Source: Planctomycetota bacterium (GTDB taxonomy: Bacteria; Planctomycetota; UBA1135; GCA-002748355). From it: a stretch of 32,238 nucleotides of DNA. The notes below the pieces were generated by a model. That model was given only the letters and a program-made list of their open reading frames with translations, was not told the origin of the DNA and ran no database searches. Shown here piece by piece: positions 1 through 32,238 of the stretch (position 1 is the first letter of the stretch; every line of letters starts with the position of its first letter). Position numbers and translations under genes: made by a program. The stretch covers positions 1-32,238 of the forward strand of contig NYZE01000110.1 in NCBI GenBank assembly GCA_002685965.1, written 5' to 3'.

Positions 1-1
1 T

Positions 2-256
2 ATCTTGTGGCTCGGCATGCAGGCCAACGTCAACCTTGGTTTCGGCTGCACCCTCCTCGCAACCAACCTCGCCACGCTCGGTGTGGCGCTCAGCAACGGC
101 GCCGGCAGCGGCACGGTGGCGGTTGGAATCCCGAACGTTGCAGGCTTCAAGGGCCTCAAGTTCTGGACTCAGTGGTGGGTGCTCGACAACGGCGGCGCGT
201 GGTTGAACGCTCTAGCGTTCTCCAACGGTGGCGCTGCTACAGTCGGCGGCAACTAG
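2..256 (+). CDS. C-terminal fragment of a probable extracellular protein
   Basis: The reading frame is open from the window edge to a TAG at 254-256, so only the last ~84 residues of a longer gene are present. A TTG at position 5 is probably internal. The fragment is rich in Gly, Ala, Asn and Leu with two Trp-rich stretches (WTQWW, VLDNGGAWLNALAFSNG). I associate this composition with C-terminal beta-rich domains of large secreted planctomycete proteins, from memory only. No catalytic motif is visible and no function can be given. A strong hairpin terminator follows about 125 bases downstream. Confidence 0.6.
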   Translation: MLWLGMQANVNLGFGCTLLATNLATLGVALSNGAGSGTVAVGIPNVAGFKGLKFWTQWWVLDNGGAWLNALAFSNGGAATVGGN

Positions 257-282
257 AGAGTTCCGCTTCTTAGTCGTGCCTT

Positions 283-333
283 TGGCCGGCCGAAAGCGGG
301 GAGCGCAATCTGCGCGCAACCCGCGGCCGGCCA
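283..333. repeat. Nested GC-rich inverted repeat
   Basis: TGGCCGGCCG at 283-292 is complementary to CGGCCGGCCA at 324-333. The interior holds a shorter GCGCA/TGCGC pair (303-307 and 311-315). No T-run follows, so it does not look like an intrinsic terminator by itself. It lies in the 337-base gap between the first partial gene and argH. It could be 3' UTR structure of the upstream mRNA or a dispersed palindrome. Confidence 0.4.
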
Positions 334-381
334 GGGCAGCCCGGCAGACGGTCTCTAGCACCTGACGCCAACGAAGAAGTG

Positions 382-426
382 CGCGGGCCACGTCCGGTCA
401 GATCCGGGCGTGGCCCGCGTCTCGTT
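382..426 (+). terminator. Rho-independent-type terminator after the first gene
   Basis: Bases 382-397 pair with 404-419 to form a 16-bp stem with one G-T wobble and a 6-base TCAGAT loop. A short T-rich tail (TCTCGTTT, 420-427) follows. It is about 125 bases past the stop of the partial gene and 168 bases before the argH start, so it likely ends the upstream transcript. In the remaining gap (about 430-593) I see no convincing gene or promoter. Confidence 0.7.
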
Positions 427-593
427 TAGCTACAAGATCCTGCGCCATACCTAATGCCTGCCCACGGAGGTGCAGGGCACGTGGGGCCGGGCTATACCAC
501 CTACGCCGCAGGCACTGAAGATGGACCTCGCCGACGACGGAACCGTCGAGGGCTTGCTTGGCGCGTGAGCACGCAGCGGGCAACATCGTGCGT

Positions 594-1976
594 ATGAACC
601 TCTGGGGCGGACGATTCGCCGATTCACAACACCCGGCCTTCGAAGCGTTTAATCGCTCGCTGCCGTTCGATCGGCGCTTGTGGCGTGAGGACATCGAGGG
701 CAGCCTCGCTTGGGCCACCGCGCAGGTCGACGCCGGCGCACTGACCAAACGCGAAGGGCAACGCATCCGTGCGGCCCTCGCTCGCCTTGCGAAGCGCTTG
801 GACAAGGACGATGCCGAGCTCCGCGACTCGGACGCCGAAGACATCCACACGCTCGTCGAGCTGGCGTTGATCGACGACGTCGGCGAGCTCGGTAAGAAGC
901 TGCACAACGGTCGCTCACGCAACGACCAGGTCGCGACCGACCTGCGCCTGTGGGCGAAGAAGCGTGCGTGTGACCTGCACACAGCCATCGGCGATCTGAT
1001 GGCAGCGCTGGCCGAGAAGGCCGAGCAAGAGAGCGCGACCCTCATCCCAGGTTACACGCACTTACAGCGCGCGCAGGTCGTGACGGTCGGGCACGTGCTG
1101 CTCGCATATGTCGAGATGCTGGATCGAGATCGTGCAAGGCTCGCCGAAGCCACGCGACGACTCGACGCATGTCCGCTCGGCTCGGGCGCGCTGGCTGGCA
1201 CAGCACTGGCAATCGACCGCAAACACCTCGCCAAAGCGCTCGGCTTTCGCGCTGCCGCGAGGAACAGCATCGACGCGGTCAGCGACCGCGACTTCGTGTG
1301 CGAGTTGCTGTTCGTGGCAACACTGTCGGGTGTTCACCTGTCGCGGTTGTCGGAAGACTGGATCTTCTGGTGCAGCCAGGAAGCCGGCTTCGTGGCCCTG
1401 AAGGACACGGTCACGACCGGATCCTCGCTGATGCCGCAGAAGAAGAACCCCGACTCGTTGGAGCTGGTGCGCGGCAAGGGCGCACGCATGCTCGGTCGTC
1501 TGACGGGATTCCTGGCTTGCCTGCGCACACTGCCACTGGCCTACGACAAGGACCTGCAGGAGGACAAGGAGGCGCTGTTCGACGCCCTCGACACCTGGGA
1601 AGCGTGCCTGTCCGTGGCCCGCCTCGTCGTCGAGGGCGCCCTGTTCGACCGCGAACGCTGCGCAAGCGCCTGCGACAAGGGTTACTTGAATGCGACCGAG
1701 TTGGCGGACTACCTGGTCGGGAAAGGAGTAGCGTTTCGCAATGCGCACGAACAGGCGGGCCGCCTGGTGCGCCTCGGGCTGGAACGGGACAAACAGCTCG
1801 GCGAGCTAACCCTCGACGAGCTACGCGCCGTCGCGCCTGAGTGCACACAGGATGTCTATAGTGCGCTCGACAACGAGAGACTCGTGCGACGTCGGACGGC
1901 GCTCGGGTCAGCGAACCCGCGCCACGTGCAGAGTGAAGCTCGCCGCTGGTGCAAGCAGCTGGAAAAACGACAGTGA
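594..1976 (+). CDS. argH: Argininosuccinate lyase
   Basis: Splits argininosuccinate into arginine and fumarate, the last step of arginine synthesis; cytosolic homotetramer of the fumarase/aspartase superfamily. The 460-residue length is normal. The N-terminus MNLWGGRF is typical of the family, so I chose ATG 594 over a TTG at 558 that would add 12 unrelated residues. Visible motifs are the substrate-binding region around HNGRSRNDQVATDLRLW, the HLQRAQ block, and the flexible serine loop GSSLMPQKKNP at residues 276-286, which carries the catalytic serine. No clear Shine-Dalgarno precedes ATG 594. The stop codon overlaps the start of the next gene (GTGA), so this is the first gene of an arginine cluster. 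Confidence 0.96.
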   Translation: MNLWGGRFADSQHPAFEAFNRSLPFDRRLWREDIEGSLAWATAQVDAGALTKREGQRIRAALARLAKRLDKDDAELRDSDAEDIHTLVELALIDDVGELGKKLHNGRSRNDQVATDLRLWAKKRACDLHTAIGDLMAALAEKAEQESATLIPGYTHLQRAQVVTVGHVLLAYVEMLDRDRARLAEATRRLDACPLGSGALAGTALAIDRKHLAKALGFRAAARNSIDAVSDRDFVCELLFVATLSGVHLSRLSEDWIFWCSQEAGFVALKDTVTTGSSLMPQKKNPDSLELVRGKGARMLGRLTGFLACLRTLPLAYDKDLQEDKEALFDALDTWEACLSVARLVVEGALFDRERCASACDKGYLNATELADYLVGKGVAFRNAHEQAGRLVRLGLERDKQLGELTLDELRAVAPECTQDVYSALDNERLVRRRTALGSANPRHVQSEARRWCKQLEKRQ

Positions 1977-2572
1977 TCAGGGAAGACAAGAACTCGACTT
2001 CGGCAGGAGCGGCTACGACCACCGTACGTCCGGCGACGGTGTGTGACGTGCCAGTCATGCTGGAGATCATCAACAGCTATGCCGGCGAACAGATCATGCT
2101 GGCTCGTTCGCCCCTGTCGCTCTACGAGGGCATCCGCGACTTCGTCGTGGCTGAGCGTGACGGTGCGATCGTGGGGTGCGGCGCGTTGCACATCGTTTGG
2201 GGCGAGATGGCCGAGGTCCGCTCCATCGCGGTGCGTCCCTCGGAGAAGGGAAACGGCACGGGTCGTATCCTCGCAGAACGCCTACTGGACGATGCGCGCC
2301 AGCTGTTGATCACTCGAGCCATCGCCTTCACCTACGTGCCGGGTTTCTTCGAGAAGCTCGGCTTCCGTGTGGTGGAGCACGCCGAACTGCCGCACAAGGT
2401 GTTCTCCGACTGTCTGAACTGCCCCAAGTTCAACTGCTGCGATGAGATCGCGATGCTGATCGAGCTGTCCGATTCTCCCGAACCACTCCCTGGGCAGGGG
2501 CCGCTATCGCGCGCGCTGCCCAACGTCTACCAGGGGCCGTTCCCGGTGCGAAAGCCGACGGAGGAAGCCTAG
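1973..2572 (+). CDS. argA: GNAT N-acetyltransferase, probable N-acetylglutamate synthase (short ArgA type)
   Basis: Single-domain GNAT protein of 199 residues that probably transfers acetyl from acetyl-CoA to glutamate to start or replenish the arginine pathway. The acetyl-CoA loop is at about residues 88-100 (VRPSEKGNGTG), followed by YVPGFFEKLGF near 121-131. A cysteine cluster (C147, C150, C155, C156, in DCLNCPKFNCCDE) resembles that of short ArgA-like proteins in Proteobacteria. Start GTG 1973 is chosen because it overlaps the argH stop in a GTGA arrangement; a GTG at 1949 would add 8 residues inside argH. Position between argH and argJ supports the role. The exact substrate is inferred from context. 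Confidence 0.85.
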   Translation: MIREDKNSTSAGAATTTVRPATVCDVPVMLEIINSYAGEQIMLARSPLSLYEGIRDFVVAERDGAIVGCGALHIVWGEMAEVRSIAVRPSEKGNGTGRILAERLLDDARQLLITRAIAFTYVPGFFEKLGFRVVEHAELPHKVFSDCLNCPKFNCCDEIAMLIELSDSPEPLPGQGPLSRALPNVYQGPFPVRKPTEEA

Positions 2573-3744
2573 TGCTGCCAACCGGTTTTCGTGGTGCTGC
2601 CGTCGACGCCGACCTCGCCAAGGGCTCGCGCCTGGATTTGGCGCTCATCGTCTCCGACGCTGCCGGAATGGCGGGCGCCATGTTCACGAGGAACAGGGTC
2701 GTCGCCGCACCCGTCGCATTGTCGCGGGAGCACCTGAGGCAGACTTCCGGGATGACTCGTGCCATCCTGATCAACGCAGGGTGCGCCAACGCCTGCACTG
2801 GGCCTGGCGGCGACGAGGACGCCATGCAGTGCGCACAGTGGGTCGCCGATGCTGTCGGCTGTGACGTGCTCGAGGTGCTGGTCTTCTCCACCGGAGTGAT
2901 CGGTGAGAAGTTGCAGATGGCCAACATCGAGCGCGCAGTGCCGGACCTGTGCGCGCAGTTGGATACCGGAGCATCGACAGTCGACGCGGCATCGCGGGCG
3001 ATTCTGACAACGGACACGAGGCCGAAGGTCATCGAGCGTGCTATTCCCCTGCAGGATGGTGGCACCGCGCAACTGGTGGGCTTCGCCAAAGGCTCGGGGA
3101 TGATCCACCCCGACATGGCAACGATGCTCGCCTTTCTCCTGACCGACCTCGACCACGCCGACCCATCGCACGTCTACCTACGCGGCGCAGTCATGGAGAG
3201 CTTCCACCGCGTGACGGTCGACGGGGACTCCTCGACCAACGACGCCGTGCTCTTGTGGTCATCGGGCACCAAGCAACAGCCAGCCGATGACAAAGGCTTC
3301 TTCAAAGCGCTGAGCGAGTGCACCCTGCACCTCGCCAAGGAGATCGCCCGCGACGGAGAAGGAGCGACCAAGCTGGTCGAGGTTGAGGTGCGCGGCGGCG
3401 AGACTCACGATCACGCCGACAACTGTGCGCGCGCCATCGCGCAGAGCCTGCTCGTCAAGACGGCGGTGCACGGCTGCGACCCCAACTGGGGCCGCATTCT
3501 CGCGGCAGCCGGCCGCAGCGGCGCCGAGATCGACACTCACAAGGTCAAGGTGGGCATCGGTGAGGCGGTGCTCTTCGAAAACGACGAGCCCCAGCCAGCC
3601 AACGAGGCCGCGGCTGCCGAGCACCTGAAAAGCGACTCGGTCCGCATCTGGGTCGACCTGGCCACCGGCCCGTGCGACAGCCGCTACTGGACGTGCGACC
3701 TCAGCGCCGACTACGTGCGCATCAACGCCGACTACCGCACGTAG
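2572..3744 (+). CDS. argJ: Glutamate N-acetyltransferase / ornithine acetyltransferase
   Basis: Moves the acetyl group from N-acetylornithine to glutamate, closing the acetyl cycle of arginine synthesis; some members also accept acetyl-CoA. The 390-residue length is typical. The self-cleavage site lies in GMIHPDMATML, with Thr184 as the expected new N-terminal nucleophile of the beta chain. STGVIGEKL (about 106-114) is the conserved oxyanion region. Start GTG 2572 shares one base with the preceding TAG, and GGAGGA at 2560-2565 sits six bases upstream, an excellent ribosome site. Translation is therefore probably coupled to the acetyltransferase gene. Whether the enzyme is mono- or bifunctional cannot be read here, but a separate synthase gene next door fits a monofunctional ArgJ. 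Confidence 0.95.
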   Translation: MLPTGFRGAAVDADLAKGSRLDLALIVSDAAGMAGAMFTRNRVVAAPVALSREHLRQTSGMTRAILINAGCANACTGPGGDEDAMQCAQWVADAVGCDVLEVLVFSTGVIGEKLQMANIERAVPDLCAQLDTGASTVDAASRAILTTDTRPKVIERAIPLQDGGTAQLVGFAKGSGMIHPDMATMLAFLLTDLDHADPSHVYLRGAVMESFHRVTVDGDSSTNDAVLLWSSGTKQQPADDKGFFKALSECTLHLAKEIARDGEGATKLVEVEVRGGETHDHADNCARAIAQSLLVKTAVHGCDPNWGRILAAAGRSGAEIDTHKVKVGIGEAVLFENDEPQPANEAAAAEHLKSDSVRIWVDLATGPCDSRYWTCDLSADYVRINADYRT

Positions 3745-3790
3745 CGGTCAAAGCAGGGGCAAGACGCCCGCACCGGCACTACAGCCATAG

Positions 3791-3809
3791 AAAGTGGCTA
3801 GCCCACTTT
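3791..3809. repeat. Hairpin downstream of argJ
   Basis: AAAGTGG (3791-3797) and CCACTTT (3803-3809) form a perfect 7-bp stem around CTAGC. No T-run follows. The overlapping stretch 3797-3819 resembles a hairpin at 21185-21205 after the Bax inhibitor gene. It may act as a transcript end for the arginine cluster or as an operator for the next gene. Confidence 0.4.
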
Positions 3810-3857
3810 GGGGTAACCCACCTGCCATAGCCCGATCGATGAGGTATCTTCGACACC

Positions 3858-4265
3858 ATGCGACTCGCGCTGATAGCCCTGCTCAGTTTTCTGCCGGTGA
3901 TGCCCGGCGACGACTACGAGGCGGTCGAGTTCAGGACGCTGTCCGACTTCGACTGGACCAAGGGCATGGAACTCCCGGCCGAGGTCAAGAAGTTCGACGG
4001 CAAGAAGGTCGCCATCTCGGGGTTCATTCGTACCGAAGACGGCAGCAGCGAGGGCATCGCTGAGTTCTGGCTCGTCGATCAGGGCTGTGATTGCGAGGGG
4101 TGGCCCAAGATGAACGAGGTCATCTCCTGCATGATGCCCGATGGTGAGGTGATCTCGAACGACGACTCACCGATCACCGTGCGCGGCACGCTCGAGGTCG
4201 GCGAGATCATCGAGGACGGCTACGTCGTTTCGATCTATCGACTCAAGGTCGACACGGTCGAGTAG
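3858..4265 (+). CDS. Small exported DUF3299-like protein
   Basis: 135 residues beginning with a short hydrophobic signal peptide (MRLALIALLSFLPVMPG), so probably secreted or periplasmic. The mature part has the pattern of DUF3299-type proteins: an LP..VK..DGK.V.I.GF. block, a FWLVDQGCDCEGWPK segment with paired cysteines, and a final V.G.LEVGE....GYVVSIYRL block. The family is common in Planctomycetes and Proteobacteria with no settled function. No strong Shine-Dalgarno is present. A TATCTT hexamer ends only seven bases before the ATG, with CTGCCA 17 bases further up, so the mRNA might have almost no leader. The gene converges on glycyl-tRNA synthetase with a 13-base gap. Confidence 0.75.
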   Translation: MRLALIALLSFLPVMPGDDYEAVEFRTLSDFDWTKGMELPAEVKKFDGKKVAISGFIRTEDGSSEGIAEFWLVDQGCDCEGWPKMNEVISCMMPDGEVISNDDSPITVRGTLEVGEIIEDGYVVSIYRLKVDTVE

Positions 4266-4278
4266 CTCGCGATCGCGC

Positions 4279-5874
4279 TCAGAGGCCGACGTGTCCGGCC
4301 ATGAAGTCGCGCACCGTGTCGATCCCGATCCGTTCCTGGTGCTGCGTGTCACGGTAGCGCACCGTGACGGTCTGGTCGTTCAACGTATCGCTGTCGATCG
4401 TGAAGCAGAACGGCGTGCCGGCTTCGTCCATGCGCGCGTAGCGCTTGCCGATGGATTGCTTGACGTCACACTGGACGGTCCAGTCGCTGCGTAGGTCGCG
4501 GTAGAGCTTCTCGGCGACTTCCGGCATGCCGTCCTTGTTGACGAGCGGAAACACTGCGGCCTGGATCGGCGCAAGCGACGGGTTGAAGCGCAGGTAGACC
4601 TTGCTCGCGCGCGTCTCGTCGGGCGTGAAGGCCTCGCAGATGAGCAGGAGCACGCCGCGGGTGAGCCCGGCCGCCGGCTCGATGACGTGCGGGATGTAGC
4701 GCTCATTGCGTTCCTGGTCGAAGTACTCGAGCTTCTGCTTGGAGTGCTCCTGGTGCCGTGAGAGATCGAAGCAACCGCGGTGCGAGATGCCCTCGAGCTC
4801 GCCAAAGTCAGGCGCCGTGAATGGCCAGAGATACTCGACATCGGCACACGCGGTCGAGTAGTGCGCGAGCTCGTCGTCGTCGTGATCGCGCCGCAACAAG
4901 TTGGCCTTGTCGACGCCCAACGACTCCCACCACTCCTGACGATCCGCCACCCAGAAGTCGTACCACTTGCGAGCGTCGTCCGGGTGACAGAACCACTCCA
5001 TCTCCATCTGCTCGAACTCGCGCGAGCGGAAGATGAAGTTGCGCGGCGTGACCTCGTTGCGAAACGACTTGCCGATCTGAGCGATACCGAACGGCATCCG
5101 CACACGCATGGTGTCGAGCACGTTCTTGAAGTTGGTGAAGATCCCCTGTGCTGTCTCCGGTCGCAGGTAGACCTTGTTCGCGTCGTCCTGGACCGCGCCG
5201 GCGTGGCTCTCGAACATCAGGTTGAACTCGCGGGCTTCGGTCAGGTCGCCGCCACAGTTCGGGCAGGGTGCTGCGACACCAGCGACGACTTGCAACACCT
5301 GCGCCAGCGTGTGAGCACCCTGCTCGAGCGCGGCCAGCGAGGCGCTTTCCTTGTCGCGCACGACGATGAGTCCAGGCGCCAGTTTCTTCGCCTTGCGCTG
5401 CGCCCACTTTTGCAAGGCGCCGGTGTCGACCTCAGCTTCGCCGGTGTGGCCGATGCCGATCACTTCCGACAACGCCGTGACCCACGCGCTGTCACACAAC
5501 ATCTCGGCGATGTGGTCGGCGCGGAACAACTTCTTGCACTGCCGGCAGGTCTGCATCGGGTCGCTGAACCCGCCGACATGGCCGGACGCGACCCAGACAC
5601 TCGGGTTCTGGATGATCGCTGAGTCGATGCCAACGATGTCGACCTCACGCCCATCCGGGCCCACCGGCGGACGCTTCACGAGGTCGCGCCACCAGCGATC
5701 GCGAAGATTGTTCTTGAGCTCGACGCCGAGCGGCCCGTAGTCCCAGAAACCGTTGATGCCGCCATAGATCTCGGACGCGGGATAGATGAAACCGCGGCGC
5801 TTGCACAGCGCCACGATCGCGTCCATCGACTTGTCGGCAGGGTCGATGCGGGTCGGGCTCGCTTCGGTGGTCAT
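4279..5874 (-). CDS. glyQS: Glycyl-tRNA synthetase, single-chain (alpha2) type
   Basis: Class II synthetase that charges tRNA-Gly with glycine, 531 residues. The N-terminus reads VALCKRRGFIYPASEIYGGINGFWDYGP, typical of the eukaryote/Thermus-like single-chain enzyme rather than the alpha2-beta2 form. An insertion with cysteine pairs (CRQCKKLF and CPNCGGDL) looks like the usual zinc-binding region. Motif 2 lies around GKSFRNEVTPRNFIFRSREFEQMEMEWFCHP, and the anticodon-binding domain occupies the C-terminus after PSLAPIQ. I chose ATG at 5874 rather than an upstream start at 5919. A TAGGAT hexamer lies 10 bases upstream and there is no clear Shine-Dalgarno. Confidence 0.95.
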   Translation of the reverse strand: MTTEASPTRIDPADKSMDAIVALCKRRGFIYPASEIYGGINGFWDYGPLGVELKNNLRDRWWRDLVKRPPVGPDGREVDIVGIDSAIIQNPSVWVASGHVGGFSDPMQTCRQCKKLFRADHIAEMLCDSAWVTALSEVIGIGHTGEAEVDTGALQKWAQRKAKKLAPGLIVVRDKESASLAALEQGAHTLAQVLQVVAGVAAPCPNCGGDLTEAREFNLMFESHAGAVQDDANKVYLRPETAQGIFTNFKNVLDTMRVRMPFGIAQIGKSFRNEVTPRNFIFRSREFEQMEMEWFCHPDDARKWYDFWVADRQEWWESLGVDKANLLRRDHDDDELAHYSTACADVEYLWPFTAPDFGELEGISHRGCFDLSRHQEHSKQKLEYFDQERNERYIPHVIEPAAGLTRGVLLLICEAFTPDETRASKVYLRFNPSLAPIQAAVFPLVNKDGMPEVAEKLYRDLRSDWTVQCDVKQSIGKRYARMDEAGTPFCFTIDSDTLNDQTVTVRYRDTQHQERIGIDTVRDFMAGHVGL

Positions 5875-5980
5875 GTTCAGCGGGATCCTAGCAGCAGGCT
5901 GAGGAGCCCCGCCCCCCAATACAGCGACGTTCCCGAGTCAGAGCGCACAGGGATCCCGGTGGTTTCCGTATCCTGGGAGC

Positions 5981-7057
5981 ATGCTGGTGACGATTCTCCT
6001 GCTGGGCATGGCTGGCCCGTCCCAAGACGACGCGAAGGTCGACAAGTGGGTACGCGACGCCACGCGTAAGCACCCACTGATCCGCATCCAGGCCGCAAAG
6101 CGCGTTGGCAGAGCCGGTGCCAAGGGCCTCGAGGCCGTGCAGCGCTTTGTCGCCAAGGAAGGACGCGGCAAGCTCTCCACCCCCCTCGTGCGCGCGCTTG
6201 GCGACATGGGCGTGCCCGCGGCCCGGACCTTCCTGCGCGAACTCGTCGAGGATGACCAGTTCACGTGGCGGCCGCAGGCCCTCACGTCACTGAGCGAGAA
6301 ACCAGAGGCCGACGAGTGCGACCTGTTCGAGAAGTACCTCCAGCACCGCTCATGGCTCATGCGGCGGGCCGCCCTGACCGGAACGGCGCGGCTCGCCGGG
6401 GACGAACCGAAGCAGGTCATCGCAGCGCTCGGCGACCGCGACCTCAGGGTGCGCGTCCACGCTGCGGCCCTCCTGCTCGAATCCGGCAAGACCGGCGGCC
6501 TGGCCCAACTCGTGCACGGGCTCGACGCGGAGGAAGTGTTCTTCCGCGATGACTTGGGGTACCGAGTCAGGCTCGCTGCGAGCAAGGCCCTGACCAAATG
6601 GGCGGGCAAGGACTATGGCTACTCACCGCGCCAAACCCGATCGGAGCGTACTCGCGCAGTCCAGGAGTTCGCCGCGCGCGTACGCAAGGCGACTGGGGTT
6701 GTCGTGCCGCGACCAGCCGCCGCCAAGAGACCCGGCTACGTGCTCGGCTACGAACGGCGCTCTTGCCGCGACGGTGACCTCTACTTGCGGGTCGACGACA
6801 AAGGCAAGCTCTGGCGCGGACTGTTCGACCCGGTCGTCGTGACCGTTTCAGCCAACCGGCTCGCAATGGTGCGCCAGAACGCCCGGGCCATCACGACGAA
6901 GCGGCGACATGGCCGCATCGAGTGCGACTTCGTCAACTTCGCCGGGCTCGGCACGGACGGCGCGGCGTCGACGCGATGCGCCCCTGGCGCCATCCCGGAG
7001 GCGTTGTCACAGCTCGAGACGCTGTGGCAAGAGGCAATCAAGAAGGGGAAGCAATGA
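5981..7057 (+). CDS. Exported HEAT-repeat protein
   Basis: 358 residues with a short N-terminal signal-like segment (MLVTILLLGMAG). Residues ~20-210 form repeated two-helix units typical of HEAT/PBS-lyase repeats (RIQAAKRVGRAG, LVRALGDMGVPAARTFL, LMRRAALTGTARLAG, LRVRVHAAALLLES, YRVRLAASKALTKWAG). The C-terminal ~130 residues are not recognised. Such scaffolds mediate protein-protein contacts; no enzyme activity is visible. The ATG of the next gene overlaps its TGA (ATGA, 7054-7057), so the two are translationally coupled and probably work together. TATCCT ends six bases before the start codon. Confidence 0.75.
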   Translation: MLVTILLLGMAGPSQDDAKVDKWVRDATRKHPLIRIQAAKRVGRAGAKGLEAVQRFVAKEGRGKLSTPLVRALGDMGVPAARTFLRELVEDDQFTWRPQALTSLSEKPEADECDLFEKYLQHRSWLMRRAALTGTARLAGDEPKQVIAALGDRDLRVRVHAAALLLESGKTGGLAQLVHGLDAEEVFFRDDLGYRVRLAASKALTKWAGKDYGYSPRQTRSERTRAVQEFAARVRKATGVVVPRPAAAKRPGYVLGYERRSCRDGDLYLRVDDKGKLWRGLFDPVVVTVSANRLAMVRQNARAITTKRRHGRIECDFVNFAGLGTDGAASTRCAPGAIPEALSQLETLWQEAIKKGKQ

Positions 7058-7947
7058 ACCTCCTCCTCGCAATTCCGCTGCTGGCAACGCTCGCCGTTCC
7101 GACGCAACGACGGAAGGTCAAACCGATCAAGTGCGTGCGCTTCGCGACCACGTGGGAGGGCGCGATCACCGAAGCCAAGCTCCTGCGCTTACCGATGGTC
7201 GTGCACAGTCACAAGATCGATGGACCAGAGTGCAAGATCCTGCGCGGCCGACTACTCGAGGACAGACGCTACATGCGTTTCGCGGCCGTGAGCACGGTCG
7301 AAGTGGCCGTGGTCGCAGGTTTCGAGGAGGCAGTCGAGGACAAGAACCCGGCGGTCGTGACCTATGAGAAGCGAGTCGAGGGCAAGACCATCAAGCGGCT
7401 CGCGCGCTGGCCGAACCTGACCATCACCGACATGCGACTCGTCAACGCCAGCGGCGCCCAGGAATACAACTTCGCCGAAGTGCATCCTTACACGACCGTC
7501 GTGGATCCCTTCACGCGGGGCGAGATGAAGTCATGGAAGGGCACCTTCGACAAGAAAGAGCTGATGGACTTCGTCAAGAAGGCGATGTCCGAAATCCGCC
7601 GGCAACATCGTCAGCCGAAGATCACGCGCAAGGAACTCTATGCGCTGGACGCAGCCGAGGCCCGCGCCCGGCACGCACTGGCGCGCAAGCGGCTCGCCAA
7701 GGCACTGAGCGCAGTCGCCAGGTTCGATCGTCGCCTCGCCAGCTGGCCCGGGGAGGCACGCAAGCGCGTCGCTGCCATCCGCGCCGCGGCCGCGAAGATC
7801 GCCAATGGCGAACTCGCTGCGGTCCAGGCACTCGCCAAGGACAACAAGACCGCCGCCAGGAAGCGCATCGCAGTCGCGACCAACGTTCTGAAGGGCACCG
7901 ACTTCGCCAAGAAGCTAGCCGAGCTCAAAGCGAAGCTCTATCAGTGA
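7054..7947 (+). CDS. Exported thioredoxin-fold-like protein with degenerate active site and helical tail
   Basis: 297 residues. A hydrophobic signal segment (MNLLLAIPLLATLAVP) is followed by a W..A..EAK...LPMVVHSH....GPEC pattern like the start of Thioredoxin_7/DUF255-type domains, but the usual CxxC is reduced to a single cysteine (GPEC). Redox activity is therefore doubtful. From about residue 180 the protein is almost all Ala, Lys, Arg and Glu, predicting a long helix or coiled coil. ATG 7054 is preceded by AAGGGGAAG and overlaps the stop of the HEAT gene. A longer upstream start exists (6922) but would begin inside the HEAT gene. The fold assignment is inference from the motif pattern. 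Confidence 0.68.
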   Translation: MNLLLAIPLLATLAVPTQRRKVKPIKCVRFATTWEGAITEAKLLRLPMVVHSHKIDGPECKILRGRLLEDRRYMRFAAVSTVEVAVVAGFEEAVEDKNPAVVTYEKRVEGKTIKRLARWPNLTITDMRLVNASGAQEYNFAEVHPYTTVVDPFTRGEMKSWKGTFDKKELMDFVKKAMSEIRRQHRQPKITRKELYALDAAEARARHALARKRLAKALSAVARFDRRLASWPGEARKRVAAIRAAAAKIANGELAAVQALAKDNKTAARKRIAVATNVLKGTDFAKKLAELKAKLYQ

Positions 7948-7992
7948 TCGCTGTTGCCGCGTGACGGAAAGAGCCCCGCCGAGCGATGTGCG

Positions 7993-8580
7993 TCAGACCG
8001 CATCCGTCGCCGAGAACACGCGCTCCAGGTAGCCGCACAGAAGGTGCACGATCAGCAGATGGCACTCCTGAATGCGCGGCGTCGAGGTCGACGGCACGCC
8101 GATCCACAGGTCGGCCAACTGCGCACAGGCGCCTCCGGCTTCGCCCGTCAGGGCGACGGCGGTGATGCCGAGGCGTTTCGCGGCCTCGAGCGTGGCGACG
8201 ATATTGGCCGAGCCGCCGGACGTCGAGATCCCGACCAGCAGGTCACCGGCACGGCCAAGCCCTTCGAGTTGACGGGCGAAGACCTGCTCATAACCGCTGT
8301 CGTTCGCGATCGCCGTCGCGGTCGGCGTCTCGTGCCCGAGCGCCATCGCCGGCAAGGCGCCGCGGTTCTTATCGAGGAACCAACCCGTGAGCTCACAGGC
8401 AGCGTGCGCCGCGTCGCAGGCACTACCACCGTTACCGCAGAAGAACAGCCGGCCACCATTCTCGATCGTGGCGCGCGCGCGGGCGAGCAGATCCATGAGC
8501 GGCGTAAGGTCGCCGGCCAGCAAGCGCTCCTTGGCCGCGATACTCTCACGGATGTCGGTTTCGAGCGAGGAGGAGTCCAC
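7993..8580 (-). CDS. gmhA: Phosphoheptose isomerase (sedoheptulose 7-phosphate isomerase)
   Basis: Converts sedoheptulose 7-phosphate to D-glycero-D-manno-heptose 7-phosphate, the first step in making ADP-heptose for the LPS core. The 195 residues form a single SIS domain. The GNGGSACDAAHAACELTG block spans 49-66 with probable catalytic Glu63, GISTSGGSANI (118-127) binds phosphate, and RIQECHLLIVHLL carries the probable catalytic His174. The start is GTG at 8580; no clear Shine-Dalgarno precedes it. It is divergent from the large exported protein gene and converges with the thioredoxin-like gene. It fits with the heptosyltransferase-type operon at the right of the window. Confidence 0.9.
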   Translation of the reverse strand: MDSSSLETDIRESIAAKERLLAGDLTPLMDLLARARATIENGGRLFFCGNGGSACDAAHAACELTGWFLDKNRGALPAMALGHETPTATAIANDSGYEQVFARQLEGLGRAGDLLVGISTSGGSANIVATLEAAKRLGITAVALTGEAGGACAQLADLWIGVPSTSTPRIQECHLLIVHLLCGYLERVFSATDAV

Positions 8581-8622
8581 TACCGTGGATCAAACCGGGC
8601 CGGGCCCCTGGCCGCAAGCTGC

Positions 8623-10233
8623 ATGCTCGGGTTGCTGCTGGCTTCGTCCGCAACGGCTCAGCCCTGGCGGTTAAAGGGGTCCGCCGCAGAGCGCGAGGAC
8701 ATGCTGGTCAACCTCGTCGATCGCGCCCGCTGGCCGTGGCCGGCGCAGCGCGACGTGGTCTGGCTCCCGGAACCGGCCTGGCGGCAGGCCGGGGTCATAG
8801 CCCTGGGCGGCCGCATGTACCACGTCGGCGCCGACTGCATCGTCAACCGAGCGATCGACGAGCCCGCACGCGAACCGTTCGAAGGCATGCGCGGCGGCAA
8901 GCTCGTCCTGCGCTCGGGCAAGACGCAGGTGACGCTGCGCATCGAGCGGTCGCTGGGCGAGGCGGACAAGGACACCAAGAACTTCCACACCCGGGAGCTC
9001 GCGCGGCTCGGCCTCAAACCAGCCAAGGAGTCGCTGAATCTCCGGCTCGAGGGCCTCGATCAACTCGTCGAACCCCACAAGAGCCTCGCGTTCCTTCGAA
9101 ACGTGCTCGCGGCGAGGTTCCGTGAGCTGTCTGCGGCAAAGACCAAGGACCCCGGCCCCGGCCGTCGGTGGCGCAATGGTCTCGTGGAGCGGTGGCGCCT
9201 GAACGAGGAGGGGAAGGGCACGCACCCGCCACCCCGGTTCCACACGCGTCAACTGAGCGACCTGCCCACTCTCGGCTTCCTGCACCCCGACAAGAACGGG
9301 AAGCTCGCGCCGACGGCGCTGCAACGCTCAGGCTTCGATTGGCGCGTGCACCGGGACGAAGACACTGCTCATCGCAAGCTTCTGGGAGATTTCGTTGCGG
9401 GACTGGTGACGCCGCTGCCGCGACTGCCGCGCGGTGCCAGGAGCACCCTGCGCCTCGACGACACCTTCGGGCGCGACGGCCTCGACGACCATGATGCAAT
9501 CGATCTGGGAAGCTGGATCGAACTCACCCCCGGCAACTTCGGCTATTGGCCCGCGGGCACCCCCGTGCGTTGCCCGCACCAGGACGGCAAACCCTGGCGC
9601 CGGCCGCGTCAGGGCGCACGCTCCTGGATCGTCGAGGTGACCTCCCCGGTCTACGAGCCCTACTGCCTGCGCGTGTTGCTGGCTGCCTATCACCTGAGCG
9701 ACGACGATCCACCGCGCCTTGCCGCCGTCGAACCCGGCCAACCGGGCGGTGGCTGGACCTCCTCCGAGCCACTGATGCGGGCACTCGGTGTCCCGAAGGG
9801 AAATCACCTCCACCTCGAGGTACTCGGGATCTACGAGACGGCACCGCGCCGGCGCGCTCTCTTCCTGCGGCTCATGGTCCAGACCATGCTGGACATCGAG
9901 CTGACGAAGTGTCGATGGGACAGCGTGAGTGGAAAGGCGGCGCCAGAGCCTTTCTCGCTTCCCCCACTGCTTGCCCGCCCGGGGGTACGCGAGAGCGGGT
10001 TGGCACACGAGCTCGCCATGACGATGCCCTGGTTCGGCGGACCTTTGACACCCAACGGCCGGGCCACGGTTCGCGGCCTGGGATTCACGATCCACCTCGA
10101 CGGCCTCAACGGCAGCCGCCCTCGCTTCCGCCTCGTGCCCCCCCGCGGAACGAAACTACCGATCCCGGCGAGGCTTCGGGCACTGTGCCGCGAACTGCTC
10201 GTTCCTGCGGCCAGCTACCACAGGCCCAAGTGA
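8623..10233 (+). CDS. Large exported protein of unknown function
   Basis: About 536 residues from ATG 8623, starting with a compact hydrophobic segment and an Ala-x-Ala cleavage-like site (MLGLLLASSATAQ). The frame is open far upstream (to 7954), but that part lies antisense to gmhA and reads as its shadow. No in-frame ATG, GTG or TTG lies between the gmhA start and 8623, so a CTG start at 8608 remains possible. The protein is rich in Arg, Pro, Leu and Trp. Recurrent basic and aromatic segments are visible (SWIVEVTSPVYEPYCLRVLLAAYHLS, PWFGGPLTPNGRATVRGLGFTIHLDG), but I recognise no domain. It is transcribed away from gmhA. Confidence 0.65.
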   Translation: MLGLLLASSATAQPWRLKGSAAEREDMLVNLVDRARWPWPAQRDVVWLPEPAWRQAGVIALGGRMYHVGADCIVNRAIDEPAREPFEGMRGGKLVLRSGKTQVTLRIERSLGEADKDTKNFHTRELARLGLKPAKESLNLRLEGLDQLVEPHKSLAFLRNVLAARFRELSAAKTKDPGPGRRWRNGLVERWRLNEEGKGTHPPPRFHTRQLSDLPTLGFLHPDKNGKLAPTALQRSGFDWRVHRDEDTAHRKLLGDFVAGLVTPLPRLPRGARSTLRLDDTFGRDGLDDHDAIDLGSWIELTPGNFGYWPAGTPVRCPHQDGKPWRRPRQGARSWIVEVTSPVYEPYCLRVLLAAYHLSDDDPPRLAAVEPGQPGGGWTSSEPLMRALGVPKGNHLHLEVLGIYETAPRRRALFLRLMVQTMLDIELTKCRWDSVSGKAAPEPFSLPPLLARPGVRESGLAHELAMTMPWFGGPLTPNGRATVRGLGFTIHLDGLNGSRPRFRLVPPRGTKLPIPARLRALCRELLVPAASYHRPK

Positions 10234-10278
10234 TCGAGATTTTCTACATGTCGTGCGGATTTTGAGCCGTAAAGCGGC

Positions 10279-10295
10279 GATCAACCTGGTAGATC
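10279..10295. promoter_or_regulatory. Imperfect palindrome upstream of glnA
   Basis: GATCAACC and GGTAGATC flank a central T, with seven of eight positions complementary. It lies about 93 bases before the glnA start and upstream of a larger hairpin. The shape fits a dimeric regulator site for nitrogen control, but no known operator consensus can be claimed. Confidence 0.3.
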
Positions 10296-10305
10296 ATGCG
10301 TAACG

Positions 10306-10341
10306 CCACTGAAATCCAGCCGCTCCGGCACAATTCAGTGG
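10306..10341 (+). promoter_or_regulatory. Structured leader upstream of glnA
   Basis: CCACTGAA (10306-10313) and TTCAGTGG (10334-10341) form a perfect 8-bp stem. Inside the 20-base loop, GCCG (10319-10322) pairs with CGGC (10326-10329) around CTC. The element ends 46 bases before the GTG start. I do not see the known glutamine riboswitch consensus. It may be an uncharacterised RNA control element or a protein-binding inverted repeat. Confidence 0.4.
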
Positions 10342-10387
10342 TCAGTCCAGCCATCTCATCCACCATCGCCGTTCCGGGAGGGACCCA

Positions 10388-11764
10388 GTGCAGCACGAAC
10401 ATGCAGTCGACACGCCGCAGACCAAGGCCAAACTGACCCCCGAGGAGATCCTCGCAACGCTCGAACGCGAGGGGATCCAGTTCATGCGGCTGATGTTCAC
10501 GGACATCACCGGCATCAACAAGAACGTCGAGGTGCCCCGCACTCAGTTCGAGAAGGCACTCGACGGTCAAGTCATGTTCGACGGGTCATCGATCGAGGGC
10601 TTCGTACGCATCGAAGAGTCGGACATGATCCTCGTCCCCGACCTCGACACGTTTGCTATCTTCCCGTGGGACGACCAGGGGCAGGGACGAGTCGCCCGGC
10701 TGATCTGCGACGTCCACAACCCCGATGGGTCAGCGTTCGCGGGCTGCCCGCGCTCGACGCTCAAACGGCAGGTCGCCCGTGCAAGCGAGCTCGGCTATCA
10801 GATGATGGCGGGTGTCGAAGCCGAGTTCTTCCTGTTCGAGGTCGCCGAGAACGGTGCGCCGACGACCGAGACGCACGACGTCGGCGGCTACTTCGACATC
10901 GCGCCGATCGATCGCGGCGAACCCTGCCGGCGCGCCATCGTGCACGCCTTGCACGCGCTCGGCTTCGAGGTCGAGGCAGCGCACCACGAAGTCGCGGAAG
11001 GCCAGCACGAGATCGACTTCCGCTACAGCGACGCTTTGACGATCGCGGACAACCTCGCCACCTTCCGCCTCGCGGTCCGCAAGGTCGCGCACGATTGGGG
11101 CCTGCACGCCACGTTCATGCCCAAGCCGCTACATGGCGTCAACGGGTCGGGCATGCACACGCACCAGTCCCTGTTCTCGACCGAGACCGGGCACAATGAG
11201 TTCTACGCCGAGGAGAAGGAGTGGCGGCTCTCCGAGACCGCGCTGAACTACATCGGCGGCCTGCTGCGGCACGCCAAGGGCATGTGCGCTCTCACGAACC
11301 CACTCGTGAACTCCTACAAGCGACTCGTGCCCGGCTATGAAGCACCGACGCACATCGCCTGGTCGGAACGCAACCGCTCACCGCTCTGTCGCGTTCCCGC
11401 ACGCCGCGGCGTCGGCACTCGCGTCGAACTCCGGATGCCCGATCCAGCCTGCAACCCTTACCTGGCGCTGACAGCGATGCTCGCCGCCGGGCTCGACGGC
11501 GTGACGCAGAAGCTCACGCCACCCGATCCGGTGAACAAGAACATCTACACGATGAGCCAACGCGAGCGCGCCCGACACAAGGTAGAAAGCCTGCCGGCTA
11601 ACCTCAACGAAGCCATCGCTGCCCTGCAAAAGGACCAGGTCCTCGCTGACGCGCTCGGCGAACACATCCTCGAAAACTTCGTCCGCGCCAAGAAGGCCGA
11701 GTGGCACGACTACATTGCGCAGGTCCACGACTGGGAAGTGGAGCGCTACCTGACGAGCTACTAA
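10388..11764 (+). CDS. glnA: Glutamine synthetase, type I-alpha
   Basis: Makes glutamine from glutamate, ammonia and ATP; dodecameric cytosolic enzyme. 458 residues, with the beta-grasp signature FDGSSIEGF at 64-72, the catalytic VEAEFFLF strand, NGSGMHTHQSLF, and the glutamate/ATP-binding KRLVPGYEAP. The short C-terminal part with NKNIYTMSQRERA, lacking the adenylylation tyrosine segment of the I-beta class, points to GSI-alpha. Control would then be by feedback inhibition and transcription rather than by GlnE. Start GTG 10388 has an excellent Shine-Dalgarno, GGGAGGGA at 10376-10383. The gene is monocistronic, with a structured leader before it and a long hairpin after it. Confidence 0.96.
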   Translation: MQHEHAVDTPQTKAKLTPEEILATLEREGIQFMRLMFTDITGINKNVEVPRTQFEKALDGQVMFDGSSIEGFVRIEESDMILVPDLDTFAIFPWDDQGQGRVARLICDVHNPDGSAFAGCPRSTLKRQVARASELGYQMMAGVEAEFFLFEVAENGAPTTETHDVGGYFDIAPIDRGEPCRRAIVHALHALGFEVEAAHHEVAEGQHEIDFRYSDALTIADNLATFRLAVRKVAHDWGLHATFMPKPLHGVNGSGMHTHQSLFSTETGHNEFYAEEKEWRLSETALNYIGGLLRHAKGMCALTNPLVNSYKRLVPGYEAPTHIAWSERNRSPLCRVPARRGVGTRVELRMPDPACNPYLALTAMLAAGLDGVTQKLTPPDPVNKNIYTMSQRERARHKVESLPANLNEAIAALQKDQVLADALGEHILENFVRAKKAEWHDYIAQVHDWEVERYLTSY

Positions 11765-11777
11765 ACGCTGAAACAGA

Positions 11778-11835
11778 CACTCGGTACGCAAGGAAGGCCG
11801 GCAGTTGACTGCCGGCCTTCCTTGCGTACCGAGTG
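11778..11835. terminator. 27-bp perfect hairpin, bidirectional terminator between convergent genes
   Basis: Bases 11778-11804 are perfectly complementary to 11809-11835 around a TTGA loop: a 27-bp stem without mismatch. It starts 14 bases after the glnA stop and ends 15 bases before the stop of the facing exported-protein gene. The arms contain CCTTCCTT in both transcripts' 3' direction instead of a separate T-run. It most likely ends both transcripts and shields the mRNA ends. Confidence 0.8.
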
Positions 11836-11850
11836 ATCAGAATGCTGGGA

Positions 11851-12465
11851 TCAGAACTTCAAGCGAATGATGTCGGCAGCCCACTCGAAGTGCAGCTCAA
11901 CCGTGAGGAAGGTCGGCCGGTTCGAACGGAACGAAAGGAAGGTCAGGCTGAGCTTCGGCAAGTTGAGCTTGCGCGCCTGCTCGAGCATCGACGGCACATT
12001 GAGCCGCATCACGGTCGAGTGGATCGGCGCCAATGGTCCAAGCGTGGGCCCCACGTGCATGAACAAGAACCCGTTCTTGAACGCGGCCGGCAGTTCGAGG
12101 ACCCCGCGCTGGTCTTTGTCTTGCCGATGCAGCATCAGCATGACGGGCTTGGAGTCTCCGTGCTTGACCTCGGTGCCGACTAAGGTCGGGCTGACCTTTG
12201 GCGAGCCGTAGAGGATTCTGCCGTGGGTCTGCGCCGTGGTCTCACCGGTGAAACCGATGGCGGGAACCAAGCGTTGCCAGCCACTGTTGGGCCCACTGAG
12301 GGGACCACCGGGATCTGGCATCGGACCCTTGGCTTTCGTTTGCGCTCTCGCCGCGGGGTCCGCAACCAGGAACAGCGCCAGCAAGAGCAAGAAAGAAAGC
12401 CAACGCCAACGAGGCAGCTGACCGGAATGGTGGGAGATGGTGTTACCGTGCATTCTGACACTCAT
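11851..12465 (-). CDS. Exported protein, third gene of the sigma cassette
   Basis: 204 residues. Start ATG 12465 is chosen because it overlaps the upstream stop in an ATGA; a start at 12525 would lie within the zinc-finger/TPR gene. A basic N-region is followed by a strong hydrophobic core (WLSFLLLLALFLVADPAARA) and a likely cleavage site before QTKAK, so the product is secreted or periplasmic. The mature part has a Gly/Pro-rich stretch and then a beta-rich region (LHRQDKDQRGVLELPAAFKNGFLFMHVGP). No family is recognised. Tight coupling to a sigma factor and putative anti-sigma factor suggests it is part of, or the output of, the same signalling unit. Confidence 0.75.
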   Translation of the reverse strand: MSVRMHGNTISHHSGQLPRWRWLSFLLLLALFLVADPAARAQTKAKGPMPDPGGPLSGPNSGWQRLVPAIGFTGETTAQTHGRILYGSPKVSPTLVGTEVKHGDSKPVMLMLHRQDKDQRGVLELPAAFKNGFLFMHVGPTLGPLAPIHSTVMRLNVPSMLEQARKLNLPKLSLTFLSFRSNRPTFLTVELHFEWAADIIRLKF

Positions 12466-13811
12466 CGCGGCTTTTCGCCGACCGTGCTCCGACGGGCGAG
12501 TCCGCCTTTCGAGGGTCCATCGCAATCATGTTGCGAAACGATACTGAAACAAACGTCCTCCTCGGCATCGAGCTGAGCGTCCGGACCAAACCAGTCCGGG
12601 CACGACTCTCCGAGGCGATTCCTTAGCAAGGGGTGCTGGCTGATCTTGCTGGCCACAGTGGGCCGCAGGTTCAGGACCCGCGCCGCATCGCGCCGCACCT
12701 TCGGGAAACGAGCGTAGAGCTGCTCGAACGCGTCCGCGCATTCGGCAGCGGCCGCAGCGTGGTAGTCAGCGTCGCAGTCTACTCCCGACACTGCGCCGGC
12801 GTCTTCGGCGGCATCTTCGGCGGCATCTTCGGCGGCCATGCCATCCCCATCCAGAAGGGCGGCGTAGCCGAGATTCCAATAAGGCGTCCAGAAGCCCACG
12901 TGGCAGACATCCGCATCAACGATGGTCCGGAAGTGGGATCGAGCGATGCGGTACTGCCGCTTCTGCACGGCAATCATGCCGAGCGCCTCGAGCGCGTACA
13001 TCCGCAACGCCACCTTGGTGACCGGGTCAACTGGCTCAGGGCCGTTGGCGTCCGAGGTCGCTTCGCGAAGCACTGCCTCGAAGATGCGCTTCGCAGTCTC
13101 GAGGTCGTCCGACTTCATGAACGACTGACCGAGCCAGATCTGCGCCGCGGCGTAAGGCTTGCGCAGACGGATCGCCCCACGCAGGAGACACCGGCCCTTC
13201 TCGAGGTTCGTGTCGACCGAATCGAGCCGATCCTCGAGCAAGCGACGGGATTGCATCAGCCGCTGGCGTTCACCGTCGTCCCCTGACGGGTCGGCGCTTC
13301 CGGCAGCATCACCGGCTCCGGTGACACCATCGAGCAGGGCTTTGCCCCGCTGACGGAACTCGGGAATCGGCACCGCCTCGCGACACACCACGTGCACGAA
13401 CGACTTGGATGTCGTCAGCAAGATGTAGGCGCGACCGAGCTGGTAGAAGTTCTCCGCGATGCGCTCGCTGCCTTCGTCGACGAGCTGCCGCACGAACGAC
13501 TTGTCCGCATCGACAGAGTCGCAGTCAGCGTCGCTGAACAGATCACCGGCAAATGGATCCTGGTCGTCGTCGATGCGCCCCCAGAGCTCGCGGTGCATGC
13601 CGAGCTGTTCCTGGAGAACGCTCATGAAGCCACGACAACGCGAGCACATCTCAAGATGGCCAAGCACACGCACGGCGCGCTTCTCGTCGAGCTCGCGGTC
13701 GAGCAGCGCCGAGATCTCGGGCTGCAACCGATCGCAGGCATCGTTGTCCGAACGCCCATTCGAGCGCTCATTCCAACTCGTGGACGGGTCATCGCGGAAG
13801 CGGTCGGTCAT
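12462..13811 (-). CDS. Zinc-finger / TPR protein, putative soluble anti-sigma factor
   Basis: 449 residues. An N-terminal zf-HC2-type anti-sigma motif has C26, H52, C56 and C59 (HLEMCSRC). No transmembrane segment follows, which is unusual because many anti-sigma factors are membrane-bound. Residues ~190-380 carry TPR-like helical pairs (AAAQIWLGQSFMKSDDLETAKRIF, ALEALGMIAVQKRQYRIARSHF, YWNLGYAALLDGDGMAAEDA). An acidic Ala-Glu-Asp repeat is encoded by three 12-bp tandem units. ATG 13811 overlaps the sigma factor stop (ATGA), and its own stop overlaps the next start. Family knowledge says such proteins hold the sigma factor inactive; that this one does so is inferred from gene order. Confidence 0.8.
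   Translation of the reverse strand: MTDRFRDDPSTSWNERSNGRSDNDACDRLQPEISALLDRELDEKRAVRVLGHLEMCSRCRGFMSVLQEQLGMHRELWGRIDDDQDPFAGDLFSDADCDSVDADKSFVRQLVDEGSERIAENFYQLGRAYILLTTSKSFVHVVCREAVPIPEFRQRGKALLDGVTGAGDAAGSADPSGDDGERQRLMQSRRLLEDRLDSVDTNLEKGRCLLRGAIRLRKPYAAAQIWLGQSFMKSDDLETAKRIFEAVLREATSDANGPEPVDPVTKVALRMYALEALGMIAVQKRQYRIARSHFRTIVDADVCHVGFWTPYWNLGYAALLDGDGMAAEDAAEDAAEDAGAVSGVDCDADYHAAAAAECADAFEQLYARFPKVRRDAARVLNLRPTVASKISQHPLLRNRLGESCPDWFGPDAQLDAEEDVCFSIVSQHDCDGPSKGGLARRSTVGEKPR
12801..12836. repeat. Three 12-bp tandem repeats inside the zinc-finger/TPR gene
   Basis: Three consecutive units, GTCTTCGGCGGC then two copies of ATCTTCGGCGGC. They encode an in-frame Ala-Ala-Glu-Asp repeat on the minus strand. 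The unit is a multiple of three, so copy-number changes would keep the frame. Confidence 0.8.
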
Positions 13812-14785
13812 GATGCCTCCTCCGCGGCCCGCTCACCGATCGGCACATCGGCGGGCACGGCAAAGCGACCTACCGCACGAGAGGTCTGCACGGGGTGGCT
13901 CAGTCTGCGAGCCGGGGTGAGGATCGGGCTGCGCCGCGACTCGGCGGCCTCGCCGGCGTCATCCTCGTCTGCGGTCCCTCCCGGGACGACTCCCGGCTGC
14001 CACGCCTCTGCCGAAGCGAGCACGCAATCGAGCGTTCTAAGGATCTTCTTCCGGGCCCGGAAGATCACCATCTTGAGGTTCTCAAGCCGGATCGAAAGTT
14101 CCTCGGCCGCTTCCTTGTACGGACGTCCGTCGCACTCAACCAGGTGCAGCGCTCGCTTCTCTCGCTGGCTGAGTTGCTGGTAGGCCGCGAGGTAGAGCTG
14201 CAAGTAGATCAGGTAGCTGCGCGAGCAGATTCGTTCCGACTCCACGCGGATCGCGTCACCCAGCGGTGTTGCATGCCGCACGTCGGCCCGGGTGTCGATC
14301 TCCTCGTCGTGCATCTCGTGCGTGAGATCCCGGTCCCGCTCACGGGTGCACTTGTAGACCGTGTTGCGGATGATCATGCTCGCCCAGTGCCGGAAGGCCT
14401 GATCCTTGTCCGCCTTGAACTTGTGCGGATAGCGGTAGATGTTGAAGAACACCTCCTGCAGCACGTCTTGTGGATCCAGCGAGAAATAGAAGCGGCGCAG
14501 CCGCGACGAAATCACGCCCAGGAAGAGCCGGTAGTTGAGCTCGTAGAGCAAACCGAAAGCGAGGGGGCTCTGTGTGAGCCGGAACGCGTCCATGAGGCGC
14601 GTCGACAAGCGATCGCGCAGGGACTCGACGGCGACGCGCACGGGGTGTGCTTCTCCGTCTTCGCTGCGCTGGAGCATCTCAACCCTCAGGGCATCCAACG
14701 CCGGATCCTCGGTCTCGCGATACAACTCCGCCAACCCCTCAGAGAGGTTCGTCGGGAAGCCGTGCAAGCCGGGGGCTGGAGACAT
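13808..14785 (-). CDS. Sigma-70 family RNA polymerase sigma factor (ECF-like)
   Basis: 325 residues from ATG 14785; a GTG at 14932 would add 49 residues of low credibility. Region 2 lies about residues 75-150 (DPQDVLQEVFFNIYRYPHKFK, then FRHWASMIIRNTVYKCTRERDR), matching the core-binding and -10 recognition helices. Region 4 is about 200-250 (YQQLSQREKRALHLVECDG..YKEAAEELSIRLENLKMVIFRARKKI), the helix-turn-helix for the -35. An N-terminal extension of ~70 residues and a disordered acidic/Pro C-tail of ~75 residues are longer than in classical ECF factors. It overlaps its putative anti-sigma gene by ATGA. The DNA targets cannot be inferred. Confidence 0.88.
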   Translation of the reverse strand: MSPAPGLHGFPTNLSEGLAELYRETEDPALDALRVEMLQRSEDGEAHPVRVAVESLRDRLSTRLMDAFRLTQSPLAFGLLYELNYRLFLGVISSRLRRFYFSLDPQDVLQEVFFNIYRYPHKFKADKDQAFRHWASMIIRNTVYKCTRERDRDLTHEMHDEEIDTRADVRHATPLGDAIRVESERICSRSYLIYLQLYLAAYQQLSQREKRALHLVECDGRPYKEAAEELSIRLENLKMVIFRARKKILRTLDCVLASAEAWQPGVVPGGTADEDDAGEAAESRRSPILTPARRLSHPVQTSRAVGRFAVPADVPIGERAAEEAS

Positions 14786-15106
14786 CTGAAACGCCTGGGG
14801 ACCGTGGCGACCGTTGCGCTCGGGCCCTGTCCTGAAGGGGTCCTGTGAAAGCCATTGCAACGAAGGAGAGAGAGCAAAGTTCCGCCGGGGCGAAACAGAC
14901 GAGACGCCCGATCTTGCCCTCAGGAACAACACTCAGGGTAGGGCATAACGAGGCCTCGGTAACACCCCATAGACCCGCGCATGGCACAGGTGACAAGGGC
15001 GGTACACAAAAAGGCCGAGAAACTCGACGGGCAAACCCCAACCTCCGTTCAAATAAGAGGGTTACGCCAGAAATCGGCGCAACAGGACGGGCCTCGAGGA
15101 GGCTCC
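14786..15106. other. 321-base non-coding gap upstream of the sigma cassette
   Basis: No convincing gene lies here. Reading on the minus strand it holds the 3' region of the kinase-like gene, a terminator-like hairpin at 15008-15028, and then the leader of the sigma factor gene. A TTGTCA hexamer lies on the minus strand near 14990, but the expected -10 spacing gives only a poor match, so I do not call a promoter. Confidence 0.5.
15007..15028 (-). terminator. Terminator-like hairpin after the kinase-like gene
   Basis: On the minus strand GTCGAG (15028-15023) pairs with CTCGGC (15019-15014), including one T-G wobble, around a TTT loop, followed by CTTTTTG. It lies about 80 bases past the stop of the kinase-like gene and would separate it from the sigma cassette. 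Confidence 0.45.
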
Positions 15107-16012
15107 CTAGCGCTGATCGCCGTAGGCCGTCGGGAGGGCGATGACGAGCTCGGCTGGCGACCCGTCCCGACCGGGCAGAATCCGCCCCCCATGGACCTCG
15201 ACCACGAGCTGATACAGCTGCCCGGCCACGTGCCCTGGCACGTCGCCCAAGTCGGGCCCGAAGGCGGTGCCTCGGAAGCGGTGCAGGACGGAGAGCGCCC
15301 CCTCTTCGATCTCGACCCGGATCTGGCCCTGACCAGCGATGCGACTCGACACTGCCTCCAGAGCAGCGCTGAAGGCCGCACAGACCGCAGCGGGTGCGCA
15401 CATGACGAGCGGCGCGTCCTCGAGCGGCGGCAGCGTCAGATCGACCCCGGGATGCTTGCTGTGAATCTCGTGGGCCGCGTCCCGCACGAAAAGCGCCGTA
15501 TTGTGCAGCTCCATGCCACGGGCTGCCTTCCCGGCACGATGAAGCGCCTCGGCGCAGCTCGTCTGCATCCAGTCCGTGAGCTCGATCAGCCGCCGCACTC
15601 CATCATTGAGCTCGTCGAAGTGGCTACTGCCGAGGGCTCTCTCGAGCGAGTTGGCAAGGGACTTCGCCTCCTCGGCCCACTGGGTCATCATCTGTTCGCT
15701 TTGCAACCAGGCCTGCCCAACCCTCTGAACCGCCGCCTCCTCGATGCTAGCCTTCGTGGGCGCAGGGAGGGTCGCATGGGATCGATCCGTGGCTTCACAT
15801 GGGGTCAGGACGGGTCCCGCCAGCTCTTCGGGTTCGTCCGGACCGACGACCAGGATCTGCGAGCCCGGGGAGGAGGCACGCGCCCGGCGCACGGCATCTT
15901 CGAGCGGTTCCCTCAGGGTGCGCTCGTGGATCACGACCAGGGGAGTGGCCTTGCGGTCTTGCCCGGTCACTTGGTCGCGCACGGGTGGGAGACTGGCGGG
16001 GCGAACCGACAT
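15107..16012 (-). CDS. Degenerate histidine-kinase-like protein
   Basis: 301 residues. The N-terminal ~55 residues alternate hydrophobic strands and helices (PLVVIHERTLREPLEDAVR, QILVVGPDEP), like a receiver-type fold. The middle is helical, resembling a dimerisation region. The C-terminal ~110 residues look like a GHKL ATPase remnant ending in QLYQLVVEVHGGRILPGRDGSPAELVIALP. The usual N-box asparagines and an H-box histidine are not apparent, so catalytic activity is doubtful. ATG 16012 has a GGAGGAG Shine-Dalgarno nine bases upstream. It is divergent from queG across 83 bases containing a palindrome. It could be a pseudokinase sensor or adaptor; the family call is inference from the C-terminal pattern. 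Confidence 0.6.
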   Translation of the reverse strand: MSVRPASLPPVRDQVTGQDRKATPLVVIHERTLREPLEDAVRRARASSPGSQILVVGPDEPEELAGPVLTPCEATDRSHATLPAPTKASIEEAAVQRVGQAWLQSEQMMTQWAEEAKSLANSLERALGSSHFDELNDGVRRLIELTDWMQTSCAEALHRAGKAARGMELHNTALFVRDAAHEIHSKHPGVDLTLPPLEDAPLVMCAPAAVCAAFSAALEAVSSRIAGQGQIRVEIEEGALSVLHRFRGTAFGPDLGDVPGHVAGQLYQLVVEVHGGRILPGRDGSPAELVIALPTAYGDQR

Positions 16013-16026
16013 AGGGAGACTCCTCC

Positions 16027-16057
16027 GGGGATGGCCGAGTATTCATCGGCCATGCCC
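16027..16057. promoter_or_regulatory. Palindrome in the divergent kinase-like/queG promoter region
   Basis: ATGGCCGA (16031-16038) and TCGGCCAT (16046-16053) are perfect inverted repeats around seven bases. After one mismatched pair the match continues with GGG (16027-16029) and CCC (16055-16057). It sits in the 83-base region between two divergent genes, a position fitting a shared operator. It also overlaps the probable Shine-Dalgarno side of the kinase-like gene. Confidence 0.45.
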
Positions 16058-16095
16058 GGCCTGACCTTGAGCCCGATGCCACCGCGAGATCCGGC

Positions 16096-17214
16096 ATGAG
16101 CCCACCATTTCCCAGGCCAGGTCTCGTCGAGGAGATGGCGCGCGAGGCAGGGTTCGATCTGGTGGCTTTCGGGCCGGCGGGCCCGGGCGAGCACGGCGCG
16201 AAGCTCGAAGAGTGGATCGCCGCCGGGCGGCACGGCGAGATGGACTACCTCGAGCGGAACCTGCCCCGGCTCCTCGAACCCGAGCGTCTCCTGCCCGGCG
16301 CGCGCGGCGCCGTCGCGCTGGGCTACGACTATGGGCGTGATGGCGTCGCCCTGGAGTCGGGCGGACGGGTCGCCCGCTATGCGGCCGGCCGCGACTATCA
16401 CCGCGCGCTCGGCAGCCGCATGCGCCGTCTGACGACGGCGCTCGAGCGGGAAGGCGTGCGTGGGGACTCGTTGCGCAGCGGCATCGATGCCGTGCCGATC
16501 CTCGAGCGGGCGCTGGCGGCGCAAGCAGGGATTGGCTTCCTGGCCAAGAGCAGCGGGATCATTCACGCTGAACGCGGGCCGTGGTTGCTGCTCGCCGAGG
16601 TCCTGACCACCGAAGCTTTCGCTCCGAGCGCACCGGCTACGGGCTCATGCGGCACCTGCACGGCCTGCTTGGATACTTGCCCGACGGGCGCGATCGTTGC
16701 GCCGTTCGAGGTCGATGCCCGGCGCTGCCTTTCCTACACCACGATCGAGCTACGCGGCCCCATCCCCCACGACTACCGCGCAGCCCAGGGTGACTGGCTG
16801 TTTGGCTGCGACATCTGCATCGAAGCGTGTCCCTTCCACTCGCGCACCGGCCCGCCCCACGACGATCCGGATGCGCGGCTGCACCCAGCGCTCGAGACCT
16901 GGCAGCTCGTTGGCTTGCTCGCGCTGACACCGGAGCAGTGGAACCGCGACTGGACGGGCACCGCGATGCGGCGGGCGGGCCGCGCAGGGCTACAGCGCAA
17001 TGCCGCGATCGTGCTCGGCAACCTGGGTCAAGAGGATGCTGCACCGGTGCTCGTGAAGGCGCTCGAGGACAGCGATGCCGGTGTGCGCACGGCGGCAGCG
17101 TGGGCACTGTGCCGCCTCGGCCGCGGACGGAACGAGGCCATGAGGGCGTTGGCAAGAGAGACAGACCTCGACGTCGCCGCGGACATGCGGAGATCGCTGG
17201 CCGAGTTCGGCTAG
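16096..17214 (+). CDS. queG: Epoxyqueuosine reductase
   Basis: Reduces epoxyqueuosine to queuosine in tRNA using cobalamin and two 4Fe-4S clusters. 372 residues. The first ferredoxin-type motif has C185, C188, C191 and C195 (CGTCTACLDTCP); the second includes C238, C241 and C245 (CDICIEACP). The N-terminal domain carries the expected YLERNLPRLLEPERLLPGARGAVAL and GWFLAKSSG-like (IGFLAKSSGIIHAERG) blocks. The last ~70 residues are HEAT-repeat-like (APVLVKALEDSDAGVRTAAAWALCRLG), as in many QueG proteins. The partner gene queA lies 4 kb downstream on the opposite strand. A clear terminator follows the stop by 16 bases. Confidence 0.95.
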   Translation: MSPPFPRPGLVEEMAREAGFDLVAFGPAGPGEHGAKLEEWIAAGRHGEMDYLERNLPRLLEPERLLPGARGAVALGYDYGRDGVALESGGRVARYAAGRDYHRALGSRMRRLTTALEREGVRGDSLRSGIDAVPILERALAAQAGIGFLAKSSGIIHAERGPWLLLAEVLTTEAFAPSAPATGSCGTCTACLDTCPTGAIVAPFEVDARRCLSYTTIELRGPIPHDYRAAQGDWLFGCDICIEACPFHSRTGPPHDDPDARLHPALETWQLVGLLALTPEQWNRDWTGTAMRRAGRAGLQRNAAIVLGNLGQEDAAPVLVKALEDSDAGVRTAAAWALCRLGRGRNEAMRALARETDLDVAADMRRSLAEFG

Positions 17215-17230
17215 CTAGCCGCCAAGCCCG

Positions 17231-17263
17231 GCGCGTTGCATCTTTGCAACGCGCGTTGTTTTT
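17231..17263 (+). terminator. Intrinsic terminator of queG
   Basis: GCGCGTTGCA (17231-17240) and TGCAACGCGC (17245-17254) form a perfect 10-bp stem with a TCTT loop, followed by GTTGTTTTTC. This is a textbook rho-independent terminator 16 bases after the queG stop. Confidence 0.92.
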
Positions 17264-17427
17264 CGACGACTGTTGTTATCCGCCGTCGTTCCACGGCTAC
17301 TGGCAGTGGCGCACAAGCCAATGCACGCCCTCTGTCGTGATGTGCCATTGGCACCGTGTGTTCCATCACTTCCGGCTCCGACTGTCATTGCGGGGGCCGA
17401 ACTTGGCAACTCTCTTGCTTCTGCTTG

Positions 17428-17447
17428 GCGCCGGCATCTTCCGGCGC
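17428..17447 (+). promoter_or_regulatory. GC-rich hairpin upstream of the zinc-ribbon gene
   Basis: GCGCCGG (17428-17434) and CCGGCGC (17441-17447) form a perfect 7-bp stem around CATCTT, ending 43 bases before the zinc-ribbon ATG. No T-run follows. The rest of the 276-base gap after queG, apart from the queG terminator, shows no clear feature. Confidence 0.35.
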
Positions 17448-17490
17448 TTACCGGCGACAGCCGTCAACTCTGAACGACAGCGGGCACAAA

Positions 17491-17715
17491 ATGGACACGA
17501 TCGACTATTACAACGAGAAGAAATGGTGCGACGGCTGCGGGGACTACGTTCGCTTTCTGATGAGCGTCGATCACTCGTACTGCGTGCACTGCGGGACCCT
17601 CGTCCGCCTCTTCAACAAGCAAGACTGGGAAGCCTTCCACGCAGCCGTGGATCAGAGCCGCCAAGCCAGGGCACAAGGCCCTAACAAGGGCCGCCGACGC
17701 GTTCGCGCTTCCTGA
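17491..17715 (+). CDS. Small zinc-ribbon protein
   Basis: 74 residues with two CxxC knuckles, C13/C16 (CDGC) and C31/C34 (CVHC), forming a probable treble-clef or ribbon zinc site. The spacer reads DYVRFLMSVDHSY and the tail is Arg/Lys-rich and probably disordered, suggesting nucleic-acid or ribosome contact. I associate the pattern YNEKKWC..C..YVR.LMSVDHSYC..CG with a conserved Planctomycetes hypothetical family (memory, not searched). ATG 17491 is the first ATG that gives the compact motif; the frame is open to 17356, but the added residues look non-conserved. It is 74 bases upstream of the dehydrogenase gene, which appears to have its own promoter. Confidence 0.75.
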   Translation: MDTIDYYNEKKWCDGCGDYVRFLMSVDHSYCVHCGTLVRLFNKQDWEAFHAAVDQSRQARAQGPNKGRRRVRAS

Positions 17716-17739
17716 CCACCGCCCCTGCCCCTATATAGT
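17712..17739 (+). promoter_or_regulatory. Sigma-70-like promoter before the P5C dehydrogenase gene
   Basis: CTGACC (17712-17717) and TATAGT (17734-17739) are separated by 16 bases and match the -35 and -10 consensus at 4/6 and 5/6 positions. The -35 overlaps the stop region of the zinc-ribbon gene. Transcription would start near 17746, about 45 bases before the GTG. Confidence 0.5.
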
Positions 17740-17752
17740 CGCGCTGGGAAGT

Positions 17753-17770
17753 CCATCCCCCTCGGGATGG
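17753..17770 (+). promoter_or_regulatory. 5' UTR hairpin of the P5C dehydrogenase gene
   Basis: CCATCCC (17753-17759) and GGGATGG (17764-17770) form a perfect 7-bp stem with a CCTC loop, between the predicted promoter and the AAGGAG ribosome site (17778-17783). It could stabilise the mRNA or tune translation. Confidence 0.5.
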
Positions 17771-17789
17771 CAGCCAGAAGGAGCGACTT

Positions 17790-19334
17790 GTGGAGGAGTT
17801 CAGGAATGAGCCGTTCACCGATTTCTCGGTGGCGGAGAACCGCGGGGCGTTCGAGAACGCCCTGACCAAGGTTGCCGAGGACTTCGGCAAGCGACACACC
17901 TGCTGGATCGCAGGAGACGACATCGGCGGGGAGGCCGATCTCGTATCCCGCGACCCTGGTGACACCGACCGCATCGTCGGCGTCTACCCCAAACTCGGCG
18001 AGGACGAAGCCGAGCGCGCCATGCAGGCGGCTCTCGGCGCCTATCCAGACTGGTCCGCGAGGACCGCTGAGGAGCGGGCCGGCTACCTGTTCGAAGCTTC
18101 GAGGCGCATGCGCGAGCGGAAGCACGAGTTCTCTGCGCTGATGGTGTTCGAGGTCGGCAAGACATGGGCCGAAGCCGACGCCGACACGGCGGAGGCCATC
18201 GACTTCATGGAGTTTTATGCCCGTGAAGCGCTGCGCTACGCCAAGGGCTCCGACCTGACCCCGCTCGCCGGCGAGAAAAACGAGATGCGCTACATCCCGC
18301 TCGGGGTCGGCGTTGTGATTCCGCCGTGGAACTTCCCGCTGGCGATTCTGGCGGGCATGGCAACCGCCGCCCTCGTCACGGGCAACACGGTCATCGTCAA
18401 GCCTTCCTCCGACTCACCCGTGATTGGCGGCAAGTTCGCCGAGCTCATGCGCGAAGTCGGCGTCCCGGGCGGCGCGTTCAACTACCTCACCGCATCCGGT
18501 GCGGTCGCTGGCGAGTACCTGGTCAAGCATCCAAAGACGCGCTTCGTCGCCTTCACGGGCAGCAAGGCGGTCGGCCTCGGCATCGTCAGCAAGGCCGGCG
18601 CAACGCCAGAAGGTCAGATCTGGATCAAGCGCGTCATCGCCGAGATGGGTGGCAAGGACGGTATCTACGTCGACGGCGATGCGGATGTCGATGTCGCCGT
18701 GCAGGGCACCCTCGCGTCGGCCTTCAGCTACGCCGGCCAGAAGTGCTCGGCGTGCTCTCGGGTGATCGTACACGAGAAAATCTACGACGACTTCGTGGCC
18801 GGGCTCGCCCAAGGCGCGCCGAAGCTCAATGTCGGGCACCCGACCGATCCCGACGTCTTCGTCGGGCCGGTATCGAGCGAGAGCGCCTACAACAAGATTC
18901 TCGAGTACATCGAGATCGGCAAGGGCGAGGGACGTCTCGTCGCCGGCGGTGGCAAGGCACCCGGCAATGGCTACTACATTCAGCCGACGGTCATCGCTGA
19001 CATCAGCCCCGACGCGCGCATCGCACAGGAAGAGATCTTCGGTCCGGTACTGGCCGTGATCAAAGCCGGGTCGTACGAAGAAGGCCGCACCATCTTCAAT
19101 GGCACGATCTACGGACTGACCGGTGCGATCTACTCGAACACTCGCGCGCATCTCGACGACGCCAAGCAGAACTTCCACGTCGGCAACCTGTACCTGAATC
19201 GCAAGTGCACGGGCGCCCTCGTCGGCAGCCAGCCGTTTGGCGGCTTCAACATGTCCGGCACGGACAGCAAGGCCGGCAGCCGCGACTACCTGCTGCTGTT
19301 CCTGCAGGGGAAGACGATCAGCGAGAAGGTCTGA
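17790..19334 (+). CDS. rocA: 1-pyrroline-5-carboxylate (glutamate semialdehyde) dehydrogenase
   Basis: NAD-dependent aldehyde dehydrogenase that oxidises glutamate-gamma-semialdehyde/P5C to glutamate in proline and arginine breakdown. 514 residues, the length of stand-alone RocA/PruA enzymes. The cofactor region includes VIPPWNFPLAI and FTGSKAVG. The general base is probably Glu285 (EMGGKD) and the nucleophile Cys319 in AGQKCSACSR, a motif characteristic of this subfamily. Start GTG 17790 has AAGGAG six bases upstream. Promoter and leader hairpin are visible. No proline dehydrogenase gene is adjacent, so substrate choice rests on the family motif. Confidence 0.92.
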   Translation: MEEFRNEPFTDFSVAENRGAFENALTKVAEDFGKRHTCWIAGDDIGGEADLVSRDPGDTDRIVGVYPKLGEDEAERAMQAALGAYPDWSARTAEERAGYLFEASRRMRERKHEFSALMVFEVGKTWAEADADTAEAIDFMEFYAREALRYAKGSDLTPLAGEKNEMRYIPLGVGVVIPPWNFPLAILAGMATAALVTGNTVIVKPSSDSPVIGGKFAELMREVGVPGGAFNYLTASGAVAGEYLVKHPKTRFVAFTGSKAVGLGIVSKAGATPEGQIWIKRVIAEMGGKDGIYVDGDADVDVAVQGTLASAFSYAGQKCSACSRVIVHEKIYDDFVAGLAQGAPKLNVGHPTDPDVFVGPVSSESAYNKILEYIEIGKGEGRLVAGGGKAPGNGYYIQPTVIADISPDARIAQEEIFGPVLAVIKAGSYEEGRTIFNGTIYGLTGAIYSNTRAHLDDAKQNFHVGNLYLNRKCTGALVGSQPFGGFNMSGTDSKAGSRDYLLLFLQGKTISEKV

Positions 19335-19337
19335 GGC

Positions 19338-19781
19338 TCAAGGCTGGGGGTCGGGTGTGGGTTGGTCAGAGGTGCCTGACACCTTTGACCAACGAAGTGC
19401 TTCGTTGATCTCGGCGTCGCGCTTGCCGCGGGCGGCGTGAACCGTGGCGACCATCGTGGCGGATTTGGCGTCCCAGGGGTCCCGGCGGAAGAGGCGGCGG
19501 AAGCCGGCGGGTGCCGTATCGTCGTCGCCGACCATGAAGGCGTGGAGGGCGTCGGCGGAGTGGTCGGTTTGGCGTTGGCGGAACGCGCGACGGCTGCGCA
19601 CGATGCGTCGCAGGGTGAACTCGAAAAGGCTGATCGTGCACAGGATCTGGACGCCGAGCAGCAAGTTCGTGAAGTCAACGCCGTCGTCGCGGAGGACGAA
19701 TCGCATGATCAGGAGAACGTCGGCCAATGCCAGCGTCGTGACGAACACGGCGCCCGGTAACCAGAAGTTCTCGGGCAGCAC
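19338..19781 (-). CDS. Two-TM inner membrane protein of unknown function
   Basis: 147 residues if started at GTG 19781. Two hydrophobic helices are visible (FWLPGAVFVTTLALADVLLIMRFVL and FTNLLLGVQILCTISLFEF), followed by an Arg-rich cytoplasmic segment and a soluble tail (ATMVATVHAARGKRDAEINEALRW). Codon third positions are GC-rich in the manner of the neighbours, supporting a real gene. The frame stays open upstream to 20435, but that part is antisense to thiE. The last ~17 codons are encoded by a palindrome (19361-19393) and a low-complexity stretch. The gene ends three bases from the dehydrogenase stop and starts three bases from thiE. The start is uncertain and no Shine-Dalgarno is visible. 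Confidence 0.6.
   Translation of the reverse strand: MLPENFWLPGAVFVTTLALADVLLIMRFVLRDDGVDFTNLLLGVQILCTISLFEFTLRRIVRSRRAFRQRQTDHSADALHAFMVGDDDTAPAGFRRLFRRDPWDAKSATMVATVHAARGKRDAEINEALRWSKVSGTSDQPTPDPQP
19361..19393. repeat. REP-like palindrome at the 3' junction of rocA and the membrane-protein gene
   Basis: Bases 19361-19374 pair with 19380-19393 to form a 14-bp stem with one G-T wobble and a CCTGA loop. The core GGTGCCTGACACC resembles repetitive extragenic palindromes I remember from other genomes (recollection, not searched). It lies 26 bases beyond the dehydrogenase stop, so it can fold as that gene's terminator or stabiliser. At the same time it encodes the tail of the facing gene. Confidence 0.65.
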
Positions 19782-19784
19782 GGC

Positions 19785-20420
19785 ATGATGATGAACGGCG
19801 TACTCGGCGACCGCCGCCTCTACTTGTTGCTGACCCGATCGATGTGTCGTCGTAAGCCGATCGACACCCTGCGTGCAGCCTTGGAGGGCGGCGTCGACCT
19901 CGTGCAGGTGCGAGAGAAACCCTTCGGACCGGATGCGATCGAGTGGATCGAGAAGGTCATCGTGGAGTGCGACACCATCCACGTCCCTGTCATCGTCAAC
20001 GATTGGGTGGACCTGGCAACGACTGCGCGAGCACACGGCGTGCACTACGGGCAAGAGGACCTCGCTCAGCAGGGTCGACCGACCCGCAGCGATCTGATCT
20101 TCGGCGTGTCGACGCACAACGTCGACGAGATCCAGGTCGCCCTGGCGACCGAGCCCGACTACGTCGCCGTAGGCCCGTGCTTCCCGAGCCGCACCAAGCG
20201 CTTCGCTCGCTACCTCTCGCCCGAGGATCTGGGACCTCTGGTGGATCTCGCCACCGTGCCGTGCTTCGCGATCGGCGGCATCACGGCGGACAACGTCGGA
20301 GAACTCACGGACTCGGGGGTCAGACGGGTCGCGGTCTCGGCCTCGGTCCTGGCGGCCGCCGATCCCGCGGCAGCCACAACAGCTGTGCGCGCGGCGCTGG
20401 ACCCCATGTGGGCCGGATGA
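19785..20420 (+). CDS. thiE: Thiamine-phosphate synthase
   Basis: Joins HMP-pyrophosphate and thiazole phosphate to thiamine monophosphate. 211-residue TIM barrel with the family landmarks RRLYLLLT (strand 1), VDLVQVREK, VPVIVNDWVDLA, GVHYGQEDL, FGVSTHN, YVAVGPCFPSRTK and CFAIGGIT. The start lies in a run ATGATGATG; 19785 is given, and 19788 or 19791 are equally possible. No Shine-Dalgarno is visible. The start is three bases from the putative start of the divergent membrane-protein gene, leaving no separate promoter space. No other thiamine gene is in the window. Confidence 0.9.
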   Translation: MMMNGVLGDRRLYLLLTRSMCRRKPIDTLRAALEGGVDLVQVREKPFGPDAIEWIEKVIVECDTIHVPVIVNDWVDLATTARAHGVHYGQEDLAQQGRPTRSDLIFGVSTHNVDEIQVALATEPDYVAVGPCFPSRTKRFARYLSPEDLGPLVDLATVPCFAIGGITADNVGELTDSGVRRVAVSASVLAAADPAAATTAVRAALDPMWAG

Positions 20421-20496
20421 TGCCGCCGACCGCACTCACGATTGGCCCGTCGAGCCGATAGCATTGTGAGTTGACCGATCCGAAACGAGGACACCC

Positions 20497-21171
20497 ATGA
20501 ACACCATGGACACAACGGGATTTCACCAGATCACGGCAGCGAAGGCCTCCAGCGCCGAACGGCTGACCTTCCTGCGCAAGACCTACAGTCTCGTGCTGCT
20601 CGGCATCGCTGTCTTCGCGAGCACGGCCATGGCGGCCCAAGAGGTCGGCGTCGTCAACGACATCGCCAAGTCGCTTTTCGGAATGGGCTGGCTGTTGATG
20701 CTGGTCTGGATCGGCTCCGCCTTCCTCGTGCGCGCAGTCGCGCGCACACCCGGTGTAGGGATGGTGCTCTACCTCGCCTACGCGGCCTTCCTCGGGATCA
20801 TGATCACGCCGCTGCTCCTCGACGCCACAGACTCTGTTGGCCCGGCAGCGATCATGACACTGAGCATCTTTGGCGGGCTCACGGCCTACGTGTTCGTCAC
20901 CAAGCATGATTTCTCGTTCCTTGGTGGCATCCTCGCGATCGGGATGTTCGCGATGATCGGCATCGCCATCGTCGGGATGATCTTCGGCCTGCAGATGGGC
21001 GCCTGGTACTCGATCGGTGGCGCGTTGCTCTTCTCGGGCTACATCCTCTACGACACCAGCAACATCCTGCACCGCTGCCGCATCGACGAGCCGCTCCCGG
21101 CAGCGATCGAGCTGTTCGTCGATATCGTCATGCTGTTCTGGTTCATCTTGTCGCTCCTGAACCGCGACTGA
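20497..21171 (+). CDS. Bax inhibitor-1 (BI-1/YccA/YbhL) family membrane protein
   Basis: 224 residues with about seven transmembrane helices filling residues ~28-220. Family landmarks include the N-terminal FLRKTYSLVLLGIAVFASTA helix, the central AAFLGIMITPLLL and GLTAYVFVTKHDFSFLGG segments, and the closing GYILYDTSNILHR and IELFVDIVMLFWFILSLL. BI-1 homologues are implicated in calcium leak and membrane-protein quality control; the role here is not determinable. ATG 20497 has ACGAGG six bases upstream. It is 76 bases after thiE and may be transcribed with it or from its own promoter. Confidence 0.88.
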   Translation: MNTMDTTGFHQITAAKASSAERLTFLRKTYSLVLLGIAVFASTAMAAQEVGVVNDIAKSLFGMGWLLMLVWIGSAFLVRAVARTPGVGMVLYLAYAAFLGIMITPLLLDATDSVGPAAIMTLSIFGGLTAYVFVTKHDFSFLGGILAIGMFAMIGIAIVGMIFGLQMGAWYSIGGALLFSGYILYDTSNILHRCRIDEPLPAAIELFVDIVMLFWFILSLLNRD

Positions 21172-21205
21172 CCCCTCTGTCAGGGGCTACCCAAAATGGG
21201 TTGCC
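21172..21205. terminator. Double hairpin between convergent Bax inhibitor and queA genes
   Basis: CCCCT and AGGGG (21172-21186) form a small hairpin that touches a second one, 21185-21205. In the second, GGCTACCC pairs with GGGTTGCC except for one mismatch, around an A-rich loop. It sits between the two stop codons and probably ends both transcripts. The second hairpin resembles 3797-3819. Confidence 0.55.
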
Positions 21206-21212
21206 AGCTGGG

Positions 21213-22250
21213 TCATGGCAGGATCAGCATCGCGTCGCCGTAGCTGAAGAAGCGATAGCCTTCGTGGATGGCCAGGTCGTAGAGCGCCAGCGTGCGCTCG
21301 CGGCCGAGGATCGAGCACACGAGCAGGAGGAGCGTGCTTTCCGGCAGGTGGAAGTTCGTGAGTAGGCCGTCTACGAAGCGCGGCTCGTTACCGGGATGGA
21401 GATAGAGCGACGTCTCACCGGTGCCGGCCGCCAACTCTTCGGTGACCGGATCGAGACAGCTCTCGACAACGCGGGTGCTCGTCGTGCCGACGCAGAAGAC
21501 GCGACTTGCCGCGTTGAGCCGATCCGCTGCATCAGGGGCTAGCTCGTAGCGTTCCGGGTGCATGACGTGCGCTTCGATAGTCTCGGCCTCGAGCGATGCG
21601 AAGGTGCCCTCGCCGACGTGCAGCGTGACCGAAACGACGTCCACTTGGCGTCCACGTAGATCGTCCAGCAACGCATCCGTCAGGTGCAAGCCCGCCGTCG
21701 GTGCGGCGACCGCGCCGGGCTTGGCCGCGAACACGGTCTGGTAGCGCTCTCGGTCGGCCGCGTTGCGCTCATCGTCATCAGCTCGCTTCACGTACGGCGG
21801 AAGCGGTGCCCGCCCCACCAGCTCCAGGACTTGGTCGAGATCTCCGTCCGCGGCACGCAACTCGACCTCAGAGTGGCCACCTTCGCCGCGACCCACGAAC
21901 GTGAGCAGGACCGCTCCGCCCTCCATCGCCACGACCTCGCCCGCACGCAGCTTCTTGGCCGGCCGCAGCAAGGTCCGCGCAGCACAACCGTCGTGTTCGA
22001 GGACGAGGCATTCGACCCGGGCCCCCGTCGCACGCTGTCCGACCAGGCGCCACGGCCGCACGCGCGTGTCGTTGACCACCATCGCGTCGCCGGACTGCAA
22101 GAACTGGCCGAGATCGCGCACGTGCCGGTGCTTGACGATTTCGGGATCCGTACGGGAGCAGACGAGCATCCGCGCCGCGTCTCGCTGCTCGAGCGGAATC
22201 GCGGCGATCCTCTCCTGAGGCAGTTCGTAGTGGAAAAGCTCTCGCTTCAC
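21213..22250 (-). CDS. queA: SAM:tRNA ribosyltransferase-isomerase
   Basis: Transfers and isomerises the ribosyl part of S-adenosylmethionine onto preQ1-tRNA, giving epoxyqueuosine, the substrate of QueG. 345 residues from GTG 22250, beginning KRELFHYELPQERIA as in the family; the longer frame to 22898 is antisense to the glycosyltransferase gene. Signature blocks are VVNDTRVRPWRLVG, RYQTVFAAKPGAVAAPTAGLH, VSVTLHVGEGTF and GLLTNFHLPESTLLLLV. Only 27 bases separate the start from the divergent glycosyltransferase start, and no Shine-Dalgarno is visible. Confidence 0.95.
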   Translation of the reverse strand: MKRELFHYELPQERIAAIPLEQRDAARMLVCSRTDPEIVKHRHVRDLGQFLQSGDAMVVNDTRVRPWRLVGQRATGARVECLVLEHDGCAARTLLRPAKKLRAGEVVAMEGGAVLLTFVGRGEGGHSEVELRAADGDLDQVLELVGRAPLPPYVKRADDDERNAADRERYQTVFAAKPGAVAAPTAGLHLTDALLDDLRGRQVDVVSVTLHVGEGTFASLEAETIEAHVMHPERYELAPDAADRLNAASRVFCVGTTSTRVVESCLDPVTEELAAGTGETSLYLHPGNEPRFVDGLLTNFHLPESTLLLLVCSILGRERTLALYDLAIHEGYRFFSYGDAMLILP

Positions 22251-22277
22251 GACAGGCCAACTATCATCGCCCACTCC

Positions 22278-23795
22278 ATGGAACCCTGGCCCCTCTATCT
22301 CTACTACGCACTGTTCGCGCTGCTCTCGGTGCACGGGCTGCATCGTGCCGTGCTGGTAGCTGGCTTGCTGCGGCGGCGCCGTTCGCCTCCCTCGACGGCG
22401 ATCGGGACCGCAACAGAGACGCCCAGCGTGACCGTTCAGCTGCCGATCTTCAACGAGCTCTACGTTGCCGAACGCCTGATCGACAGCGTCGCTGCCCTCG
22501 ACTGGCCTGCCGAGAAACTCGAGATCCAAGTGCTCGACGATTCGAACGACGAGACGGCGACGATCGTCGCGGCCAAGGTCGCGGACCTGCAGAAGCGCGG
22601 CGTGCGCATCGAGCACCTGCGCCGCGAGACTCGCGATGGCTACAAGGCCGGCGCGCTTGCGAACGGCTTGTCGACGGCCACGGGCAACTACGTCGCGATC
22701 TTCGACGCCGACTTCGTCCCGCAGTCCGACTTCCTGCAACGCACCGTCCCGTTTCTGGAAGCGGATGCGGGTGTCGCCCTCGTGCAAGCACGCTGGGACT
22801 GGACCAATCGCCAGCACTCGTTGTTGACCAACCTGCAGGCGGTCTTTCTGGATGCCCACTTCGCGGTCGAGCACGAAGGTCGCGAGCGCGCCGGGCACTT
22901 CATCAACTTCAACGGCACCGCCGGAGTCTGGCGCCGCAGCTCAATCGACGCCGCCGGCGGCTGGAGCCACGACACCGTCACGGAGGATCTGGACCTGTCG
23001 TTCCGCGCACAGATGGCAGGCCTCCGCTTCAAGTACCTGCACGAGGTCGGCGTCCCCTCCGAGCTGCCGATCGAGATGAACGCCTTCAAGACGCAACAGC
23101 GGCGCTGGAGTCAGGGCTCGCTCGAAACGGCTCGCAAGTTGCTTGTCCCCCTGATGTCCCGTCGATCCTTGCCCTTGGGAGTGCGGCTCGAAGGAGCCAT
23201 GCATTTGCTCAGCACGACTGCCTATGCGCTGCTGTTCGCGGCATCCGTTCTGGCGCTGCCGGCCGCCATGGCCTCGGCGCACGCCAACGTGTCATGGACT
23301 CACATGGCCGACGTCTGGCTCGTAGGCGTCGGACTTCTGCCCGTCGCCGTCTACTTTCTGGTCGGGCAGTTGCGAGTGGGCCGGGGCGTCCTCAGAACGA
23401 TCGTCGCGCTGCCCGCGACTCTCGCGCTCGGGATCGGCATCTCATTCAACAACTCGCTCGCCCTCCTGACGGCCGGCAAGCGAAGCACGTTCGTTCGCAC
23501 TCCCAAGTACCAGGCCGTGCGCCGCAGCGACACGTGGCTGGGCAAGCGCTACCTCGCGACCTGCGGACTCGCGCCAGTCGGCGAGCTGGTCCTGGCCGCC
23601 GCGTGCTCGCTCGCGGTCGTCATCGCCTGGCAATCCGGCCGTTTCGGTTTCGCCGCCTTTCTCTCCTTGTTTGCCTCCGGCTACCTTTGGGTCGGCAGCG
23701 CATCACTGTTTCCTGTGTTCTGCGAACGCCTCCGCCGAGGAGCCGCCTCGCCCAGCGAGCCAACGCCTTTCAGTCCCGCCCGGACTTCCACATGA
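22278..23795 (+). CDS. Processive family 2 glycosyltransferase (cellulose synthase-like)
   Basis: 505-residue inner-membrane enzyme that probably polymerises a beta-linked polysaccharide from a nucleotide sugar and moves it across the membrane. One N-terminal membrane helix (residues ~5-30) precedes a cytosolic GT-A domain, and several C-terminal helices follow. Catalytic motifs are DDSND (87-91), FDADF (142-146), TED (235-237) and QQRRW (273-277), the D,D,D,Q(Q/R)xRW set of processive enzymes. Overall pattern is closest to the CESA_CelA-like/CslA group, so cellulose, mannan or glucomannan are all possible. Start ATG 22278 lies 27 bases from queA; TATCAT ends 10 bases upstream. Its stop overlaps the Rieske gene start (ATGA). 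Confidence 0.9.
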   Translation: MEPWPLYLYYALFALLSVHGLHRAVLVAGLLRRRRSPPSTAIGTATETPSVTVQLPIFNELYVAERLIDSVAALDWPAEKLEIQVLDDSNDETATIVAAKVADLQKRGVRIEHLRRETRDGYKAGALANGLSTATGNYVAIFDADFVPQSDFLQRTVPFLEADAGVALVQARWDWTNRQHSLLTNLQAVFLDAHFAVEHEGRERAGHFINFNGTAGVWRRSSIDAAGGWSHDTVTEDLDLSFRAQMAGLRFKYLHEVGVPSELPIEMNAFKTQQRRWSQGSLETARKLLVPLMSRRSLPLGVRLEGAMHLLSTTAYALLFAASVLALPAAMASAHANVSWTHMADVWLVGVGLLPVAVYFLVGQLRVGRGVLRTIVALPATLALGIGISFNNSLALLTAGKRSTFVRTPKYQAVRRSDTWLGKRYLATCGLAPVGELVLAAACSLAVVIAWQSGRFGFAAFLSLFASGYLWVGSASLFPVFCERLRRGAASPSEPTPFSPARTST

Positions 23796-24292
23796 CCACT
23801 GAACCATCAGACTCCCGCGACCTGCCAACGAACACGACCCGACGCTCCTGGCTCGAGATGTTCGTCGCGATGCTCCTGGCCATTCCCGTGCTCGGGCCAG
23901 CGCTACTTGCCGCCTGGGTCGTCATTCGACCCGGCAAACGCGCCGACCCGATCGAGGTCATGGCGCTGCCGCTCGCGGAGATCCCGAGCGATGGTGTCAG
24001 GACGTTCCGCGTCCAGTATCGACGCCAACACGGCGCCTTCGTCGAGGACGTCGAGCGCGTCGTCTACCTGCGTCGCAAGGGCAACAACGTCATTGCGCTC
24101 TCCGCCGAGTGCACCCACCTCGGCTGCAACGTGCACTTCGACGCGGCCAACAAGAAGTTCGCCTGCCCGTGCCACAAGGGGACCTTCGACCTCGACGGAG
24201 CCGTGCTAGGTGGTCCACCACCGGCCCAGCTGCGGCGGCTCAAGGCGATCGTTCCGACGGATGCGGCGGCCCCGGTGCGCCTGGAGATCTGA
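23792..24292 (+). CDS. Rieske [2Fe-2S] protein of a bc-type complex
   Basis: 166 residues. An N-terminal twin-arginine-like TRRSW precedes a single membrane anchor (MFVAMLLAIPVLGPALLAAWVV). The Rieske domain has CTHLGC at 107-112 and CPCHKG at 125-130. By family precedent C107/H109 and C125/H128 hold the cluster, and C112-C127 form the disulfide. The domain ends with the typical GGPPPAQL. It passes electrons from quinol at cytochrome b to cytochrome c. ATG 23792 overlaps the stop of the glycosyltransferase gene by four bases, and its TGA shares a base with the cytochrome b ATG. A longer upstream frame is a shadow of the glycosyltransferase. Confidence 0.93.
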   Translation: MTTEPSDSRDLPTNTTRRSWLEMFVAMLLAIPVLGPALLAAWVVIRPGKRADPIEVMALPLAEIPSDGVRTFRVQYRRQHGAFVEDVERVVYLRRKGNNVIALSAECTHLGCNVHFDAANKKFACPCHKGTFDLDGAVLGGPPPAQLRRLKAIVPTDAAAPVRLEI

Positions 24293-25629
24293 TGGGCTGG
24301 TTGGAGTCGCGCCTCGGCCTGGGTGAAATCCTGCGCAAGACCGCGACCGGCAAGATCACGCCGCGTTCGACGGGTTGGTTGCATACGCTCGGATACGCCG
24401 CACTGTCGGTGCTCCTGCTACAGGGCATCAGCGGCGTCGCGCTGGCGTTCTTCTACGTGCCCGCCGCCGATCACGCCTACGACTCCATTCGCTTCCTCGA
24501 GCGTGACGTCGCGCAGGGCAAGCTCCTGCGCGCACTGCACCACTGGGGCGCCTCCGTCATGGTCGTACTCGTGGCACTGCACGCGCTGAGGGTCTTCTTC
24601 CAGGGAGGCTACAAGGCACCACGCGAACTCACATGGCTTGCTGGCCTCGGTCTGCTCGGAGTCACGCTCGGCTTCGCGTTCACCGGCTACCTGTTGCCGT
24701 GGGACCAGAAGGCCTACTTCGCAACCAAGGTCGGCGTGAACATCGCGGGCCAGACGCCTGCGATCGGTGAACACCTGCAGGGCGTGTTATATGGCGGTGC
24801 GGGGATCGGCCCGCAGACACTCAACCGCTTCTTTGCCCTACACGTCCTCGTCCTGCCGGCGGCGCTGATCGGCCTCCTGGTGCTACACCTCTACTTGATC
24901 CAGCGACACGGCATCGCGCCCACGCGGACCCGGACCGACGACGCTGGCGAACCAGGCAAGCCCTATCACCCGTACCACACGCTCAAGGAAGCACTCGTCG
25001 CGATCCTCGCCGTGGGACTCGTCTTCTTCCTGGCCTGGCGAGTCGGCGCCGGCCTCGAAGCCGAAGCGGACCCGGCTGACCTCGACTACGACCCACGACC
25101 CGATTGGTACTTCTACGCGCCGTTCCAGCTGTTGAAGCTGTTCAAGGGCGAGAACGAAGTCATCGGCGCCTTCTGGATCCCGGCCGGCCTCGGCGCGCTG
25201 CTCGCACTCTTGCCATTCCTTGATCGCAACAAGGAGCGCGTCGCGCGCAAGCGACCGATCGCAGTCGCCTGCGGCATCTTGTTCGCGCTCGCAACCATCG
25301 GCCTGACGGTTGTCGGGATGACCGACAGGCCGACCCACTTCGCGACGCCGCCCCATCCACTCGGCGCGACCAAACAACTGCGCGAGGGCTACGACCTGGT
25401 GCGCCGCGGGCGCTGCTTCTCGTGTCACCAAGTCGTGATCGACGGCGTGACCTACGGCCAACTAGGCGAACACGACGAGGCACCTCCGCTGCAGGAGACC
25501 GAATACGAGCCGGAGGATCTAGCCGACTTCTTGGAAGACACCGGCATGGACAACATGCCGTCCTTCCCGCTTTTCAGCGCAGCACAACGGTTGGCGATCG
25601 GTCGCTATCTGCAGGCATTGCGGCGTTGA
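24292..25629 (+). CDS. Cytochrome b6/subunit IV fusion with C-terminal heme c domain
   Basis: 445-residue quinol:cytochrome c oxidoreductase core. Probable heme b ligands are H83/H97 and H184/H199. The 14/15 spacing is that of b6f-type and Firmicute menaquinol complexes. A subunit IV-like part carries the Qo motif PDWY at 270-273 instead of PEWY, often seen with menaquinol. After two more membrane helices a soluble tail has a c-type heme site CFSCH (C375, C378, H379) and Met-containing TGMDNMPSF as possible distal ligand. Cytochrome b6, subunit IV and cytochrome c are thus one chain. ATG 24292 overlaps the Rieske TGA. The 3' end overlaps the facing glycosyltransferase gene by 56 bases. Confidence 0.93.
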   Translation: MGWLESRLGLGEILRKTATGKITPRSTGWLHTLGYAALSVLLLQGISGVALAFFYVPAADHAYDSIRFLERDVAQGKLLRALHHWGASVMVVLVALHALRVFFQGGYKAPRELTWLAGLGLLGVTLGFAFTGYLLPWDQKAYFATKVGVNIAGQTPAIGEHLQGVLYGGAGIGPQTLNRFFALHVLVLPAALIGLLVLHLYLIQRHGIAPTRTRTDDAGEPGKPYHPYHTLKEALVAILAVGLVFFLAWRVGAGLEAEADPADLDYDPRPDWYFYAPFQLLKLFKGENEVIGAFWIPAGLGALLALLPFLDRNKERVARKRPIAVACGILFALATIGLTVVGMTDRPTHFATPPHPLGATKQLREGYDLVRRGRCFSCHQVVIDGVTYGQLGEHDEAPPLQETEYEPEDLADFLEDTGMDNMPSFPLFSAAQRLAIGRYLQALRR

Positions 25630-26344
25630 CCGCGGGCCGGCTCAAGCGCAGCGACGCGACCGACAGCATGCCCCTGACGAGGGTGAAGAACCCGAGTTTC
25701 GACTCGCCCCGCTCTCGCTCGACGAACTTGATCGGCACCTCGGCGATGCGCAGCTTCGATCGTTTGGCACGCAGCAGCAACTCGTGCACGATCGCTGGGC
25801 CAACCGACTTGGCATGCGCCGCATCCGTCGTCTGCAGCGCTCGACGCGTCCAGGCTCTGAAGCCCGAGTTGCAGTCGCGCACTTCGACGCCGAGCGCAAT
25901 CCGGGCGTAAGCGTTCGACACACGCGTCAGCCATCGCCGCGAACGCGAACGCCGGTGATCGGCACCGCCCGCCACGAGACGCGAGCCGATGACGACGTCG
26001 TATCCCTCGCGGGCCTGCCCGATCAGATCGCGCACGTGGTCCGGACAGTGCGAGCCGTCGGCATCCATTTCGACAACACCGTCGAAACCGTGGTGCACGG
26101 CCCAACCAAAACCCGCAGCTCCCGCACTTCCGCGACCGCGCTGGTTGAGGCGCACCATCAGGTGGACACGCGGGTCGTCACAGGCCAGCTGTTCGACGAC
26201 TTCAGCGGTGCCGTCGGGAGAAGCGTCATCGACGACCAGCACGTGTAGATCCGGATCGGCTTCGAGAACCGCGCTGCATACCGACGAAATATTGTCCGCC
26301 TCGTTGTAGGTCGGCAAGACGACAAGCCAACGATCGTTCGACAT
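25574..26344 (-). CDS. Family 2 glycosyltransferase, dolichol-phosphate mannose synthase-like
   Basis: 256 residues of soluble GT-A fold with no membrane helix, similar to the DPM1/polyprenol-phosphate mannose synthase group: PTYNEADN near 11-18, VVDDASPDGT at 38-46 and the metal motif DAD at 94-96 (VEMDADGSH), then GSRLV and a C-terminal RERGESKLG. It likely charges a polyprenyl phosphate with a sugar for envelope glycan assembly. Start ATG 26344 (not 26419) lies 13 bases after the previous stop, with a good GGGAGGG ribosome site. Last visible gene of the envelope operon; its 3' end overlaps the end of cytochrome b. Confidence 0.88.
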   Translation of the reverse strand: MSNDRWLVVLPTYNEADNISSVCSAVLEADPDLHVLVVDDASPDGTAEVVEQLACDDPRVHLMVRLNQRGRGSAGAAGFGWAVHHGFDGVVEMDADGSHCPDHVRDLIGQAREGYDVVIGSRLVAGGADHRRSRSRRWLTRVSNAYARIALGVEVRDCNSGFRAWTRRALQTTDAAHAKSVGPAIVHELLLRAKRSKLRIAEVPIKFVERERGESKLGFFTLVRGMLSVASLRLSRPAVNAAMPADSDRSPTVVLR

Positions 26345-26357
26345 CAGCGACCCTCCC

Positions 26358-27533
26358 TCAGGCCTTGTTCGAGGCTGCCGCGAGCCATGGTGCCAGAGCC
26401 TCACGCACCATGTCCACACTGATCAGGTCTTGGCAGCTCGGCTCCCGATCGCACGTGCCGTAGCAAACGAGGCAATCCAGACCTTCGGCGAAAACCTTGC
26501 TGCCCCTTCCGTAGAGGTCGATCTCGGCGGAAGACGTCGGGCCGAACAGGGCGATCGTGGGCTTGCCGAGCGCGCAACCGAGGTGCAATGCCATGGTGTC
26601 GCCGGTCACCAGCGCGTCACACAGCCCGAGCCGCGCGGCAAACTCACGCAAGCCGTTGTCGTTGCCGGCATCGATGCACGCGTCCGGGCACGCTGCACAC
26701 AGTTCCGCGTGGCGCTGGCGTTCCTCGGATCCGCCAAGCAGAACGGTGAGATCACCGTCGGCAGCGAGGGCCGTGATCAGGCCGATCTGTCCGCCGAGCG
26801 TCCATTGCTTGCGCGGCCAACGTCCACCGGCTCCGGTGTTGATCCCGACCAAGGTGCGCCAAGACTTGTTCGCGGTCGCCGTCGCGAGCCACCTGCGCGC
26901 TGTCTCGACCTCCGTATCCGACAGGGCGAGCATCGGCCGATCCTCAATGGGCAGGGGTAGCTCAAAGATCTCGCCGAGCATGGTCTGGTAGGTCTTGGTG
27001 TTGGCCTTCTTACGCGCATCCGAGACCCCCATCAGCAACCAGGCGAGCGCCGATTCCGACAGAGGCTCGACCCGACCGTCGCCATCGAGACCGTATCCGA
27101 TGCGTCGACCGCCTTCGCGCAGTCTCAACCCGGTGGCCAGAGACGCCGTCTCGTGGTCTGCATCCGGACAGATCACGAGGTCGAACGGCGTGCACCGCAT
27201 CGTCTCGGGCAGCGTGGCGTCGTTGGTCGTGTGCAGTTCATCGACGAACTCGTTGCCCACGAACAGCGGCGCCGCTTCGGGTCGAGTCAGCCAGGAGACG
27301 CTCGCATTCGGGTAGCGCCGACGCAATCCAGGCAAGAACGCCGTCGTCCGCAGCACGTCACCAACGGCACCCAGCTTGACGATCGCGACGCGCATGTCGA
27401 TCGGGTCGTACTCGTCGCAGCCCTCGCAGACTTTGCCACGCAGCTTGTGCGGGAGGCACGGTCGTTCTGGCCGAAACCAGCGACAGTCACGGGCCAAGGC
27501 GTGGAATGCGGGTGAGTCCATTGGATCTGACAC
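26358..27533 (-). CDS. Family 9 glycosyltransferase (ADP-heptose:LPS heptosyltransferase-like) with N-terminal Cys/His cluster
   Basis: 391 residues. The GT-B core starts at MRVAIVKLGAVGDVLRTTAFLPGL (about 47), a heptosyltransferase hallmark, and the C-terminal domain has GINTGAGGRWPRKQW and TGDTMALHLGCALGKPTIALFGPTSSAEIDLYG, the ADP-heptose site pattern. A 45-residue N-terminal extension carries C17, C26, H29, C36 and C39, a possible small zinc site. Likely adds heptose to an LPS-core-like acceptor on the cytosolic face. Start GTG 27533 lies three bases after the preceding stop; ATG 27521 is an alternative that removes four residues. gmhA in the same window would supply the heptose pathway. 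Confidence 0.9.
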   Translation of the reverse strand: MSDPMDSPAFHALARDCRWFRPERPCLPHKLRGKVCEGCDEYDPIDMRVAIVKLGAVGDVLRTTAFLPGLRRRYPNASVSWLTRPEAAPLFVGNEFVDELHTTNDATLPETMRCTPFDLVICPDADHETASLATGLRLREGGRRIGYGLDGDGRVEPLSESALAWLLMGVSDARKKANTKTYQTMLGEIFELPLPIEDRPMLALSDTEVETARRWLATATANKSWRTLVGINTGAGGRWPRKQWTLGGQIGLITALAADGDLTVLLGGSEERQRHAELCAACPDACIDAGNDNGLREFAARLGLCDALVTGDTMALHLGCALGKPTIALFGPTSSAEIDLYGRGSKVFAEGLDCLVCYGTCDREPSCQDLISVDMVREALAPWLAAASNKA

Positions 27534-27536
27534 GGC

Positions 27537-28643
27537 TCAGATAGTAGCGCCGCTGAGACGCCTGTAGAGCTGTTCGGTCTGGATGCACATGTCATGGACG
27601 GAGAAGCGCTGCTGAACGCGCATGGAGGCTGCGCCGCCGAGCCTCTGACGGAGCTGCGCGTCTTGCCGCAGACGATCGATCGCCGTGGCCAACGCCCCGG
27701 CATCAGCGGGCCTGACAAGCAACCCGCTCACGTCTGGCTCGACCGCATCCATGATGCCCCCGACGCCGCTGGCCACGACCGGGAGCCCGACCGCCATCGC
27801 CTCCAGCAGCGCGACACCCAGGCCCTCCTTGCGCGAAGGAAGGGCGAACAAGTCCGCTGCAGCAAGCAGCGGCCGCACATCGGGGACCTGGCCGGGGAAG
27901 CGGACTTCGACGTGGGCGGGCAGCGCCTGGGCGGCACGCTGCAACGCCGCTCGCTCCGGGCCCTCGCCGGCACAGATCCAGACGAGGCGGGTGTCACCGA
28001 CCGCTTCCAGCGTCCCGAGCGCTTGGATCAGGACATCGATCCCTTTTCGCTCGTGCAGCGACGCGGTCGTCACCCCGCACAGGGTCGCGTCATCTAGCCC
28101 GAGTTCGGCACGGGCAGCGACCCGCCCCTCGGACACCAAAGCAAGTCCATCAGCATCGACACCATCGAAGATCAAGCACACGCGCTCCGGCTCGACACCG
28201 ATACGGAGCACGGCGTCGCGCACGCCCCTCGACACGACGATCACAGCTGCCATCGCTCGCCCATAGAGCCAACGCCGGTAGCGAGAACGGGGCAATGAGT
28301 AGTCCATGCGCCGAGTTGTCCCCTTCGGCGCGCAGCCACTCATGCCAATGCTGGCGTGTGCGCCGAGCTTGTGACTGCGCGAGCAGGCGAGGTGGATCAA
28401 GTCGGGAGCAACTTCGCGAAACAGCCGCCGTAGGCGCGCGGTGGCTCCGAGGTCCACATCGTTGCGCATCCGAACCTCGTGCACCGCAAGGCCGAGGTCC
28501 AGCGCGTGTGGCTTGAACTTCGCTTCAGGATTCAGCGCGAGGACGGACTCGTGACCCTCGCCCGCCAAGTGCCGCAGCACATGCCGGAGCTGATGCTCGC
28601 CTCCCGAGAATCCCCGCTCGGCGAGGACGTGCAGAACCCGCAG
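27537..28643 (-). CDS. Family 4 glycosyltransferase with probable CTG start
   Basis: 368 residues if started at CTG 28643. A conventional start (GTG 28580) would remove RVLHVLAERGFSGGEHQLRH, which holds strand 1 and the SGGEH loop (13-17) that GT4 enzymes use to hold the nucleotide sugar. An in-frame TAA lies two codons upstream of the CTG, and no ATG, GTG or TTG lies between. GGAGG at 28651-28655 is seven bases before the CTG. The C-terminal half has ASLHERKGIDVLIQAL and the EGLGVALLEAMAVGLPVVAS motif (E-x7-E). It is a GT-B enzyme in LPS-core-type assembly; the sugar is not determinable. Confidence 0.86.
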   Translation of the reverse strand: MRVLHVLAERGFSGGEHQLRHVLRHLAGEGHESVLALNPEAKFKPHALDLGLAVHEVRMRNDVDLGATARLRRLFREVAPDLIHLACSRSHKLGAHASIGMSGCAPKGTTRRMDYSLPRSRYRRWLYGRAMAAVIVVSRGVRDAVLRIGVEPERVCLIFDGVDADGLALVSEGRVAARAELGLDDATLCGVTTASLHERKGIDVLIQALGTLEAVGDTRLVWICAGEGPERAALQRAAQALPAHVEVRFPGQVPDVRPLLAAADLFALPSRKEGLGVALLEAMAVGLPVVASGVGGIMDAVEPDVSGLLVRPADAGALATAIDRLRQDAQLRQRLGGAASMRVQQRFSVHDMCIQTEQLYRRLSGATI

Positions 28644-28646
28644 TTT

Positions 28647-29867
28647 TTATCCTCCGCCGAAACCCGAGGCATGTCGGAGACATCTGCGCGCAGGCTCGAA
28701 GTCGACCCGCCCATCGCGGGGGTAAAGCACCGCCGCGGTCTCGTTCTGCTCGTCGATACCGATCTCGAGCACTTCGTCGACCAAGTCGAGCGGGCACGAC
28801 AGCTGCCGTTCCTGCGCGATGATCTCGAGGATCTCGGTCACGCGCCGGTCATAGCGGTGGCTCTTCATGACGAGTGCGTGCCCCTGCTCAGCGATGCGCT
28901 CGCGCTCGGCCTGATCGCCGAGGTAGCGGTCGACCTGCTCGAGGCATTCATCGCGATCGTGGAACCACGCGAGATGCTCGTCGCGATCGAACACGCGCTC
29001 GGTTCCGGGCACGTGACGCATCAGATGAAAGCCCTTGCAAGCGAGCGTCAGAAAGACGCGGTTGCTGTAGTAGAGGCTCGATTCGTGCGTCTGGTTGAGC
29101 CCGATCACGATCTTGGACCGCGCGCACACCTCTGCGTATCGACTCGGCCGCACCTCGCCACGTACGCGCAGCTGCTTGTACCTCTTCATGTACGGCAGCC
29201 ACGAATCGCGCGTGCCGAAGATCTCGAGGTCGTAACGCTCCGACAGCCACGCCAGGAACTCGGGCCGATTGCCCATGCTGCCGGGCCCGCCGATGTAAAC
29301 GAGGTCGCGGTCGTAGTGCCCCTGCCCGAAGTCGCGGTGCGGCTTGTGGTACTGCGGTGAGAAGCCGCTCATCTGGAACGTCGCGTTCTGCACACCTAGC
29401 GAGCGATACGCCCACACGAGGCTCGGCGTCGACAAGCAAACGAGTCGTGCCTGGCGTACGTAGTCGACCTGGGCAGAGTCGATGTACTTGATCGGCTCCT
29501 CGATCCAGACCACCGTCGGCAGTTCTTCTGTGAACTCCTGCATCAAGACGTGCGGCAAGTCGTGGAAGAACACGAAACACAGGTCAGGTCGATAGCGCTT
29601 GCGCAGGTAGCGCACGACGTAGCGCATGCCCCACGCGCCGATCCAGCGCTTCAACAACGAGCAGTTGACCCACTTGACCTTAAGGCCTTGATTGCGCAGC
29701 GACTGCACGAGCGCGCCGGTGCAGCATGAGCGCGACTTCTTCTTGCCGAAGAAGAGCACGCGACGCGGCCGGATCGGCTCGCAGTCTGGCGGATCTGGCA
29801 GTTCGCTGGCCTTCGGCAACGGTTGCTCGACGGAACTACGCAGCGATCCGTTGCGCCGGCCGGCCAT
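28647..29867 (-). CDS. CgeB-like glycosyltransferase
   Basis: 406 residues. The N-terminal ~35 residues are Pro/Arg-rich and probably disordered. A GT-B-like fold follows: RRVLFFGKKKSRSCCTGALVQSL, then VVWIEEPIKYID, DLVYIGGPGSMGNRPEFLAWL, IVIGLNQTHESSLYYSNRVFLTLACKGF and the tail region ERIAEQGHALVMKSHRYDRRVTEIL. These match the CgeB/Glyco_trans_1_2 pattern of spore-coat and envelope glycosyltransferases. A Cys pair (SCCTG) replaces the usual glycine-rich loop. ATG 29867 has GGAGGAG nine bases upstream. It sits between the kinase and the GT4 gene in the envelope operon. Confidence 0.8.
   Translation of the reverse strand: MAGRRNGSLRSSVEQPLPKASELPDPPDCEPIRPRRVLFFGKKKSRSCCTGALVQSLRNQGLKVKWVNCSLLKRWIGAWGMRYVVRYLRKRYRPDLCFVFFHDLPHVLMQEFTEELPTVVWIEEPIKYIDSAQVDYVRQARLVCLSTPSLVWAYRSLGVQNATFQMSGFSPQYHKPHRDFGQGHYDRDLVYIGGPGSMGNRPEFLAWLSERYDLEIFGTRDSWLPYMKRYKQLRVRGEVRPSRYAEVCARSKIVIGLNQTHESSLYYSNRVFLTLACKGFHLMRHVPGTERVFDRDEHLAWFHDRDECLEQVDRYLGDQAERERIAEQGHALVMKSHRYDRRVTEILEIIAQERQLSCPLDLVDEVLEIGIDEQNETAAVLYPRDGRVDFEPARRCLRHASGFGGG
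28651..28655 (-). promoter_or_regulatory. Shine-Dalgarno that decides the CTG start
   Basis: GGAGG on the minus strand, inside the last codons of the upstream gene, seven bases before CTG 28643. The upstream TAA is at 28649-28647, so terminating ribosomes would sit next to the site. Confidence 0.7.
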
Positions 29868-29890
29868 CCAGTTTCACTCCTCCGAGACGT

Positions 29891-30976
29891 TCAGCGGGTC
29901 AGGGTAGGGGCTGCCATGACAGCAGCATCGGCGAGGACACCCTCCCACGCCGCACGCAGCCCCGAACTGCCCATAGAGCCGCAAATATACAGGGACTCCT
30001 GGGCCCATGGCCAAGGGCCAATCCGCTCCCAAGCGAGGAATCCGGAGTCGCGGTCGGCGAGCGGCCCATGCATCCAAAGTGTGCGCAAAAGCCCACGTCG
30101 GCGAACTCGCACAACCGACCCGTCCCCGCTGACGGCAATCAAAGCTGCACCAACCGGCGTTGTCCGCTCGAGGACCTCTTGGTCGAACCGCTGGGGTAGC
30201 TCGCTACCCCGCAAGCGCAGGCGGCATCCGAGCAGCCCCACGCGCTCGCGGCACACCAGCGTGCTGTCGCGCAGGCGGTGCCGGGCCCGCGATGCCCGGC
30301 ACCGCGCCTTCAGCTGTCCAGCAACCTGCAGCGCCGCGTCAACCAGACGCGTGTCGTCGGTGAGGGACCGCAGCACCGGCTCCGGCAAAGCACCGCGCGC
30401 CGTCAGCCACGCCATCGCCTTGCCAATCATCCAGGCAAGGCGTCGGCCCCTGACCGCACCCCCACTGACGCTACATGACTGGAAATCGAGGAAGGCGTAG
30501 CGCCCCGCGCCCCCAGCATCGGTCAGCAGGCGTACGTTGTCGCCGTGCATGTCCGGATGGAACACGCCATGCTCGGCCAACCAAAGCACCGCGTGGAGCA
30601 GGTCTTCGACACCGGGTTCGGTTCCGGCCGCCAGCTCTTCGGTGACGAGAACCGCTGAGGTCGGACCGAGCAGCCCACGTTCGGTGGCCTCGGCCAGCGG
30701 CTGCGGCACAACCACGCCGCGCTGCGCGGCCAGCCGCAGCATCGCGACCTCGCGCGCTGTCGGCGAGGCCCTGAGCCAGTAGCGAGCGCGGACCGCCAGT
30801 CGCGGAAAGAGGTGCTGCTTGGCGAACACGACACGATCGCCAAGGGGCATCCGCAAGACACGACGCACGAATCGCTCCTGCACGACCTCCGCCTCGACCG
30901 GCACACCGCCGGCCAACACTTGGCGCAGGGCTTCGCGCTCCGTGGCGGACAGCTCGGGCGCATGCCAAACGCGCAT
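29891..30976 (-). CDS. Kdo/WaaP-type lipopolysaccharide core kinase
   Basis: 361 residues with a small-kinase (protein-kinase-like) fold. Visible active-site elements are Lys53 (VVFAKQH), Glu76, the catalytic HPDMHGDN at 140-147 (D142, N147) and the metal-binding LDFQ with D164. This HxDxHxxN pattern is that of the lipopolysaccharide kinase family that phosphorylates Kdo or heptose in the inner core. The last ~150 residues are Arg-rich and unrecognised. ATG 30976 lies one base after the preceding stop; the longer frame to 31444 is a shadow of the GT4 gene. The phosphorylated sugar is inferred from the operon. Confidence 0.85.
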   Translation of the reverse strand: MRVWHAPELSATEREALRQVLAGGVPVEAEVVQERFVRRVLRMPLGDRVVFAKQHLFPRLAVRARYWLRASPTAREVAMLRLAAQRGVVVPQPLAEATERGLLGPTSAVLVTEELAAGTEPGVEDLLHAVLWLAEHGVFHPDMHGDNVRLLTDAGGAGRYAFLDFQSCSVSGGAVRGRRLAWMIGKAMAWLTARGALPEPVLRSLTDDTRLVDAALQVAGQLKARCRASRARHRLRDSTLVCRERVGLLGCRLRLRGSELPQRFDQEVLERTTPVGAALIAVSGDGSVVRVRRRGLLRTLWMHGPLADRDSGFLAWERIGPWPWAQESLYICGSMGSSGLRAAWEGVLADAAVMAAPTLTR

Positions 30977-30977
30977 G

Positions 30978-32147
30978 TCAGGCCTCCAGTGATCGGTAAA
31001 GGCGTGCACACTGCTCCGCCGCGACTTCGGCTGACCAGCGCGCCGCAGCCGTATCCGCCGCGGCCCGACCGAGACGGTCCCGTCCAGCTTCATCGACGCG
31101 TAACTGGTCAAGGGCGCGGCCCAGAACGGCGCTGTCGGCTGGGCGAACCAGACCATCAACGTCGTTGGTGACCAGGTCGGGGATGCGGCCCAGATCAGTC
31201 GCAACGACCGGCAGGCCAACCGCCATGGCTTCGCGCAATGCACGGCAGGTTGCGTCCGAGCCAGGCACCAGAAACACGAACGCATCGAGCCCACCGAGCA
31301 CTCGGTGATAGGCCTCGCCAAAACGATAGCCGAGGAAGTGCACCCGTTCTTGCAAGCCCAGCTCGGCGATCGGCCGCGCACACACCTCGTCGAAGACGCC
31401 ATCGTCGGGACGGCCGAGCACAGCCAGGTGAACACCGACAGCATCGGCGAGCATGTTCCACAGCAACTCCCAGCGACGCTTGCGCTGGATGCGTGCCGTG
31501 ATGCCCACGAGGAACACGTCGGAAGCTAGACCAAGCTCACGGAACAACTCGTCGCGCAGTGACACATCGCGCGCCGCGGCGGGAGCACCACCCGGCACGG
31601 CGACAGTAGCAACCCGCGCCGCCGGAAAGCCTAACTCATCAACGATCGCAGCCGCCACGTCGTCGAACACAGCCGTAGCCGCGGCCGTCTCAGCGAACGC
31701 AAGGCGCGCCCGCGGACCCGGGTGCCCCAGCGTGCCATCCCAGACGCTGCGCACGATCCGTACCTGACGCGACGCCGTGCGCTGCGCCAGCGCGGCAGTC
31801 AGATGATCACCGGGCTGGTGACAGTGCAGCACATCAACAGCACCATCGTCGATCCACGTCGTGAGCTGCCGCGCATCGGCCAGGAGCGAGGGAACGTGCA
31901 GGTGACGGCGCAATCGCAGCGCGTTGCACGTCCGCACGCCGAGCGCGTGCGCGCGCTTCGCGACCGCGTTGTCGAGGCCGGGCGCGACGAACTGCGAGAC
32001 CGCGAACGAGGTCTCGACCTCGACACCATCCACCTCGAGCCCGTCCTGATGCTGCGCCAACAGCAACGCAAGCTCGCATGGACCGGTCCACTTCGAGTTC
32101 GCATACAGGTGCATGACCCGCAAGAGCGCTGGCGCAGCCGTGCTCAC
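30978..32147 (-). CDS. Family 4 glycosyltransferase
   Basis: 389 residues from GTG 32147, preceded by GAGGAAG five bases upstream and overlapping the stop of the partial gene in a GTGA. A longer frame to 32228 would cross that gene. The N-terminal strand LRVMHLYANSKWTGPCELALLLA fits a GT-B fold with an altered sugar loop. The C-terminal half has VGITARIQRKRRWELLWNML and PGSDATCRALREAMAVGLPVVAT, in which the first Glu of E-x7-E is Asp. Likely a retaining transferase of an LPS-core-type glycan; donor unknown. Confidence 0.87.
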   Translation of the reverse strand: MSTAAPALLRVMHLYANSKWTGPCELALLLAQHQDGLEVDGVEVETSFAVSQFVAPGLDNAVAKRAHALGVRTCNALRLRRHLHVPSLLADARQLTTWIDDGAVDVLHCHQPGDHLTAALAQRTASRQVRIVRSVWDGTLGHPGPRARLAFAETAAATAVFDDVAAAIVDELGFPAARVATVAVPGGAPAAARDVSLRDELFRELGLASDVFLVGITARIQRKRRWELLWNMLADAVGVHLAVLGRPDDGVFDEVCARPIAELGLQERVHFLGYRFGEAYHRVLGGLDAFVFLVPGSDATCRALREAMAVGLPVVATDLGRIPDLVTNDVDGLVRPADSAVLGRALDQLRVDEAGRDRLGRAAADTAAARWSAEVAAEQCARLYRSLEA

Positions 32148-32238
32148 GAGGGCTTCCTCGAGCGCAGCAATGCGTACTTGCGAAAGTCGTAGCGCGCCGA
32201 CATCCAAGCCGCGAGAAACCCGCGCCAACCATCGAGGA
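32144..32238 (-). CDS. C-terminal end of an envelope glycosyltransferase (partial)
   Basis: Only the last 30 residues are in the window, read from the right edge to a TGA at 32146-32144. They contain GWRGFLAAWMSARYDFRKYALL, the kind of C-terminal amphipathic/membrane-associated end I know from WaaE/KdtX-type GT2 proteins. The frame is supported by the GTGA overlap with the next gene. The identity is an inference from a short segment. It shows that the envelope operon extends beyond the window. Confidence 0.55.
   Translation of the reverse strand, partial: LDGWRGFLAAWMSARYDFRKYALLRSRKPS

Follow-up and report, generated by a model that had tools for sequence, protein, structure and literature searches.

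CUG is a rare initiation codon in bacteria. It accounts for about 0.024% of bacterial starts (cited in PMC11497404), and initiation at CUG in E. coli amounts to 0.86% (about 0.9%) of that at AUG (PMC11497404). Switches to CUG have been recorded for only 2 of 61,358 ancestral AUG starts, 1 of 5,080 GUG starts and 1 of 2,468 UUG starts (PMC5622118). In mycobacteria, CTG behind a Shine–Dalgarno (SD) sequence is not enriched (PMC4633059). Both the low efficiency in E. coli and the mycobacterial data count against a CTG start such as the one considered below. A second well-described system relevant here is termination–reinitiation, which is efficient over short distances only, with +3 nt lying within its working range (PMC10666635).

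Here we describe a gene for a GT4-type glycosyltransferase that is predicted to start with CTG. It lies in a 32,238-nt stretch of DNA from a Planctomycetota bacterium (contig NYZE01000110.1), and this whole stretch is referred to below as the window. Like the rare CUG starts on record (PMC5622118, PMC11497404), the candidate is an NTG codon behind an SD sequence, at a place where homologues have ATG, GTG or TTG; it differs from them in that it was recognised through its homologues, in just one uncultured genome, and is a prediction from sequence. As in termination–reinitiation (PMC10666635), the stop of the preceding gene lies 3 nt before the start, the SD sequence is inside the upstream gene, and both genes are on the same operon strand, but in most coupled pairs the two genes share 4 or 1 nt, whereas the gap in the window is +3 nt.

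A GT4 gene within a glycosyltransferase operon

The gene belongs to a minus-strand run of glycosyltransferase genes, with a PF13524 gene upstream and GT9-like and GT2-like genes downstream (Table 1). Read from CTG 28643, its frame closes at TGA 27539-27537. The preliminary description placed it at 27537-28660; the end at 27537 holds, while 28660 falls within the upstream gene, and the coding sequence is thus 27537-28643.

Table 1. Features at the start region of the GT4 gene and its neighbours (positions in the window)
Feature	Position	Strand	Details
GT4-type glycosyltransferase, CDS read from CTG	27537..28643	-	368 aa plus TGA; PF00534, PF13439, homologues
CTG, proposed start codon	28641..28643	-	ATG/GTG/TTG at the same codon in L011, L012, L013, L022, L024, L026, L027, L029, L031, L043
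GGAGG, Shine–Dalgarno sequence	28651..28655	-	7 nt before CTG; within the last codons of the upstream gene; duplex with 16S tail; CCTCC tail in family 16S genes L073, L075
TAA, stop of upstream gene	28647..28649	-	in the CTG frame, 3 nt before CTG
21 codons lost with a GTG 28580 start; encode LRVLHVLAERGFSGGEHQLRH	28581..28643	-	H5, S13, G14, G15, E16, Q18 invariant (n=17); mainly synonymous change versus relatives
GTG, first canonical start in frame, rejected	28578..28580	-	no SD; downstream of invariant residues
A5 run	28644..28648	-	one extra A would link the frame to ATG 28672-28670 (MPRVSAEDKKLRVLHV)
Upstream gene, glycosyltransferase-like, ATG start	28647..29867	-	406 aa; PF13524 1.9e-25
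Downstream gene, GT9 heptosyltransferase-like	26358..27533	-	PF01075 4e-14

Both GT4 domain profiles score above their curated cut-offs in a profile search with the CTG-form protein: the N-terminal domain PF13439 with 2e-16 and 60.9 bits (cut-off 28.5), and the C-terminal domain PF00534 with 1.5e-34 and 119.5 bits (cut-off 26.4). The R199–K200 pair and the EX7E pair E273/E281 are kept in all 17 sequences of an alignment of homologues. The two-domain architecture, the R–K pair, the EX7E motif and an N-terminal glycine loop are thus shared with the CAZy GT4 family (PF13439 plus PF00534) and with TIGR03088, the PEP-CTERM/XrtA glycosyltransferase, which is the nearest NCBIfam model. Residue 3 of the CTG-form protein is aligned to position 4 of this model, but the score of 160.5 bits, under the curated cut-off of 409.05, places the protein outside the TIGR03088 subfamily. 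Sequence searches of solved structures aligned mostly the C-terminal domain, and a single-sequence AlphaFold2 model of the 368-aa protein, built without an alignment, has a mean pLDDT of 37. The gene probably codes for a complete enzyme of GT4 type, with a putative GT-B fold, and the glycosyltransferase operon to which it belongs probably serves a surface glycan or the LPS core.

Further upstream on the same strand, a 517-aa open frame (29891-31444) overlaps a second GT4-like frame (30978-32228) by 467 nt. Downstream of the overlap the 517-aa frame has a sub-threshold match to PF06293 (Kdo/WaaP kinase; 18.8 bits versus a cut-off of 21.3), so its real start is probably close to 30976. The second GT4-like frame extends almost to the end of the contig, to 10 bases or less from it. 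Its N-terminal profile matches start only deep within the domain, and its 5′ end may therefore be atypical or truncated.

The start region

On the minus strand, the junction between the two genes reads GGC GGA GGA TAA AAA CTG CGG GTT CTG CAC, continues with GTC CTC GCC GAG CGG GGA TTC TCG GGA GGC GAG CAT CAG and arrives at CTC CGG CAT GTG; the reading of the assembly around CTG 28643 is TAAAAACTG. Direct reading confirmed every letter of the earlier statement that the frame is open back to TAA 28649-28647, with no ATG, GTG or TTG before GTG 28580, and GGAGG was indeed found seven bases before the CTG. The distance from CTG 28643 to GTG 28580 is exactly 21 codons (63 nt); when read in frame, these codons contain no ATG, GTG, TTG, ATT, ATC or ATA, and the one NTG among them apart from the first codon is CTG 28634, at 16 nt from GGAGG. 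CTG is listed among the possible starts in NCBI translation table 11.

GGAGG is a properly spaced SD sequence, and its pairing with the 16S tail is strong in a duplex calculation (-9.5 kcal/mol, versus -3.7 in the stretch that precedes GTG 28580). No 16S gene of the window genome was found in the assembly, and the tail GGATCACCTCC was therefore taken from the 16S genes of two family members. SD sequences are enriched at starts in the window genome: those of at least 5 bases at a distance of 4-10 nt precede 11% of inferred starts as against about 2.4% of random coding positions. The closest three homologues (L011-L013) have no recognisable SD, which counts against the CTG explanation. A further point against it is a weak predicted hairpin (28615-28665, minus strand) in which the SD sequence of the window (CGGCGGAGGA) could be bound by codons 6-10 (TCCTCGCCG). 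A regulatory role of such an SD-masking hairpin was rejected, as its energy is within that of shuffled sequences (z from -1.0 to -1.7, with -1.65 for the stretch given here) and the structure is not conserved.

Homologues and the position of the start

With the whole protein as query, full-length homologues of up to 56% identity were found in related genomes, and all seven genomes of the same family contain one, with 47-55% identity in the 17-sequence alignment. In 36 homologues from related genomes the N-terminal motif could be located, and all of them have ATG, GTG or TTG within -13 to +3 of the CTG codon, 10 of the 36 exactly on it; among these 36 and the window, only the window is devoid of a canonical start in this place. 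The exact ten include the closest three homologues, which have ATG (L011), GTG (L012) and GTG (L013) there, and in L011 and L012 the homologue is preceded by an open frame with a similar tail sequence. The comparison proposed in the preliminary description, namely whether homologues begin at the same point, thus gave a favourable answer, with ten canonical start codons at the CTG codon itself and the others within a few codons of it. As it was the motif that served to locate the 36, finding it there carries no independent weight; the members of the 17-sequence alignment entered by whole-protein score and provide a fairer test of motif conservation. In this alignment H5, S13, G14, G15, E16 and Q18, all within the 21 codons, are invariant, and no canonical start in the window is compatible with the N-terminus so conserved.

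The substitution pattern points the same way. Between the window and its relatives, pN in codons 2-21 is 0.13-0.32 and pS is 0.28-0.86, so that, judged from these values, this stretch changes as is expected of translated sequence. Profile matches to PF13439 and PF13579 begin at profile position 2 with the protein read from CTG, and at positions 12 and 11, respectively, with the protein read from GTG.

The junction itself, GGAG–stop–NNN–start, recurs among homologues: GCG GAG TAG CCC TTG in L024, GCG GAG TGA ATC GTG in L026 and TCG GAG TGA GTC GTG in L027, to be compared with GGA GGA TAA AAA CTG in the window. The same stop–NNN–start arrangement is seen at the other end of the GT4 gene, where its stop and the start of the next gene read TGA-GCC-GTG (27531-27539, minus strand). 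Stop–codon–start is therefore an ordinary layout in these three homologues and at the next junction of the window, and this layout predicts a start at 28643. Because of the homologue starts, the recurring junction, the invariant residues and the synonymous change within the 21 codons, CTG 28643 is the best-supported start codon, and its use is predicted with good confidence.

The 21 codons had been described as encoding strand 1 and an SGGEH "sugar-binding loop" of the GT4 N-terminus. The segment is present and conserved, but the loop is better named the beta1–alpha1 glycine loop. In the structures of DGD2 and related GT4 enzymes, the donor phosphate is contacted by an N-terminal glycine (Gly22 in DGD2), a residue that all the enzymes compared have kept (PMC12022483). 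By analogy of position after strand 1, G14–G15 of the window protein are likely the counterpart of this residue.

Alternative explanations

The main rival, though unlikely, is an error of base or frame in the assembly: either the true codon would be ATG, GTG or TTG, or the A5 run would really be A6, with a start at ATG 28672. A canonical start needs just one substitution or one extra A, the assembly consists of 167 contigs, and some homologues have short N-terminal extensions (-10 in L016, -2 in L017). The C at 28643 is known from this single assembly, the genus having neither a sister species nor any second genome, and a contig scan for closer relatives gave only distant proteins. On the other hand, short-read assemblies seldom contain single-base consensus errors, and the A5 run is short. 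As for ATG 28672, GGAGG is spaced for the CTG and would then serve nothing, and the start would overlap the upstream gene by 26 nt, whereas in L011, L012 and L014-L017, the six family homologues whose upstream frame is visible, that gene stops 14-42 nt ahead of the aligned position.

It is very unlikely that the start codon has been lost recently and that the gene is on its way to becoming a pseudogene, with CTG providing residual expression. CUG does initiate weakly (PMC11497404), and the canonical start is missing in the window genome only, but all 368 codons form an unbroken frame that retains R199, K200 and E273/E281 (a young pseudogene could look alike), and the neighbouring genes are intact as well.

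Finally, initiation at GTG 28580, which would give the 347-aa protein of a standard gene caller, can hardly be entertained: although this is the first canonical start codon in frame, it has no SD sequence, no homologue requires a start there, the codons upstream of it evolve as coding sequence, and strand 1, the invariant H5 and SGGEXQ would be lost. The earlier warning that a caller limited to ATG, GTG and TTG yields a protein without an essential loop is thus supported, and the finding named in advance as refuting a CTG start, homologues beginning at the position of GTG 28580, did not turn up, since SGGE upstream of this GTG is invariant (n=17).

A possible route of initiation at CTG 28643

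If CTG 28643 is the start, it would have arisen from an ancestral canonical NTG start by one substitution. Ribosomes would be guided to the CTG by the strong GGAGG at the very end of the preceding gene, and those fresh from termination at the TAA, 3 nt ahead of the CTG, would probably assist; the stop-to-start distance of +3 nt is within the short range over which reinitiation operates, and by analogy with that system coupling of the start to the upstream gene is plausible. The initiator tRNA would read CUG weakly, owing to a weak first-position pair, and insert methionine, so that the enzyme would be made full-length, probably at a low level. That selection keeps the CTG as a translational throttle, whereby inefficient reinitiation at CUG would set the amount of GT4 enzyme to a constant small fraction of that of the upstream glycosyltransferase, seems improbable.

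Candidate CTG starts elsewhere in the genome

A codon scan covered 0.98 Mb of the window genome with 613 called genes and recorded, ahead of the first canonical start, the codons preceded by an SD of 5 or more bases. CTG was found with an SD in 7 of 213 cases, and all codons together in 367 of 11,275, the same 3.3%. A genome-wide habit of CTG starts was therefore rejected, CTG with an SD being as common as any other codon, and the GT4 case looks isolated in this genome. Three of the other six CTG codons with an SD directly adjoin an ATG; the GT4 gene is the one with a homologue check, which found support. At another locus (L083, G000:C8, 15851-17092, minus strand), a CTG that has AAGGAG 7 nt upstream precedes the first canonical start by 7 codons (LRCGIFVVMGHRIARVVLLALC).

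Significance

The predicted CTG start of the GT4 gene is a further example of a known, rare phenomenon; it amounts to an annotation correction and brings no new mechanism, so that knowledge of initiation is unchanged. Its practical consequence concerns the deposited protein: common gene finders take ATG, GTG and TTG only, and the enzyme would then be deposited 21 residues short, without its first strand and glycine loop and so without part of its active site, a truncated GT4 entry that would mislead modelling and expression work. As a homology-supported CUG start with an SD sequence and a stop context, the case is one to include in estimates of how often such starts really occur.
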